Origin: Pseudomonadota bacterium
GTDB lineage: Bacteria; Pseudomonadota; Gammaproteobacteria; Steroidobacterales; Steroidobacteraceae
Reading direction: 5' to 3'
DNA length: 64,000 nucleotides
Assembly (NCBI GenBank): GCA_021851405.1
Contig: JAJZDW010000012.1
Location: 1 to 64,000 of the forward strand
Every line of letters starts with the position of its first letter. The first letter of the stretch is position 1. This document shows positions 1 through 64,000 of this stretch, piece after piece. The position numbers and the translations under genes were made by a program. The notes beneath the pieces are model-generated. The model was not told the DNA's origin. It did no database searches and saw only the letters and a list, made by a program, of their open reading frames with translations.

Positions 1-1886
1 CGTATACTGGGTTCGGGACGTCGAACGCTGTTGATCAGCCCGGGCCGGGCACGGCTTGGCTGATCAATGCGACCAATCCGTTCCTGAACAGCTAGGCCCA
101 ATCGGTGCTTGCAGCCGATGGTATTACTCAATTGTATTTGAATCGCAGTAACGTAGATGCGACGCCGTCGCCAATTAATGGCTTCGTGCGCACCGTCAAT
201 ATCAATTCTGAATTGAGCGGGAACTTCCGCCTGCTCAATCGCAGATTCGCCTGGAACGTTTCGTACTCACACGGCGAAGCGTATTCGAGTTATTCGAATT
301 ACAACTTCGTGTACGGAAATCCACAGTACAACGTTCCCAACCTTCTGGGGTATGCGCTCAACTCTGTGATGGGGGCTAACGGGCAGCCGGAATGTAGCGT
401 CACGCAACAGAACCCAAACTCCACCAACCCTTACATTGCTAACAGCGTGCCGTTTGATCCATTTGGAGTTGGTAACAATAGTGCGGCCGCTATTCGATAT
501 GTTACGGCTGATTTCGGCAACACAGCGGTGAACTGGCGGGACGATGCTCAGGCCAACATCCAGGCGCCGGTAGTGACGTTGCCGGCCGGAAAAGTGCGGT
601 CATCCGCAGGTGTGGAGTCTCGCTATGAATATGCGAACTTCAATCCTTCGCTTGCGTCGCTCGAAGGTATTGGCGACTCGGTCGCAATCAATGCAACACA
701 CGGGCATTTTGCGACACATGAGGCGTACACGGAAATGCGCATTCCATTGCTCGGGCGACGGTACCACTGGAAGTTCGCGCACACTCTGAGCTTTGATGCG
801 GCGTTCCGGCGAGTGAACAGCAGCCTTGCGGGATACAACAACGCCTGGAATTTCGGTGTGGTTTTCGCGCCGACGCGCGACATCGCGTTCCGGTTCGGAA
901 GGGCCCGCACCTATCGCGAACCTTCACTGCAGGAGGCGTTCTCGCCGACGACCAATGCGTATGACTACGGAACGGATCCGTGCACCGTGGCCAATATCGA
1001 TTCGGGCCCGAACCCGGCTGCGCGACAGGCCAACTGCGCCAAGGCTTTCGCGGCAATCGGCGCAAACCTGTCGACCTTCACCAGTTCAAACGTGGAGAAC
1101 TTCACGATTCCTGTGACGGCGGGCGGAAATCCGAGTCTGAATAACGATACCGCGCACTCCATGAATCTCGGGGTGATCCTGACGCCCCGCTGGGTACCGG
1201 GTCTCACAGTGAGTGCGGATTACATTCAGATTCTCGTCAGCCAGGCAATCGAGTATGCTGGTGTCGGGGTGCTGATGGAGCAGTGCTATGACGCCCCTCC
1301 GTCGCAGTATCCGGCGCCGACGTGCAGTGACTTCACTCGTCAGGCCGGTACGGGTCAAGTGATCAGTGCGAATGAGACGTTTATTAACGCGGGATTCAAT
1401 CACCTACGGTTGATCCAGTACAAATTGAACTACGATCATTCACTGAAGAGCCTGCCCCTGCTTGATCGCTTTGCTGATCCGGGGCGCATATCGTTCGCAG
1501 TCAACGCGGCAGATATGCGCGAGAACAACAGCTCTGTCTCTGGAAAAGGGTTCGACGTCATCGAGAGTGCGAACACCATCGGACTTCCGCGCTGGTCGTT
1601 CCAGGCGACGTTGGGTTACCATCGCGGACCGTTCCGAGCCTACTGGCAGACTAACTGCACCTCGCGAGAGTATTTCAACCTGACGTACACAGCATCGAAC
1701 CAGTTGCCGCTGACGATTCCCTCCAGCACGATCCACAATATGGATATCCTGTACAACTTTGGTAGGCACTATCAGGTTGGGGTGCACGTCTTCAACGTAT
1801 TCAACAAAGCTCCGCCGCAGCCGTGGACTTATGGCCCTGCGAATTTGGGTCGTATGTTCGAGGTGAGTGCGCGCGCCCGATTCTAG
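1..1886 (+). pseudogene. TonB-dependent receptor, C-terminal part, with in-frame amber stop
   Basis: Outer-membrane barrel of a TonB-dependent receptor; the 5' end lies outside the window. Reading frame 3 is open from the window edge to a TAG at 93-95 and then continues without any break to the stop at 1884-1886. The protein reads naturally across the TAG (NPFLNS, stop, AQSVLAADG), so a CAG-to-TAG change is the simplest reading. The 593 residues after it contain only strand-rich barrel and loops with no plug, and the protein ends VSARARF, with the terminal Phe typical of outer-membrane proteins. An internal GTG at 105 could in principle start translation, but there would be no signal peptide, so a functional product is unlikely. 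The alternatives are a sequencing error or an amber suppressor. Family assignment is good; the substrate is unknown. Confidence 0.72.
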
Positions 1887-1898
1887 GAGGTCCAGAGG

Positions 1899-1931
1899 CA
1901 GGCGTGGCGCATCGTTGATGCGCCACGCCTG
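1899..1931 (+). terminator. perfect 15-bp hairpin after the receptor gene
   Basis: A 15-bp perfect inverted repeat (arms 1899-1913 and 1917-1931, 3-nt loop GTT) starts 12 bases after the receptor stop codon. No U tract follows, so it may act as an mRNA 3' stabiliser or a Rho-linked end rather than a classical intrinsic terminator. Confidence 0.6.
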
Positions 1932-2406
1932 CGCTGTCGTGCAACGTCGCACGATCTTCCCTTCCTCCGCGCTCACTTGACTGGTGAGGAGGCACGATTT
2001 TCTTCGCTGTGGCCCAGCGTGCTTGTGTCCAGATTGGCCTCGCCAGCGCCCGCGCGATCGGTCGTATGCCGATGTCGAATCCTCGTCGCCCGTGATGGCC
2101 AGATCCAGCCCGAGTCATCCGATGGACGTCGTTTCTGATCTTGGCGACCGGTGCACTCGAGTCACCGCGGACCGCTTCGGTGCCTGTGTCACCCTGCTTG
2201 GCGAGCTCTTGCTACGCTAATTCCGTCTGGCGATACGAGCTAATTTGGACGCATCACGGGATGGTGGCGGTGGAAGGGTGTGCCGACCATCGTCTTCGGG
2301 AAGTCAGGCGAGGCGCCTACAGGCGCCTCGCACGTGCCGCGCGATCGGATGAACGCTGCTCTGCTGCGTCCGCGGCGTTACGGCGCAGCGTCACGGAGTC
2401 CAGTCG
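1932..2406. other. intergenic stretch between convergent genes
   Basis: No gene is convincing here: the short open frames lack ribosome binding sites and recognisable sequence. The one structured element is a perfect 10-bp stem with a TACA loop (2308-2331). It lies 76 bases past the stop of the minus-strand barrel gene and may help end that transcript. Confidence 0.5.
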
Positions 2407-3087
2407 TCAGAGGATTGTCCAGACGACGCCGAGTGACACCAGGTCGGGATGTCCCCCGTAGGCCGTGAATCGCTCGTACTCGGCGCGTACGCCCCAGTTG
2501 CCGACTTGCCATTGTGCGCCCGCACCGAGCGCGAGGCCGGTGGTCGTTTTGCTGACCGCCAAGGACTGGTATTGACTCTGACAACCGAGAATACCGCAGT
2601 AAATGCCGTGCGGGAGGTAACGTGCGTTCAGATTCGAGCCGATCCGGTCTATGCCTGCCTTTACATAAAAATCAACGATCGGTATGGGCAGGTAGAGCAT
2701 CGCGAACGCCGCTTCGCCTTTCTGTCCGATGCTTGCACTCGATGCAGAGACGCCGGTTCCGCCGAGAGAATCGAGATTCGAGACGCTGCCTCGACCCAGA
2801 TCGAAGTAATCCACTTCGGCGCCAAGCATTTCCAGGGCGCGTACGCCGAGACTGAACTGATAGCCCGAACCAGATCGGTCGAAGCTGTTGAACTGGCTCG
2901 CGATATTGGAGGGATTGAACGCGGTATCCCGGGCACGCAAGTTCGAGTGAGCGTAGGCGGCTCCGACGTACACGTTGAACAGGTTGGTCGCTGCATGGGC
3001 CTGTGGCAGCACGGTGAGCGCTGCGATGAGCAGGATGGCCGTGGCGGCGGTGCGCGGAGTGCTGCAAGAAGCATGTGAACCGGACAT
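2407..3087 (-). CDS. small outer-membrane beta-barrel protein
   Basis: A 226-residue secreted protein of the OmpA-like/opacity porin type. The start at 3087 is chosen because AAGGAG lies about 8 bases upstream. An in-frame GTG 24 bases further up has no such site. Residues 1-33 form a signal peptide (basic N-region, AILLIAALTVLP core, AHA cleavage). The mature part alternates Gly/aromatic strands (VYVGAAYAHS, YQFSLGVRALEMLGAEVDYFDLG, VRAEYERF) and ends GVVWTIL, typical of an eight-stranded barrel. It stands alone, convergent with the receptor remnant. Its role (adhesion, small porin or structural) cannot be told from sequence. Confidence 0.7.
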   Translation of the reverse strand: MSGSHASCSTPRTAATAILLIAALTVLPQAHAATNLFNVYVGAAYAHSNLRARDTAFNPSNIASQFNSFDRSGSGYQFSLGVRALEMLGAEVDYFDLGRGSVSNLDSLGGTGVSASSASIGQKGEAAFAMLYLPIPIVDFYVKAGIDRIGSNLNARYLPHGIYCGILGCQSQYQSLAVSKTTTGLALGAGAQWQVGNWGVRAEYERFTAYGGHPDLVSLGVVWTIL

Positions 3088-3633
3088 GGCGTAATTCTCC
3101 TTCGACTCCACTCTGTCGGACGCGCATCGCAGCTCTGCGCGGTACCAGGACCCCTATTCGTACTGCGGCGCGCGGAATTCGTCTTGCCCGAGGAATGTCG
3201 CAACTCGACGACGTCATCCGCGGGTCGTGATGCGGTGCAGCGACCCCACGCTGTCGCGATATCGAGACATTGCGGTGGCCGATGCAGATGCAGCGCAAGC
3301 TCAGGGATTGTACACGAGCTCAGGGGTCCTGCCGTTGGGAGCGGCGCGCAGCGATGGGATGCAGGGTGCATGCAGCAATCACTGTTTGCCCCGATTCTGA
3401 ATCGCGGACAGGTTGGATCGCGGGCTGCGAGTGCAGTATTGCGCCTGCTCGTGGCGCACGGGTGAACTCACCGTGTAATGTTGTGACACCTGGCAGCCAC
3501 GCCGCGCTGCGCGAAGCACTCGCCTAGCCCCTGCGATGGTTTGGCTGTGGAGTGCGCAACGCGAAGTATGCGCAGTACGCAAAACGCGCATACTCGCGAC
3601 GGCACAGGGATCGGCGCGCTCGAAAGTGATGCG
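3088..3633. other. intergenic region with hairpin downstream of glgA
   Basis: No convincing gene in 546 bases. It should hold the promoter of the barrel gene at its left end. At 3560-3598 a long inverted repeat (AGTATGCGC against GCGCATACT, extended by CGCG/CGCG around one bulged A) lies 35 bases past the glgA stop on the minus strand. It is probably the 3' end structure of that transcript. No U tract is seen. Confidence 0.5.
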
Positions 3634-5094
3634 CTATGTTCGGCTTAAGAGTCTCTGGTAGATTTCCAGGTATTGCCCGCTTTGGCGCTTCCAGGAGAAA
3701 TCCTTCGCCATGCCGTTGCGCACGATGCGTCGCCACTTCGTCGGTTCGGCGTACCAGTCGAGCGCAGTGTTCAGCGCCCACTCCAGAGCAGGTACGTCGA
3801 AGTCGTTGAACACGACGCCGGTGCCCTGGCCGCTCGCGGCATCGAAATGCTCGACCGAGTCGGCGAGTCCGCCGGTGCGTCGCACCACCGGCACCGTGCC
3901 GTAGCGCAGACTGTACATCTGGTTCAGTCCGCAGGGCTCGTACCGTGAGGGCATCAGGAAGAAGTCCGAGGCGGCCTCGATCCAATGGGCGAGCGCGTCG
4001 TCGTAGCCGCGGTGGAAGACGACCCGGCCGGGGAACTGTTCGGCCAAATCGCGGAAGAATTGCTCGTACGGCGCATCGCCCGTGCCGAGCACGATGAGCG
4101 CAAGGTCCCGTGCGGCGAGGACTCGTGGCAGCGCCTCGAACATCAGATCGATCCCCTTCTGGCGGGCGAGCCGGCTGACGATGCCGGCGAGCGGCACCGA
4201 TGCATCGCTCGTAAACCCCATGCGCGTGAGGAATGCGCGCTTCAGGTCGGTCTTGACGGTGAGGTGTTCGGCGTCAAAGTGCTGCGGCAGGTTCACATCG
4301 ACACGCGGGTCCCAGATGCCGTAATCGACACCGTTGAGAATGCCCGTCAGGTCGAGCTCTCGCATGCGCAGCGAGTCTTGCAGCCCCATGCCGTACTCGT
4401 CGGAGCAGATCTCGCGGGCGTGCGTCGGACTCACCGTGGTGAGGGCATCGGCATAGAGAATGCCGTGGCGCAGAGGATTGATGAAGCCGGCGCGCAGATC
4501 GTCCTGGTGCAGCAGATGGGCCTGATCGCCGAGCGCGAGGTCGCCCGCGTCGGCGGCGGAGAAGATGCCCTGGTATCCGATGTTGTGGATGGTCAGCACG
4601 GTGCGGGCGGCGGTGAACGCCGGCTCCTGCGCAAAATGCGTGCGCAGGAACAGAGGGGCGAACGCGGTGTGCCAGTCGTTGCAGTGCACGATCTGCGGGG
4701 CCCAGCCGAGCGCCGCGCAGGCCATGAGTGCCGCGCGGGTGAAGGCGAGAAACCGCAGGTGCTCATCCGGATCCCCCGTGTACAGCGTCGGGCGACCGTA
4801 GAGCACCGGGCAGTCGATGAGGTACACGCGTACGCCGGAGCCGGGCAGTGTGAGCGTCCCGACGGAAAAGACGTAGCGGTGGGATCCGAGCTCGAGCGCG
4901 ATGTCCTGCAGCCCCTCGACGGGCTGCGGCACGTACCGCGACCGGTCGATGCCGGCGTAGCCGGGAATGAACAGCCGGGCGTCATGGCCGTCGGCGTGCA
5001 GGCACTCGGCGAGGGCGCCGGCGACGTCCGCCAGGCCGCCGGTCTTGCACAGCGGGGTCGCTTCCGAGGCGAGGATCGCAACGCGCAGGCTCAT
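3634..5094 (-). CDS. glgA: glycogen synthase (ADP-glucose type)
   Basis: A GT5 glucosyltransferase that extends alpha-1,4-glucan from ADP-glucose in the cytoplasm. The ATG at 5094 gives 486 residues, the usual family size. The upstream open frame is low-complexity and not homologous-looking. The N-terminal half has the ADP-glucose-binding KTGGL motif (17-21). The second Rossmann half has the GSRLARQKGID-type segment (here GIVSRLARQKGID) and the hallmark EPCGLNQMYSLRYGT followed by VVRRTGGLADSV. No other glg gene lies nearby, so the pathway must be completed elsewhere. A tiny divergent open frame starts 22 bases upstream. Confidence 0.93.
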   Translation of the reverse strand: MSLRVAILASEATPLCKTGGLADVAGALAECLHADGHDARLFIPGYAGIDRSRYVPQPVEGLQDIALELGSHRYVFSVGTLTLPGSGVRVYLIDCPVLYGRPTLYTGDPDEHLRFLAFTRAALMACAALGWAPQIVHCNDWHTAFAPLFLRTHFAQEPAFTAARTVLTIHNIGYQGIFSAADAGDLALGDQAHLLHQDDLRAGFINPLRHGILYADALTTVSPTHAREICSDEYGMGLQDSLRMRELDLTGILNGVDYGIWDPRVDVNLPQHFDAEHLTVKTDLKRAFLTRMGFTSDASVPLAGIVSRLARQKGIDLMFEALPRVLAARDLALIVLGTGDAPYEQFFRDLAEQFPGRVVFHRGYDDALAHWIEAASDFFLMPSRYEPCGLNQMYSLRYGTVPVVRRTGGLADSVEHFDAASGQGTGVVFNDFDVPALEWALNTALDWYAEPTKWRRIVRNGMAKDFSWKRQSGQYLEIYQRLLSRT

Positions 5095-5115
5095 GGCGAG
5101 TAGGTCCGGATTATC

Positions 5116-5217
5116 ATGGGGACGATGCGCCGCTTCCTCATTGCTGTGGTCCTCACGCTGCTGCTCGCGATCTCGATCGGGATCGGGGTGGTCGTGGCCC
5201 GCTGGCCGTGGCTCTAG
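5116..5217 (+). CDS. possible 33-residue single-span membrane peptide
   Basis: Reads MGTMRRFLIAVVLTLLLAIS, then IGIGVVVARWPWL: two Arg, one roughly 20-residue hydrophobic helix and a Trp-rich tail, the layout of bacterial small membrane proteins. It diverges from glgA with 21 bases between the two start codons. The start may be the ATG at 5116 or at 5125; no strong ribosome binding site is visible, so it could be a chance frame. Nothing suggests a function. Confidence 0.4.
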   Translation: MGTMRRFLIAVVLTLLLAISIGIGVVVARWPWL

Positions 5218-5458
5218 GTCCGAGTGTACCGGAAGGGTGCGGCATTCCGGGTCCGCCCGGCCCGGGACGGACGCGCTGCCGCGCGCTGTCAAGCCGCCGT
5301 AACATACGTATCTAATTGAAAACAAAAGAGTTTATGGGTCTCCCTGCCGTCCGCGGGACGCCTCCCTGTTAGACTAGAGGCCTTCTCCAGCACAGTGAGC
5401 GGCGCGCTCCGGCCGGACCGGTGTGCGGTTCGCGCCCGGCGCCCGGAACGCATCCACC

Positions 5459-6973
5459 ATGTCGGCCTCCCCCTACGAACAGCTCGAAGAGGAATTCAAG
5501 CGGCTGCACGCGCTGCGCGGCGCGCTGTCGCTGCTGCGCTGGGACGCCGCGGTGATGATGCCGCGCGGCAGCGCGGACGTGCGCGGCGAGCAGCTCGCCG
5601 CGCTCGAGACCGAGCATCACGCGCTGCTCACCGCCCCGCGCATCAGCCGGCTGCTCGATCGGGCGCAGGCCAATACCCAGGGGCTCGAGGACTGGCAGGT
5701 CGCCAACCTGCGCGAGATGCGCCGCGAGCGCGATCACGCCATTGCCACCCCCGTGTCGCTGATCTCGCGCCTCACCAAGGCCGTCTCGCGGGCGGAAGTC
5801 TGCTGGCAGGACGCCCGCGCGAAAGGGCGGTTCGACCTGTTCGCCCCGCACCTGGAGGAAGTCGTGCACCTGGTGCGCGACAAGGCCGCGCTGCTCGGCC
5901 AGGCGCTGAACCTCGCCCCCTATGACGCGCTGGTCGATGAGTTCAGCCCCGGCATCACGACCGCAGACATCGACGCGATGTTCAAGGCGCTCTCGCGCCG
6001 CCTGCCGGCGCTGATCCGCGAGGTGATCGGCGCTCAGGAGAGCCGCCCGCCGCGCCCCATCGAGGGCCGCTTCCCGCACGCTAAGCAGCGTGCCCTCATC
6101 ATCGAGGTGATGAAACAGATCGGCTTCTCCTTCGATCGCGGTCGCCTCGATGAGAGCGAGCATCCGTTCACCGAGGGGGTGCCGGGCGACATCCGCGTCA
6201 CCACGCGCCTGGACGTCGCCGACCCTTTCACCGGACTGCTCGGCGCGATGCACGAGACCGGGCACGCCATGTACGACCTCGGACTGCCCCAGGACTGGCG
6301 CGACCAGCCGGTCGGCCGTGACCGCGGCATGGCGCTCGAGGAGAGTCAGTCGCTGCTGATGGAAATGATCGTCTGCCGCAGCCGCCCGTTCGTGCGGTAC
6401 GTGCAGCCGCTCATCGCCAAGCACTTCGGTCTCGGCGGTGCGGAGTGGGAAGTCGAGAACGTGTATGCACACCTGACTCGCGTGCGCCGCGGACTGATCC
6501 GCGTCGATGCCGATGAGCTGACGTATCCTCTGCACGTGCTGCTGCGCTACGAACTGGAGAAGCAGCTGCTCTCGGGCGAACTCGCGGTGCGCGATCTGCC
6601 CGAGGCGTGGAACGAGGGGATGCAGCAGCGCCTGGGGATCCGGCCGGGCAACGACACCGAAGGGTGTCTGCAGGATGTGCACTGGGCGGTCGGCTCGTTC
6701 GGGTATTTCCCCTCGTATGCCCTCGGCGCCATGATCGCCGCGCAGTTGTACGAGAGCCTGCGCAACGACGTGCCGACGCTCGATGAGCAGCTCTCCCGCG
6801 GAGAGTTCGGCGGACTGTTCGAGTGGCTGGGCACCCACGTGTACGGGCTCGGCGCGAAGGTGCCGGTGCAGGATCTGCTGCGCGGGGCCACCCGCAAACC
6901 GCTCTCGGCGGCTGCCTACATCCGCTATGCGGAGGGGAAGTACCTGGCGGCGGCCGCGAGCGAGGCGGCATAG
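5459..6973 (+). CDS. M32 family metallocarboxypeptidase (Taq type)
   Basis: A cytoplasmic zinc carboxypeptidase that trims C-terminal residues from peptides. It has 504 residues, the usual size. The zinc site HETGH is at 265-269, followed by the glycine-rich YDLGLP turn. The second signature normally reads HES(Q/G); here it is EESQ at 294-297. By spacing (26 residues from His269), Glu295 is the third zinc ligand and is retained, while the preceding His is replaced by Glu294. The ATG at 5459 is preferred to one 36 bases upstream because the homologous-looking sequence begins there. The next gene, ttcA, starts on the very next base, so they are likely cotranscribed. Confidence 0.9.
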   Translation: MSASPYEQLEEEFKRLHALRGALSLLRWDAAVMMPRGSADVRGEQLAALETEHHALLTAPRISRLLDRAQANTQGLEDWQVANLREMRRERDHAIATPVSLISRLTKAVSRAEVCWQDARAKGRFDLFAPHLEEVVHLVRDKAALLGQALNLAPYDALVDEFSPGITTADIDAMFKALSRRLPALIREVIGAQESRPPRPIEGRFPHAKQRALIIEVMKQIGFSFDRGRLDESEHPFTEGVPGDIRVTTRLDVADPFTGLLGAMHETGHAMYDLGLPQDWRDQPVGRDRGMALEESQSLLMEMIVCRSRPFVRYVQPLIAKHFGLGGAEWEVENVYAHLTRVRRGLIRVDADELTYPLHVLLRYELEKQLLSGELAVRDLPEAWNEGMQQRLGIRPGNDTEGCLQDVHWAVGSFGYFPSYALGAMIAAQLYESLRNDVPTLDEQLSRGEFGGLFEWLGTHVYGLGAKVPVQDLLRGATRKPLSAAAYIRYAEGKYLAAAASEAA

Positions 6974-7828
6974 ATGGACGCACCGGTGCACATGTCGCGG
7001 ACGTTGGCGCGTCTGCAGGCGAAGTTGCGCGGACAGGTGGGCAAGGCCATCGAGGACTTCGCCATGATCGGTCCGGGCGACCGGGTGATGGTGTGCCTCT
7101 CCGGCGGCAAGGACTCCTACGCCCTGCTCGATCTGCTGCTGTCGCTCAAGCGCAGCGCGCCGGTCGAGTTTTCTCTGCTCGCCGTCAACCTCGACCAGAA
7201 GCAGCCGGGCTTCCCGGCGCACGTGCTGCCGGAGTACCTGGCCGGCCTCGGCGTACCGTTTCACATCATCGAGCAGGACACCTACAGCGTGGTCAAGCGC
7301 GTGGTGCCCGAAGGGCGCACCATGTGCGGACTGTGCTCGCGACTGCGCCGCGGGGCGCTGTACCGCTTCGCCGCCGAGCACGGCATCACCAAGATCGCCC
7401 TCGGTCATCACCGCGACGATATCGTCGAGACGCTGTTTCTGAACCTGTTCTTCGGCGGCCGGCTGAAGGCGATGGCCCCGAAGCTGCTCTCCGAGGACGC
7501 CCGCCAGGTGGTGATCCGCCCGCTCGCCTACGTCGCGGAGCGCGACATCGAGCGTTACGCGCGCGGCCGGTGCTTCCCGATCATCCCCTGCAAGCTCTGC
7601 GGATCGCAGGACAATCTGCAGCGCGTGGCCATCAAGCGCATGCTCAGCGAGTGGGAGCGCGCCTACCCGGGGCGCACCGAGAGCATCTTCTCCGCGCTGC
7701 GCAACCTCGATCCGGCCTCCCTCGCCGACCCGCGCCACTTCGACTTCGCCGCGCTCGAGGCGCAACGCATCGCGCCGATGAACGCCGCGGAGGAGCTCGA
7801 GCTCGCGACGGTCGGCGACCTCGGCTGA
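6974..7828 (+). CDS. ttcA: tRNA 2-thiocytidine(32) synthetase
   Basis: Adds sulfur to cytidine 32 of certain tRNAs using ATP and an Fe-S cluster. It has 284 residues. The PP-loop SGGKDS is at 43-48. Cluster/sulfur cysteines are the pairs CGLC (118-121) and CKLC (206-209), in the order typical of TtcA. The conserved GHHRDD segment and the FFGGRLKAM segment are present. It begins immediately after the carboxypeptidase stop, which implies translational coupling, and is followed 18 bases later by the phosphatase/ADP-ribosylhydrolase fusion. Confidence 0.94.
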
Positions 7829-7846
7829 CCGGCGCGCGCTGCCCCC

Positions 7847-9283
7847 ATGGATGCCGCACTCGCCCCGCCGCTCGCCAACGCCTACTGGGTCTATCCCGGG
7901 CTGCTGCTCGCCGGGGAGCATCCGCTCGCCCAGGGCGCGCAGGCGGCGCGCGAGCGGCTGGCGCGCCTGCGCGATGCGGGGATCCGCGCCATCGTCGATC
8001 TGACCGCGCCGGAGGAGATCGACGCGTACGACGATGCGCTGCCGCTGGCAGTGGAGTATCACAGGAAGCCGATTCCCGACCACGGCGTGCCGGCGCGACG
8101 CGAACACATGGACGAGATCCTCGAGTGTCTGCACGAGTCGCTCGAGGCCGGCAGGCCCTGTTACGTGCACTGCCGGGCGGGAATCGGCCGCAGCGCCACG
8201 GTGATCGGCTGTCTGCTCATCGAGCGCGGCCTCACCGGCGAGCAGGCGCTGGCAGAACTTCAGCGGCTCTGGGAGCAGTCGGCGCGTTCGGCGGACTGGC
8301 CGCGCATCCCGGAGACCCAGGCGCAGCGCGAATACGTGCGCACCTGGCAGGCGCGCCCCATGCCCCGACGCGAGGCCGCGGCGCGAGCGGACGATCCGCT
8401 GTTCGATGCCGCGGCCCTCGCGGCCGCCCGTGCATTGCGCGAGCGTTTCCTCGGGGCGCTGATGGGGCTCGCCGTCGGCGATGCGGTCGGCGCGGCCACG
8501 CAGTACCGCCGGCCCGGCACCTTCACACCCGTGGCCGACATGCTCGGCGGCGGGCCGTTTGCGCTGCCGCGCGGCGCCTGGAGCGACGATACCGCGATGG
8601 CGCTGTGCCTGGCGCAGAGCCTGCTCGAGTGCGAGGGGTTCGACCCGGCCGACCAAGTCGAGCGCTATCGGCGCTGGCAGCGTGACGGACACCTCTCGGC
8701 GACGGGCCAGTGCCTGGGCATCACCGCGAGCACCGCGCACGCGTTGGCGGTGGCCGGGTGGCGCCACCAGCCGTTCTCCGGTTCGCATGATCCGGCTCAG
8801 CTCGATCCGGAGCCGCTCTCGCGGGTCGTCGCGCCCGTGCTGTTCGCGTTCGCGATGCCGGCGGAGGCCGAGCGGCTGGCCCGCGAATCGGCCCGCACCA
8901 CCTGCCAGGCCAACACGGTGCTGAGCGCGTGTGCGGATCTCGCCCGCGCGCTGCTCGCGGCTCTGCACGGTGAGCCGAAGGCCCGGATCCTCGCCGAGCA
9001 GCGGCCGGCCCCGGCCGGCAGCGCCGGCAAGGGCGTCACGCGGGCACTCGCCGGGGCGTTCGAAGCGTTTGCCGCGACCGGCAACTTCCGCGCCGCGGTG
9101 CTGCATGCGGCCAACCTCGGCGGCGACTCGGACGTCACCGCGGCCGTGTGCGGTCAGCTCGCCGGTGCATTCTACGGCGCCAGTGCCATCCCCGCGCCCT
9201 GGCGCGAGGCGCTGCTGCGCGCCTCGCTGATCGAGGCCTTCGCCGATCGTTTCCTCGCGCACGCGCTGGTGCACATGGGCTGA
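7847..9283 (+). CDS. dual-specificity phosphatase fused to ADP-ribosylglycohydrolase
   Basis: One 478-residue protein with two catalytic modules. Residues 1 to about 165 are a Cys-based phosphatase with the P-loop HCRAGIGRS (Cys109, Arg115) and a likely general-acid loop near DHGVP. From about 200 to the end is an ADP-ribosylglycohydrolase (DraG/ARH) fold: GLAVGDAVGAATQYRRPG, the metal-binding WSDDTAMAL (about 245-253) and the C-terminal metal motif GGDSDVTAA (Asp427, Asp429, Thr431). The first module would dephosphorylate protein or nucleotide substrates; the second would cleave ADP-ribose from proteins or small molecules. It is encoded between ttcA and the peptidase/ATP-grasp cluster, 70 bases before the latter. 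The biological substrate is unknown. Confidence 0.82.
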   Translation: MDAALAPPLANAYWVYPGLLLAGEHPLAQGAQAARERLARLRDAGIRAIVDLTAPEEIDAYDDALPLAVEYHRKPIPDHGVPARREHMDEILECLHESLEAGRPCYVHCRAGIGRSATVIGCLLIERGLTGEQALAELQRLWEQSARSADWPRIPETQAQREYVRTWQARPMPRREAAARADDPLFDAAALAAARALRERFLGALMGLAVGDAVGAATQYRRPGTFTPVADMLGGGPFALPRGAWSDDTAMALCLAQSLLECEGFDPADQVERYRRWQRDGHLSATGQCLGITASTAHALAVAGWRHQPFSGSHDPAQLDPEPLSRVVAPVLFAFAMPAEAERLARESARTTCQANTVLSACADLARALLAALHGEPKARILAEQRPAPAGSAGKGVTRALAGAFEAFAATGNFRAAVLHAANLGGDSDVTAAVCGQLAGAFYGASAIPAPWREALLRASLIEAFADRFLAHALVHMG

Positions 9284-9353
9284 AGCGGCCCGCCCGGACT
9301 GCTAAGCTCGCTGCTCCCGCATTGCACTTGCCCTCCACCGGGCGAGGTGGCCG

Positions 9354-10391
9354 ATGAGCGCACCGCCGAGCAGGCCGCGGACCGCCCCGTGGGTCCGCCT
9401 GAGCGATGAAGAGTTGCTGAAGCTGCGCTTCCGCGACCTGCACCTGAGCGTCGATCACTCGGTGATCCAGGCGCACGTGCAGCGCCTGTACGAAGAGCTC
9501 CAGGCGCGCGGACTGAAGTTCCGCCCGCACGTGTGGTTCTCCGAGGAGTGGTTCTCGCCCGACGGCGTGCCGGGCATCGCCGTCCCGTTCTACCTGGCGC
9601 ACCCGCGCCTGATGCGCCTGGAGCGCAACATCATGGGCGAGGTGGAGGGCGGCAACGCGCGCTGGTTCATGCGCATCCTGCGCCACGAGGCCGGTCATGC
9701 CATCGACAACGCATACCGACTGCGCCGGCGCAAATGCTGGCGTGAAGTGTTCGGGCCGGCCTCGCGCCGCTATCCGGATCGCTACCGGGCGCGTCCCGGG
9801 AGCCGCCGCTACGTGCATCACCTCGGCGACTGGTACGCACAGGCGCATCCCACCGAGGATTTCGCCGAGACCTTCGCGGTGTGGCTGACGCCGCGCTCGG
9901 CCTGGCGCAAGCGCTACGCCGAGTGGCCGGCGGTGCGCAAGCTGCATGTGGTCGATCAGCTGATGCAGGAAGTGCGCGAGCTGCGCGCGCCGGTGCGCAA
10001 CCGCGACCGCGTCGAGCCGATCGAATACAACACGCGCACGCTCGCGCAGCATTACCGGCGCAAGGTGGTCCGTTACGGCCAGTACCGGCGCAGCATGGTC
10101 GAGGGGATGTTGGCCTGGCTGTTCACCGAGGAGCGCCCGCGTAAGGATGCGGCGCGCGCCTGCACGGTGCTGCGCGCGCACCAGCGCGAGCTCGTCGATG
10201 CCGTCTCGCGTGAACTTGCTCTGCCGCGCTATAGTGTACGTGAGATCATGCTGATGATGATCGATCGCAGCGAGGCATTGCAATTGTACGTGCGCGGCAG
10301 CCGCCGCGACGCCGTGCATGTCTCACGCTGGCTGCTGGAGCGGCTGGCGTCGATGTATTCGCAGGGTGAAACGCCGCACATTTTTCTATGA
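9354..10391 (+). CDS. putative zinc-binding metallopeptidase
   Basis: A 345-residue soluble protein with no signal peptide. A clear zincin site HEAGH is at 111-115 (context FMRILRHEAGHAIDNAYRLRR). A second acidic signature TEDFAETFAVWL follows about 55 residues later (Glu168 or Glu172 could be the third ligand). It resembles the Pfam family of putative zinc-binding metallopeptidases whose substrate is unknown. It overlaps the following ATP-grasp gene by 4 bases (ATGA), so the two are translationally coupled and probably act on the same molecule. The basic C-terminal half (about 220-345) is unrecognised. The motif supports hydrolase activity; the pathway is inference. Confidence 0.75.
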   Translation: MSAPPSRPRTAPWVRLSDEELLKLRFRDLHLSVDHSVIQAHVQRLYEELQARGLKFRPHVWFSEEWFSPDGVPGIAVPFYLAHPRLMRLERNIMGEVEGGNARWFMRILRHEAGHAIDNAYRLRRRKCWREVFGPASRRYPDRYRARPGSRRYVHHLGDWYAQAHPTEDFAETFAVWLTPRSAWRKRYAEWPAVRKLHVVDQLMQEVRELRAPVRNRDRVEPIEYNTRTLAQHYRRKVVRYGQYRRSMVEGMLAWLFTEERPRKDAARACTVLRAHQRELVDAVSRELALPRYSVREIMLMMIDRSEALQLYVRGSRRDAVHVSRWLLERLASMYSQGETPHIFL

Positions 10392-11410
10392 AGAAACTGC
10401 GCACGCTGGTCGTGATGCACCCCAGTCTGGTGCCGCCGAAGACGCTCGCCAATCACAGCGAGAAGGAAATTGACGAGTGGCGTACCGAGTACAATGTCAC
10501 CACGACCCTGCGCCGTCGCGGTCATGACGTACGCTGCCTCGGGGTGCTCGACAGTCTGACCGAGATGCGCGTGGCGATCGCCGAGTGGAAACCGGACATC
10601 GTCTTCAATCTGCTCGAGGAATTCAACGGCATCGTCACCTACGATCAGCACGTGGTGGCGTACCTGGAGCTGCTTCGCCAGCCGTATACCGGCTGCAATC
10701 CGCGCGGGCTGCTGCTGTCGCGCGACAAGCCGCTGAGTAAGCAGTTGCTCGCCTATCACCGTATCCCCACGCCGCGCTTCGAAGTGTTCCGCCGCGGCAC
10801 GCCGGTGCGCACCGCCCGCAAGCTCACCTTTCCGCTGTTCGTGAAGTCGGCCACCGAGGATGCGTCGCTCGGAATCGCGCAGGCCTCGGTGGTCGAGGAC
10901 CTGGCGCGGCTGAAGGAGCGGGTGGAGTTCATGTACGAGCAGATCGGCTCCGATGCGCTGGTCGAGGAATACATCGAGGGGCGCGAGTTGTACGTCGGAG
11001 TGCTCGGCAACGAGCGTCTGGTCCGCCTGCCGGTGTGGGAGATGGTGTTCGGCTCGATGCCCGAGTCGCTGCCCATGATCGCCACGCGCAAGGTCAAGTG
11101 GGATCACGAGTACCGCGAGCGCTACGGCATCACCACGCACAAGGCGAGCGACCTGCCGAGCGGCGTCGAGGCGCGGCTCGACAAGCTCTCGCGGCGCATC
11201 TACCGGGTGCTCGGACTCTCCGGCTATGCGCGCATGGATTTCCGCCTCACCCGCGACGGGCGTCTGTATGCGCTCGAGGCGAACGCCAACCCGAACCTGC
11301 AGGACGGGGAGGATTTCGCCGAGTCGGCGCTCGCCGCTGGCATCAAGTACCGCGACCTGCTCGAGCGAATCATGAAGCTCGGGTTGTCTTACCGCGCGCT
11401 CTGGCGCTGA
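10388..11410 (+). CDS. ATP-grasp ligase (D-Ala-D-Ala ligase/RimK-like)
   Basis: 340 residues. The N-terminal pre-ATP-grasp domain (about 1-110) contains DIVFNLLEEFNG, the acidic segment seen in D-Ala-D-Ala ligase relatives. The ATP-grasp core contains LTFPLFVKSATEDASLGI (nucleotide-binding Lys), LVEEYIEGRELYVGVLGN and the metal-binding EANANPNL near 300. Such enzymes join a carboxylate to an amine through an acyl-phosphate. It is not a canonical Ddl: the omega-loop sequence differs and it lies away from mur genes. It is coupled by ATGA to the upstream metallopeptidase, which suggests a make-and-cut or make-and-process pair acting on a peptide-like bond. Confidence 0.8.
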   Translation: MKKLRTLVVMHPSLVPPKTLANHSEKEIDEWRTEYNVTTTLRRRGHDVRCLGVLDSLTEMRVAIAEWKPDIVFNLLEEFNGIVTYDQHVVAYLELLRQPYTGCNPRGLLLSRDKPLSKQLLAYHRIPTPRFEVFRRGTPVRTARKLTFPLFVKSATEDASLGIAQASVVEDLARLKERVEFMYEQIGSDALVEEYIEGRELYVGVLGNERLVRLPVWEMVFGSMPESLPMIATRKVKWDHEYRERYGITTHKASDLPSGVEARLDKLSRRIYRVLGLSGYARMDFRLTRDGRLYALEANANPNLQDGEDFAESALAAGIKYRDLLERIMKLGLSYRALWR

Positions 11411-11587
11411 GCGCGCCGCGCTGTCAGCACTCGGTCGCGTGCGCTGCCAACGCCGCGCATCGGAAACTCGCATCTCGAGCCGCAAAAATGAGCACAGGGT
11501 CGCGGTTTTAACCGCGGGGTTGGGTCAACTTTGGGCGCAGGCCGCCGTTGTCATCCAGAGTACGCCGCGCGGGAGGTCACACCGTCC

Positions 11588-12235
11588 ATGTCGAGCCGAA
11601 TCCAGCCGGTCGGGAATCTCACCGAGTACTTCAAGGATGCGCTGCACGGGGTGCTCGAGAACCAGCATGTGGCCCTCGAGGACCAGACCGAGCATTACGT
11701 GGTGAACTTGCTCACGCTGTTTGCCCGCTCCGAGGCGCTGTTCGAATCCACCGCTGACGGGTTGCGGCTGAAGCCGCTCGTCGTGATGCTCACCGAGGCG
11801 CTCGAGGCCCGTACCCGCGAGGAGCGCGAGCGCGGGTTGCAGCGTCTCGGGGACGTCTCGCTGTTCATCGCCGGGTTCTTCGCGCGCGGCTTTGCGCGCA
11901 AGCTGATCGACATCGATTACCACATCGCCATGGGCGGATGTGCCTACGGCACGCTGGCCCGGCGGCTGTGCGCCTCAGCGCCCCCCCAGGAGGCCGCCGC
12001 CCGCCGCGGCCGCGTTCTCGGTCAGGTGTTTGCCGAGCTCGCCGCGAAGTTTCAACCCATGGTCGATGCGCTCAATGAACTGAGCGAAGCGGGCTACACC
12101 CACACCTGCCGGGACATCCTGCGCCTGTACGAGCAGTGGCTGAAGACCGGCAGCCGGAGGAGCTACGCGCTGCTGAGGAGGCTCGGCGTCGAGCCGGCGG
12201 CGCAGCCGGGGGCAGCGCTCGGCGCGCTGCACTGA
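11588..12235 (+). CDS. unrecognised conserved-looking alpha-helical protein 1
   Basis: 215 residues (ATG at 11588; an upstream in-frame start at 11531 adds a low-quality tail). No known domain is recognised. The sequence is predicted helical, acidic at the N-terminus (NLTEYFKDALHGVLENQ), with two notable segments: LFIAGFFARGFARKLIDIDYHIAMGGCAYGTLA (about 95-127) and a C-terminal RLYEQWLKTGS stretch. No signal peptide or transmembrane helix is evident. It sits third in the peptidase/ATP-grasp cluster and is followed after 3 bases by another unknown gene, so it is probably part of the same system. Confidence 0.65.
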   Translation: MSSRIQPVGNLTEYFKDALHGVLENQHVALEDQTEHYVVNLLTLFARSEALFESTADGLRLKPLVVMLTEALEARTREERERGLQRLGDVSLFIAGFFARGFARKLIDIDYHIAMGGCAYGTLARRLCASAPPQEAAARRGRVLGQVFAELAAKFQPMVDALNELSEAGYTHTCRDILRLYEQWLKTGSRRSYALLRRLGVEPAAQPGAALGALH

Positions 12236-12238
12236 TCC

Positions 12239-12886
12239 ATGATCCTGACCCGCCTGCAGGAGCTGATCGGCGGGATCTACGATCTCGGGGTCGGCTACGA
12301 CGTATACGATTTTCTCGTCACCGACCGCTCGCGCCTGCCCGAGGCGGTGCGCGCACGCGCGAGTGCCGAAGATCTGATCGTGGCCGAAGCGGGCGACGAG
12401 ATGGCCGTGTCACTGTACCTCGATCCGGGACTGCTCGAGCGGCTCTCGTGCGCCGACCCGATGGTGCGCCTCGATGAGCACAACGTCGCGGACTGGTGGA
12501 TGGCGCTCGAGGGAGTGAGCCACTTCGTCTATCTGGCCTGGAATTGTGCCTACGACCGGCCGGTCTCGCTGCTTGAGCTCGAGATGCAGGCCGAGGTGGA
12601 CAAATATGTGGCGAGCTTCTGGTTGCTGCGCGCGCAGTGTCCGCAACATTTCCCCTCGGAGTTGCTGCGGCTGCTGTTTGCGCGCACCCGGATCGATCCG
12701 GGGCTCGCCGGGGAGCGCCAAGCGCTCTACCGCCAGGCGAGCGGGTATGCCGAGCGCTTCTGCCGGCGGCTCGAACATCTGTTGCACGGGTCGAGCGGTA
12801 CCGAGGCGGCGGTGCTCGCAGAGCTGCGCCGCTTCTACCGGTATACCCACGCACGCAAGCGCTTGCACATCGAGCGGCTGGCCTGA
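12239..12886 (+). CDS. unrecognised conserved-looking protein 2
   Basis: 215 residues, the same length as its upstream neighbour but not obviously its paralogue. It starts 3 bases after that gene's stop. Visible features: YDLGVGYDVYDFLVTDRSRL at the N-terminus, an acidic middle (MVRLDEHNVADWWMALEGVSHFVYLAWNCAYDRP), LLELEMQAEVDKYVASFWLLR, and a basic C-terminus (RYTHARKRLHIERLA). Conserved-looking Trp, His and Asp residues suggest an enzyme or binding protein, but no family is recognised. It is the last gene of the four-gene set, with 65 bases to the next gene. Confidence 0.65.
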   Translation: MILTRLQELIGGIYDLGVGYDVYDFLVTDRSRLPEAVRARASAEDLIVAEAGDEMAVSLYLDPGLLERLSCADPMVRLDEHNVADWWMALEGVSHFVYLAWNCAYDRPVSLLELEMQAEVDKYVASFWLLRAQCPQHFPSELLRLLFARTRIDPGLAGERQALYRQASGYAERFCRRLEHLLHGSSGTEAAVLAELRRFYRYTHARKRLHIERLA

Positions 12887-12951
12887 CGCGTCTCTCCGCA
12901 AGGGCCTCCTGTGCGACGAAGCGGACAGGAAAGCGCTAGTATTGCGCCACC

Positions 12952-13488
12952 ATGCCTACGGTGTCGCGACTCGGTCGACAGCTCAGTGAACTGACGAGCA
13001 TGCTCGGTCGCATCGGCGCCCGGCATGCGCTGATTGGAGGGCTCGCGCTCGCGCCGTACAGCGTGGTGCGTGCGACACAGGACGTCGACCTGCTGGTGGA
13101 TCTGGAGAACGCTGATGCGATCGAGAGGGCGCTTACCGTGCTCGGCTATCGATGCCTTCATCGCAGCGAGGAGGCGGCCAATTACGTGCGCGGCGACGAG
13201 CGTGTCGATTTTCTCTACGCCCACCGTCCGGGGGCAAAGCGATTGCTGGCCAGCGCCCGGACGCTCGTGAGCTCTCTCGGAGAACTGCGTGTCATCAGCG
13301 GCGAGGGCCTGATCGGTTTCAAGCTGCAAGCGCTCACCAACAATCCTCGGCGGACTCAGGATCTGGAGGACATCCGGGCATTGCTCCGGGCCAACCGGGA
13401 GCGGCTGGACATGGCGCAAGTGCGCGAGTACTTTCGCCTCTTCGACCGGGAGCCTCTGCTCGATGACCTCCTGCGGGAAATTGACTAG
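12952..13488 (+). CDS. nucleotidyltransferase-fold protein (AbiEii/MNT-like)
   Basis: A 178-residue protein of the minimal/AbiEii-like nucleotidyltransferase superfamily. The GG motif (LIGGLALAPYSVVRATQ) is followed by the catalytic DVDLLVD acidic pair at about 44-48, and a third acidic strand ERVDFLY near 83. The C-terminal helices contain KLQALTNNPRRTQDLEDI, typical of the DUF6036/AbiEii group. Such proteins transfer NMP to small molecules, tRNA or proteins, and some are toxins. A small open frame begins 1 base after its stop, giving a possible toxin-antitoxin-like pair, but no biochemical role can be assigned. Confidence 0.72.
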   Translation: MPTVSRLGRQLSELTSMLGRIGARHALIGGLALAPYSVVRATQDVDLLVDLENADAIERALTVLGYRCLHRSEEAANYVRGDERVDFLYAHRPGAKRLLASARTLVSSLGELRVISGEGLIGFKLQALTNNPRRTQDLEDIRALLRANRERLDMAQVREYFRLFDREPLLDDLLREID

Positions 13489-13489
13489 C

Positions 13490-13654
13490 GTGAACGACGC
13501 GCCGCTCGCCGCGGAGGGCGGTCTGGCGCTGCCGGCGGCTCGCGCAGAGGATCCGTTCCGGGCGCTCGATGAGCTGATGGCCGTCGTCGAAGCACTGTGC
13601 CCGACCTGGCCGCAGCGAGACCCGTTCGTCACCGGCGATAAAATGCGACTCTGA
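13490..13654 (+). CDS. small partner protein of the nucleotidyltransferase
   Basis: 54 residues from a GTG placed 1 base after the preceding stop; an in-frame ATG at 13463 would give 63 residues and a 26-base overlap, with GGGAG 10 bases upstream of it. The conserved-looking core is DPFRALDELMAVVEALCPTWPQR, then DPFVTGDKMRL. Its size, its tight junction with the nucleotidyltransferase gene and its lack of other features make it a candidate regulator or antitoxin-like partner. Function is unproven. Confidence 0.5.
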   Translation: MNDAPLAAEGGLALPAARAEDPFRALDELMAVVEALCPTWPQRDPFVTGDKMRL

Positions 13655-13686
13655 GGGCGATCCTTGCGCTGCCGAGTCCTTCGCCG

Positions 13687-14538
13687 ATGAATCCGATTGT
13701 CCTGCTGCGCCGGCAGTCCCCCGACTGGGCCGCGCTCTCGAGCGACTTTCGCCGCGGCCAGCCCATTGATCCGCGCCGCTACGTGCCCGATCACGCCGTG
13801 CCGGGATTTCCGCACGACGTCGCGGCACTGATCGGCGCGTGGAACGAACGCTTCGATACGGATTTCTTCACATTCCGCGCGCTGCTGGTGCGTCTCAGTG
13901 CCGCCAATCTCGCCGCGGTGGGCGAGGCCAGTCGCTACGCGTATGACCAGCTGCCCGACATCGCCGCGCTGGCGCGCACCGGGCCGTTCTATCTCTATCC
14001 GCACGATGACGATGATTTCTTTGCGCCGTACGCCGCGCAGGTGGTGCGCGCTGCGGCGCACGAGTGCGATGCGCTGGTGACGCCGCTGTTTCGCATCGGC
14101 AAGCGCTCCTGCACGTTCGTGCCGACCGGAGGCACCGCCGAACACGTGCTCGGCGAGGTGCGCGCGCAGGATTTCTGCTTCCAGACCAACAACTACGCGG
14201 TGCACAGCCGGCGCCTCACGGACCCCGAACAGATCCGCGCCGTGAAGGATCACATCGAGGCGTCCGCCTATGCCGATGCCCACGCCTTCACGCTGGCAAC
14301 GGCCCCGCAGGTGCTCAGCGCGACGGTGAAGACGCCCGCATCGGCCTCCATTCTGGCGCAGGCATTCAAGGGCCGTCTCGCGCTGCGGCGGGCATTCCAT
14401 CGGGCCATCGATGAGCTGTACGCGCTCGAGCTGCCCGAGCGTTACGCGTGGCTCGACGGTCCGTGCCGGCGCATTGCCGTGTGGCTCGAGGCAATCTACC
14501 GCGGCGCGGTGCTGGATCCTGCCGAGGACATCACGTAG
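13687..14538 (+). CDS. hypothetical protein with acidic DDDD motif (glycosyltransferase-like?)
   Basis: 283 residues, soluble, no signal peptide. The most striking element is FYLYPHDDDDFFAPY near residue 100, which resembles the metal-binding DXD region of GT-A glycosyltransferases or putative rhamnosyltransferases. It is followed by ALVTPLFRIG and later by a Trp/Arg-rich C-terminus. The domain match is not certain and the fold should be treated as unknown. Its 3' end overlaps the convergent Nudix gene by 43 bases. Confidence 0.6.
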   Translation: MNPIVLLRRQSPDWAALSSDFRRGQPIDPRRYVPDHAVPGFPHDVAALIGAWNERFDTDFFTFRALLVRLSAANLAAVGEASRYAYDQLPDIAALARTGPFYLYPHDDDDFFAPYAAQVVRAAAHECDALVTPLFRIGKRSCTFVPTGGTAEHVLGEVRAQDFCFQTNNYAVHSRRLTDPEQIRAVKDHIEASAYADAHAFTLATAPQVLSATVKTPASASILAQAFKGRLALRRAFHRAIDELYALELPERYAWLDGPCRRIAVWLEAIYRGAVLDPAEDIT

Positions 14539-15044
14539 CGGGCGCGCAGCAGCCCGAGCGCCGTCTTGCCGTCGCGGATCTCCCCACCTTCGGCCCACTG
14601 GCAGGCCTCTGCGAAGGGCACCCAGTGCACCTCGATCACCTCGGCCTGCTCGTGCGCGGCGGCCGCCGGCGCAAGGCCGGTGGCGAGGTACAGGTGCAGC
14701 ACTTCGCTGAACACGCCCGGGGAGCTGAAATACGCCCCGAGACTGTGCCAATCGGTGGCGCTCACGCCGGCCTCCTCGATCAGCTCACGGCGTGCGGTCT
14801 CGAGCGGCGGCTCACCCGGTTCGAGCTTGCCGGCCGGCAGTTCCCACAGCCAACCGCCGGCGACGTAGCGGTACTGGCGCAACAGGCAGACCCGCTGCTC
14901 GGCGTCGATGGCCACGGCCACGGCGCCTCCCGGGTGATGGACGACTTCAAGGGTCGCCTGGTGGCCGTTCGGCAGTCGCACCTCGTCGGTGGTCACCGAG
15001 ATCACGCGGCCACGGTAGTGCAGAGTCTTGTTCGCAGGTTCCAT
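14496..15044 (-). CDS. Nudix hydrolase (ADP-ribose pyrophosphatase-like)
   Basis: 182 residues with a complete Nudix box: GKLEPGEPPLETARRELIEE followed by AG (about 72-94). The preceding GGAVAVAIDAEQRVCLLRQYRYVAG and the downstream FSSPGVFSEVLHLYLA are characteristic of the ADP-sugar pyrophosphatase subgroup (NudF-like). It likely cleaves ADP-ribose to AMP and ribose-5-phosphate. It is convergent with the preceding gene, with a 43-base overlap. ADP-ribose chemistry recurs nearby in the ADP-ribosylglycohydrolase fusion at 7.8-9.3 kb. Confidence 0.88.
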   Translation of the reverse strand: MEPANKTLHYRGRVISVTTDEVRLPNGHQATLEVVHHPGGAVAVAIDAEQRVCLLRQYRYVAGGWLWELPAGKLEPGEPPLETARRELIEEAGVSATDWHSLGAYFSSPGVFSEVLHLYLATGLAPAAAAHEQAEVIEVHWVPFAEACQWAEGGEIRDGKTALGLLRARYVMSSAGSSTAPR

Positions 15045-15158
15045 CGTTCGAGCCTAGCACCCCGGGTGACGCGGCGCGATCAGCACCCTGCCCGACCCTT
15101 GAGGGCAGGCCAAGCGCGCCTTTAGACTGCGACAGTTCCGACTGCCCAGGTCCGCCGC

Positions 15159-16127
15159 GTGTCCCAATCCCGCTCCGACAGGTCCGCCGTCTACATCCAC
15201 GCCGGCTGGCGTTGCGCGAGCACCTATGTGTGGAGCCGGTTCCGGGCGCTGTCCGGCACCACCTGCTTCTACGAGCCGTTCGCCGAGCGGCTGGCGCACC
15301 TCTCGGCCAAGCGCGTGGCGCGCGACACCGCACACGGGTGGCCGTCGCGTCATCCGCCGCTGGAGCAGCCGTACCGGGATGAATATCGTCCGCTGTTGAG
15401 ACCTCTGCTGCGCGGCGTGAGGGGGTATCGCGAGTCTTTCGCGCTCGCACGCTATTTCCCGACGGACGGTGCACGCGGTGAGATCGCCTACCTCGCGCGT
15501 CTGCGCGTCCATGCCGAGCGGCGCGACTCGGTGGCGGTGTTTGGGTTCTCCCGCTCACTACAGCGGGCTGCAGCCCTGAAGACCGGGCTCGGTGGATACC
15601 ACATCGTGCTGCGGCGCAGCGCAGCGCAGCAGTGGCTCTCCTGCCGCAGCTACCGCGACGCGGCCGACGTGCCGTACTTCGAACTGTGCCACGCGGCGCT
15701 CCTGGCGCAGGCCCCGGCGGGCTCGCCGGCCGGGCGTCTCGCCGCGAGCCTCGGTCTGCCGCGCATGCCGCGCTGGCCGCGGGACGTGCGTGGCCGGCTG
15801 CGGGCACTGCACCGGACGCTCTCGCCCTGGAGCGACGAGCAGTCCTATCAGGCCTTCCTCGGAGTCTACCTGCTCGGACAGGGCGCGGCGGCGACCGCAG
15901 CCGACGTCATGATCGACGTTGAGCGCCTGGGGGCCTCGGAGCCGTATCGATTGGCGCTCAGCGCGCGGATCGGCGCCGACACCGGTCTGCCGGTGGACTT
16001 CAGTGACGCGCTCACACCCCGGCACGAGACCGCAGCGGTCGGCGTGGACTTCGCCGCTGTGGAAGCCGATATCCGCAGCCGACTCGCGCAGTTCGGCGCG
16101 GTGCTCGAGCCGGCGGCGGCGCCTTGA
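15159..16127 (+). CDS. sulfotransferase-like protein
   Basis: 322 residues from GTG at 15159. The N-terminal YIHAGWRCASTYVWSRFR resembles the 5'-phosphosulfate-binding P-loop of bacterial sulfotransferases (strand, loop, helix) with an unusual WRCAST core in place of the common KTGTT. A later VLRRSAAQQWLSCRSY fits the 3'-phosphate-binding Arg/Ser region, where the sulfate donor PAPS is held. No transmembrane helix. The call is tentative; a generic P-loop kinase-like fold is the alternative. It is a single-gene unit between the Nudix and helicase genes. Confidence 0.5.
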   Translation: MSQSRSDRSAVYIHAGWRCASTYVWSRFRALSGTTCFYEPFAERLAHLSAKRVARDTAHGWPSRHPPLEQPYRDEYRPLLRPLLRGVRGYRESFALARYFPTDGARGEIAYLARLRVHAERRDSVAVFGFSRSLQRAAALKTGLGGYHIVLRRSAAQQWLSCRSYRDAADVPYFELCHAALLAQAPAGSPAGRLAASLGLPRMPRWPRDVRGRLRALHRTLSPWSDEQSYQAFLGVYLLGQGAAATAADVMIDVERLGASEPYRLALSARIGADTGLPVDFSDALTPRHETAAVGVDFAAVEADIRSRLAQFGAVLEPAAAP

Positions 16128-16243
16128 TCCCCGGGCCGGCCAGGGTCCATCCAGTACGTCGAGGGAGCCGGATCTGTATGCGCCGGGCGGGGCCGGCGCT
16201 TCATGGCGGCACCGGGTCCGATTCCGTATAGTCCTCGCCAGTC

Positions 16244-18310
16244 ATGTCGAGCGAGTCTCATCTTTCGCGGCTCAATGAGCCGCAGCGGCGCGCCGCCACC
16301 TTCGGGGAGCCTGAGCCGGGCCGCGGCGTGCGCTGCGGTCCGCTGCTGATCGTGGCCGGGGCGGGCACCGGAAAAACCAACACGCTGGCGCACCGGGTGG
16401 CGCATCTGGTGCTGCACGGCGTCGCGCCGGAACGCATCCTGATGCTCACCTTCACGCGGCGGGCTGCCGCGGAGATGCGCCGGCGCGCCGCCGACATCGT
16501 GCGTGGTGCCTCCGGCGGGGCGGTGCACGAGCGGCTCACCTGGAGCGGCACCTTTCATGCGATCGGCAACCGGTTGCTGCGCCACTACGCCGCGGCGCTC
16601 GGGCTCGATCCGCAGTTCACCGTGCTCGATCGCGCCGATGCGGCCGATCTGCTCGATGCGCTGCGCCAGGAGCTGGGGCTTGCGCAGAAAGAGCAGCGGT
16701 TCCCGCGCAAGGAAACCTGTCTGCAGATCTACTCGCACCGGGTCAACACCCAGCGAGCGCTGCGCGCGACGCTCGAGGAGCAGTTCCCCTGGTGTGCGCA
16801 CTGGACGCAGGAACTCACCGGGCTGTTCCGTGCCTACGTCGAGCGCAAGCAGCGCGAGCGTCTGCTCGACTACGACGATCTGCTGCTCTACTGGCACGTC
16901 ATGATGAGCGAGGAGCGTCTGGCGAGTCTGGTCGGTGGACAGTTCGATCACGTGCTCGTCGATGAGTACCAGGACACCAACACGCTGCAGGCCGAGATCC
17001 TCCATGCCCTGAAGCCCGCGGGCGCGGGGCTCGCGGTGGTCGGCGATGACGCGCAGGCGATCTACTCGTTCCGCGCCGCCTCGGTGGAGAACATCCTCGC
17101 CTTTCCGCAGCGCTTCACGCCGCCGGCGGCCGTGATCACCCTCGAGCAGAACTACCGCTCCACGCAACCGATCCTGGATCTGTCCAACGCCGTGATGGCC
17201 GAGGCGTCCCGCCAGTTCCGCAAGGATCTGCGCGCGGTGCGCGGCGGGGGCGTGCGGCCCCGGTTGTGCACGGTGCTCGATCTGCGCCAGCAGGCCGAAT
17301 GCGTCTGCACCGAGGTGCTGCGCCGGCGTGAGGCGAACGTGCCGCTGAGGCAACAGGGCGTTCTGTTCCGTTCCTCCAGCCACAGCGACGTGCTCGAGAT
17401 CGAGCTCGGCCGGCGCGGCATTCCGTTCGTGAAGTACGGCGGGCTGCGTTTCCTCGAAGCCGGTCACGTCAAGGATCTGCTCGGCGTGCTGCGCTGGGCC
17501 GACAACCCTCGCAACGCGCTCGCGGCATTGCGCACGGTGCAGCTGCTGCCGGGTATGGGTCCGGTGAACGCCCGGCGCGCGCTCGAGCACCTGGAGCGCG
17601 CCGGCGGCGCCCTCGGGGCGCTCAGCGCATTCGTGCCGCCACCGGCGGCCGCCGAGCACTGGGCGGGGCTGCTCGCCCTGCTGCTCGAGCTTGCCGACCC
17701 CCGCTGCCCGTGGAGCGGTCAGGTGCAGCGGGCGCGCAGCTGGTACCAACCGCATCTGGAGCGCCTTTACGAGCAGGTCCATACCCGCAACGGGGATCTG
17801 GAGCAGCTCGAGGTGCTCTCCGGTCAGTATCCCTCGCGCGAGCGCTTTCTCAGCGAGCTCGCACTCGATCCGCCCTCGGCGGCCTCGGACCTCGCCGGTC
17901 CGCCGGCGCTCGACGAGGACTACCTGGTGCTCTCGACCGTGCATTCGGCCAAGGGCATGGAGTGGGACACGGTCTACCTGCTCAATGTCGTCGACGGCAG
18001 CTTCCCTTCGGAGTTCGCCGCCGGGAGCACCGAGCAGCTCGAGGAAGAGCGCCGGCTCTTCTACGTCGCGCTCACCCGGGCCCGCAATGACCTGTTGCTG
18101 TATGCGCCGCTGAAGTTTTATGTGACGGGCCAGCATCGTTACGGCGATGCGCACGTCTACGGCGGGCGCAGCCGCTTCCTCAGTGCCGCCGTGCTGGCGC
18201 ATCTGGACAGCGAAACGCCCGCGGCGCTCGGCCCGGGGACGGCCGAGGCCGCTGCCGCCGGACTCGGCCCGGCGCTGGACGTCGGGGCGCGGCTGCGCCA
18301 GATGTGGTAG
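16244..18310 (+). CDS. UvrD/Rep-type ATP-dependent DNA helicase
   Basis: A 688-residue superfamily 1A helicase. Motifs in order: I (VAGAGTGKTNT, about 37-47), Ia (TFTRRAAAEM), II (DEYQD), III (GDDAQAIYSFRAA), IV (LEQNYRSTQPIL), V (STVHSAKGMEWDTVYL) and VI (FYVALTRARNDLLLY). It would unwind DNA 3' to 5' in repair or replication restart. The C-terminus lacks the long UvrD tail, and the protein matches the shorter uncharacterised UvrD-like group rather than UvrD or Rep proper. No exonuclease domain is present. Confidence 0.92.
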   Translation: MSSESHLSRLNEPQRRAATFGEPEPGRGVRCGPLLIVAGAGTGKTNTLAHRVAHLVLHGVAPERILMLTFTRRAAAEMRRRAADIVRGASGGAVHERLTWSGTFHAIGNRLLRHYAAALGLDPQFTVLDRADAADLLDALRQELGLAQKEQRFPRKETCLQIYSHRVNTQRALRATLEEQFPWCAHWTQELTGLFRAYVERKQRERLLDYDDLLLYWHVMMSEERLASLVGGQFDHVLVDEYQDTNTLQAEILHALKPAGAGLAVVGDDAQAIYSFRAASVENILAFPQRFTPPAAVITLEQNYRSTQPILDLSNAVMAEASRQFRKDLRAVRGGGVRPRLCTVLDLRQQAECVCTEVLRRREANVPLRQQGVLFRSSSHSDVLEIELGRRGIPFVKYGGLRFLEAGHVKDLLGVLRWADNPRNALAALRTVQLLPGMGPVNARRALEHLERAGGALGALSAFVPPPAAAEHWAGLLALLLELADPRCPWSGQVQRARSWYQPHLERLYEQVHTRNGDLEQLEVLSGQYPSRERFLSELALDPPSAASDLAGPPALDEDYLVLSTVHSAKGMEWDTVYLLNVVDGSFPSEFAAGSTEQLEEERRLFYVALTRARNDLLLYAPLKFYVTGQHRYGDAHVYGGRSRFLSAAVLAHLDSETPAALGPGTAEAAAAGLGPALDVGARLRQMW

Positions 18311-18323
18311 CGGCCCGGCCCGC

Positions 18324-19169
18324 TCAGTGCAGCGGGATTTTCACGAACTTCAGGGTGAAGCGGTCCGGCTCCCCGATCGCCGCATAGCGGGCACGGTCGG
18401 TCTTGCCCAGCCGGTAGGTGGGCGGCAGCGTCCAGGCGCCGGCCGGGTAGACCTTGTGGTCGCGCGGGTTGGCGTTCACCTCGGAGGCGGCCACCAGGCG
18501 AAACCCGCCCGCTTCGATGAGCTTGATCGCGTACGACTGCTGCACGTAGCCGGTGTGTCCGTGCGGATCGGACGGCGCGTTCGGGGCGGCGCGATTGTCG
18601 ACGACGCCGAAGACGCCGCCGGGCGCCAGAGCGTGGTGGATGCTGCGCAGCGCGTTGGCGGTCTCGCCGCGCGCCAGCCATTGATGCAGCACGCCGAAGG
18701 CGACCACGAGGTTGACGGAGCCCGGCGGTACGACATCGCCGCCATCGGCGGGGAACGTTACGACTCGGACACGGTCGTACAAATGCGGCTCGGACGCGAG
18801 CAGCTGGCGATAGCGGGCATTGCGCGTGGCGAGAAAGGCGCTCGGTCCGGGGTTGATCAGTGCCGCCTCGAAGCGGCCGCGACGGCGCACCAGCGGAGCG
18901 ATGATGCGCGTGAAGTACCCGCTGGAGCGCGGCCAGACCTGCAGGACGCGGCTCGTCGGCCGCAGGCCGAAGAACAGCAGCGTCTGCACCGGATGGCGGT
19001 CGCGGTCCCAGCGGCGCTGCGCCGCAGGGCGCGGCCCGGCCAGGATGGCGTCGAGCGCCGTCGCCGTGGAGTGCCGTCCACTGGTCGTGGCGCAGCCCGA
19101 CAGCAGACTCAGGGTGGCCAGCACGGCGGCCGGTGCGGCTTTGGGTAAGGCTCGCATGAGGGCTGCCAT
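18324..19169 (-). CDS. predicted SAM-dependent methyltransferase with lipoprotein signal
   Basis: 281 residues from ATG at 19169 (ATG at 19157 is equally possible; neither has a strong ribosome binding site). It has a lipoprotein signal with lipobox LSGC, so the mature protein would be membrane-anchored outside the cytoplasm. The rest resembles a class I methyltransferase of the predicted-methyltransferase group: VLQVWPRSSGYFTRIIAPL in the SAM-loop position, VNLVVAFGVLHQWL and GGVFGVVDNRA. The usual GxGxG loop is altered to WPRSSG. A SAM-dependent enzyme outside the cytoplasm is puzzling, so methyltransferase activity is uncertain. Confidence 0.7.
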   Translation of the reverse strand: MAALMRALPKAAPAAVLATLSLLSGCATTSGRHSTATALDAILAGPRPAAQRRWDRDRHPVQTLLFFGLRPTSRVLQVWPRSSGYFTRIIAPLVRRRGRFEAALINPGPSAFLATRNARYRQLLASEPHLYDRVRVVTFPADGGDVVPPGSVNLVVAFGVLHQWLARGETANALRSIHHALAPGGVFGVVDNRAAPNAPSDPHGHTGYVQQSYAIKLIEAGGFRLVAASEVNANPRDHKVYPAGAWTLPPTYRLGKTDRARYAAIGEPDRFTLKFVKIPLH

Positions 19170-19188
19170 TGTGGACGGGTATGCGGCC

Positions 19189-19218
19189 AAAAAAAACCCC
19201 GCTTCATCTGCAGCGGGG
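19189..19218 (-). terminator. intrinsic terminator of the RRM gene
   Basis: Read on the minus strand: a 7-bp GC stem (19212-19218 with 19197-19203, 8-nt loop) followed by eight U. It lies 160 bases past the RRM gene stop and just upstream of the lipoprotein start, so it separates the two transcripts. Confidence 0.85.
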
Positions 19219-19336
19219 CCATGGGCCGACCGGCACGATCCGCCCGCCGCCCTCACCGATCAAAAGACTACCTCGGCACCCCGTCCAGGGGTGCACTCGC
19301 GTCGCGCCTCTGCCCGCCGCGTCGGCGGGGTCGAGG

Positions 19337-19363
19337 GTCGTCCCGGCCTGCGGCCGGGACGAC
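19337..19363. repeat. 12-bp perfect palindrome, REP-like
   Basis: GTCGTCCCGGCC, a TGC loop and its perfect complement. It begins 15 bases after the RRM stop on the minus strand. The shape and composition resemble bacterial REP elements, which often sit in 3' untranslated regions. Only one copy occurs in this window, so the repeat status is not shown. Confidence 0.5.
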
Positions 19364-19377
19364 CGCCCGGGGGCCGA

Positions 19378-19659
19378 TCAGCGGCGGAACGGCCCGCCGC
19401 CGGTGCGCGGCCGCGGCGCGCGTTCCTGCGCCTCATTGACCCGCAGCGCGCGGCCGTTCATCTGGAAACCATTGAGCGCCTGGATTGCCCCCTGAGCCTC
19501 GCCCGGCGCCATCTCCACGAAGCCGAAGCCGCGCGGCTTGCCGGTTTCCCGGTCATTGATCAGCTTGACGGAATCCACCTTGCCGTGACGTTCGAAGAGC
19601 GTCTTCACGTCCTGCTCAGTGGCGTTGAACGGCAGATTGCCTACATAAATCGTCGTCAT
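19378..19659 (-). CDS. RNA recognition motif (RRM) protein
   Basis: 93 residues, ATG at 19659. One RRM domain occupies most of it: RNP2 IYVGNLPF (about 3-10) and RNP1 KPRGFGFVEM (about 42-51), then a short basic Arg/Gly tail (RAPRPRTGGGPFRR). Single-RRM proteins of this type bind single-stranded RNA and are often cold- or stress-regulated. It is monocistronic with its own U-tract terminator. Confidence 0.92.
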   Translation of the reverse strand: MTTIYVGNLPFNATEQDVKTLFERHGKVDSVKLINDRETGKPRGFGFVEMAPGEAQGAIQALNGFQMNGRALRVNEAQERAPRPRTGGGPFRR

Positions 19660-19978
19660 CCGGAGATCTCTCTTGGCAGCGCGAGCCGCGGGCCACACGG
19701 GTCCTCCGCGGGTATCGCAGAATCGAACGGGAAGGTTGGGGGGTGGATGGCCACGGTCGGGCCGGGTACGGGCGCACCTGAAAACCGGCGATCGGCACCA
19801 GGTTCACGTACGAACGATGCGCACAGACAGGCGGATCGAAGGCGCCGGGCACTCAAACGTGATCAATCCACTGAGGACTGGGTACGGTCTGATGCTACTC
19901 CCGGCGTTTGCGGGAAGCAAACACCGGGAGCGGCGCCCCGGCGCGTCGTCCGGGGCGTCTGTTGTGTTGCTGCAACAG
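19660..19978. other. intergenic region with speA 3' hairpin
   Basis: 319 bases between the RRM gene and speA, both on the minus strand. It contains a 14-bp stem with one mismatch (19898-19930, arms CTCCCGG-C-GTTTGC and complement, GGGAA loop) 48 bases past the speA stop, probably its 3' end. No gene or clear promoter hexamer was recognised in the rest, which must hold the RRM promoter. Confidence 0.5.
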
Positions 19979-21958
<1,980 letters not shown>

Positions 21959-22065
21959 GTCGGAGATTTCCGTACGACGCGCGGGAGTGCGTTCGGCGCG
22001 AACGATATCAAAATCACGCGGCAGTGAAAGTCCCGTGCGTGAATTTTTTCCCGCACCGGTGCCGC

Positions 22066-22926
22066 TCAGCCGCCGGTCGCCACCGGGCGGGCCGGATCGC
22101 AGATCCACTCGCTCCACGAACCGCCGTACAGGCGCGCCCCGGGCAGCCCGGCGATCTCGAGCGCGAGCAGTGTGTGACAGGCGGTCACGCCCGAGCCGCA
22201 CATGCACACGGCGCGCTCGGGGCGCTGCTCCCCGAGGGTGCGCAGGTAACGCGCGCGCAGCGTCGCGGCCGGCAAAAAGCGGCCGTCGGCGAGGTTGTCG
22301 GTGAACGGGTGGTTGCGCGCCCCGGGGATGTGCCCGGCCACCGGATCGATCGTCTCGTTGCGGCCGGCGAAGCGGTCCGCGCCGCGTGCATCGATCAGGA
22401 CGTGCGCGCCGCTCGTCAGCTCCCCGGCGGTGAGCCACTGCTCGACTTGCGCCGTGGTGATGAGCTCATCGGTGTGCGGCCGGCCCTCGAAGGGGCGCGG
22501 GTGAGCCGCGGCGGGCGCGGTGGTCTCGACCTCGAGCCCTGCGGCCTGCCAGGCGGCGAGCCCGCCGTCGAGCACCGCCACGGCCGGGTGTCCGAGCCAG
22601 CGCAGCAGCCACCACAGCCGCGCGGCGAACGCCCCGGGCCCCTGGTCGTAGGCCACCACTTGGACGCCCGCGCCGATCCCCCAGCCGCCGAGGCGCTCCG
22701 CGAGCGCCTGCGGCGCCGGCAGCGGGTGGCGGCCGCTGTCGGGGCGCAGCGCGCCGGAGAGGTCCCGGTCGAGGTGCGCATAGCGCGCGTGCCGGATGCG
22801 CGCCTCGCCGAACGCCGCCTCGCCCCAGGCCGGCCGCGCCAGATCGAAGCGGCAGTCGAGGATGACGAGCGAGGGAGCCTCGAGCCGCTGCGCCAGCTCA
22901 GGCACCGAGATGAGTGTGTCGAACAT
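22066..22926 (-). CDS. sseA: 3-mercaptopyruvate/thiosulfate sulfurtransferase
   Basis: 286 residues with two rhodanese domains. The active-site loop in the second domain is CGSGVTAC, the mercaptopyruvate sulfurtransferase type rather than the CRKG(K/R)T of thiosulfate rhodaneses. The first domain (inactive) holds VILDCRFDLARP and VVAYDQGPGAFAARLWWLLR; the second has VLIDARGADRF and GHIPGARNHPF. It moves sulfur from 3-mercaptopyruvate to thiol acceptors. The ATG at 22926 follows a purine-rich stretch. It shares the minus strand with speA, 107 bases upstream of that gene's start. Confidence 0.9.
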   Translation of the reverse strand: MFDTLISVPELAQRLEAPSLVILDCRFDLARPAWGEAAFGEARIRHARYAHLDRDLSGALRPDSGRHPLPAPQALAERLGGWGIGAGVQVVAYDQGPGAFAARLWWLLRWLGHPAVAVLDGGLAAWQAAGLEVETTAPAAAHPRPFEGRPHTDELITTAQVEQWLTAGELTSGAHVLIDARGADRFAGRNETIDPVAGHIPGARNHPFTDNLADGRFLPAATLRARYLRTLGEQRPERAVCMCGSGVTACHTLLALEIAGLPGARLYGGSWSEWICDPARPVATGG

Positions 22927-23091
22927 GTCGCCTCCGGCCGCGCACCGCCGAGGTCTGGCTGGGCGCGGCGGCCCATTGTATGCAGTGCGGCACGTCGAGG
23001 AGAACCCGCCGCATCGGCGGCGCCTCGCGTCGCTGCAACCGGAGCGGCTCAACCCGGTACAATTGCCCCGGCACAGCGAATCGGGGGAGTG

Positions 23092-23757
23092 ATGACGATC
23101 GAGGTCTATTGGGGCAGCGGCAGTCCGTACGCCTGGCGGGTTCTGCTCGCGCTCGAACACAAGCGTCTCGCGTACGAGGCGCATTTGTTGCAGTTCTCCA
23201 AGCAGGAGCACAAATCCCCGCACCTGCTGCAGATGAATCCGCGCGGGCGCGTGCCGGTGCTCAAGGACGGCGATTATGTCTGCTTCGAGTCTCTGGCCAT
23301 CCTCTACTACCTGGACCTGAAGTACCCCGATCCGCCCCTGTTCGGCACCAGCCCCGAGGAGGCCGGCACGATCATGCGGGTGATCTGCGAATACCAGGCC
23401 TACATCGAGCCGCACCTGCGCACGATCACGGGTGCGGTGTTCGCCGGGGATGCCGATCTGCACAGCGATGCGCTCACCCAGGCCATGCATGCCGTGGCGA
23501 GCGAGGCGCGCACCATCGAGGGCCGGCTGTCGAAGTCCGACTGGGTCGTCGGGGAGCGCTTCTCGGCGGTCGACATGGTGATATTTCCGGGCATCCAGCT
23601 GCTGAAACGCGCGCTCGAGCGCCCCGCGGCTCGCGAGCTCGCCGCGCGCTTCATGCCGGTGGAGATCAACTACCCGGCGCTCGGGCGCTGGCTCGCGCGC
23701 ATCGAGAGTCTGCCGGGCTACGAGCGGACCTATCCGCCGCACTGGCGCGCAGCCTGA
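23092..23757 (+). CDS. glutathione S-transferase
   Basis: 221 residues; the ATG at 23092 is fixed by GGGGGAG five bases upstream. The N-terminal thioredoxin fold (about 1-78) has the SPYAWRV helix-1 start (Ser as likely glutathione-activating residue), NPRGRVPVL with the cis-Pro, and ESLAILYYLD, the glutathione gamma-glutamyl-binding ES pair. The C-terminal helical domain ends YPALGRWLARIESLPGYERTYP. The specific substrate is unknown. It is divergent from sseA. Confidence 0.9.
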   Translation: MTIEVYWGSGSPYAWRVLLALEHKRLAYEAHLLQFSKQEHKSPHLLQMNPRGRVPVLKDGDYVCFESLAILYYLDLKYPDPPLFGTSPEEAGTIMRVICEYQAYIEPHLRTITGAVFAGDADLHSDALTQAMHAVASEARTIEGRLSKSDWVVGERFSAVDMVIFPGIQLLKRALERPAARELAARFMPVEINYPALGRWLARIESLPGYERTYPPHWRAA

Positions 23758-23810
23758 AATACGGCATTTCGTTGCCTGCCCCGCTTTGATACCCTCCGCG
23801 CTGGCGACGC

Positions 23811-23837
23811 AGGGCGGGCCGCTGTGCGGCCCGCCCT
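23811..23837 (+). terminator. 12-bp perfect hairpin after the GST gene
   Basis: AGGGCGGGCCGC, TGT loop, perfect complement, 53 bases past the GST stop and 31 bases before the next start. No U tract follows directly; probably a transcript 3' end. Confidence 0.55.
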
Positions 23838-23868
23838 ACCGTGCGGTCGCTGATTTTTGTCCTGATCG

Positions 23869-25299
23869 ATGAGTGAGATGAACGAACACAAAGTCCACGT
23901 TGAATTTCCCGGTCGTATCGTCCTGGTCGGTTTCGGCAGTATCGGTCAGGGGGTCCTGCCGCTGCTGCTGCGGCACATCGGCATTCCCGCCGAGCGCATC
24001 ACCATCGTGACGGCCGAGGAGAAGGGCAACGCGGAGGCCGAGCAGTACGGCGTGCGTTTCATCCATGAGCCGCTGACGCGCGAGAACCACCGGCGCGTGC
24101 TCGGCCCGCTGCTCGGACGGGGCGATTTTCTCCTCAACGTGTCGGTGAACGTCTCGAGCCTGGCGCTGGTCAAGCTGTGCTGGGAGAAGGGCGCGATGTA
24201 CCTCGATACCTGCATCGAGCCGTGGCCCGGCGGGTACACCGATCCAACCGTGCCGGCCGGTCGGCGCACCAATTACGCGCTGCGCGAGGAGGCTCTCGCG
24301 CTGCGCGCGGGCAATGAGCGTGCGCCGACTGCAGTGCTCACCCACGGCGCCAACCCGGGTCTGGTCTCACACCTGGTCAAACAGGCGATGCTGAACATCG
24401 CGGCCGACACCGGCCTTGAAGTCCGTACGCCCGGCACGCGCGCCGAGTGGGGCGCGCTCGCCCGCGAGCTCGGTGTGAAGACCATTCACGTCGCCGAGCG
24501 CGACTCCCAGCGCGCCAACCTGCCGAAGGAGCCCGGGGAGTTCGTCAATACCTGGTCGATCGACGGGTTCGTGAGCGAGGGCTCGCAGCCGTGCGAGATG
24601 GGCTGGGGCACGCACGAGCGGAATTTCCCGCGCGACGGCAAGCGGCACGAGTCCGGCTGCCAGGCGGCGATCTACCTCATGCAGCCCGGCGCGGCGACTC
24701 GCGTGCGGACCTGGACGCCGCGCGCCGGGCATTTCTACGGCTTTTGCATCACGCACGGCGAGGCGATCTCGATCGCCGATTACTTCACGGTGCGTGAAGG
24801 CTCGCAGGCCCTCTACCGCCCGACGGTGCACTATGCCTATCACCCCTGCGATCAGGCGGTGATGTCGATGCACGAACTCGCCGGGCGCAACTACGTGCAG
24901 CAGGAGCGTCAGCGGCTGCTGATGAATGAGATCGTCACCGGCACCGATGAGCTCGGCGTGCTGCTCGCCGGGCACAAGAAGAATGCCTACTGGTACGGCT
25001 CGCAGCTGTCGATCGAGGATGCGCGTCGGCTCGCACCCTGGAACAACGCCACCAGTCTGCAGGTCACCATCGCGGTGCTCTCGGGGGTGATCTGGGCGAT
25101 GGAGAACCCCAATCGGGGCATCGTCGAGCCCGAGGAGATGGACTTCGAGCGCAACCTGGCGATCTGCCGGCCCTATCTCGGGCCGGTGGTCGGGCAGTAC
25201 ACGGACTGGACGCCGCTGCACGAGCGGGGCCGGCTCTTCCCCGAGGACATCGATGCCACCGACCCCTGGCAGTTCAAGAACGTCCGGGTCGCCTGGTAG
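23869..25299 (+). CDS. hss: homospermidine synthase
   Basis: 476 residues, the family size. It makes sym-homospermidine from two putrescines (or putrescine plus spermidine) using NAD. The N-terminal Rossmann motif is VLVGFGSIGQG (about 18-28). Conserved stretches include YLDTCIEPWPGGY, LTHGANPGLVSHLVKQA (about 160-176), WGTHERNFP and HGEAISIADYF. It is likely a single-gene unit between the GST and greB. With speA nearby it indicates homospermidine rather than spermidine as a major polyamine; this is inference. Confidence 0.93.
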   Translation: MSEMNEHKVHVEFPGRIVLVGFGSIGQGVLPLLLRHIGIPAERITIVTAEEKGNAEAEQYGVRFIHEPLTRENHRRVLGPLLGRGDFLLNVSVNVSSLALVKLCWEKGAMYLDTCIEPWPGGYTDPTVPAGRRTNYALREEALALRAGNERAPTAVLTHGANPGLVSHLVKQAMLNIAADTGLEVRTPGTRAEWGALARELGVKTIHVAERDSQRANLPKEPGEFVNTWSIDGFVSEGSQPCEMGWGTHERNFPRDGKRHESGCQAAIYLMQPGAATRVRTWTPRAGHFYGFCITHGEAISIADYFTVREGSQALYRPTVHYAYHPCDQAVMSMHELAGRNYVQQERQRLLMNEIVTGTDELGVLLAGHKKNAYWYGSQLSIEDARRLAPWNNATSLQVTIAVLSGVIWAMENPNRGIVEPEEMDFERNLAICRPYLGPVVGQYTDWTPLHERGRLFPEDIDATDPWQFKNVRVAW

Positions 25300-25305
25300 G
25301 CGCTC

Positions 25306-25809
25306 TCAGAGCCCCGGGTAGGCGACCTCGACGATGACGAAGCGGCGCAGGCCGCCCGGCAGCTCGACGCTGATGTCATCATCCAGGCGCCGTCCGAGCA
25401 GCGCGCGGGCGAGCGGGGAGTCCATGCTGATGAAGCCCGGCTCGCGGTCGATCTCATCCGGACCGACGACGCGGTAGCGGATCGCCTCGCCCGCTTCGGT
25501 CTCGAGCGTCACCCAGGCGCCAAAGAATACGCGGTTCGGATCCGACGGCGGCTGCGTCACGATCACCATGCCTTCGAGCCGCTTGCGCAGATAGCGCACG
25601 CGCCGGTCGATTTCGCGCAAGCGGCGCTTGCCGTAGATGTACTCGGCATTCTCCGAGCGGTCGCCCTGGGCGGCGGCCTCGGCCACGGCACGGGTCACCT
25701 GGGGGCGCTCGGTGCGCCACAGCGCCTCGAGCTCCTCGCGCAGCCGTGCAGCGCCCTGCGGCGTGATGTATTGCGAGGAGGCGGGCGAGGGGGCTCGGTA
25801 GCGGTTCAT
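25306..25809 (-). CDS. greB: transcription elongation factor GreB
   Basis: 167 residues. It reactivates backtracked RNA polymerase by inserting an N-terminal coiled coil. The coiled coil (about 10-85) carries the acidic tip EAAAQGDRSENAEYIYGKRRLREIDRR, where DRSENAEYIYGK is the GreB-type loop. The C-terminal FKBP-like domain contains FFGAWVTLE, VVGPDEID and the invariant SMDSPLARALLGRRLDD. The ATG at 25809 is preferred because the upstream extension is Arg-rich noise. It is convergent with hss, 6 bases apart. Confidence 0.94.
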   Translation of the reverse strand: MNRYRAPSPASSQYITPQGAARLREELEALWRTERPQVTRAVAEAAAQGDRSENAEYIYGKRRLREIDRRVRYLRKRLEGMVIVTQPPSDPNRVFFGAWVTLETEAGEAIRYRVVGPDEIDREPGFISMDSPLARALLGRRLDDDISVELPGGLRRFVIVEVAYPGL

Positions 25810-25915
25810 GGTGTGCGGTCCGTGCCGGCGTCGCCGGCGGCCGCGGTCGCCGAATCGCGACAATCTGCGCACGGCATCACGGTCCGGTCGACGGCCGGGG
25901 CGTTAGGCTTCGATC

Positions 25916-26122
25916 GTGGCCGTAAAGTATTACACGCACTTCCTCACCGGTGGCGGCGTCGAGCCCGAAAGCCCGACGACGCACGAATGGAGCGGCGTGG
26001 TGGAACTGCGCGAACCGCTGCGCGACCGGCGCGAGCTCGGCGAGCTGCGTTCGCTGCTGGCGGTGAATTTCAACCTGGCGTCCGAGGACATCCGCATTCT
26101 GAACTGGGCGCGTCTGCACTGA
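25916..26122 (+). CDS. small unrecognised protein
   Basis: 68 residues from GTG at 25916, with TTAGG about 8 bases upstream. It reads MAVKYYTHFLTGGGVEPESP near the start and VNFNLASEDIRILNWARLH at the end. There is no known domain, signal or membrane helix. A classical terminator lies 47 bases downstream, and it diverges from greB, which supports a real short transcript. Confidence 0.55.
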   Translation: MAVKYYTHFLTGGGVEPESPTTHEWSGVVELREPLRDRRELGELRSLLAVNFNLASEDIRILNWARLH

Positions 26123-26168
26123 AGTCCCCCTGGTCGGACGGGCCTGTGGAGGCTCATCCGCCACCTCA

Positions 26169-26204
26169 CCCCGATCCGATCCGCGGATCGGGGTCCTTTT
26201 TTTT
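26169..26204 (+). terminator. intrinsic terminator of the small gene
   Basis: A 10-bp perfect GC stem (26169-26178 with 26184-26193, ATCCG loop) followed by TCC and eight T. It separates the small gene from the L,D-transpeptidase, whose ATG at 26254 is preceded by AAGG and by a CATAAT hexamer at 26240. Confidence 0.9.
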
Positions 26205-26253
26205 GCTGTCGCTGAACCCCGAAACCGCGATCGGGGTGTCATAATACAAGGCT

Positions 26254-27486
26254 ATGAAACGCGCCAACTTCTGCGTCATCTTCGCCGTTTGCCTGCCCCT
26301 GGTGGCGATGGGCGGGGCCACCGCCTTCGCGAACACGGGGGCCGTGCCCTCCAGCGCCCCTGCGCTCGCCGCAGCCCCGAGTGCCCTGCCGCCGCCCATC
26401 CAGACTGAGCACTTCGTGCTCAAGCCGGGGCAGGACGTGGTCGGCCGGGTCCAGATCGTGCGGCTCAAGCCCCACCAGGTGCTCTCTGACGTCGCGCGCG
26501 AGTTCGATGTGGGGTACGACGCGATCCGTCACGCCAATCCGAAAGTCGACCCGTGGCTGGCGCCGGTCGGCACGCCGGTGATCGTGCCGACACAGTTCAT
26601 CCTCCCCGATGCCCCGCACGTGGGCATCGTCGTGGACGTGGCGGCGATGCGCCTGTTCTACTTTCCGCCGCATCGACCGGGACAGCCGCAAGTCGTGATC
26701 ACCCATCCGGTCGGAATCGGCCGGCTCGGCTGGCCGACCCCGACGGGGGTGACCCACGTGGTCGGACACATCGCGCATCCCGCCTGGATCGTGCCGCGCT
26801 CGATTCTCGCCGAGCATGCCCACGAGGGTGTGCCGCTGCCGCATGTCGTGCCGGCCGGACCGAACAACCCGCTCGGCCAGTATGCGATGCCGCTCGCCTG
26901 GGCGGGCTACCTGATCCACGGGACCGACAAGCCCGCCGGCGTCGGCCGTCGCGTCAGCCACGGCTGCATTCACCTATATCCGGAAGACATCAAGCAGCTG
27001 TTCGGCCAAGTGCCGAACGGCACGCAGGTGCGGGTGGTCAATCAGCCGTACCTGTTCGGCTGGAAGCATGGACGGCTGTACATGCAGGCCTACGGCCCGC
27101 TCCAGGACGACAAGCGGCCCTGGAAGACCAATGCCACGCTGCTCGACCGGATGCTGACGCACCGCTTGATCCACCGCTTGGCCAGCGCGCGCGAACGCAT
27201 CGACTGGAAGCGGGTGCGCGCACTCGTGGCGACGCCGAAGGTGGTGCCGCTGCCGGTGTCCGGCCGCGGTCTGGTCGGTTCGGGACTGCAGGCGACGGTG
27301 GTGCAGAACCGCGTGCCGAAGGGCTCGGCCTGGAACGGTAAGAGCGACCTGCCGCTCAGCACCACCGAGTTTCGCAAGATCATGGCCCGCTACGACGCTT
27401 CGCACAAAGACAAGCGCCAGCGGCAGAGTAAGGGCAAGTCCGCCGATCCCCGCGCCGCCGGCGCTCGCACCGCGCACGCTTCGTGA
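26254..27486 (+). CDS. periplasmic L,D-transpeptidase
   Basis: A 410-residue YkuD-family enzyme that makes 3-3 cross-links in peptidoglycan or attaches proteins to it. A signal peptide occupies about 1-27. A LysM-like segment follows (DVAREFDVGYDAIRHANPKVDPWL, about 80-105). The YkuD domain has the catalytic HGTD (His222) and SHGCIH (Ser235 to His240, nucleophile Cys238). The C-terminal tail is basic and Lys/Arg-rich (DASHKDKRQRQSKGKS), which may aid wall binding. Monocistronic: a terminator precedes it and a long hairpin follows. Confidence 0.92.
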   Translation: MKRANFCVIFAVCLPLVAMGGATAFANTGAVPSSAPALAAAPSALPPPIQTEHFVLKPGQDVVGRVQIVRLKPHQVLSDVAREFDVGYDAIRHANPKVDPWLAPVGTPVIVPTQFILPDAPHVGIVVDVAAMRLFYFPPHRPGQPQVVITHPVGIGRLGWPTPTGVTHVVGHIAHPAWIVPRSILAEHAHEGVPLPHVVPAGPNNPLGQYAMPLAWAGYLIHGTDKPAGVGRRVSHGCIHLYPEDIKQLFGQVPNGTQVRVVNQPYLFGWKHGRLYMQAYGPLQDDKRPWKTNATLLDRMLTHRLIHRLASARERIDWKRVRALVATPKVVPLPVSGRGLVGSGLQATVVQNRVPKGSAWNGKSDLPLSTTEFRKIMARYDASHKDKRQRQSKGKSADPRAAGARTAHAS

Positions 27487-27495
27487 CGTTCTGCG

Positions 27496-27531
27496 TCACC
27501 GTCGCGGCGCAGAGGAGCGCCGCGACGGTGA
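27496..27531 (+). terminator. 15-bp perfect hairpin after the L,D-transpeptidase
   Basis: TCACCGTCGCGGCGC with its perfect complement (27517-27531), loop AGAGGA, 10 bases past the stop codon. No U tract follows. Probable transcript end. Confidence 0.6.
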
Positions 27532-27620
27532 GTCCGGTGCGGCCGCGGCGCGCACCGCCGTGCACCTGTGATAGAGTCCGCGCGCCGATCGACCAATAGC
27601 AACGCTGCGGGGATATATCG

Positions 27621-29204
27621 GTGGTAGAAGGCGGTCCGGGCCTTTCCCTCCAAGTCGATGACGCAGAGCCGGTGGTGGCACATCGCCAGCCGGTCACCGC
27701 GTTCGTCGGCCGTACGCTCAAGGGGCCGCTGAATCGCGCGGTGCCGGTCGGCAGTTTCGCGGAATTCCAACAGATCTTCGGCGGCCTGTGGCAGCCCTCG
27801 ACGCTCGCCTATGCCGTCGAGCAGTTCTTCGCCAGCGGCGCCAGCCGTGCGCTCGTGGTCCGGGTGGCCAACGGTGCGTGCGCCCCGACGCTGACGCTGC
27901 CGGCGGGTGCCGAGACGCTGCGGCTGGCCGGTCTGCAACCCGGCTCGCGCGAGTATCTGCGCGCCTCGGTCGATTACGACGGCATCGCCGACGGCGACGC
28001 GCTGTTCAACCTTGTGGTGCAGCGCACGCGTGCGGCCGGGTCCGAGCGCGTCGAGGACCAGGAAATCTTTCGCCGCGTGTCGGTGGCGAGCGAGCATGAG
28101 CGGTGCATCACCGGGGTGCTGCTGCATTCGCAGCTCGTGCGGGCCATCCCGCCGCTGCCCGCGCAGCGCCCGAACCGCTCCGCTCCCGGGATCGGCGGGG
28201 TCGGCATCAGCTATGTCGGCTCGAACAACGACGGGGATGACGGTGGGCCGCTCACCGATTACGACCTGATCGGCTCGGCCGCAGAGCGTATCGGTCTGTT
28301 CGCGCTGCGCGATGAACACTTCGATTTTCTCTGCGTCCCGCCGCTAGGCCGCGAACAGGACGTCGGCTTCGGCACGCTCCTCGTGGCCACCCGTCTGTGC
28401 CGGGAGCGGCATGCGCTGCTCATCGTCGACCCGCCGGCGGCCTGGGACAGCCCGCAGACGGCGATCGAGGCGATGCGCAAGTGGCCCTTCCGCAGCGATC
28501 ACGCGGTGATGTACTACCCGCGTCTGCGCGCCCTCGACCGGCTGCGCGGGCGGATCGAGACGTTCGCCTGCTGTGGGGCCGCCGCGGGGCTGCTGTCGCG
28601 GGCCGAGGACGGCCTCCTCGGCGCATGCGCCGAGGAGGAGCCGATTCTGCGCGCCGGGCTGCAGCCGGCGCACGAGATCTCCGCGGCGCAGCGGCTGCGC
28701 CTGGCGCTCGTCGGCGTCAACACTCTGTCGGCGAGCCGTGCCGGCGCCGCTGCGGTCAGCGCGCGCACCCTTGCGGCCGGCGCCGGCGGTTCACCCGACT
28801 GGTCGTATCTGAACGCGCGGCGCCTCGCGCTGCGCATCGCCTCGAGCGTCGAGCGCGGTACGCGCTGGATGCTCTTCGAGCAGAACGTTCCGGCCACCTG
28901 GGCGCGCGGCTGCACGCTGGTCGATGCGTATCTCGCGCGGCTCGCCGACGAGGGGGCATTCGTCGGCGGATCACGCGATGAGCGCTATTTCGTCTTGTGC
29001 GACGAGCGGATCAATCCGGCCCAGTCGATCGCCGCCGGTTCAGTCAACCTGCTGTTCGGCATCGCCGCGCGCCGTCCCGGGGAATTCGACACCTGGCTGG
29101 TCAGCCACCAGCAGGAGGCGAGTCGCACCCGTCCGGTGTCGGTCAATCGCCTGGCGATGCGCCCGAGCCGCGGCAGCCCGGCGGAGTTTGCGCTCCGTCA
29201 CTGA
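27621..29204 (+). CDS. orphan contractile tail sheath-like protein
   Basis: 527 residues from GTG at 27621 (GGGGA about 9 bases upstream). The N-terminus matches tail sheath proteins: VTAFVGRTLKGPLNRAVPVGSFAEFQQIFGG, then STLAYAVEQFFASGASRALVVRVANG. The C-terminal domain (WSYLNARRLALRIASSVERGTRWMLFEQN and the final SVNLLFGIAARRPGEFDTWLVSH) also follows the sheath pattern. Sheath subunits polymerise round the tube in phage tails, R-type pyocins, T6SS-like and extracellular contraction systems. No tube, baseplate, spike or ClpV-like gene is near; neighbours are an L,D-transpeptidase and a hydrolase. Either a remnant or an exapted sheath. Confidence 0.78.
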   Translation: MVEGGPGLSLQVDDAEPVVAHRQPVTAFVGRTLKGPLNRAVPVGSFAEFQQIFGGLWQPSTLAYAVEQFFASGASRALVVRVANGACAPTLTLPAGAETLRLAGLQPGSREYLRASVDYDGIADGDALFNLVVQRTRAAGSERVEDQEIFRRVSVASEHERCITGVLLHSQLVRAIPPLPAQRPNRSAPGIGGVGISYVGSNNDGDDGGPLTDYDLIGSAAERIGLFALRDEHFDFLCVPPLGREQDVGFGTLLVATRLCRERHALLIVDPPAAWDSPQTAIEAMRKWPFRSDHAVMYYPRLRALDRLRGRIETFACCGAAAGLLSRAEDGLLGACAEEEPILRAGLQPAHEISAAQRLRLALVGVNTLSASRAGAAAVSARTLAAGAGGSPDWSYLNARRLALRIASSVERGTRWMLFEQNVPATWARGCTLVDAYLARLADEGAFVGGSRDERYFVLCDERINPAQSIAAGSVNLLFGIAARRPGEFDTWLVSHQQEASRTRPVSVNRLAMRPSRGSPAEFALRH

Positions 29205-29256
29205 ACACCGCGTGCCGCCTATGGCCACGCGCCGCGTTTGACGGCATCATTACCGG

Positions 29257-29835
29257 ATGAGTGAAGAGGCGCCTTCCCCGCAGGAGCGCTCCGGCGCGCC
29301 CGCCGAGGCCGCACCGCAGCGGCACGTGGTCTTCTCGCACGGCCAGGCCAGTGGCCCGTGGGGCCGCAAGATCACGGCGCTCGCCGAAGTGGTGCGCAGC
29401 GAAGGCTACGAGGCGCACTCGGTCGACTACCGCGGCGTCGATGCGCCGCGCGAGCGGATTGCGCGGCTCGCCGAGTACTGCAAGGAGCTGAGCGGGGACC
29501 TGGTGCTGGTCGGCTCGAGTCTGGGCGGGTACGTCACCGTCGCGAGCGCCTCGGTGCTGCACGCCCGGGGGATCTTCCTGATGGCCCCAGCGCTGTACTT
29601 TGCGCAGCTGCCGCCGCTGCGCCCCGGCATCGTCGATTGTCCGACCGCCGTGGTGCACGGTTGGGGCGACGAGGTCGTGCCGTACGAGCACAGTGTGCGC
29701 TTCGCGCAGAGCTGCCGCGCGGCGCTGCACCTGCTCGACAGCGACCACAATCTGCACAGTCAGATCCGCGTGATCCAGAATCTGTTCGAGTATTTTCTCA
29801 TAGCGCTCGATCTGCCCACGCTCTCCTGCGATTGA
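29257..29835 (+). CDS. alpha/beta hydrolase
   Basis: A 192-residue compact hydrolase. HVVFSHGQASGPWGRKI (oxyanion region), nucleophile elbow GSSLGG (about 86-91), acid in HGWGDEVVPYEHS and final His in DSDHNLH complete the triad. The nearest resemblance is to the YqiA-like or predicted esterase group. It is 60 bases upstream of plsB, and may be cotranscribed. Substrate unknown. Confidence 0.8.
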   Translation: MSEEAPSPQERSGAPAEAAPQRHVVFSHGQASGPWGRKITALAEVVRSEGYEAHSVDYRGVDAPRERIARLAEYCKELSGDLVLVGSSLGGYVTVASASVLHARGIFLMAPALYFAQLPPLRPGIVDCPTAVVHGWGDEVVPYEHSVRFAQSCRAALHLLDSDHNLHSQIRVIQNLFEYFLIALDLPTLSCD

Positions 29836-29895
29836 GTCCGGCAGCATGATCGGGCGGGGGAATTCGCCGCGGCGGACAGCGGGCGGGACGAGGGC

Positions 29896-32322
29896 ATGAA
29901 CTGGTTTTTGCATCGAGTGGCCGCGCTGTGGGTGCGTTGCCGAGTCCTGCCGGAGGACGCCGCGGCACGTCTGCGTGAGCGCTCCAAGCCGGTCTGCTAC
30001 GTGCTCGAGCGGCACAGCGGCATCGATCTGGCCGTGCTGCAGAGCGTGTGCGAGCGGATGCACCTGCCGCGTCCGCGCAAACGCCTGCTGCACCGGCGCA
30101 GCGAGCTGCGCTCGTTCTTCTATTTGACGCACTTGCGCGGGGTCTGGAACGAGCGGCTCGACCGGCGTCCGCCGCCACAGATCGAGCAGCTGCTGCGGGC
30201 GCTCGACGCCGATCCTCAGGCGGACGTCGAGCTGGTGCCGGTCGCGGTCTACTGGGGGCGCGCGCCGCAGCGCGAGCAGTCTTGGTTCCGGCTGCTGCTG
30301 GTGGAGAACTGGGCGCTCACCAGCCGGGTGCGCAAGTTCCTCCAGGTGCTGTTCAACGGCCGCAACGCGCTGCTGGAGTTCGAGGAGCCGATCTCACTGC
30401 GCAGTCTGGTGGGCGAGGAGCGCGGGCTGGCGATGCACGGGCGGCGCGTGACCCGCTCGCTGCGCGCGCTGTACGTGCAGCGACGGGCGGCGCGCATCGG
30501 ACCGGATCTGTCGCACCGGCGCGTGGTGGTCACCCGGGTGCTGCGCACCAGCGCGGTCCGCAGCGCCGCGGCGCAGCTGATGCGCGAGAAGAAGCTCACG
30601 CGCCGCGCGGCGCTGCGTGAGGCGGCCGGCTATGCCAACGAGATTGCGGCCAATTACTCGCATGCGTTCGTCCGCTTCCTCGAGCGGGTGCTGACCTGGC
30701 TGTGGAATCGGCTGTACGACGGCGTGGTGGTCGGCCACCTCGAGACGCTCGAGCGGGCCGCACAGGGCAACGAGATCGTCTACGTGCCCTGCCACCGCAG
30801 TCACATGGATTACATGCTGTTGTCGTACGTCATCTACGTCAACGGTTACGCGCCGCCGCACATCGCCGCAGGCATCAACCTGAACCTGCCGATCGTCGGA
30901 CGGTTCCTGCGCATGGGCGGGGCGTTCTTCATCCGCCGCCGTTTCGGCGGCAACGCGCTCTACACGGTGGTGTTCTTGAAGTATCTCGCCGCCATCATGG
31001 CGCGCGGCCACTCCATCGAGTACTTCATCGAAGGCGGACGCAGTCGCACCGGGCGGCTGCTGCAGCCGAAGACCGGGATGCTCTCGATGACGGTGCGCAG
31101 CTTCCTGCGCGACCCGGTCCGACCCGTGGTGTTCGTGCCGGTGTACTTCGGCTACGAGCGCATCATCGAGGGTGCGACCTACATCGGGGAGCTCTCCGGC
31201 AAACCGAAGGAGAAGGAGAGCGTGCTCGGGCTGGTGCGCTCCCTGGGCCGATTGCGCGAGCGCTTCGGCCGAGTGCACGTGAATCTCGGCGAGCCGATCG
31301 CCCTCGAGGCGCTCCTGGATCGGCACGGACCCTGGCGCGAGCAGTCTTTCGATGAGGCCACGCGCGCCGCCTGGGTGAGCTCCGCGGTCGATGAGCTCGC
31401 CGGGCGCATCATGTGCAACATCAACGCGGCTGCGGCCGTCACGCCGGTGAGCCTGCTCGCGATGGTGCTGCTCGCGATGCCGCGCCAGGCGCTGCCGGAG
31501 GCAGACCTGGCGCGCCAGATCGATCTGTACCGCGCGCTGCTTGCCGGCTGTCCGTACAGCGAGCGGGTGACGGTGACCGAACTCACCGGGGCGCAGACGG
31601 TCGCCTACGGGGAGTCGCTGAAGATGCTCGAGCGTCTCGCCTATCCGTCCGGTGACGTGTTGCGCATGAGCGAGCAGAGCGCGGTGCTCGCGGCGTACTT
31701 TCGCAACAACGTCCTGCATCTGTTCGCGCTGCCCTCGCTGATCGCGTGCGTGTTCCTCAGCAACGCCGCGGTGGCGCATGAGGACATCCTGCGTCTCGTC
31801 GGACGCATCTATCCGTACATTGCCGCGGAACTGTTTTTGCGCTGGAGCGAGCAGGAGCTGCCGGTCGTGGTCGAGACGGTGCTCGGGGAGTTTGCCCGGC
31901 ACGGACTGATCGAGCGCGACGCGCACGGGGCGCTGTGGCGCCGCCCGCCGCCCTCGAGCGCCCAGGCGATGCAGCTGTCGATCCTGGCTCAGGCGACGCT
32001 CCAGACCATCGAGCGCTACTACCTCGCGATCGCGCTGCTGGTCGAGGCCGGCCCCGGGACGATCAGCCAGGCGACGCTCGAGGAGCGCTGTCAGCTCGCC
32101 GCGCAGCGCATCGCGCTGCTGTACGGGCTGAACTCCCCGGAATTCTTCGATCGGCCGCTGTTTGCGAACTTCATCGACCTGCTGCGCCGGCGCGCCGTGG
32201 TGCGCGTCAACCGCTCCGCAATGCTCGAGTTCGACGAGGTGCTGATGCACGTCGCCGCCGACGCGCAGTTCGTGCTGAGCGAGCAGATCCGCCACAGCAT
32301 CCTGCAGGTGACGCACGCCTGA
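29896..32322 (+). CDS. plsB: glycerol-3-phosphate acyltransferase
   Basis: 808 residues, the PlsB size. It transfers an acyl chain from acyl-ACP or acyl-CoA to position 1 of glycerol-3-phosphate at the inner membrane, the first step of phospholipid synthesis. The catalytic HRSHMD is at 300-305 (H-x4-D). Glycerol-phosphate-binding blocks follow: GGAFFIRRRFGGN, EYFIEGGRSRTGRLL and VFVPVYFGYER. Downstream dgkA and cls-like genes in this window serve the same lipid metabolism but are not in the same operon. Confidence 0.95.
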   Translation: MNWFLHRVAALWVRCRVLPEDAAARLRERSKPVCYVLERHSGIDLAVLQSVCERMHLPRPRKRLLHRRSELRSFFYLTHLRGVWNERLDRRPPPQIEQLLRALDADPQADVELVPVAVYWGRAPQREQSWFRLLLVENWALTSRVRKFLQVLFNGRNALLEFEEPISLRSLVGEERGLAMHGRRVTRSLRALYVQRRAARIGPDLSHRRVVVTRVLRTSAVRSAAAQLMREKKLTRRAALREAAGYANEIAANYSHAFVRFLERVLTWLWNRLYDGVVVGHLETLERAAQGNEIVYVPCHRSHMDYMLLSYVIYVNGYAPPHIAAGINLNLPIVGRFLRMGGAFFIRRRFGGNALYTVVFLKYLAAIMARGHSIEYFIEGGRSRTGRLLQPKTGMLSMTVRSFLRDPVRPVVFVPVYFGYERIIEGATYIGELSGKPKEKESVLGLVRSLGRLRERFGRVHVNLGEPIALEALLDRHGPWREQSFDEATRAAWVSSAVDELAGRIMCNINAAAAVTPVSLLAMVLLAMPRQALPEADLARQIDLYRALLAGCPYSERVTVTELTGAQTVAYGESLKMLERLAYPSGDVLRMSEQSAVLAAYFRNNVLHLFALPSLIACVFLSNAAVAHEDILRLVGRIYPYIAAELFLRWSEQELPVVVETVLGEFARHGLIERDAHGALWRRPPPSSAQAMQLSILAQATLQTIERYYLAIALLVEAGPGTISQATLEERCQLAAQRIALLYGLNSPEFFDRPLFANFIDLLRRRAVVRVNRSAMLEFDEVLMHVAADAQFVLSEQIRHSILQVTHA

Positions 32323-32332
32323 GGCGCGCCCC

Positions 32333-33634
32333 TCACTGCGTGCGCGGGGAGACGGTCGGGATCTCCAGCGGCAGTTCTTCCCCGGCGAGCGTGTCGTCGT
32401 CGTGGCCGAGCGAGGGGATCCCGGGCAGGGTGTCGTTCAGGTTGGCGCGCGCATGCACCATGCGCTCATCGAGGTACACCAGCTCGTGCTTGCCGATCAG
32501 CACCACGTCTCCGTCGCGCAGGTAGTGCCGGTGCACGCGCAGCGAACGCACGTACAGCCCGTTCGTGCTGTTGAGATCCTCGATGATGCACGCCTGGTGG
32601 GTCGTGGTGATCTGGCAGTGATGGCGGCTGATGAAGCGGCTGTCGATCTGTACGTCGTTGTCCGGGGTGCGTCCGATGATGATGCGGCCGGGCAGCAGCG
32701 GGATCTCCTGCTGCGTGTCGCTGCCGTCGAGCACCTGCAGCCGCGCGAGCGGTGACACAGCGGCTTCGCGTCGCGGCCGCTGGCGCACCGAGGGGGTCGT
32801 CGCCATGCCCTCCGGGCGTGCGGCAAATTCCACCCACTGCAGTTCGCTCACCGCGCTGGCGATGTCCGCGGCCGTGACTTGATCGCGATCGTCGCTGTAG
32901 GCGGCCATCATGGCCGTATCGCACAGTGTGTTGATCAGGCGGGGTACGCCGCCGCTATAGCGGTGAATCTCGGCGAACGTGTCGGGTGTGAAGATTTGCC
33001 GGTCCGCACCGCCGGCGACGGCGAGGCGGTGGCGGACGTACTCGGTGGTCTCGTCTGAAGAAAGCGCCGAGAGATGAAAGCGCAGCCGCACGCGCTGCTT
33101 CAGCTGCACCAGTTCCGGGGCGTCGAGCTTGACATTGAGTTCCGGCTGGCCGGCGAGAATGATGCGCAGCACCTTCTCCTTGGTGGTCTCGACCCCCGAG
33201 AGCATGCGAATCTCCTCGAGCACGCGCTGGGAGAGGTTCTGCGCCTCATCGACGATCAGCAGTACGCGCCGGCCGGCGGCGTACTGCTCGATGAGGAAGT
33301 TGTTCAGCGTCACCAGCAGCTCGCTCTTCTTCATCTTGAAGGGCGAGAAGCCGAACTGGGCGAGCAGAGACTGCAGGAAGTCCACTGCCGAGACCTGTGT
33401 CTGGTTGATCTGGGCGACCACGACGTCCTGTGGCACGTCGCGCAGGAAGGACTCGATCAGCGTGGTCTTGCCCGCCCCGATCTCCCCGGTGATCACCACG
33501 AAACCGTCGGCGAACCAGATCGTCGACTCCATGTACGCCTTCGCCCGGGCGTGCTGTTTGGAGAGGAACAGGAATTGAGGGTCGGGGCTGAGCCGAAAGG
33601 GCAGTTCCTTCAGATGAAACGGCTCGATATACAT
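32333..33634 (-). CDS. ExeA/GspA-like AAA ATPase with C-terminal FHA domain
   Basis: 433 residues. The N-terminal part is an ExeA-type ATPase: MYIEPFHLKELPFRLSPDP start, Walker A GEIGAGKTT (about 50-58), Walker B LLIVDEAQNL and arginine-finger-type SGGVPRLINTLCD. Residues about 300-420 form an FHA phosphothreonine-binding domain (GRIIIGRTPDNDVQID, SRHHCQI, NSTNGLYVRS). There is no transmembrane helix or peptidoglycan-binding domain, unlike GspA/ExeA proper. It is the last gene of the darP-purE-purK operon, 11 bases after purK. It probably couples ATPase activity to phospho-signalling at the envelope. Confidence 0.85.
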   Translation of the reverse strand: MYIEPFHLKELPFRLSPDPQFLFLSKQHARAKAYMESTIWFADGFVVITGEIGAGKTTLIESFLRDVPQDVVVAQINQTQVSAVDFLQSLLAQFGFSPFKMKKSELLVTLNNFLIEQYAAGRRVLLIVDEAQNLSQRVLEEIRMLSGVETTKEKVLRIILAGQPELNVKLDAPELVQLKQRVRLRFHLSALSSDETTEYVRHRLAVAGGADRQIFTPDTFAEIHRYSGGVPRLINTLCDTAMMAAYSDDRDQVTAADIASAVSELQWVEFAARPEGMATTPSVRQRPRREAAVSPLARLQVLDGSDTQQEIPLLPGRIIIGRTPDNDVQIDSRFISRHHCQITTTHQACIIEDLNSTNGLYVRSLRVHRHYLRDGDVVLIGKHELVYLDERMVHARANLNDTLPGIPSLGHDDDTLAGEELPLEIPTVSPRTQ

Positions 33635-33645
33635 GGCATCGTATG

Positions 33646-34755
33646 CTACGGCAGGCGCACACCCGGGGCCACCTGGGCGAGCAGGCGGCGCGCCAGCCGG
33701 TCGCGCTGCGCGACGGAGGGCTCGACCAGCGTGCAGTGCCCGAGCTTGCGCCCCGGCCGGGGCTGTTTGCCATAATCATGCAAGTGCAGACCGGAGATCC
33801 CGAGCAGTGCCTCGCGTGCGGGCATCTCGCCGATCAGGTTGATCATGGCGCTGTGGCCGGTCGGGCGCGTCGAGCCGAGCGGCATCCCGAGAATCGCCCG
33901 CAGGTGGTTCTCGAACTGGCTGGTGGCGCTGCCCTCGATGGTCCAGTGGCCGGAGTTGTGTACGCGCGGGGCCATCTCGTTGGCGATCAGACGGCCCTGG
34001 CGCACGAAGAACTCGATGTTGAGCACGCCGACGTAGCGGAAGTGCTCCAGGCAGCGGGTGAGGTAATCGATCGCGCTGCGGTGCCAGCGTCGCGTGCCGT
34101 AGGGTGCGCGGGTCACCCGCAGAATGCCCTCAGCGTGAACGTTGCCGTTCAGAGGATAGAAAACGGTTTCACCCCGCGTGCTGCGCGCTCCGATGATCGA
34201 CACTTCGCACTCGAACGGCACCCATTCCTCGTAGATCAACGGCACGCTGCCGAGGCTCAGCCAGGCCCGCTCGAGGTCCTCGTGCGAGCCGATGCGCACC
34301 TGGCCCTTGCCGTCGTAGCCCATGCGGCGTGTCTTGAGGACCCCCGGCAGACCGATCTCGCGCACCGCGCGCTCGAGCTGAGCGCGCGAGCCGACCGCGC
34401 GCCAGCGCGTGGTGGGAATCTCGAGCCGCTCGAACAGACGCTTCTCGGCGACGCGGTCCTGGGCGGTGGCGAGCGCCGGGACCGGCGGACAGATGCGCGC
34501 GCGGCGCGCGCCGGCGGCATGCTTGCGCAGCGCCTCGACGGAGATGTTCTCCCAGTCGAAGGTCAGCACCTGACAATTCTGCGAGAGCCACTTCAGCACC
34601 TTCGGATCGGTGAACGGTGCATGGACCACGGGGGCGACCTTGCCGGCCGGGGCCTCCCGCGAGGGATCGAGGAAGAGAAAGTCGAGCCCGAGCGGATAAC
34701 CGGCGAGCGCCAGCATGCGGCCGAGCTGGCCGCCGCCGATGATGCCGACCGTCAC
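33646..34755 (-). CDS. purK: 5-(carboxyamino)imidazole ribonucleotide synthase
   Basis: 369 residues. ATP-grasp enzyme that carboxylates AIR to N5-CAIR in purine synthesis. The N-terminus [16 protein letters not shown] is diagnostic, with ATP-grasp blocks [28 protein letters not shown] and [17 protein letters not shown] near 260. Its start codon overlaps the purE stop by 4 bases (ATGA), so the two partners are coupled. Confidence 0.96.
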
Positions 34756-35249
34756 GAGCGCACCGCGCGCGGATCGGGATGCGCCAGGACTGCGGCCGTC
34801 TGATCGCTGCGGAATTTCTCGAGCGCCGCGGCAACCTCGGCGTGCTTGTTGGCCAGGATCGAGGCGGCGCAGAGCGCCGCGTTGGCCGCGCCGGCCGGTC
34901 CGATCGCGAAGGTCGCGACCGGCACCCCGCTTGGCATCTGCACGATCGACAGCAGCGAATCGATGCCGCCCAGGGTCTTTGACTGCACCGGCACGCCGAG
35001 CACCGGCAAGGAGGTCTTCGCCGCGGTCATCCCCGGCAGGTGCGCCGCGCCGCCAGCGCCGGCGATGATCACCTCGAGTCCGCGGCCGCGGGCGCTCGCG
35101 GCGTACTCGAACAATAGGTCCGGGGTGCGGTGCGCGGAGACGACCCGGACTTCGTAGGCGATGGCGAGTTTGTCCAACATGTCGGCGGCGGCGCGCAGCG
35201 TCTCCCAGTCCGACGTGGATCCCATGATGATGCCGACCAGCGTGTTCAT
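34752..35249 (-). CDS. purE: N5-carboxyaminoimidazole ribonucleotide mutase
   Basis: 165 residues (ATG at 35249). Converts N5-CAIR to CAIR. The start [14 protein letters not shown], the [15 protein letters not shown] motif with catalytic His, and [33 protein letters not shown] with [19 protein letters not shown] are all typical of class I PurE. It begins 10 bases after darP, in the same operon as purK. Confidence 0.97.
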
Positions 35250-35259
35250 CCGCGCAATT

Positions 35260-35775
35260 CTACCCAAGGAGGCCGCGCAGCGCGCGAAACAGGGCCCGGC
35301 CGGCCGGGCCCTGTGTGGCCGCTCCGGCGGGCTGCTCGGTGCGCGCAGCGCGCAGCAGGCGTTGCCAGTGGGCGCGGTCCAGATCGGGCCGCGCCGCCGC
35401 GAGCGCCTCGAGCGCCGCTTCGCCTTCCTTGAGCAGCCGCGCGCGCCAGAATTCGGCGCGCTTGAAGCGTTCGGTCTCCTCGGCATCGCGTTCGCTGCGC
35501 GATGCGAGTGCGCGACGGATCGGCTCCGGGTCGATCTGGCGCATCAGCTTGCCGATGTACTGCCGCTGGCGGCCCAGGGCGGCGCGGCTGCGCAGGGCGC
35601 GCGCCGCACGCACCGCATCGAGCAGCGCACTGGGCAGATCGAGCGCCTCGAGGTCTCGCTCGCGCAGCGTGATCAGCGTCTCGCCGAGGTCCTGCGCGGC
35701 GTGCGCGGCGCGCTTGCGCGCGCTTTTGCTCGGCGGCTCCTCGTGCAGGGGTTCATCGGCCTCAGGGGAGCGCAT
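35260..35775 (-). CDS. darP: ribosome-associated assembly factor DarP (YjgA/DUF615)
   Basis: 171 residues. It binds late 50S precursors. Matches the family in [41 protein letters not shown] and the acidic/Arg-rich C-terminus. It diverges from pmbA, as yjgA and pmbA do in E. coli, which supports the call. First gene of the purE-purK-ExeA operon here. Confidence 0.9.
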
Positions 35776-35901
35776 GGGGGTGATGGGGTGGGCGACGGTC
35801 CATGACTGCTACACTAGCGCATTCCGCCCGGCCGCGTGAGCACGGCGGCCGAGTCCGCCGGCCGTTGCGGCCGGGGATCGTCAGCCCAGCGAGGATTTTC
35901 C

Positions 35902-37248
35902 ATGCCACAGGCGCTCGAGCCGCACGACCGCACCGCATCGCTTGAGGACGCCGTCCGCTGCGCGCTCGAGGAATCGGCGCGCCGGGGCGCGACCCAGGCT
36001 GAGGCCGACGCGAGCGTCGGCCAGGGACTCGGAGTCACCGTGCGTCTCGGGGACGTCGAGACGATCGAGTATCAGCGCGATCGGGGCATGGCCGTCACGG
36101 TGTACTTCGGGCAGCGCAAGGGCTCGGCGAGCACCGCCGATCTCAGCGCGGCGGCCGTACGCGCCAGCGTCGAGAAGGCCTGCGCGCTCGCCCGCTACAC
36201 CGCCGAGGATCCGTACGCGGGTCTGGCCGACCCTGAGGCGCTCGCGCGCGACATTCCGAACCTGGACCTCGATCATCCGTGGGCGCTCTCGGCCGAAGCG
36301 GCCATCGACATTGCCAAGCGCTGCGAGCGGGCCGGTCTGGACGTCGATGCGCGCATCACCAACTCCGAGGGCGCCTCGGTCAGTACGCAGCGCCACACGG
36401 CCGTGTACGGCAACTCCCTCGGGTTTCTCGCCGGGTATTCCGGCACCAGTCATTCGGTCAGCTGCGCCCTGGTCACCCAGGAGGGCGAGCAGATGCAGCG
36501 CGACTACTGGTACTCGGCGGCGCGCGATGCGCTCGAGCTCGAATCGGCCGAGGCGATCGGGGTGGCGGCCGGTGCGCGCGCGTGCGCGCGTCTCGGTGCG
36601 CGCCGTCTGAGCACGCGACGCGCACCGGTGCTGTTCTCTCCGGAGATGGCGCGCGGGCTGGTGCAGCATTTTCTCGCGGCGGTGAGTGGCTCGAGTCAGT
36701 ACCGCAAGGCCTCGTTCCTGCTCGATGCCGCTGGCGAGCAGGTGTTCCCGGCGTTCGTGCGCATGAGCGAGCGGCCGCACATCCGCAAGGGTCTCGGCAG
36801 CGCCCCGTTCGATGCCGAGGGAGTGTCGACGCGCGACCGCGAACTCATCGAGGATGGCCGGTTGCAGGGCTATGTGCTCGGCAGCTACTCGGCGCGGCGC
36901 CTGGGCCTGAAGACCACCGGCAACGCCGGCGGGATCCACAACCTGCTGGTCGGATCCGATGCCGCCTGCTCGCGCGAGGCGCTGCTCGGACAGATGGGTT
37001 CGGGTCTGTGGGTCACGGAGCTGATGGGGCAGGGCATCAATGGCGTGACCGGCGATTATTCGCGCGGCGCGAGCGGATTCTGGGTCGAGAACGGCACGAT
37101 AGCCTTTCCGGTCCACGAGGTGACCATTGCCGGCAACCTGCGCCAGATGTTCCAGGAGATCGTGGCGCTCGGCGATGACCTCGATGCGCGCGGCGCGATC
37201 CGCTGCGGCTCGCTGCTGGTCGGGGAGATGACCATCGCCGGGGAGTGA
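35902..37248 (+). CDS. pmbA: PmbA/TldE, metalloprotease-complex subunit
   Basis: 448 residues. TldD and TldE form a heterodimeric metalloprotease that processes microcin/antitoxin-like peptides; TldE is the non-catalytic partner. Start at 35902 is supported by GAGG eight bases upstream. Characteristic stretches: VTVRLGDVETIEYQRDRGMAVTVYFGQRKGSAST, RDYWYSAARDALELE, GTTGNAGGIHNL-like (TTGNAGGIHNLLV) and GINGVTGDYSRGASGFWVENG. The catalytic partner TldD is not in this window. Divergent from darP. Confidence 0.95.
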   Translation: MPQALEPHDRTASLEDAVRCALEESARRGATQAEADASVGQGLGVTVRLGDVETIEYQRDRGMAVTVYFGQRKGSASTADLSAAAVRASVEKACALARYTAEDPYAGLADPEALARDIPNLDLDHPWALSAEAAIDIAKRCERAGLDVDARITNSEGASVSTQRHTAVYGNSLGFLAGYSGTSHSVSCALVTQEGEQMQRDYWYSAARDALELESAEAIGVAAGARACARLGARRLSTRRAPVLFSPEMARGLVQHFLAAVSGSSQYRKASFLLDAAGEQVFPAFVRMSERPHIRKGLGSAPFDAEGVSTRDRELIEDGRLQGYVLGSYSARRLGLKTTGNAGGIHNLLVGSDAACSREALLGQMGSGLWVTELMGQGINGVTGDYSRGASGFWVENGTIAFPVHEVTIAGNLRQMFQEIVALGDDLDARGAIRCGSLLVGEMTIAGE

Positions 37249-37339
37249 GTCACCGAGGGCCCGCGCCTCAGCGCGGGGCGGTCGGCCGCTGCAGGGCGCG
37301 CCATCGCCGGCGCTGCCGCTCTCGGCCTACACTGCTGCC

Positions 37340-38752
37340 ATGCACGCCTCGAACCATCCCTCGGCCCACTCCTCCTTCGCCTCCCTGCGTCTGCTTGCCG
37401 GTCAGGCACTCAGTCGCGCCGCCGGCGCGCCTCTGGTCGGCGGCAATCGCGTCGAGCTGCTGATCGACGGGGAGGCGCATTTTCGCGCCTGGGCGGAACT
37501 GATCGAATCGGCGCGGCACTATGTGCTGCTCGAGAACTACATCATCGCCGACGATGTCGTCGGCCGGCGCTTTCGCGACCTGCTGATGGCGCGGGCGCGG
37601 GCCGGTGTGGCGGTGGCACTGATCCATGACTGGTTCGGCACCTTCGGCAACGCATCCCGTGCGTTCTTCGCGCCCCTGCGTGCCGCGGGTGTCGCGGTGC
37701 GCGCCTTCAACCGTCCGCGCCCGGAAAGTCCGCTCGGCTGGGTCGGCCGCGATCACCGCAAGCTGCTGGTGGTCGATGGGCAGATCGGCTCGATCTCCGG
37801 GGTGTGCCTCGCGGCCAAATGGCTCGGCGACAGCGCACACGGCATCGCGCCGTGGCGTGACAGCGGAGTCCTGATCGGCGGACCTGCCGTGGCGGACATC
37901 GAAGCGGCGTTTCGCGACAGCTGGGCGGGCCTCGGCGCCCCGCTCGACTTCGAGGCCGCGCCGCTGCCGGCGCCGAGCGGGGAGGTGGCGCTTCGGGTCA
38001 TTGCGACGCAGCCGGCGCACGGGGCGATGTACCGGCTGGATGCGCTGGTCGCGGCGATGGCCACCCAGAGTCTGTGGATCAGCGACGCGTACTTCGTTGG
38101 GATTCCAACCTACGTGCGCGGTCTGGCCGCCGCCGCCGACGATGGCGTCGACGTGCGGCTGCTGGTGCCGGGCAACAACAACCTGCCGGCGGTTGGGGCG
38201 CTCTCACGCGCTGGCTATCGGCCGCTGCTCGAGGCGGGGATCCGCGTGTTCGAGTGGAACGGCAGCATGATGCACGCCAAGACCGCCGTCGCCGATGGCC
38301 GCTGGGCACGGGTGGGCTCCTCGAACCTGAATCTCTCCAGCTGGCTCGCCAACTGCGAGATCGATGCGGCCATGGAGGACACCGGGTTCGCCCAACGGAT
38401 GCAGGAGCAGTTTCTGCGCGACCTCGACAACGCCACCGAGCTGACGCTGCGCGGCCGGCGGCCGCAGGTGCCCGCCCGTTTCGGGCGCAATCAGCGCAGT
38501 GGCAGCTCCTCGCGGGCGGCCGCGAGCGCGCTGCGCATCGCGAACACCGTGGGTGCGGCGATCGCCAACCGGCGGGTGCTGGGGGACTCCGAACGCGGGG
38601 TGCTGACCGTTGCGGGCGGTGCGCTGATCGTGCTCGCCGTGCTCGGGTTCTGGCTGCCGCAGCTGCTGGCCTGGCCGTTGGCGGCGTTCGCCGGCTGGTT
38701 GGGACTGAGTCTGTTGTGGCGGCGCATCAGGCGCCTGCGGGCGCGCCATTAG
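37340..38752 (+). CDS. clsB: phospholipase D family cardiolipin synthase
   Basis: 470 residues with two HKD motifs: HRKLLVVD (His139) and HAKTAVAD (His312, followed by GSSNLN). It would join two phosphatidylglycerol molecules, or PG and PE, into cardiolipin. No N-terminal membrane helices, so it is closer to ClsB than ClsA. It has a C-terminal hydrophobic hairpin (about 415-460, ending LLWRRIRRLRARH) that should anchor it in the inner membrane. The symbol is by similarity of layout; the exact class is uncertain. Confidence 0.82.
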   Translation: MHASNHPSAHSSFASLRLLAGQALSRAAGAPLVGGNRVELLIDGEAHFRAWAELIESARHYVLLENYIIADDVVGRRFRDLLMARARAGVAVALIHDWFGTFGNASRAFFAPLRAAGVAVRAFNRPRPESPLGWVGRDHRKLLVVDGQIGSISGVCLAAKWLGDSAHGIAPWRDSGVLIGGPAVADIEAAFRDSWAGLGAPLDFEAAPLPAPSGEVALRVIATQPAHGAMYRLDALVAAMATQSLWISDAYFVGIPTYVRGLAAAADDGVDVRLLVPGNNNLPAVGALSRAGYRPLLEAGIRVFEWNGSMMHAKTAVADGRWARVGSSNLNLSSWLANCEIDAAMEDTGFAQRMQEQFLRDLDNATELTLRGRRPQVPARFGRNQRSGSSSRAAASALRIANTVGAAIANRRVLGDSERGVLTVAGGALIVLAVLGFWLPQLLAWPLAAFAGWLGLSLLWRRIRRLRARH

Positions 38753-38986
38753 GCGATGGGTGTGCAAGGAAGGGGGGAGCCGCGGGCCCCCGGGCGGCGC
38801 TCCCGGCCTGGCTAGGCGTGGCCGAGGGCATGACCGCCAGGTGCTCGTCATCGGGTTCGGCTCGCGCCCCGAGCAGGCCCCGGGGTGCACCGGTGACCGT
38901 TGCGGACGCGCATCGGAGCGTTCCTCGCGATAATATCTGCCTCAGAGGTCCCGCTGAGGCTCCGCTCAGTTCCCGAGGTGCAGATC

Positions 38987-39793
38987 ATGGAATCGAAATT
39001 TATTCTGGTGCTGCTGGCGTCCACGACCGGCGCGACGCAGTGCCTGCGTGTCGCCTCGGCGATGAGCGAACGGCTCGGCCAGAAGCTGCGGTTTGCGCAT
39101 GTCGAGATTGGGCCGCGCGCGATTCTGCTGCCCTCGCAGGAGCAGCTCTCGGAGTACGAGGTGGAGCATCTGGTCGAGCGCGAACGGGCCGAGACGGAGA
39201 AACTGAGCCGTATTGCCGCGGATTGGACGGCCGAGCATGGTATTTCCGCCGAGTTCGATCTGTATAAGGGCGACCAGTGGCGCGTGATGCGCCACTACCG
39301 CCGGACGGCCAGCATGGTCGTGTTGGCCTCACCGGATACCCAGCCCGTCGGGCATCGCGAGGGGCTGCGGGCGGCGCTGGTGCGCATCCGCCATCCCGTG
39401 GTGATGGTACCGCCGGCGTGGGAAGGCGGCTTTGGCCGGCGGCTGCTGGTGGGGTGGCGGGATGTTCCGCCGCTGCACCGCGCGCTGCAGGCGTTCCGCC
39501 CGTTTCTCGCCGCCGCTGAGCAGGTCGAGGCCGTGGCGGTCGATCAGGAGCAGAGTGCGCTCACCGATGCGCGCGCGGCCCTCGAGCCGATCGCGACCCG
39601 GGCCTGCTATCGGTCGGTGGCGTCCGAGGGACGGCGGACCGCGACCGTGCTGCTCGATGCGGCCACGGCATACCAGGCGGATGGGCTCGTCATGGGCGCC
39701 TTCCGACGGGGCGAGATCCTCAATTGGCTGGTGGCGGGCACCTCGAGTCGGCTGATCCATTCAAGCCCAGTGCCCCTGCTGATGCATCCCTGA
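38987..39793 (+). CDS. tandem universal stress protein
   Basis: 269 residues, two UspA domains. The start at 38987 follows GAGG ten bases upstream. The first domain (KFILVLLASTTGATQCLRVA ... VVLASPDTQ) lacks an obvious ATP-binding GxxG(S/T). The second (GRRLLVGWRDVPPLHRAL ... DGLVMGAFRRGEILNWLVAGTSSRLIHSSPVPLLMHP) has the normal C-terminal dimer strand but R in place of the usual H in GAYGHS. It may be a stress-induced regulator. A single-gene unit. Confidence 0.82.
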   Translation: MESKFILVLLASTTGATQCLRVASAMSERLGQKLRFAHVEIGPRAILLPSQEQLSEYEVEHLVERERAETEKLSRIAADWTAEHGISAEFDLYKGDQWRVMRHYRRTASMVVLASPDTQPVGHREGLRAALVRIRHPVVMVPPAWEGGFGRRLLVGWRDVPPLHRALQAFRPFLAAAEQVEAVAVDQEQSALTDARAALEPIATRACYRSVASEGRRTATVLLDAATAYQADGLVMGAFRRGEILNWLVAGTSSRLIHSSPVPLLMHP

Positions 39794-39830
39794 GGCGCAC
39801 GGGAGCGGGCCCGGGCTTCCCGCTGCGCCG

Positions 39831-41018
39831 TTACAGCCAGCCGAAGCCGCGGGCCAGCATGCTGATCGCCACCAGCAGAATCATCGGCACAAACACCTTC
39901 TTCAGGTGCACGTTTGACATCCGGTTGATCGTCTGTGCCCCGAGCATCGAGCCGCTGAGCACTCCGAGCGCCACCGGCGCGGCGATCATCGGGTCAATGT
40001 CCCCGCGCTGAAAGAAAATCCCGGCGGAGGCGGCTGCCGTCACGCCGATCATGAAATTACTGGTGGTGGTCGAGACCTTCATCGGCAGGCGCATCGCGGT
40101 GTCCATGGCCAGCACCTTGAAGGTACCGCTGCCGATGCCGAGCAACCCGGAAATCAGCCCCGCGACGTACATCATCCCGAAGCCGATGCGAACGTGCGCG
40201 ACGTGATAGGGGATGTCCTGGTGAGTGCGCCGGTCCGAGTAGGTGCCCGGAAGCTTCAGCCACGCGGCCCATTTGTGGTTCTGCACGCCCCGGGGCAACT
40301 CTTCCCCGAGCCGCGCGACGAGCGGAATCGCCGAGATCAGCAACACGATGCCGAACACGAAGAACAGCACCGTATCGTTCAACATCGAGGAGACCAGAGC
40401 ACCGCAGACGGCGCCCGCCGTCGTCGCGATCTCCAGGAACATCCCGACTCTCAGATTGGTCATGCGATCGCGCACGTAGGCCGCAGCAGCGCCGGAGGAG
40501 GTGGCGATGACGGAGACGATGGAAGCACCGATTGCCGTCGCGAATGAGACGTGGAAGATGAGTGTCAGGATCGGCACGATGAAGACACCGCCACCGAGTC
40601 CGGCCAGAGCGCCGATGAAGCCGGCCAACACGCTGCTCAGCGCGATGAACACCAGCGAGATGAACGTGCTGTTCGGCACGTCCGTGAGACCCGGCCGGCC
40701 CAGATAGGCGCCAATCCCGAAGATGCTGAACAGCAGGATCGCCAGGACGATCGCCGTGATGATGACGTAGGTGCGATCCTTTTCGATCGCAAAGGCGGCA
40801 ATCGAAACGATGACGCGCAGCACGGGCGTGGCGAGCAGAATCAGCAGACCGGCGGTGACGACCGCCATGGGCTCGAAGCCCCTCAGGCCCGAGGCGACTT
40901 CCGCCAGGGTGTCCGGAAACGTCGAGAGCGGGAGCCGGCCGAGCAGCCGCAGCAGGTAGTATTCGATGACTCCGCCGAGTATTACTGCAACGCTCAGGAG
41001 TACGCCGCCGCGCAGCAC
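39831..41018 (-). CDS. membrane permease: DUF1634 fused to TauE/SafE (TSUP)
   Basis: 395 residues, about 11 predicted membrane helices. Residues 1 to about 115 resemble the three-helix DUF1634 unit (VLLSVAVILGGVIEYYLL, AVVTAGLLILLATPVLRVIVSIAAFAIEKDRTYVIITAIVLAILL), which is usually a separate gene next to TSUP permeases. The rest is a TSUP sulfite/organosulfonate exporter (SLVFIALSSVLAGFIGALAGLGGGVFIVPIL, GLISGLLGIGSGTFKVLA). Called from GTG at 41018, but the same frame stays open to 41129 and translates to a plausible N-terminus (KTELIISG just before the GTG) without an ATG, GTG or TTG. The true start may be upstream at a rare codon, or the 5' end may be altered. Confidence 0.85.
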   Translation of the reverse strand: MLRGGVLLSVAVILGGVIEYYLLRLLGRLPLSTFPDTLAEVASGLRGFEPMAVVTAGLLILLATPVLRVIVSIAAFAIEKDRTYVIITAIVLAILLFSIFGIGAYLGRPGLTDVPNSTFISLVFIALSSVLAGFIGALAGLGGGVFIVPILTLIFHVSFATAIGASIVSVIATSSGAAAAYVRDRMTNLRVGMFLEIATTAGAVCGALVSSMLNDTVLFFVFGIVLLISAIPLVARLGEELPRGVQNHKWAAWLKLPGTYSDRRTHQDIPYHVAHVRIGFGMMYVAGLISGLLGIGSGTFKVLAMDTAMRLPMKVSTTTSNFMIGVTAAASAGIFFQRGDIDPMIAAPVALGVLSGSMLGAQTINRMSNVHLKKVFVPMILLVAISMLARGFGWL

Positions 41019-41129
41019 TCCGCTGATGATGAGTTCAGTCTTGCGAATGAGGCCGTCATCCGGCCGATCCGTCCGGTCGTTGACGGTGACAGTGGGCGTC
41101 CGGGTGCCGGAAGGTGTCTGAATTTTTTT

Positions 41130-41591
41130 CTACTCGATACCGTTGAGGGGGAAAACTCAGTCGCAACGGTTCGCCTTACGGCGGCTGGCGCTGCGGCGGC
41201 GACAGTCTACTGCTGCCACGAGATTGCGACCCTAAAAAATCAAAAAAAGTCGTGCAAGTGCGACTCATGACCATCACTGACACGCGCGGCGTGCCACGGC
41301 CGAGGTCGCTGCGTGGCGCGCGCGTCTGCGCGCGGACGGAGACATGGGGCGCGCGACCTGTGGATATTTACAGTCAGGTGGTGCGAGGTTGGATCGGTGC
41401 GATGACGCCGGCGCCCGGGTCGCTTGCGAGGCCGCATCGGTCCGTGCAGACGCGTGAGAGGCTCAGCGTCGCGGGCGCCCTGGAGGGACCTCCCGTGGCG
41501 GCGGATCGGTGCAGCGGAGCGGCACGTGAGGGAGGCGCCATCCGGTGGCCCAGACGACGAAGGCCCGCCGTGCGGCGGGCCTCGTGTGTGT
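41130..41591. other. non-coding region next to tRNA-Gln with hairpin
   Basis: No convincing gene. A 9-bp perfect hairpin (41561-41582, AGGCCCGCC against GGCGGGCCT, loop GTGC) lies 9 bases past the tRNA 3' end on the minus strand and probably ends or is processed from the tRNA transcript. A/T-rich stretches near 41230-41250 may hold the promoter of the permease. Confidence 0.5.
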
Positions 41592-41665
41592 TGGCTGGGG
41601 GACTAGGATTCGAACCTAGGTAAACGGAGTCAGAGTCCGTTGTCCTACCACTAGACGATCCCCCA
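41592..41665 (-). tRNA. tRNA-Gln (anticodon CTG)
   Basis: A 74-nt cloverleaf on the minus strand with encoded CCA. Acceptor TGGGGGA/TCCCCCA, D-arm TCGTCTAGTGGTAGGA, anticodon stem ACGGA/TCCGT with loop CTCTGAC (anticodon CTG, reading CAG codons), and T-arm CCTAG-GTTCGAATCC-type loop. U1-A72 fits bacterial tRNA-Gln. Confidence 0.97.
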
Positions 41666-41746
41666 AGACTCGTTCGGCAAACCTGCCAGGCGGATCGCGC
41701 CGAGGCCGCTATTGAAGCGTGCCCCGGCGTGACCTGCAAGCCCAGG

Positions 41747-42142
41747 TTAGCGCTTGGAGTACTGCGTCCCGCGGCGGGCCTTGCGACGGCCAACCTTCTT
41801 GCGCTCCACTTCGCGCGCATCGCGGGTGACGAATCCGGCGTCACGCAGCGGCTTGCGGTAGGTCTCGTCGTATTCGATCAGCGCGCGGGTGATGCCGTGG
41901 CGGATCGCGCCGGCCTGGCCGGTGATGCCACCGCCGTCGACGGTCACGCTGATGTCGAAGCGCGCGCCGATTTCGAGCGTCTCGAGCGGCTGACGGACGA
42001 TCATGCGGCCGGTCTCGCGGCCGAAGAACAGGTCGAGCGGGCGGTCATTGACCGTGATCTTCCCGGTGCCGGGCCGCAGGTACACGCGCGCGGTGGCTGT
42101 CTTGCGCCGCCCGGTGCCGTAATTCGCTTGCTGGAGTGCCAT
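41747..42142 (-). CDS. rpsI: 30S ribosomal protein S9
   Basis: 131 residues. The N-terminal [22 protein letters not shown] and the C-terminal basic tail ending [14 protein letters not shown], which reaches the P-site tRNA, are diagnostic. It follows rplM by 11 bases, as in other bacteria. Confidence 0.99.
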
Positions 42143-42153
42143 CGGTGGATTCC

Positions 42154-42582
42154 TCAGATCTCGAGCGGCTGCGGCTGCTGTGCCTGGTGCGGGTGTTCAC
42201 CGCCGGCAAACACATGCAGCTTCTTGAACATGCGCCGCCCCAGCGGGTTTTTCGGCAGCATGCCTTTGACCGCGAACTCGATGGCCCGCTCGGGGTGTTC
42301 CGCGAGCAGCTTCTCGAGCGCGATCGACTTGATGCCGCCGATGTGCCCGGTGTGGTGGTAGTAAATCTTGTCGCTGAGCTTGCGTCCGGTGACCCGCACC
42401 TTGCCGGCGTTGAGCACCACGATGTGGTCGCCCATGTCGACATGGGGGCTGTAATCAGCCTTGTGCTTGCCTTTCAGGCGATGGGCAATCTGTGTGGCAA
42501 GACGCCCAAGGGTCTTACCGTTGGCGTCGACTACGAACCAGTCGCCGCGGACACTGCCGGACTTGGCGAAAACCGTCTTCAT
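42154..42582 (-). CDS. rplM: 50S ribosomal protein L13
   Basis: 142 residues, the exact E. coli length, starting [20 protein letters not shown] at 42582 (AGAGG upstream). [35 protein letters not shown] and [22 protein letters not shown] are typical. First gene of rplM-rpsI; its leader (42583-42739) also faces the divergent coq7 and could hold regulatory structure, but none was resolved. Confidence 0.99.
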
Positions 42583-42739
42583 AAGAGCCTCTGCAGGGGG
42601 CTTCGATCCAAAAAGGACCCTATCTAAAGGGCCGGCAAGTCTACTGAAGGTGCGCGCGTATTGCAAAAGGCAGGAGCAGATCTTGAGCAGGAGGGCGTCC
42701 TGGGGCGCCGTTCGTCCGCGCACCTTCTATAATGAAGGG

Positions 42740-43375
42740 ATGGACGCCTCACCTCTCGATGCCTGGATCACCGCCGCGGATCGTGCGCTGCGCGCGCTCG
42801 GGGCGCCTGCCGAGGCCGCACGGCCGACGCCGGGCGAGCCCGATACGGCAAAGACCATGCTTTCGCCGCAAGAGCGTCGCCATGCCGCCGGCTTGATGCG
42901 CATCAATCACGCCGGAGAAATCGCGGCGCAGGCGCTGTACCACGGGCAGGCGCTGGCCGCCGCCGAGGGCGCCACTCGCGAGATGCTGCTGCGGGCCGCC
43001 CGCGAGGAGGCCGACCATCTGGCCTGGTGCGCCACGCGGCTGCGTGAGCTCGACTCGCGGGCGAGCCTGCTCGACCCGCTCTGGTACGCCGGCTCCTTCG
43101 CCATCGGTGCGCTCGCCGGGGTCCTCGGCGATCGGATCAGTCTCGGCTTCGTGGTCGAGACCGAGCGGCAGGTGGAGGGACATCTGCAGGGGCATCTGGG
43201 CGCATTGCCCTCGGGTGATGCACGCAGTCGCGCCATCGTCGAGGCGATGCGCACCGACGAGGTCGCGCACGGGGCGAACGCGAAAGCCGCCGGTGGGATC
43301 GATCTGCCCGCGCCGGTGCGCGCGCTGATGAGAGCCACCGCCCGGGTGATGACGGGCACGGCCTATTGGCTCTGA
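42740..43375 (+). CDS. coq7: ubiquinone biosynthesis di-iron monooxygenase Coq7
   Basis: 211 residues. Hydroxylates the demethoxy-quinone at C6 in ubiquinone synthesis. Two EXXH-type di-iron sites are visible: [17 protein letters not shown] with REEADHLAW, and [14 protein letters not shown] with [12 protein letters not shown] consensus TATAAT sits at 42728-42733, only 6 bases before the ATG, so the transcript may have a very short leader or this promoter may be incidental. Together with ubiH and ubiI at 52-55 kb it indicates an aerobic ubiquinone pathway. Confidence 0.94.
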
Positions 43376-43492
43376 TTCGAGAATGGATGCGTATCCGACT
43401 GGTTTTCCGGGGGGCGCGTGCGGTAGGCTTTCGCCCTTGGGAGTAAATTAAGTAATCTTCTCCTCAAGACCAGGCCAGAAGGGGAGCCGGAG

Positions 43493-44221
43493 ATGGAAGA
43501 AAACATCGTCAAGCCGCTGAGTGACATCCCGGCGATCAATCGCTTTCTCAGTTATTGCCGCATCCGCACCGTGCCCTCCAAGACGGTGGTCATCCACGCG
43601 GGTGATCTGCCGGACGTGCTCTACTACATCATCAGCGGCTCGGTCGAGGTGATGATCGAGGACGAGGAAGGCAACGAGATGGTGCTCGCGTATCTCAACC
43701 GCGGGCAGTTCTTTGGGGAGATGGGCCTGTTTTTTCAGGACCAGGCCACGCGCAGCGCCTGGGTGCGCACCCGCAACGCCTGCGAACTGGCCGAGATGAC
43801 CTACCCGCGCTTCCGCCAGATCGCTGCGGAAAGCCCAGGGCTGGTGTTCGAGCTCGCCACGCAGCTCGCGACGCGTCTGGATCGCACCAACCGCAAGCTC
43901 GGCGATCTGGCGTTCGTCGATGTCACCGGCCGCGTCGCGCACGCCATCAACAACCTGTGTGACGAGCCGGATGCGATGACCCATCCGGAAGGCATGCAGA
44001 TCAAGGTCAGTCGCCAGGAGCTCTCGCGGCTCGTCGGCTGTTCGCGCGAGATGGCCGGTCGCGTGCTGAAGGTGCTCGAGGATCAGGGGCTGCTGCGCGC
44101 CACCGGCAAGACCATCGTGGTGTTCAATGCGCGTCCGAAGATGCGCACCCGCCCGGTGGTGGTGCCGGTGAAGCAGGCCGGCAAGGGCAATCGGACCAGC
44201 GGCTCGGGCCCGGAGGAGTAG
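43493..44221 (+). CDS. crp: cAMP receptor protein family regulator
   Basis: 242 residues, about 30 longer than E. coli CRP. The cAMP pocket is conserved: FFGEMGLFFQDQATRSAWVRT (Glu and Arg/Ser that contact the phosphate and ribose), then a C-helix dimer interface. The winged-helix HTH at about 172-193 (VSRQELSRLVGCSREMAGRVLK) closely matches the CRP/Vfr recognition helix, so it should bind the TGTGA-type half site. Extra residues extend past the wing (RTRPVVVPVKQAGKGNRTSGSGPEE), a flexible basic tail. Convergent with rpe. Confidence 0.92.
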   Translation: MEENIVKPLSDIPAINRFLSYCRIRTVPSKTVVIHAGDLPDVLYYIISGSVEVMIEDEEGNEMVLAYLNRGQFFGEMGLFFQDQATRSAWVRTRNACELAEMTYPRFRQIAAESPGLVFELATQLATRLDRTNRKLGDLAFVDVTGRVAHAINNLCDEPDAMTHPEGMQIKVSRQELSRLVGCSREMAGRVLKVLEDQGLLRATGKTIVVFNARPKMRTRPVVVPVKQAGKGNRTSGSGPEE

Positions 44222-44231
44222 CGCGCCCGGC

Positions 44232-44900
44232 TCAGGCGCCGGCGAGCTCGGCGCGCATTGCGCGCAGGGTCGCGGTGTAATCGGAGCTGCCGAAGATCGC
44301 CGAGCCGGCCACGAAGGTGTCCGCCCCGGCGCGCGCACACGATTGGATGTTCTCGATCTTCACCCCGCCGTCGACCTCGAGGCGCACCGCACGGCCGCTG
44401 GCCTCGATGCGCCGGCGGACCTGCTCGAGCTTGCGCAGTGCGCCGGGGATGAACTGCTGACCGCCGAAGCCGGGGTTCACGGACATCACCAGCACCAGAT
44501 CGAGCTTCTCCAGGGTGTAGTCGAGCCAGTCCAGGGGCGTCGCCGGATTCAGGGCGAGGCCGGGACGGCATCCATGTTCGCGGATCAGACCGATGGTGCG
44601 ATCGACGTGCTCGCTCGCCTCGGGATGAAAGGTGATGAAGCCCGCGCCGGCCCGTGCGAACTCCGGCACGAGCGCATCGACGGGACGCACCATCAGGTGC
44701 ACGTCGATCGGCACCTTCACCCCGCGCTTGTGCAGCGCGGCGCACACCGGCGGCCCGATGGTCAGGTTGGGAACGTAATGGTTGTCCATCACGTCGAAGT
44801 GAATGAGATCGGCACCGGCGCCGATCACGGCATCGACCTCTTCCCCGAGCCGCGCGAAATCCGCCGACAGGATCGAGGGGGCGAGCCAGTGAGCGCTCAT
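44232..44900 (-). CDS. rpe: ribulose-phosphate 3-epimerase
   Basis: 222 residues. Interconverts ribulose-5-phosphate and xylulose-5-phosphate. [32 protein letters not shown] (catalytic Asp and metal ligands), [25 protein letters not shown] and [12 protein letters not shown] are all present. Its start overlaps the purC stop by 4 bases (ATGA). Pentose-phosphate genes rpe and rpiA lie within 4 kb. Confidence 0.97.
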
Positions 44901-45793
44901 ACCGCCGGACCGGTCAGCCGGCGCAGCGCCTCGAGATAGTTCTCGCTGGTGCGCGCGATGATCTCCCTCGGCAGCTTCGGGCCGGGGGCGCGCTTGTTCC
45001 AATCGAGCGTCTCGAGATAGTCGCGCACGAACTGCTTATCGAAGCTCGGCGGGTTGACGCCCGGGCGATAGGCATCGGCCGGCCAGAAACGCGAGGAGTC
45101 CGGGGTCAGCGCCTCGTCGATCAGCGTGAGCGTGCCGTGCTCATCGAGACCGAACTCGAACTTGGTGTCGGCAATGATGAGCCCGCGCGCGCGCGCGTGC
45201 GCTGCGGCGAACTGATAGAGCGCGATGGCGCTCTGGCGAACCTGGGCGGCGAGCTCCGCGCCGATCAGCCGCTCGGTCTCGGCGAAGGAGATGTTCTCAT
45301 CGTGCGCACCGATTGCGGCCTTGGTGGCCGGCGTGAAGATCGGCGCGGGCAGCTGCGCGGCGAGCGGCAGGCCCTGCGGCAAGCGGAGGCCGCAGACCGC
45401 GCCGGTCTGCTGATAATCCTTCCAACCCGAGCCGATGAGGTAGCCACGCACCACCGCCTCGATCGGCAGCGCCTGTAAGCGCTTGACGATCACCGCGCGC
45501 CCCTCGAGCAGCGCCCGTTCAGTCGGATCGCTCACCAGGGACTCCAGCGCGCGGCCCGTGAGGTGGTTCGGGATCAGGTGGGCCGTGCGGGCGAACCAGA
45601 ACTCGGAGATGCCGTTCAGCACCCGCCCCTTGCCCGGGATCGGATCGGGCAGCACCACGTCGAAGGCGGACAGCCGATCGGTGGTCACGATCAGCAGCGC
45701 ATCGGGGCCCGCGGCATAAATGTCGCGAACCTTGCCCTCGTGGATCTTCTCAAGACCGCGCAGTGATGTGCGGTAGACAGTTGGCGCATCCAT
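44897..45793 (-). CDS. purC: SAICAR synthetase
   Basis: 298 residues (the longer, yeast-like/proteobacterial form). Joins CAIR with aspartate in purine synthesis. Characteristic [50 protein letters not shown] and [27 protein letters not shown]. Start at 45793. Coupled to rpe through the ATGA overlap. Purine steps PurE, PurK and PurC are all in this window but in two operons. Confidence 0.97.
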
Positions 45794-45842
45794 GCTTGCT
45801 ACTATAGCAGCGCATGCATCGCCCGCACGTCTCCGCACGCTC

Positions 45843-46634
45843 ATGAGATACACCGGTAAGCTCGCCGGGGGCCTGCTCGGCTTCGTGCTCGGCTTCGGGC
45901 CGGTCGGGGCCGTGCTCGGGGCGTTGATCGGCCACCAGTTCGACGTCCAAGCCGAGCGGCGCGAGGCGGGCGGTCACGCCGGCGGCGCCGCGGCGGTCGC
46001 AGAGCGCTTCTTTCGGGCCACCTTTCGCGTGATGGGATGCCTCGCCAAGGCCGACGGGCACGTCTCGGCGCAGGAGATCGCCGCGGCGCGCGCCGTGATG
46101 GGACAGCTCGGGCTCACCGGTGAGCAAGTCCACGCGGCCATCGAGCACTTCACGGCCGGCAAGCAGCCCGGATTCGATCTGGTCGGGCAGATCAGCGAGC
46201 TGAACCGGGTGTGTCTCGGCCGACCGCATCTGAAGCGGGTGTTCCTTGAACTGCAGATCCGCGCCGCGCTCGCGGGCAACGATCTCGACGAACCGGTGCG
46301 CGCGCTCCTGACGCAGATCGCCGCTCGTCTGGGGATCTCCGCATTCGAGTTCGCGCACATCGAGGCGGCGCTGCGGGCGCAGGCGCGCCCGTTCGGGGCG
46401 CCCGCCACCCACGGCGAGGACCTGGAGCGGGCCTACCGGGTGCTCGGAGTCGCCGCCGCCGACAGCGACCGGGACATCATTAAGGCGTACCGGCGCCAGC
46501 TGAGCCGCCATCACCCGGACAAGCTCAAGGCCAACGGCCTGCCGGACTCGATGCTCGAGCACGCCAAGCAGCGCACCCAGCAGATCATCGAGGCGTACGA
46601 GCTGATCCGCGAGCGGCGCCGGATGCAGACTTGA
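45843..46634 (+). CDS. djlA: membrane-anchored co-chaperone DjlA
   Basis: 263 residues. An N-terminal glycine-rich transmembrane helix (about 5-27, LAGGLLGFVLGFGPVGAVLGALIG), then a TerB-like domain (about 55-165) and a C-terminal J domain with HPDK at 224-227. This is the DjlA layout; it activates DnaK at the inner membrane. Divergent from purC by 49 bases. Confidence 0.93.
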   Translation: MRYTGKLAGGLLGFVLGFGPVGAVLGALIGHQFDVQAERREAGGHAGGAAAVAERFFRATFRVMGCLAKADGHVSAQEIAAARAVMGQLGLTGEQVHAAIEHFTAGKQPGFDLVGQISELNRVCLGRPHLKRVFLELQIRAALAGNDLDEPVRALLTQIAARLGISAFEFAHIEAALRAQARPFGAPATHGEDLERAYRVLGVAAADSDRDIIKAYRRQLSRHHPDKLKANGLPDSMLEHAKQRTQQIIEAYELIRERRRMQT

Positions 46635-46682
46635 ACGCGCGCGGGTGACAGACGCCCCGGCGGTGCTTAATCTCTGCGCGTC

Positions 46683-48032
46683 ATGTGGGCGCGCATGTGG
46701 GCATTTCTCGACGACTGGTTCTTCGGCACCGCCGCGGCGGGCGGGTCGGCCCGCGGCCGCCTGATCCGTGCGCTGAGCTATCTGTATGCGGTGCTGCGCG
46801 ATCTGACCGGCGGACAGATCAACCTGCGCGCCATGGGGCTGGTGTACACGACACTGCTCACCCTGATCCCACTGGCGGCATTCAGTTTCGCGATCCTCAA
46901 GCTGTTCGGTGCCGGCGGCGATCTGCAGCCGGTGGTCTACCAGTTCTTCAGTGCACTCGGACCTGCGGATGCGGCCAAACTCACCTCGCGCGTGGTGCTG
47001 TTCGCCAACCACGTCGGCGGCGGGGTGCTCGGCTCGGTCGGCTTCGCGCTGCTCGCCTGGACGCTGATCGGCACCATCAAGAAGGTCGAGGACAGCTTCA
47101 ACTTCCTCTGGCGCGTGCAGAAGGCGCGCAGCTTCACGCGGCGCATCACCGAGTACCTCACCTTGGTGGTCGGCGGACCGGTCATTCTGGTGATGTTCAT
47201 TGGCTTCTCGCATCGGGCCATCGACAGCGCGCCGTTTCGCGACCTACGACGCCTGCCGTGGATCGATCTGCTCACCGCCGCGGGGATCAAGCTCGCCCCC
47301 TACATCACGGTCATCGTGTTCTTCACCGGGCTGTACCTGATGGTGCCGAACACGCGCGTGCGCTGGCGCCCGGCGATGATCGGTGCACTCGTGGCGGGCG
47401 TGATCTGGGCGGCGGTGGGGCGGGTGTTCACGGCCTTCGTGGTGCACTCGACGCGGCTCGCGATCGTCTACGCCGGCTTCGCATTCATCGTCGCAGGGCT
47501 GCTGTGGACGTATCTGGGCTGGCTGATCCTGCTCGCCGGGGCGCAGCTGTCGTTCTACATCCAGAACCCGATGTACCTGCGCCTCGGTCTGCAGGAGCTG
47601 AAGCTCTCGGGCGCGGAGTCCGAGCAGCTCGCGCTGCGCATGATGTACCTGGTGGGGCGTGCCTACCTGACGGGCGAGCGGCGCTGGAGTCTCACCGCGC
47701 TCGCCACCGAACTCGGCCTGCCCGGGGTCGCGGTGGCGCACATGGTCACGGCCCTCGAGCACTGCGGCATTCTGGTGGTGACCGAAGAGGACGAGCTGTT
47801 GCCGGCGCGCGACCTGGGGCGCATCCGGGTCGCGGAGATCCTCGACGTCGCGCGCAGCCGTCGCCCAGGGGACTTCACGCCGCGCGTGGTGCCCATTCCG
47901 CCGGTTGACCGGTTGCTCGCGGCGATCGATGAGGCGCGCCGTAGCCGCTGCGCCGATCTGACGCTGCGCGAGCTGGTGCAGGAGCCGCCGCGCCCGGCCC
48001 TCGTCGTGGCCTCCTCCGGCAGCGGCGCGTAA
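46683..48032 (+). CDS. YihY/BrkB family membrane protein with winged-helix tail
   Basis: 449 residues. Six membrane helices in the YihY fold (MGLVYTTLLTLIPLAAFSFAILKLF, VGFALLAWTLIGTIKKVEDSFNFLW, YITVIVFFTGLYLMVPNTRV, GLLWTYLGWLILLAGAQLSFYIQNP). The protein was once called ribonuclease BN, which is not its function. Residues about 310-385 form a winged-helix-like cytoplasmic domain (WSLTALATELGLPGVAVAHMVTALEHCGIL). The function of the family is not settled; transport or membrane integrity is likely. Confidence 0.88.
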   Translation: MWARMWAFLDDWFFGTAAAGGSARGRLIRALSYLYAVLRDLTGGQINLRAMGLVYTTLLTLIPLAAFSFAILKLFGAGGDLQPVVYQFFSALGPADAAKLTSRVVLFANHVGGGVLGSVGFALLAWTLIGTIKKVEDSFNFLWRVQKARSFTRRITEYLTLVVGGPVILVMFIGFSHRAIDSAPFRDLRRLPWIDLLTAAGIKLAPYITVIVFFTGLYLMVPNTRVRWRPAMIGALVAGVIWAAVGRVFTAFVVHSTRLAIVYAGFAFIVAGLLWTYLGWLILLAGAQLSFYIQNPMYLRLGLQELKLSGAESEQLALRMMYLVGRAYLTGERRWSLTALATELGLPGVAVAHMVTALEHCGILVVTEEDELLPARDLGRIRVAEILDVARSRRPGDFTPRVVPIPPVDRLLAAIDEARRSRCADLTLRELVQEPPRPALVVASSGSGA

Positions 48033-48041
48033 TTCCGCGCG

Positions 48042-48728
48042 CTAGATCGTCTCGGTGCCCGTCGCGGTGCCAACCAGCAGCACGTCGGCCGGGCGCTTCG
48101 CGAACAGCCCCACCGTCACCACGCCGGCGAGCTGATTCAGCTCGCACTCGAGTGCGCACGGGTCGGCGATCGACAGCCCATGCACGTCGAGGATGTGGTT
48201 GCCGTTGTCCGTCACGCACTCGCGGCGCCACACCGGCTGTCCGCCACGCGCCGTGATGGCGCGCGCCACCAGTGCGCGCGCCATGGGGATGACCTCGATC
48301 GGCAGCGGGAAGGCCCCGAGCGTACCGACCAGCTTGCCGTCATCGACGATGCACACGAAGCGCTGCGCGGCCGCCGCCACGATCTTCTCGCGCGTCAGCG
48401 CCCCGCCACCGCCCTTGATCAGGTGACGGGCGCGGGTCGCCTCATCGGCGCCGTCGATATACACATCGATGGTGGCCACCTCGTTGAGGTCCAGGACCTC
48501 GATGCCCGCAGCCCGCAGCAGGCCGGTGGTCGCCTCGGAGCTCGATACGGCCGAGCGCACCAGCCCAGGACGCGTCGCGAGCGCGCAGATGAAGTGCCCG
48601 ACGGTCGAGCCGGTGCCGACGCCGAGTACGTTGCCGGGTTCGACGTAGCGCAGCGCCGCTTCGGCGCTGCGGCGTTTCTTGGCGTTCGCCTCGGAGTCTT
48701 GCGAGCCTGCGGAGCTGATTGGGTTCAC
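48042..48728 (-). CDS. rpiA: ribose-5-phosphate isomerase A
   Basis: 228 residues from GTG at 48728, with GGGAAAA upstream. Interconverts ribose-5- and ribulose-5-phosphate. [52 protein letters not shown] and [13 protein letters not shown] match RpiA throughout. The longer frame upstream runs through a REP-like palindrome and the small gene terminator and is rejected. It is convergent with the YihY gene. Confidence 0.95.
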
Positions 48729-48756
48729 GACTGTTTTCCCGGGTCCGGAAACGAAT

Positions 48757-48776
48757 GTGCCCGCTTGCGCGGGCAC
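48757..48776. repeat. 8-bp perfect palindrome with GCAA loop, REP-like
   Basis: GTGCCCGC, a GCAA tetraloop (minus-strand reading) and GCGGGCAC, in the rpiA leader between rpiA and the small gene terminator. Conceptual translation through it reads VPAQAGTF, a phrase familiar from REP-like palindromes that get mistranslated in Xanthomonadales-type genomes. Only one copy is in this window. Confidence 0.5.
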
Positions 48777-48794
48777 GAGGGCATCGAACTTTGA

Positions 48795-48830
48795 TTCACT
48801 CGGCGGCCGCCGAAGCGACCGCCGAGTGAA
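48795..48830 (-). terminator. 12-bp perfect hairpin after the Lys/Ala peptide gene
   Basis: TTCACTCGGCGG paired with CCGCCGAGTGAA around a 12-nt loop, starting 5 bases past the stop codon of the small gene. No U tract. It supports a separate transcript for the peptide gene. Confidence 0.65.
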
Positions 48831-48835
48831 AGGCC

Positions 48836-48889
48836 TTACTTCTTCTTCGCAGCTTTCTTCTTCGCGGCCTTCTTCTTTGCCTTCGCCAT
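48836..48889 (-). CDS. 17-residue Lys/Ala-rich basic peptide
   Basis: Encodes [17 protein letters not shown], a repetition of AAKKK like the tails of histone H1-like and AlgP-type proteins. Evidence for a real gene: CTGGAGAG lies 5 to 12 bases before the ATG, a strong hairpin begins 5 bases after the stop, and it occupies the gap between fau and rpiA by itself. It might bind nucleic acids or be a stand-alone alarm peptide. Too short for normal gene callers. Function unknown. Confidence 0.6.
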
Positions 48890-49017
48890 GTTGGCTCTCC
48901 AGTTGACGGGTTAGTCCGAGGGCCGAGTATATACATGCGAAACAAAAATACAAGCAAGTCCGAAGAGGATGTGTTAACGCCGCACAGAACTTTCGACGCA
49001 TCGTGTGTTCCCGCCGC

Positions 49018-49641
49018 TCATCGCAGCGTGCGCGCACGTCCGCACTGCACGACGCCGCGCTCGGTGATCACCATGTCGAGCGGCACATCGTGCGTGGCGC
49101 GTTCGATGCGCTCGAGCTGCTGCAGCGCGTAGGCGAGTCCGACGAGCAGTGGCCGCGCGCCAGGCGCGCTCGCGCGCGTGAATGCCAGCGCGCGATCGTA
49201 GTAACCACCGCCCATGCCGAGCCGGTTGCCGCGCCGGTCGAAGCCGACGAGCGGGACGAACAGGACATCGAGCAGGCGGACGCTTGGCAGCGCCGCGCCG
49301 CGCGGTTCGGGGATGCCGAAGCGGTTGTGCCGCACACGTGCGCCGTAGCCGACGAATTGCATCGAGCGCGAATCGGGGGCGGCGTCGATGCGCGGCAGAT
49401 AGATCCGGCAGCCGCGGCGGCGGGCGAGGGCGAGGAGTGCGGTGGTATCGAGCTCTTCGGGCAGCGCGAGGTACAGACCGATACGCAGCGCCGGATCAAG
49501 CAATCCGGTCCGATCGGCGAGCAGCGTCACTCGGCGCGCGCAGCGCGCGCGCTCGGCGCCCGAGATGCTCCGGCGTGCCCGCCGGAGATCGGCCCGCAGC
49601 GCGGCGCGGGCCTGCTGCGGGCTGGAATCAGAGAGCGTCAC
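49018..49641 (-). CDS. fau: 5-formyltetrahydrofolate cyclo-ligase
   Basis: 207 residues from GTG at 49641. Converts 5-formyl-THF to 5,10-methenyl-THF with [31 protein letters not shown] and the C-terminal [25 protein letters not shown] are the family motifs. It follows the 6S RNA as in E. coli (ssrS-fau), and the start lies at the very 3' end of that RNA. No better start is available downstream before homology begins. Folate one-carbon context with the gcv genes. Confidence 0.93.
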
Positions 49642-49643
49642 CC

Positions 49644-49826
49644 GCCTGTGCCGGTGCGAACCGTTGCTCTCGAACCGGAGCAACAAGTGGGACGGGCTGC
49701 GGCAGGTAAGGCTTTCCGCTCGGGGCGGACTTGCACAATTCTGCCGGCAAGCCCCAAAGTCCCATGGGTGTTTCAATTAGGGTCCGAGGTAACCCGGCCC
49801 GCGTGTCGAACACCGCAGGCGACGCT
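49644..49826 (-). ncRNA. ssrS: 6S RNA
   Basis: Located exactly between zapA and fau, the conserved gammaproteobacterial place of ssrS. On the minus strand it begins with AGCGTC-GCCTGCGGTGTTCG and ends with CACCGG-CACAGGC-GGGTGACGCT, whose arms pair (AGCGTC/GACGCT, GCCTG/CAGGC, GGTG/CACC) to close the terminal stem. The internal GGAAAGCCTTAC is as in Pseudomonas/E. coli 6S RNA. It mimics an open promoter and sequesters the sigma-70 RNA polymerase in stationary phase. The ends are approximate. Confidence 0.83.
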
Positions 49827-49887
49827 CGCATCACTGTACACCAAAGGCGGGACGGGCGCAGGCCGGCGGATCGCGGCGCGCCGCGGC

Positions 49888-50202
49888 TCACAGTTCGAGC
49901 GGGGGGGTGTGCCCGAGCGCCGCTTCCACGCGCTCGCGCAGCGCGCGCACTTGGTCGCCGGCTTCGACCGATCCTCGGCTGCCCCGCTCGCGCACCTGCA
50001 GCAGCTCGTTGGCCATATTCAGTGCGACCATCACGGCGATGCGGTCAAGTCCGATCACCTTGCCGCTGTCGCGCACCTCGCGCATGCGGGCGTTGAGGTA
50101 CTCGGCAGCCTCGAGCAGCGCCGGCCGTTCCTCGTAGGGGCAGGCGACCATGTAATCCCGATCGAGGATGCGCACACTGACGCGGGCCGGATCATGGCTC
50201 AC
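49888..50202 (-). CDS. zapA: cell division protein ZapA
   Basis: 104 residues. Bundles FtsZ. N-terminal VSVRILDRDYMVACPYEERPALLEAAEYLNARMREVRDSGKVIGLDRIAVMVALNMANELL is the ZapA core, followed by a coiled coil. Its ATG overlaps the stop of the preceding ZapB-like gene by 4 bases. The following non-coding stretch is 6S RNA. Confidence 0.95.
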   Translation of the reverse strand: MSHDPARVSVRILDRDYMVACPYEERPALLEAAEYLNARMREVRDSGKVIGLDRIAVMVALNMANELLQVRERGSRGSVEAGDQVRALRERVEAALGHTPPLEL

Positions 50203-50429
50203 GCGCCGTGCTCCAGCGTCTTCAGTCGTCCGATCATGGCTTCGACGCGCGCACGCACCTGTTCGTTCTTCTGTAAGAGGCTGGCGCGCTCGCTGGCGAG
50301 TGACTCGTGCCGCTGGCGCAGTGCGCGGTTCTCCTCGCGCAGCTGCTCCAAAGTCGTGAGCAGCTCATCGACGCGTCCGGCGAGACGCCCGAGCTCGGCT
50401 TCCAGAACTGAAGGTGCGGCAGCGCTCAT
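50199..50429 (-). CDS. ZapB-like coiled-coil protein
   Basis: 76 residues, almost wholly a coiled coil (ELGRLAGRVDELLTTLEQLREENRALRQRHESL ... LLQKNEQVRARVEAMIGRLKTLE), of the small TIGR02449/ZapB-like type that precedes zapA in many gammaproteobacteria. It is coupled to zapA by ATGA. It probably links ZapA-FtsZ to other division factors; divergent from ygfB. Confidence 0.85.
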   Translation of the reverse strand: MSAAAPSVLEAELGRLAGRVDELLTTLEQLREENRALRQRHESLASERASLLQKNEQVRARVEAMIGRLKTLEHGA

Positions 50430-50543
50430 GCTGGCGCGACTATAGTGCCGCGCTCTCTGCGCGGTCAATGAGCGCAGAGAGCCGCCCCCACCCGCAGGGG
50501 CCGGGGGATCCCACGGCGCCGACATGCGGCATAATGGCGGCCA

Positions 50544-51101
50544 ATGATACTCGCCGACTATGCCGAAATTCAGAGTGTGCTCAGCGCAGAGCACTCCCTC
50601 ACCGACGCCGCCGAGGCGCACGGTACGCTGACCGGATCGCTGTGCTCGGCGCAGGGCTACCGCTTCGAGGACTGGCTGCGCGAGATCCTGCCCGACGGCT
50701 CGGCCCGTCACCCGAACGCCCAGACGCTGCAGGGGCTGTTCCGCGACACCGCTGGGGCGTTGAACAGCGCTCAGATGCAGTTCGATCTGCTGCTGCCCGA
50801 TGACGACCGACCGATCCTCGAGCGCGCCGGGGCGCTCTCGCTGTGGTGTCAGGGATTTCTCTACGGCCTCGGCGTCGGGGTGCTGCGCGATGCGGCGAGC
50901 ATGTCCGGCGAGGTGAGCGAGATCGTCAACGACATCACCGAGATCGGCAGCGCCGCGGTGGACACGGCCGAGAGCGAGGAATCGAACGAGGCGGCGTACG
51001 CCGAACTCGTCGAGTTCATCCGGGTCAGTGTGCAAGTGGTCTTCGAGGAGCTTGCGCCGATGCGCCAGCCGCCGCCCTCACCTGGAGCACCGTTTCATTG
51101 A
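50544..51101 (+). CDS. ygfB: UPF0149 family protein YgfB
   Basis: 185 residues, helical, acidic. Matches YgfB in LTDAAEAHGTLTGSLCSAQGYRFEDWLREIL and LSLWCQGFLYGLGV. YgfB of Pseudomonas aeruginosa is a regulator in beta-lactam resistance. First gene of the ygfB-pepP-ubiH-ubiI operon, all overlapping. Its stop codon overlaps the next start (ATTGA). Confidence 0.93.
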   Translation: MILADYAEIQSVLSAEHSLTDAAEAHGTLTGSLCSAQGYRFEDWLREILPDGSARHPNAQTLQGLFRDTAGALNSAQMQFDLLLPDDDRPILERAGALSLWCQGFLYGLGVGVLRDAASMSGEVSEIVNDITEIGSAAVDTAESEESNEAAYAELVEFIRVSVQVVFEELAPMRQPPPSPGAPFH

Positions 51102-52489
51102 AACCTGAGAGCCCCGCCGAAGAGTTCGCCCGCCGCCGTAGTGCGCTGCTGCGCCTGATGGGTCGGGACGCCATCGCCATCGTGCCCTGCGCCCCGGTGC
51201 GCAAGCGCAACAACGACGTCGATTTCCCCTTCCGCCAGGACAGCGATTTTCACTATCTCACCGGCTTTCGCGAGCCGGAGTCGGTCGCGGTGCTGGTGCC
51301 CGGGCGTGAGCAGGCCGAGTACATCCTGTTCGTGCGCGAGCGCGACCCGGCGCGCGAGACCTGGGACGGCCGGCGTGCCGGACCGGCCGGCGCCCGGCGC
51401 AGCTTCGGCGCGGACGATGCGTTTCCGATCACGGACATCGATGAGATTCTCCCCGGTCTGATGGAGAACCGCGCCAAGGTCTACTACACCATGGGGATTT
51501 ACCCAGAGTTCGACCAGCGCGTCGTCGGCTGGGTGAACGGCCTGCGTACCCAGGCGCGCAACGGCCGCCATCCGCCGCAGGAGTTCGTGGCGCTCGATCA
51601 GGTGCTGCACGAGCAGCGCTTGTTCAAGTCGCGCACCGAGCTCGAGTTGATGCGTGAGGCGGCCCGCATCGGGGCGCTGGCGCACGTGCGCGCCATGCGC
51701 TTCTGTCGCCCCGGGCGCATGGAGTACGAGCTCATGGCCGAGGTGGTGCACGAGTTTCGTCGCCACGGCGCCGACACCTCCTATTACCCGATCGTCGGTT
51801 CGGGGCCGAACAGCTGCATCCTGCATTACAACGAGAACAACCAGCCGATGCACGATGGCGATATGGTGCTGATCGATGCCGGCTGCGAGTACGAGTACTA
51901 CGCCTCGGACATCACGCGCACCTTTCCGGTCAACGGCCGGTTCACCCCCGAGCAGCGCGCTGTCTACGAGGTGGTGCTCGAGGCGAACCTCGCGGCGATC
52001 GCCCAGGTGCGTCCGGGCAACGATTGGAACGCGCCGCACGAGGTGGCGGTGCGGGTCGTGACCCAGGGGCTGGTGCGTCTGGGGTTGCTCAAGGGTCGGC
52101 CGGCGAAGCTCGAGCGCGACGGGGCGTACCGCCGGTTCTTCATGCACCGTACCGGGCACTGGCTCGGCATGGACGTGCACGATGTCGGGGACTACAAAGT
52201 GGGCGATGCATGGCGGGCACTCGAGCCCGGCATGGTGCTCACCATCGAGCCGGGCATCTACATCCCGCACGGGGCGCGCGGCGTGCCGAAGCGCTTCCGG
52301 GGGATCGGCGTGCGCATCGAGGACGATGTCGCCGTCACCAAGAACGGCTTCGAGGTACTCACCAACGGCGCCCCGAAAGACCCCGACCTGATCGAGGCGC
52401 TCATGGCCGAGGCGCACGAGAGTGCCGCCGAAGCGGCGCCGATGCAGCCGCACGCGAGAGCGCGCCGGGGACAGCGTGCCCACGCATGA
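51098..52489 (+). CDS. pepP: Xaa-Pro aminopeptidase
   Basis: 463 residues from TTG at 51098, which overlaps the ygfB stop. No ATG or GTG fits the N-terminal homology (PAEEFARRRSALLRLMG). Removes N-terminal residues before proline using two Mn ions. Metal ligands are visible in VLIDAGCEYEYYASDITRTFPVNG (two Asp), HRTGHWLGMDVHDVG (His), TIEPGIYIP (Glu) and GVRIEDDVAVT (Glu). The C-terminal tail overlaps the ubiH start by 14 bases. Confidence 0.94.
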   Translation: MKPESPAEEFARRRSALLRLMGRDAIAIVPCAPVRKRNNDVDFPFRQDSDFHYLTGFREPESVAVLVPGREQAEYILFVRERDPARETWDGRRAGPAGARRSFGADDAFPITDIDEILPGLMENRAKVYYTMGIYPEFDQRVVGWVNGLRTQARNGRHPPQEFVALDQVLHEQRLFKSRTELELMREAARIGALAHVRAMRFCRPGRMEYELMAEVVHEFRRHGADTSYYPIVGSGPNSCILHYNENNQPMHDGDMVLIDAGCEYEYYASDITRTFPVNGRFTPEQRAVYEVVLEANLAAIAQVRPGNDWNAPHEVAVRVVTQGLVRLGLLKGRPAKLERDGAYRRFFMHRTGHWLGMDVHDVGDYKVGDAWRALEPGMVLTIEPGIYIPHGARGVPKRFRGIGVRIEDDVAVTKNGFEVLTNGAPKDPDLIEALMAEAHESAAEAAPMQPHARARRGQRAHA

Positions 52490-53720
52490 AGCCGCAGGCG
52501 GCGTGCCGCGCGACTTCGACGTCGTCATCGTCGGCGGCGGGTTGGTCGGGGCGAGTCTCGCACTCGCACTGAGCGGCAGTACGCGCCGCGTGCTGCTCAT
52601 CGAGGGCGTGGCAGCGGACTCGAGTGCTCAGCCGAGTTTCGATGAGCGCACGACTGCGCTCGGCAACGCCACGCGGCGCATCTTCCAGGGGCTCGGCGTC
52701 TGGGAGGAGTTGGCCGGCGAGGCCGCCGCGATCCGCACCATCCATGTCTCGGAGGCGGGCCGATTCGGCAGTGCGCGCCTGCGCGCCGCGGAGCAGGGCG
52801 TCGATGCTTTCGGCTACGTCATTGCGAACCGGGTGATCGGCCGGGCGCTGTGGCGCGCGCTCGAACGTGCCGGTGGCGTCACGCTACGCGTGCCGGCGAA
52901 GGTTGTGGCGGCCGAGGTCGCCGCCGATGGCGCGGCGCTCACGGTGCTCGGTGCCGACGGGGCGCACGAGGTGGTCAGCGCCCGTTTACTGGTGGCCGCC
53001 GATGGGGCCAACTCCCTCGTGCGCGCAGCGGCGGGGATCGCGGCGCAGATCGAAGACTACGACCAGGTCGCGATCACCGCGCCGGTGCTGACGGATCGTC
53101 CGCACGGCGGCACCGCGTACGAACGATTCACCTCGAGCGGTCCGGTCGCGGTGCTGCCGCTGCGCGGGGGGGGCTACGGCACCGTTTGGGCCTGCGAGCC
53201 CGCCCGGGCCGCGCAGTTGCTGGCGCTCCCCGATGCGCTCTATCTGGCCGCGCTGCAGGAGCGCTTCGGCTGGCGGGCCGGTCGGCTGCTGAGCCTAGGC
53301 CGGCGCGCCTCGTACCCGTTGCGACTCTCGCGCGCCGAGGCGACGGTGGGGACTCGCACCGTGCTGGTGGGCAACGCGGCGCAGGGGTTGCACCCGATCG
53401 CCGGCCAGGGCTTCAATCTCGGTTTGCGCGATGCGGCGCTGCTCGCCGAGCGGATCGCCGCGGCGAGCGGCGATCCGGGCGCAGCGGAACTGTTGCACGG
53501 CTACAGCGAGGCGCGCGCGGCGGACCGCGGCGGCGTGGTTCGCTTCACCGACTCGCTGGTCAAGCTGTTCGCGAGCACGTTGCCGGGGGCCAGCCTGCTG
53601 CGCAACCTCGGTCTGGTCATGTTTGATCTGTCGCCGCCGGCAAAGCGCGCGCTTGCGCGCGTGAGTCTCGGGTTCGGCGGACCGACGCCGCGTCTGGCAC
53701 GCGGGCTGCCCGTGGCATGA
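52476..53720 (+). CDS. ubiH: 2-octaprenyl-6-methoxyphenol hydroxylase
   Basis: 414 residues; GTG at 52476 is preceded by GGGG five bases upstream and overlaps pepP by 14 bases. FAD monooxygenase of ubiquinone synthesis. GG(G)LVGASLALAL (FAD-binding Rossmann) is near the start, DERTTALGNATRRIF the UbiH hallmark, and VGNAAQGLHPIAGQGFNLGLRDAALLAE the second FAD motif (here N in place of D in GDAA). The Asp-to-Asn change also occurs in some UbiH proteins. Confidence 0.93.
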   Translation: MPTHEAAGGVPRDFDVVIVGGGLVGASLALALSGSTRRVLLIEGVAADSSAQPSFDERTTALGNATRRIFQGLGVWEELAGEAAAIRTIHVSEAGRFGSARLRAAEQGVDAFGYVIANRVIGRALWRALERAGGVTLRVPAKVVAAEVAADGAALTVLGADGAHEVVSARLLVAADGANSLVRAAAGIAAQIEDYDQVAITAPVLTDRPHGGTAYERFTSSGPVAVLPLRGGGYGTVWACEPARAAQLLALPDALYLAALQERFGWRAGRLLSLGRRASYPLRLSRAEATVGTRTVLVGNAAQGLHPIAGQGFNLGLRDAALLAERIAAASGDPGAAELLHGYSEARAADRGGVVRFTDSLVKLFASTLPGASLLRNLGLVMFDLSPPAKRALARVSLGFGGPTPRLARGLPVA

Positions 53721-54973
53721 GCGGCGCCGAGGCACACTGGGATGTGCTGATCGTCGGTGGCGGGCCGGTCGGCGCTTGCGCCGCGGCGCTGCTGCAGCGC
53801 GCGGCCGGCTCGGGGCGGCGTGCACTGCGCATCGCGGTGGCGGAGCCGGCGCGGCCGGCTCGTGCGGCCGACGGCGAGCCGCTCGATGCGCGTGTGTCGG
53901 CGTTCTCGCGCGCCAGCGAGCGGATCCTCGCTGCGGCCGGCGCCTGGGAGCGGATCGATGCGCAGCGCGTCCAGCCCTACGAGCGAATGTGCGTGTGGCC
54001 GGCGCATGTGCCGGCGCGCAGCCCCGATGCGCTCCTCTTCGATGCCGCCACCGTGGGCGAAGCCGATCTCGGCGCGATCGCGGAGAATCGGCTGGTGCAG
54101 TGCGCGGCGCTCGAGGCGTTCGAGGCGGCCGGCGGCACGATTCTCAGCGGCGGATTCACCGGTCTGTCGATTCGCGACGAGGCCGTCGAAGTGCAACTCG
54201 CTGAGCGCTCGCTGCAGTGTCGCCTGCTGGTCGGCGCCGACGGTGCCCGCTCGCGCGTGCGCGAGAGCATCGGCATCGCGGTCCAGGCCGCGGACTACGG
54301 TCAAACGGCGATCGTCGCCAATGTGCGGACCGAACGGCCGCACGAACGGACCGCCTGGCAGCGCTTTCTCGGCGAGGGGACGCTCGCGTTTTTGCCGCTC
54401 GCCGACGGGACGAGTTCGATCGTGTGGTCGATCGAGGAGGCGGTGGCGCGCGAGCGGCTCGCGATGCCGCGGACGCAATTCGAGGCGGCATTGCAGGAGG
54501 CCTCCGGCGGTGTGCTCGGGACGCTCGAGCTGTGCACCGAGCGGGCCGGTCTGGCGCTGCGGCGGCTGCGCGCCGAACGCTTCGCCGCGGCGCGCTGCGC
54601 GCTGATCGGCGATGCGGCGCACGTCGTGCATCCGCTGGCCGGTCAGGGCGTGAACCTCGGGTTGCTCGATGCGGCGGCGCTGGTGGAGTGCGTGCTGCAG
54701 GCGCAGCGGGCCGGGGAGGATCCCGGGGCGCTCGCCCCGCTGCGCCGCTACGAGCGCTGGCGCAAGAGCGAACTGGCGCCCATGGCGTTCGCCATCGACG
54801 GCTTCAATCGCTTCCTCGCCCACGGCCAGGGTCCGCTCGCGCGTGCCGCGCAGCACGGACTGGCTTGGGTGAACCGCAGTGAGGCGCTGAAGCGCCTCTT
54901 CATCGCGCAGGCGCTCGGACTCTCCGGTGAGCTGCCGGCCGTGGCGCGGCCGGGCGCCGCACCGCTCAGCTGA
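53717..54973 (+). CDS. ubiI: ubiquinone C5-hydroxylase-like FAD monooxygenase
   Basis: 418 residues, overlapping ubiH by 4 bases. FAD motifs VLIVGGGPVGACAAALLQ, ARVSAFSRASERIL, VGADGARSRVRESIG and LIGDAAHVVHPLAGQGVNLGLLDAAALVE. The UbiI/VisC type rather than UbiH or UbiF by order in this operon. Adds the C5 hydroxyl in ubiquinone synthesis. Its 3' end overlaps the convergent phhB by 8 bases. Confidence 0.9.
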   Translation: MSGAEAHWDVLIVGGGPVGACAAALLQRAAGSGRRALRIAVAEPARPARAADGEPLDARVSAFSRASERILAAAGAWERIDAQRVQPYERMCVWPAHVPARSPDALLFDAATVGEADLGAIAENRLVQCAALEAFEAAGGTILSGGFTGLSIRDEAVEVQLAERSLQCRLLVGADGARSRVRESIGIAVQAADYGQTAIVANVRTERPHERTAWQRFLGEGTLAFLPLADGTSSIVWSIEEAVARERLAMPRTQFEAALQEASGGVLGTLELCTERAGLALRRLRAERFAAARCALIGDAAHVVHPLAGQGVNLGLLDAAALVECVLQAQRAGEDPGALAPLRRYERWRKSELAPMAFAIDGFNRFLAHGQGPLARAAQHGLAWVNRSEALKRLFIAQALGLSGELPAVARPGAAPLS

Positions 54974-55304
54974 GTGCGATGCGGTCGATCTTCGCCGCGC
55001 AGATGAAATCGTTGTCCGAGAGCCCACCGATGGCGTGGGTGCTGTAGCGCACCCGGCAGTAGGAGTAGCCGACCTCGAGGTCCGGGTGGTGGTCCTCGAT
55101 GTTCGCGACGTGCGCCAGCGCATTGACGAAGCTCATGGTGCGCAGGAAATCCCCAAAGCGGAACTCCCGCACGAGGGATGTGCCGTCGGCGGCGAGCTGC
55201 CAGCCCGCGGCGAGCTCGCCGAGTTTCGACTCGGCCTGCGTGCGCGTCAGGGGCGCGATGCCGCCCTCGCACGGCGTGCACTTGCGCTCGGTCAGCGTGC
55301 TCAT
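54966..55304 (-). CDS. phhB: pterin-4-alpha-carbinolamine dehydratase
   Basis: 112 residues, start at 55304 (AGGAG eight bases upstream; an ATG 6 bases earlier is too close to that site). Recycles the carbinolamine of tetrahydrobiopterin. FGDFLRTMSFVNALAHVANIEDHHPDLEVGYSYCRVRYSTHAIGGLSDNDFICAAKI contains the catalytic His-His pair of EDHHPD. No phenylalanine hydroxylase is near, so it may serve another pterin enzyme or act as a DcoH-like accessory factor. Confidence 0.93.
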   Translation of the reverse strand: MSTLTERKCTPCEGGIAPLTRTQAESKLGELAAGWQLAADGTSLVREFRFGDFLRTMSFVNALAHVANIEDHHPDLEVGYSYCRVRYSTHAIGGLSDNDFICAAKIDRIALS

Positions 55305-55329
55305 GAACATCGCTCCTGGTGCACGTCGG

Positions 55330-56574
55330 TCAGGCTGCAGCCGTGTCCTGGGCAGATTTCTTGGTGAACCGACGCGCCACGTAGCGTTCGAGCATTTCCT
55401 GGAACTCCTCGGCGATGTGATCGCCTTTGAGCGTGACGGTCTTCTCGCCATCCTCGTACACCGGCGCGACCGGACGCTCACCGGTGCCGGGAAGACTGAT
55501 GCCGATGTTGGCGTGCTTGCTCTCGCCCGGGCCGTTGACGACGCAGCCCATCACCGCGACGGTCATGTCCTCGACGCCGTCGTACTCGCGCCGCCACGCG
55601 GGCATGCGGTGGCGGATGTGGCTCTGGATGCTCTGGGCGAGTTCCTGGAACACCGTGCTCGTGGTACGGCCGCAGCCGGGGCACGCCGTCACCAGCGGCA
55701 GGAACGCGCGCAGGCCCATGGTTTGCAGGATCTCCTGCGCGACGATGACTTCCTGGCTGCGGTCACCGCCCGGCTCCGGCGTGAGCGACACGCGGATGGT
55801 GTCGCCGATGCCACGCTGCAGCAGCACCGCCATGCCGGCGGTCGACGCGACGATGCCCTTGGAGCCCATGCCGGCCTCCGTCAGGCCCAGGTGCAGCGGA
55901 TACTCGCAGCGCGCGGCGAGATCGCTGTAGATGGCGATGAGGTCCTGTACCCCGCTCACCTTGGCCGAGAGGATGATCCGATCGCGCGCCATGCCGAGCC
56001 CCTCGGCGCGCTCGGCGCTCTCGAGCGCCGAGAGCACGACCGCGTTGCGCATGATCTGCTGCGCGCTCAGCGGCTCGGTACGCTGGGCATTCTCATCCAT
56101 GAGGCGCATCAGCAGATCCTGATCGAGGCTGCCCCAGTTGACCCCGATGCGCACCGGCTTGCCGTAACGGCAGGCCATTTCGATCATCTCGGCGAACTGC
56201 GGGTCGCGCTTGCTGCCGCGACCGACGTTGCCCGGGTTGATGCGGTACTTGGCGAGCGCCTCGGCGCAGGCCGGATGCTCGCGCAGCAGCTTGTGTCCGT
56301 TGAAATGGAAGTCGCCGATCAGCGGCACCGACACGCCCATCTGATCGAGCCGCTCGCGGATGTGCGGCACGGCTGCGGCAGCCTCGGCGGTGTTGACCGT
56401 GATGCGCACCAGCTCCGAGCCGGCGCGCGCGAGCGACTTGACCTGCTGCGTCGTGCCTTCCACGTCGGCCGTGTCGGTATTGGTCATCGACTGCACGACG
56501 ACCGGGGCGCTGCCGCCGACGCGCACCGCGCCAATCGTGACCTGGACGGAAGAACGGCGTGCAATGCTCGACAT
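55330..56574 (-). CDS. ispG: 4-hydroxy-3-methylbut-2-enyl diphosphate synthase
   Basis: 414 residues. Fe-S enzyme of the MEP isoprenoid pathway. N-terminal [15 protein letters not shown] and [14 protein letters not shown] barrel, then the cluster cysteines in TACPGCGRT (and the later [20 protein letters not shown]). Supplies isoprenoid diphosphates that also feed the ubiquinone side chain. 25 bases upstream of phhB on the same strand. Confidence 0.96.
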
Positions 56575-56740
56575 GGGAACCTGCTAGTGACTTCGGGGGC
56601 GTATCAGGGTCAACCCGGGATTTTACCGGTCTGGGCCGCCGGCCGCGACCATCGGCGCAAGCGGGGCGCATCGCCCGCGGGGGCCTCTCCCTTCCGGACG
56701 CAACGCTGGTATCATGCCCGGATTCCGAACACCAAGCTGC

Positions 56741-56943
56741 TCGGAGAGAGTCCGGCTCCAGGGTCGGGCCGCCGAAGGCGCAATTCCGCCCGGAAACGCT
56801 CAGGCACATGAACGGCAGCTTGCGCAGACCCCGAGAGGGGCTTTGCGCGGGGTCTCTGGAGAGCGGCGGGCGCCTCGGCGCACCGACCCACCGAAGGGGA
56901 GAGGCGCGCGGGCGCCCGATCTCTCAGGTCACCGGACAGAGGG
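56741..56943 (+). promoter_or_regulatory. tandem glycine riboswitch upstream of gcvT
   Basis: Two glycine aptamers in series. Aptamer 1 has GGAGAGAG at 56743, the conserved GCCGAAGGC at 56771-56779 followed by GCAA, and CGGAAACGCTCAGGC at 56791-56805. Aptamer 2 has CTGGAGAGC at 56856, ACCGAAGGG at 56890 and CTCTCAGGTC at 56921-56930. It is directly followed by a strong terminator stem and then the gcvT ribosome binding site, so glycine is expected to prevent termination and turn on the cleavage operon. Confidence 0.95.
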
Positions 56944-56972
56944 GCGGCAGGCAGCGGCCTGCCGCTTTTTTT
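56944..56972 (+). terminator. riboswitch expression-platform terminator
   Basis: A 9-bp GC stem (56944-56952 with 56957-56965, AGCG loop) followed by seven T, 17 bases upstream of the gcvT GTG. It lies immediately 3' of aptamer 2, overlapping its 3' side, and is the probable off-state structure. Confidence 0.92.
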
Positions 56973-56989
56973 GTTTCCCTGGAGGATCC

Positions 56990-58075
56990 GTGGCTCGACG
57001 AACCCCGTTATTCGCTATTCATCAGTCCGCCGGTGCACGTCTCGTGGATTTCGGCGGCTGGGACATGCCCTTGCAGTACGGCTCGCTGCTCGCCGAGCAC
57101 CATGCGGTGCGCCGCGCCGCCGGCCTGTTTGACGTCTCGCACATGTGCGTCGTGGACCTCGAGGGCGAGGGGGTACGGCCGTTCCTGCTGAAGGTCTTCG
57201 CCAACGACGTCGGCAAGCTCAGCGTCCCGGGCAAGGCGCTCTATGGGTGTCTGCTCAACGAGCGCGGCGGCGTCATTGACGATCTGATCGTGTATTACCT
57301 CGGCGAGCAGTGGTTTCGCGTCGTGGTCAATGCCGGAACCCGCGACAAGGATCTTGCCTGGATACGCCGCCACGCCGAGCCGTACGGCCTCACGGTGCGC
57401 GAACGGACCGACCTGGCGATGCTCGCCGTGCAGGGGCCCGAGGCGCGCACACGTCTCGCCGCGCTCTTGCCGCCGCCGCTCGCCGAGCGCGCCCTGGCGC
57501 TCGGAGCGTTCTTCGGCGCGGAGCTCGGCCGCTGGTTCGTCTCGCGCACCGGGTACACCGGCGAGGACGGCTTTGAGGTCATGGTGCCGGTCGAGGAGGC
57601 CGAGGCGCTGTGGCGCGCGCTGGTCGCGGCCGGCGTGCTGCCCTGTGGCCTCGGCGCGCGCGATACGCTGCGCCTGGAGGCCGGCATGAACCTCTATGGC
57701 AACGACATGGACGAGACCACCAACCCGCTCGAATCCGGGCTCGCCTGGACGGTGGCCATGAGTGCTCCGCGGGCCTTCATCGGCCGCGAGGCGCTCGAGG
57801 CGGTGCGTGCGCGCGGGCTGGAGCACAAACTCGTCGGACTGGTCCTCGAGGAGCGTGGCGTGCTGCGCTCGCACCAGCGCGTGCTCGCAGCGGGCATCGG
57901 TGAGGGGCAGATCACCAGCGGCACGTTTTCCCCGACGCTCGAGCGCTCCATCGCGCTGGCGCGCGTCCCGATCGCCGCGCCCGATCAGGTACAGGTCGAG
58001 GTGCGCGGCAAGCCGCTGGCCGCACGCGTCGTCAAACCGCCCTTCGTGCGGCACGGCAAGTCGCTCATCGGCTGA
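56990..58075 (+). CDS. gcvT: glycine cleavage T-protein (aminomethyltransferase)
   Basis: 361 residues from GTG at 56990 (GGAGG 5 bases upstream). Transfers the methylene of the H-protein aminomethyl arm to THF, releasing ammonia. [22 protein letters not shown] at the N-terminus, DVSHM, and [13 protein letters not shown] (THF-binding) and [21 protein letters not shown] (catalytic Asp) are all there. First gene of the glycine-riboswitch operon. Confidence 0.97.
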
Positions 58076-58155
58076 GCCGCGCACCGCCCGAGTGGCAGAT
58101 CCATCGCCTTCATTCACACACATACATCCATCGATTCGACTCCACGGAGCGTCGC

Positions 58156-58545
58156 ATGAGCAAGGTTCCTTCCGATCTCAAATACACGCGGACCCACGAA
58201 TGGTTGCGGACGCTGCCCGACGGCACCGTCGAGGTTGGCATCACCGACCACGCGCAGCATTCCCTCGGCGACTTGGTGTTCGTCGAGGTCCCCGAAGCGG
58301 GCCGCACGGTGACTGCGGGCGAGCCGTTCGCCGTGGTCGAGTCGGTCAAAGCAGCCTCCGACGTCTACGCGCCGCTCAGCGGTGAGGTCACCGAGGGCAA
58401 CGGTGCGCTCGCCGGGGCGCCCGAGACGCTGAACACCGATCCTTACGGCGCCGGCTGGCTCGCTCGGCTGCGCCCTGCAGGAGCGCTGCCGGGGCTGCTG
58501 TCGGCCGCCGAGTACGAGAAGCTCACCGCCGAGGAGGGCGACTGA
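58156..58545 (+). CDS. gcvH: glycine cleavage H-protein
   Basis: 129 residues. The lipoyl carrier shuttles the aminomethyl group between P and T proteins. The lipoylated lysine is Lys65 in [33 protein letters not shown] is conserved. Its stop overlaps the gcvPA start by 1 base (TGATG). Confidence 0.98.
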
Positions 58546-59918
58546 TGGCCTTCGTGCCGCATACCCGCGCGGACGTCGCGGCGATGCTCGAGGTCATCGG
58601 GGTCGATGGCATCGAGCGGCTCTTCGAGGAGATTCCCGCGAACTTGCGCATCGGAGCGCTCGAGGGCGTGCCCGAGGCGCTCAACGAGATGCAGCTGGCA
58701 CGGCTGATGGGCGAGCGTTCGCGCCGGGACGGGCGGCCGCTGTGCTTCATTGGCGCCGGCGCGTACGAGCACCACATTCCCTCGGCGGTCTGGGCGCTGG
58801 CGACGCGCGGGGAGTTCTACAGCGCCTATACGCCGTACCAGGCCGAGGCCAGCCAGGGAACGCTGCAGCTGCTGTACGAATTCCAGACCATGATGACCAA
58901 CCTGACGGGCATGGAGGTCTCCAACGCGTCGCTGTACGACGGCGGTAGTGCGCTCGCCGAGGCCGCCCTGATGGCCGTGCGGGCCAACCGGCACTCGCGC
59001 TCGCAGCGCATTCTCGTGCCGCGTACGGTGCACCCGTATTACCGTCGCGCCGCGCTCGCCATCGCCGGCAATCAGGGCGTGACGTTCGAGGAGGTGCCGT
59101 ATTCGGCCGAAGGCGGCAGTACGGCGCTTCAGGCGCTCGAGCGCTACGCCGCGGAGGACATCACCGCGCTCGTCATCCAGCAGCCGAACGTGTTCGGCCG
59201 ACTCGAGGACGTGGACGCGCTCACCGATTGGGCGCATGCCCACAAGATTCTCGTCGTGGCCGTGGTCAACCCGGTCTCCCTGGCGCTGCTGAAGCCGCCC
59301 GGCCAGTGGGGTCGCGAGGGCGCCGACATCGTGGTCGGGGACGGCCAGCCGCTCGGCATTCCGCTGTCTTCCGGCGGGCCGTATTTCGGCTTCATGACCA
59401 CGCGCATGGCCTACGTGCGCCAGATGCCCGGTCGCATCGTCGGGCGCACGGTGGATGCCGACGGTGAGGGTGGGTTCACGCTGACGCTGCAGGCGCGCGA
59501 GCAGCACATCCGTCGTGCTAAAGCCACCTCGAACATCTGCACCAACCAGGGACTGATGGTCACGGCGGCCACCATCCATCTGTCGCTGCTTGGGGCCGAG
59601 GGCCTGCGGCGCACCGCGGTCGCCTCGCATGCGCGCACCGGGGAGCTGCTGCGGGCGCTGACCGGCGTGCCCGGGGTGCGCCGGGTGTTCCCGCTGCCGG
59701 TGTTTCACGAGGCGGTGATCGGCCTGGAGCGGCCCGTGGCGCCGCTGCTCGAGCGACTCGCCGCGCGCGGCGTGCTCGGCGGCTGGGACCTCGCCGAACA
59801 CTACCCGGAACTCGGGCACGCGCTGCTGGTGTGCGCCACCGAGACCAAGACCCAAGAGGACATCGAGCGCTACGTGACGGTGCTCGAGGAATGCCTGCGC
59901 GAAGCGCAGGCCGCCTGA
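58545..59918 (+). CDS. gcvPA: glycine dehydrogenase subunit 1
   Basis: 457 residues. One of the two subunits of a split P-protein (glycine decarboxylase). Sequence [69 protein letters not shown] is diagnostic. It carries no PLP lysine, which is in GcvPB. Split P-proteins occur in many Gram-positives, archaea and some gammaproteobacteria. Confidence 0.97.
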
Positions 59919-59933
59919 TCCGAAGAGACTCCG

Positions 59934-61421
59934 ATGAGCACTGAACGAACCAACCGACTGGAAAAGCTGATTTTCGAATACTCCGTGCCCGGACGCGGCG
60001 CGGAGGACCAGTGGCCGAGCCCGCCGGCCGCGGCGAGCACGGCGGATCTGCCCGCCGCGCAGCTGCGCGGCACGCCCCCCCTGTTGCCCGAGGTGAGCGA
60101 GCTCGAGACCGTGCGGCACTTCACCCGGCTCTCGCAGCTGAACTTCTCGATCGACACGAACTTCTATCCGCTCGGTTCGTGCACGATGAAATACAACCCC
60201 AAGGCGTGCAACCAGTACGCCATGCTGCCGGAGTTCCTCGGGCGCCATCCGCTCGCGCCGGAATCCGCCGGCCAGGGGGTGCTCGAGTGCCTGTTCGAGC
60301 TGCAGGAGATGCTCAAGGCGGTCACCGGTATGCAGGCGGTGGCGCTGAGCCCGATGGCCGGCGCCCAGGGCGAGTACGCCGGTGTGGCCATGATCCGTGC
60401 CTATCACCGGGCGCGCGGCGACCTGGAGCGCAACGAGATCATCGTGCCCGAGGCGGCGCATGGCACCAACCCCGCCACCGCGACCATGTGCGGCTGCGTG
60501 GTTCGCGAGGTCCCGGTCGATGCCGACGGTGACGTCGATCTGGCCGCGCTCAAGGCCGCGGTCGGCCCGAAAACCGCCGGCATCATGCTGACCAACCCCT
60601 CGACGCTCGGGGTGTTCGAGCGGCGCATCGAGGAAGTGGCCCGCACCGTGCACGCCGCGGGTGGGTTGCTCTACTACGATGGAGCCAACCTCAACGCCAT
60701 CCTCGGCAAGGTTCGCCCCGGTGACATGGGCTTTGACGTCATTCACGTCAATCTGCACAAGACCTTCTCCACGCCGCACGGCGGCGGCGGACCGGGTGCC
60801 GGTCCGGTGGGTGTCTCCGCGCGGCTCGTGCCCTTCCTGCCGGTGCCGATCGTGGCACGCGAAGAGGGTCGCTACGTGTGGTTGACCGAGCGCGATCGGC
60901 CGCAGTCGATCGGGCGGCTCTCGACCTTCGCGGGCAACGTCGGGGTGCTGCTGCGGGCGTACATCTACATGCGCATGCTCGGTCGCGACGGCATGGCCAA
61001 GGTCGGCGAGTACGCGACGCTCAACGCCAACTACCTGCTCGCGCGCCTGACCCGCTCGGGCTTCGATGCCGCCTATCCGAAGCGGCGCGCCAGCCACGAG
61101 TTCATCATCACCGTGAAGCGCCAGGCGCGCGAACTCGGGGTGACGGCCATGGACTTCGCCAAGCGGCTGCTGGATCATGGTCAGCATGCGCCGACCACGT
61201 ATTTCCCGCTGCTGGTGCCGGAATGCCTGTTGATCGAGCCGACCGAGACGGAGAGCAAGGCCGCGCTCGATGCGTTCGTGGAGGCGATGGCGCAGATCCT
61301 CACCGAGGCGACGCAAGAACCCGAGCAGGTCCGCAGCGCTCCGCATACCATGCCGGTACGGCGGCTCGACGACGTCCGGGCGGCCAAGCAGCTGGACCTG
61401 GCGTGGAAAGCGGCCCCGTAG
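59934..61421 (+). CDS. gcvPB: glycine dehydrogenase subunit 2
   Basis: 495 residues. The PLP-binding half of glycine decarboxylase; the lysine is Lys276 in [18 protein letters not shown]. Other markers: [28 protein letters not shown] and NPSTLGVFE. The 3' end overlaps dgkA by 19 bases. Together with GcvT, GcvH and GcvPA it converts glycine to CO2, ammonia and methylene-THF. Confidence 0.97.
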
Positions 61422-61789
61422 CGATCGAGCGGTACAAACCCAGAGGCCTCAAGCGACTGCTGCGCGCCTTCGGCGCCAGCGGCCGGGGGCTGGCAGGGGC
61501 ATTTCGCGAGGAGGCCGCATTTCGCCAGGAACTGGCGTTCGCAGCCCTCGCCGTGCCGCTGGCGCTGTGGCTCGGCCATGACGGTACCCAGCGCGCGCTG
61601 CTCGTCGCTCCGGTGCTGCTGATCCTGATCGTGGAGTTGATCAACAGCGCCATCGAGGCGACCGTCGATCGCATCGGGCTCGAGCGCCATGCGCTCGCCG
61701 GTCTGGCCAAGGACATCGGCTCGGCGGCCGTGCTGATGTCATTCGGATTGCTGGCGGTTGTGTGGCTGCTGGTGCTGCTGGGGCGCTAG
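61403..61789 (+). CDS. dgkA: diacylglycerol kinase
   Basis: 128 residues from GTG at 61403, inside the end of gcvPB. Three transmembrane helices and the DgkA signature [53 protein letters not shown]. Phosphorylates diacylglycerol to recycle it into phospholipid. Attachment to the gcv operon is unusual in function but fits translational coupling, so glycine might also raise its expression. Confidence 0.9.
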
Positions 61790-61811
61790 CGCAATGTCAT
61801 CCGGGGGGACG

Positions 61812-64000
61812 ATGCGAGTGCTGCGAGTATTCTGTCTGTCCGTGCTCACACTGGCGGTGGGCTCGACCGCGCTGGCCGGCGCCGCGCCTGCTGCGCCGCC
61901 GGCGCATCCGGCCCTGCCCTCGGCCGTGGCCGCCCACTTGGCGCGCCAGGCCGCGGCGCTCGAGTCCAATCCAACCTGGGCCGCAACGCTCGCGCGCATC
62001 GCCAGTAGCGTGGTGGCGATCAACTTCAACCAGGACCGCGCCTTCGACACCGACGTGAACGAGACCGCGCAGGCCACCGGTTTCGTGGTCGACGCCAAAC
62101 GCGGCATCATCCTCACCAACCGCCACGTCGTGACGCCGGGGCCGGTCACCGCGACGGCCACGTTCCTCGACCGCGAACAGATCCCGATCTACCCGATTTA
62201 CCGCGATCCGGTGCACGACTTCGGTTTCTACCGCTTTGATCCGAAAAAACTGCGCTACATCCACCCCAAGGCGCTGAAACTCGATCCGGCCGGTGCCCGG
62301 GTGGGGCGCGAGATCCGCGTGATCGGCAACAATGCCGGGGAGCAGCTGTCGATTCTGGCGGGCACGCTCGCGCGGCTGCACCGCCGGGCACCGTACTACG
62401 GGTTCGGCAACTACAACGACTTCAACACGTTCTACCTGCAGGCCGCCTCGGGCACCTCCGGGGGCTCCTCGGGCTCCCCGGTCATCGACATCCGGGGCCA
62501 CGTCGTGGCGCTCAATGCCGGCGGGGCGAGCAATGCCGCCTCGAGCTTCTATCTGCCGCTCGCGCCGGTGCAGCGGGCGCTGCGGCTGATCCAGCAAGGC
62601 AAGCCGGTCACCCGCGGCACGCTCTACACGATCTTTCACTACATCCCCTTCGATGAGCTCGAGCGGCTCGGCCTGCCGCGGCCGGTCGAGACCGCGGTGC
62701 GCAAGGTGTTCCCGCAGCGCACCGGCATGCTCGTGGTGAGCACCGTGCTCGGCGGCTCACCGAGCGCGCGGGTGCTGCAGCCGGGGGATATCCTGGTGCG
62801 TCTCGATGGGCACTACGTGACGACCTTCGAGCCGCTTGAGCGCATGCTCGATGCGGCGGTGGGCCGCCAGGTGACGCTGCAGATCGAGCGCGGCGGCCAC
62901 GCGCTCACCGTGCGTCTGCCGGTCGGGGATCTCAATGCGCTCGCACCGAGTGCCTACGTGCAGTTCGGCGATGCCGTGGTGAACACGCTCTCGTACGAGA
63001 TGGCGCTGCAGTTGAACGTGCCGCCGCGCGGGGTGTGGGTCGCCAATCCCGGCTTCGTGTTCGGCGCCGCCGGCGTGCCGCGCGGGGCGGTGATCCACGA
63101 CATCGATTCCTGGCCGATCGACAATCTGCAGGATTTCCGCCACGCCCTCGCGCGGCTCGCCGACGGCGAGTACGCCACCGTGCGCTTCACGCTCGCGAGC
63201 GATCCGAACAGTACCCAGCTGGCCTATTTCCGCATGGACCGGCGCTGGTTCCCGGCCGAGTACTGCGTGCGCAACGACACGCTCGGCCTCTGGCCGTGCA
63301 AGATGCTGCCGGCCGGACCGCCGCCGCTGCCGCACCCGGTGAGCGCGACGGGCTTTCCGGTCTATCGCAATCCGCTGCTGACGCGGTTGGCGCACTCGCT
63401 GGTGTCGGTGACCTTCAGCATGCCGTACTCGATCTCCGGGGTGACCGAGCACTACTATCACGGCACCGGACTCGTGGTGGACGCCAAGCGCGGCTGGGTG
63501 GTGGTCGACCGCAACACGGTGCCGGTGTCCCTCGGCGATGTCACGATTACTTTTGCCGGCACGATGCAGGTGCCGGGCCGGGTGGTGTACGTCAGTCCCA
63601 TCCACAACCTCGCCGTGGTCGCCTACGATCCGCGCCTCATCGGTTCGACGCCCGTGCGCTCCGCGCGCCTGCGCCCCGCGCGGCTCGCCTCCGGGGAGCC
63701 GATCAACGTGGTCGGTATCGGGGATGACAACGATCTGCATTTCCGCCGCACCGAGATCTCGAGCATCGAGCCGCTCGAGCTGCCACTGTCGCGCACGATG
63801 CGCTTTCGCGACACCAACATCGAGAGTATTCAGCTGGTCAACCCGCCGAAGAGCTTCGACGGGGTGCTCACCGACCGGCACGGCAATGTGCTCGGGCTGT
63901 GGTCGAGCTTTGCGTTCGATACCGCGACCGGTGTCGGCCAGGACCTGCAGGGCGTGCCGATCGAACCGGTGCGCGACATGCTCGCACGCATGCGCAGCGG
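61812..64000 (+). CDS. Nma111-like serine protease with PDZ domains (partial)
   Basis: 729 residues in the window, running off the right edge. Signal peptide about 1-25 (start at 61812, GGGGGG 4 to 9 bases upstream; a start at 61794 is possible). A trypsin-like domain with triad His105 (TNRHVV), Asp136 (HDFGFYRFD) and Ser220 (GSSGSPV) is followed by two PDZ-like regions (about 290-360 and 380-445). A second, degenerate protease-like domain begins near 540 (YYHGTGLVVDAKRGWVVVDRNT). This repeated layout is that of yeast Nma111 rather than DegP. Periplasmic protein quality control is likely. Confidence 0.8.
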   Translation, partial: MRVLRVFCLSVLTLAVGSTALAGAAPAAPPAHPALPSAVAAHLARQAAALESNPTWAATLARIASSVVAINFNQDRAFDTDVNETAQATGFVVDAKRGIILTNRHVVTPGPVTATATFLDREQIPIYPIYRDPVHDFGFYRFDPKKLRYIHPKALKLDPAGARVGREIRVIGNNAGEQLSILAGTLARLHRRAPYYGFGNYNDFNTFYLQAASGTSGGSSGSPVIDIRGHVVALNAGGASNAASSFYLPLAPVQRALRLIQQGKPVTRGTLYTIFHYIPFDELERLGLPRPVETAVRKVFPQRTGMLVVSTVLGGSPSARVLQPGDILVRLDGHYVTTFEPLERMLDAAVGRQVTLQIERGGHALTVRLPVGDLNALAPSAYVQFGDAVVNTLSYEMALQLNVPPRGVWVANPGFVFGAAGVPRGAVIHDIDSWPIDNLQDFRHALARLADGEYATVRFTLASDPNSTQLAYFRMDRRWFPAEYCVRNDTLGLWPCKMLPAGPPPLPHPVSATGFPVYRNPLLTRLAHSLVSVTFSMPYSISGVTEHYYHGTGLVVDAKRGWVVVDRNTVPVSLGDVTITFAGTMQVPGRVVYVSPIHNLAVVAYDPRLIGSTPVRSARLRPARLASGEPINVVGIGDDNDLHFRRTEISSIEPLELPLSRTMRFRDTNIESIQLVNPPKSFDGVLTDRHGNVLGLWSSFAFDTATGVGQDLQGVPIEPVRDMLARMRS

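Follow-up and report, generated by a model that had tools for sequence, protein, structure and literature searches.

Pairing of an ATP-grasp protein with a peptidase in one operon has been described for RimK-RimB and RloC-RloA (as given in an excerpt of PMC12239564). Among graspetide-type loci, branches 7 and 8 likewise comprise ATP-grasp genes tied to peptidases, with the precursor undetectable (excerpt of PMC8939145). The HrcA/CIRCE regulon has groESL as its sole constant member, joined in some species by hrcA-grpE-dnaKJ and rpoH, and the CIRCE consensus reads TTAGCACTC-N9-GAGTGCTAA (both from excerpts of PMC545781). The window, a 64 kb stretch of DNA, contains four same-strand genes, termed A to D, that bear on both kinds of system (Table 1). 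The interval is interpreted, with a probability of roughly 0.6, as two unrelated two-gene units that are adjacent in the window's genus: a putative coupled ATP-grasp ligase and metallopeptidase pair (A-B) and a predicted HrcA-regulon heat-shock operon (C-D).

Table 1. Features of the interval, in window coordinates
Feature	Coordinates	Strand	Details
Gene A, gluzincin-type metallopeptidase of the Peptidase_Mx kind, 345 aa	9354..10391	+	HEAGH at 111-115, EDFAETFA at 168-175
Gene B, ATP-grasp ligase of the D-Ala-D-Ala-ligase-like group, 340 aa	10388..11410	+	First 4 bp shared with the end of A
CIRCE-like (HrcA) operator, candidate	11424..11450	+	TCAGCACTC-N9-CGCTGCCAA; ends 137 nt 5' of the ATG of C
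Gene C, family unassigned, 215 aa	11588..12235	+	ATG at 11588; low-confidence helical prediction; tail variable, ending in a conserved His (codon 12230-12232)
Gene D, family unassigned, 215 aa	12239..12886	+	Confident helical model, pLDDT 90.5

Layout of the interval and relationship of the two pairs

The sequence-only reading had described four co-directional open reading frames with an HEAGH motif in A and a short overlap between A and B, and the ORF coordinates agree with this layout. B and C are separated by 177 bases (11411-11587) and C and D by 3 bases; the ORF list also holds a longer alternative for C, starting at TTG 11531. Orthologues of A, B, C and D are all present in other genomes, and the four are therefore genuine genes. 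Gene calls beyond the window were made with a simple script and are rough, with some spurious ORFs included. A promoter consensus scan of positions 9200-13700 found none, PADLOC returned no defence-gene match for A-D, a plasmid search with A and D gave no copies of either, and literature searches yielded no publication recognised as describing C-D or A-B.

Within the window's family the presence of A and C is associated, with both genes found in 31 of 60 genomes, A alone in 13, C alone in 2 and neither in 14 (Fisher p = 8e-5, relatedness uncorrected). The two genes share a contig in 21 of the 31 genomes having both, at distances of 1.2-11.5 kb, and are co-oriented in 18 of these 21. Among the 40 named loci whose flanks contain A or B, 12 have B directly before C as judged by distance. 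Outside the family, C was present in 9 of the 14 class-sample genomes with a strong A and in 79 of 353 others (p = 0.001), and D in 6 of the 14 and 35 of the 353 (p = 0.002), both values being uncorrected for relatedness. Genomes bearing A and genomes bearing C or D overlap more than by chance, and this counts against the two-unit reading.

The associations, the proximity of A and C within 12 kb in the family and the compact same-strand order in the window's genus are what a single protein-modification or biosynthetic system would predict, in which B would ligate to the conserved C terminus of C and A would trim it, with D as a helper. The conserved C-terminal His or Gln of C is moreover the type of end that an ATP-grasp ligase could modify. 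Against this stands the co-occurrence survey, which found A-B and C-D mostly apart. In the 370-genome class sample, neither C nor D was within 20 kb of A in any of the 14 strong-A genomes outside the family, the closest being about 79 kb away (G181), and 82 of the 90 genomes with C and 35 of the 43 with D had no strong A. Linkage in this sample is confined to the family, where unrelated genes lie between A and C and gene order is also kept for housekeeping genes. In addition, the gap between B and C holds a separate CIRCE-like operator, and A is without one. A single four-gene system, as the sequence-only reading had put forward, was accordingly not borne out and is regarded as very improbable; the separate occurrence of the families in other genomes is an outcome which that reading had set as evidence against itself, and its caution that C-D was tied to A-B by neighbourhood alone proved sound.

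The A-B pair, a putative ligase and peptidase

B adjoins A in all 29 other family loci, in 13 of 14 loci outside the family, the remaining one (L148) stopping within A, and in 4 of 4 loci of another class. Of 46 loci, 41 show the 4-bp overlap that couples the two genes. The Peptidase_Mx profile matches the window's A at 29.5 bits (cut-off 27) and is matched by all 27 A sequences of the family alignment. Both HExxH and ED[FW]AET are kept in each of the 19 A sequences inspected. For B, the Dala_Dala_lig_C profile scores 99.2 bits (cut-off 24), an EANxN motif is kept in all 18 sequences inspected, and the motif columns of these 18 sequences contain an ATP-grasp core with its lysine and acidic metal-binding motifs. 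A-B is read here as a putative amide or peptide ligase with a cognate gluzincin-type peptidase. B would use ATP to activate a carboxylate to which an amine or amino acid is then joined, and A may hydrolyse the product of B or an over-extended form of it. Of the earlier idea that the ligase adds and the peptidase trims, the part that holds is the conserved, coupled pair with conserved catalytic motifs; its extension to four genes does not.

A three-gene unit that includes an upstream ADP-ribosylglycohydrolase was considered and rejected, as this gene is present in 26 of 29 other family loci (the three misses, L045, L046 and L049, being short contigs) and in 0 of 14 outside the family. The neighbours of A-B in 13 non-family loci, with ORFs of at least 60 aa called, have no third gene, transporter or precursor in common. 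This, together with the D-Ala-D-Ala-ligase-like ATP-grasp fold assigned to B by sequence, favours a small metabolite such as a dipeptide or amino-acid conjugate, and not a modified protein, as the product of A-B. A cognate peptidase would also fit reversible protein tagging, as with RimK and RimB (excerpt of PMC12239564), and the chance of a metabolite product is placed slightly short of even. A-B would represent a further ligase-peptidase pair, the substrate of which should be findable from a comparison of single deletions.

The C-D pair and its candidate operator

D lies directly 3' of C in 30 of 30 family loci, in each of the 77 named loci that have room upstream (a set sharing members with the family set) and in 31 of the 43 D-bearing genomes of the 370-genome class sample; the neighbourhoods of the 12 D genes without an adjacent C are unrelated. 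Pfam gave one sub-threshold match for the window's C and none for D, and no credible match was obtained when 50 C and 37 D members were searched against Pfam and NCBIfam (one C member at 0.0024). A PDB profile search returned four weak matches for C and none for D. Foldseek searches of the PDB with C and D, and of viral models with D, produced nothing at E 0.001 or better and no functional lead. The few weak Foldseek matches of D were to SprT-like, IrrE and BepA proteins (E 0.87-4.4); an SprT-like family was not found in the window genome, and D showed no profile similarity to A or to M48 sequences, so that a zincin relationship to these was set aside. C and D were also rejected as mutual homologues (hhalign probability 0.5 and 0.1). 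The structure model of C has a pLDDT of 64.8. The C-terminal residue of C is His or Gln in 38 of 42 class loci, a feature that none of 4 relatives from another class shares. The invariant residues of D form two stretches, E91-G92-x-S94-H95 and E115-x-Q117-x-E119-x-D121-K122.

CIRCE-like sites were scored within 300 bp 5' of each gene, requiring N9 spacing and at least 13 of 18 consensus bases. The site before C in the window matches the general consensus at 13 of 18 bases with N9 spacing and is one of two 13-match sites in the window, the other being at 6425. Against the groES operator of the window genome itself, TTAGCACTC-N9-GGCTGCTAA, it matches at 15 of 18, the best within the 64 kb, with the next best at 12. 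Sites at or above threshold precede C in 15 of 29 family loci, 40 of 80 named loci (a set overlapping the family) and 16 of 32 close-tier class loci; the other 14 family and 16 close-tier loci stay below 13. None was found before 14 distant C relatives, before 42 A genes or before the 12 D genes lacking an adjacent C. Control spacings of 7, 8, 10 and 11 gave 0-2 sites per set, scrambled palindromes a mean of 0.2-0.45 and a maximum of 2, and random windows of the same loci contained a CIRCE-like site in 0-0.9% of cases. The imperfect 13 of 18 score in the window and the second site at 6425 are what might be expected if the matches were a chance or compositional artefact and C-D an uncharacterised constitutive pair. 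This explanation is scarcely credible given that in three sets the enrichment is specific to N9 spacing when compared with other spacings, scrambled palindromes, random windows and the promoters of A, that matches reach 17 of 18 in L107 and L110, and that the site is retained in 7 congeners amid a diverging gap sequence.

Of 42 genomes outside the window's family, 10 have C no more than about 1 kb from groEL or groES, and these represent 5 of 31 families. In eight of these C is 3' of groEL on the same strand, and in two it is divergent beside groES. The counts were taken from the loci examined and are lower bounds because some flanks end within 1.5 kb. No groEL was found near C in the other 32 of the 42 genomes, no groESL adjacency was seen in the window's family, and the 80 named loci yielded no GroEL; in the window genome groEL is on contig C48, apart from C-D. 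The groESL stretch in G425 and G201 had no good CIRCE (best 11 and 12). Taken as a union, CIRCE or groESL adjacency applies to 22 of the 32 close-tier class loci.

The most likely reading of C-D is a heat-shock pair, hitherto undescribed, that is controlled by HrcA and linked to the chaperonin; its predicted regulation and neighbourhood suggest that it assists protein folding under stress. HrcA would occupy the CIRCE-like site at 11424-11450 until unfolded protein engages GroEL, and the release of HrcA would then allow C and D to be made together with GroESL. The two proteins may serve jointly as a single accessory factor for proteostasis that depends on the chaperonin. Through its C-terminal His or Gln, the flexible tail of C could contact D, GroEL or a client, the invariant Glu/His/Asp/Lys cluster of D could form a metal or catalytic site, and clients might be held, modified or released with GroESL. 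As a complete scheme, this new chaperonin accessory co-repressed with GroESL is tentative and considered unlikely to be correct in every part. C-D might instead be heat-shock regulated and independent of GroESL, serving for example in envelope, metal or translation stress, with adjacency reflecting shared regulation. Indeed, most C-D loci lie away from groESL and have variable neighbours otherwise. The distant C relatives lack both CIRCE and groESL, and the ancestral role may therefore have been a different one. This alternative is viewed as doubtful, as shared regulation alone needs no adjacency and C adjoins groESL in 10 genomes in two arrangements. HrcA regulons are small, and a conserved C-D pair with an operator of this type, lying next to groESL in certain lineages, would bring a further component into chaperonin biology; the C-terminal His or Gln offers a single residue on which the role of C can be probed.

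Comparison with described systems

Ddl enzymes carry an NTLPGMT-type C-terminal acceptor motif. B aligns with solved Ddl structures across the ATP-grasp core and keeps the ATP-grasp motifs, but has EANANPNL..ED at the position of NTLPGMT. Its scores against two Ddl models, 136.8 (cut-off 243) and 113.3 bits (cut-off 245.65), are far below the curated cut-offs, and the window genome has two further Ddl-like genes, one of them read as adjoining murB and ftsQ. On these grounds B was rejected as the housekeeping Ddl. The resemblance of A to Peptidase_Mx (PF15887) is confined to the catalytic part, which in the window's A spans 80 of the profile's 236 positions.

A-B shares with RimK-RimB and RloC-RloA the pairing of an ATP-grasp protein with a peptidase, but their peptidases are retropepsin-like aspartic enzymes in the excerpted description (PMC12239564), whereas A is an HExxH metallopeptidase. 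B also differs from RimK in scoring 18.4 bits against a RimK cut-off of 21. A-B resembles graspetide branches 7 and 8, as excerpted from PMC8939145, in the tie of an ATP-grasp gene to a peptidase; no precursor or transporter was seen next to A-B among ORFs of at least 60 aa. C-D is preceded by an N9 inverted repeat, as is groES in the window genome, in keeping with the HrcA/CIRCE regulon as excerpted from PMC545781. It differs from that regulon in that C and D fall outside the known chaperone families, and binding of HrcA before C is a prediction from sequence.

Arrangement and linkage of the four genes

The sequence-only reading had described a cluster of four same-strand genes in the window, part of a 3.5 Mb draft genome, and all four were located where it placed them. 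Gene A encodes a metallopeptidase and gene B an ATP-grasp ligase, and comparison with Pfam and NCBIfam gave neither C nor D a credible family, in agreement with their having been left unrecognised. No description of A-B or C-D was recognised among the open-access papers searched.

Features of the four-gene stretch (window coordinates)
Feature	Position	Strand	Remark
Gene A	9354-10391	same as B, C, D	Peptidase_Mx match
Gene B	10388-11410	same as A, C, D	Dala_Dala_lig_C match, ATP-grasp protein
CIRCE-like site	11424-11450		13/18 matches to TTAGCACTC-N9-GAGTGCTAA
Gene C	11588-12235	same as A, B, D	no credible family
Terminal His codon of C	12230-12232		His or Gln is the last residue, behind a variable tail, in most gammaproteobacterial members
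Gene D	12239-12886	same as A, B, C	no credible family

The further proposal that the four genes form one system was not supported: in a 370-genome sample of the class, no genome outside the family of the window (Steroidobacteraceae) carried C or D less than 20 kb from A. Of the 31 family genomes having both A and C, 21 carry them on one contig, 1.2-11.5 kb apart, and 18 of these have them on the same strand. Between them lie unrelated genes, read by eye as lipoprotein, S9 peptidase, glutathione transferase or HAD hydrolase; further along, the same order takes in NUDIX hydrolase, UvrD-like helicase and arginine decarboxylase genes, so the linkage is one of conserved chromosomal order. Among the named loci (80 database loci with D), B stands directly before C, as judged by distance, in 12 of the 40 with A or B in their flanks.

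The co-occurrence survey that had been suggested as a check showed an association of A with C or D in presence, and no linkage within 20 kb outside the family. Among the family genomes 31 had both A and C, 13 A only, 2 C only and 14 neither (Fisher p 8e-5, kinship ignored). Outside the family, the 14 genomes with A included six with D (p 0.002) and nine with C (p 0.001), kinship again being ignored. On these statistics, which disregard relatedness, a weak functional link between A-B and C-D may exist.

A probable ligase-peptidase pair

A was present in 44 of the 60 family genomes, and B adjoined it in all 29 other family loci examined. Strong matches to A (E below 1e-50) were found in 17 of the 370 class genomes, 14 of them outside the family and spread over 11 families; 26 further genomes had weak, partial matches alone. 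B was beside A in 13 of these 14 loci, the contig of the last stopping inside A. A 199-genome phylum sample held A in four species of one genus from another class, each with B. In 41 of 46 loci the end of A runs 4 bp into the start of B; in one genome, L146, the genes are separated by 211 bp. No third gene common to the non-family A-B neighbourhoods was seen among ORFs of at least 60 aa.

Each of 19 inspected A sequences carries the HExxH and ED[FW]AET motifs, and all 18 inspected B sequences carry the ATP-grasp motif EANxN. Assignment of B to the cell-wall enzyme Ddl was rejected: its score falls far under the Ddl cut-offs, it is without the NTLPGMT-type end motif, and two other Ddl-like genes occur in the genome, one of them flanked by what look by eye like murB and ftsQ. 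Most likely, B is an ATP-driven ligase forming amide or peptide bonds and A its cognate metallopeptidase; the pair is a unit separate from C-D.

The C-terminal residue of A is Leu in 38 of 43 loci. Just upstream of A (7847-9283) lies a dual-specificity-phosphatase-like domain fused to an ADP-ribosylglycohydrolase domain. Of 29 other family loci, 26 have a match adjoining A; of 14 loci outside the family, none does.

The C-D pair and its proteins

C was present in 33 of the 60 family genomes, with D directly after it in all 30 family loci examined. The 80 named loci are the best-scoring of at least 428 and overlap the family set; C precedes D in all 77 that have room upstream. The class sample had C in 90 genomes, which fall into close and distant tiers. 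Of its 43 genomes with D, 31 have C next to D and on its strand, 4 have C elsewhere, and in 8 C was undetected. Among 194 other genomes of the phylum, C occurred in four besides that of the window, all from one family of another class.

Structure prediction and a fold search had also been suggested earlier. D was modelled with confidence (pLDDT 90.5, pTM 0.90) and had no match at E 0.001 or better among PDB and viral models; on this model its fold is possibly new. C was modelled poorly (pLDDT 64.8). Residues Y14, E44, E91, G92, S94, H95, E115, Q117, E119, D121, K122, F147, Y164, A167 and K207 are invariant in 37 D sequences, as are Y37, D89, L92, Y111, G116, A119, L151 and W184 in 50 C sequences. 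At its C-terminus, C has His in 31, Gln in 7 and another residue in 4 of 42 class loci; among 30 family loci it is His in 23, Gln in 5 and Asn in 2. The terminal His or Gln is absent in four C relatives from another class. The terminal His codons are mixed (24 CAC, 7 CAT) and followed by all three stops, and His makes up 2.8% of C, so selection acts on the protein.

Several genes were observed past D. A nucleotidyltransferase-like gene with sub-threshold NTP_transf_5/AbiEii and weak PADLOC matches, followed by a short ORF (GTG 13490 to 13654, read by eye), resembles a type IV toxin-antitoxin-type pair (12952-13654); neither had a match beside C-D in the family loci and stretches compared. Proteins of 283 aa (13687-14538) and 322 aa (15159-16127) have no Pfam or NCBIfam match. 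Most family stretches encode a short protein of ~110-160 aa without a Pfam match on the opposite strand just past D (e.g. L065, 4980-5372); its cluster c5 was found in 14 of 20 family stretches and not in that of the window.

A CIRCE-like operator and groESL near C in some lineages

When the B-C gap was aligned over seven close relatives, one block within it proved to be conserved and to contain a short inverted repeat. The repeat fits CIRCE, the operator of the heat-shock repressor HrcA, whose consensus is given in an excerpt of PMC545781 as TTAGCACTC-N9-GAGTGCTAA. A second 13/18 site lies at position 6425 of the window. The genome's own groES is preceded by the form TTAGCACTC-N9-GGCTGCTAA, to which the site before C has 15/18 matches, the best in the window (next best 12).

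Within 300 bp before C, a site with at least 13/18 consensus matches was present in 15 of the 29 family loci, 40 of the 80 named loci (a set that overlaps the family loci) and 16 of the 32 class loci of the close tier; the last 16 come from 11 families. Spacings of 7, 8, 10 or 11 instead of 9 gave 0-2 loci per set, 40 scrambled palindromes gave means of 0.2-0.45 (maximum 2), and the rates in random windows of these loci were 0.9%, 0.0% and 0.0%. No such site preceded A (0/42 promoters), distant C relatives (0/14) or D genes without an adjacent C (0/12).

Of 42 genomes outside the family, 10 encode GroEL or GroES within ~1 kb of C; they come from 5 of 31 families, a family count with a binomial tail of 5e-7 at an assumed 0.5% chance rate per genome. 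In eight of the ten, C follows groEL on the same strand, and seven of these continue with D; G333 has no D, and the D match of G420 is split in two. The other two have C next to groES in divergent orientation, and D was not found. An eleventh genome, G161, has GroEL ~2.4 kb upstream of C with a kinase-like gene between. The groEL of the window's genome sits on another contig, and no GroEL was seen near C-D in the 80 named loci; several flanks are too short to show one. Four groEL-C genomes (G415, G266, G136 and G247) have a further site of 13 or 14 matches before C, and in G415, G136 and G247 the groESL stretch examined also contains a site with 17 or 18 matches; the groESL stretches examined in G425 and G201 show no good CIRCE. 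Either groESL adjacency or CIRCE marks 22 of the 32 close-tier class loci, and 10 have neither. In three genomes of one family (loci L202, L205 and L208) a 112-aa protein (cluster n8) lies convergent with D directly past groESL-C-D.

C and D are paired genes, preceded by a CIRCE-like operator and adjoining groESL in some lineages. From these sequence features, C-D is best explained as a heat-shock operon that HrcA would control; the terminal residue of C may have a role, and the products would act with, or beside, GroESL, possibly through interaction with GroEL.
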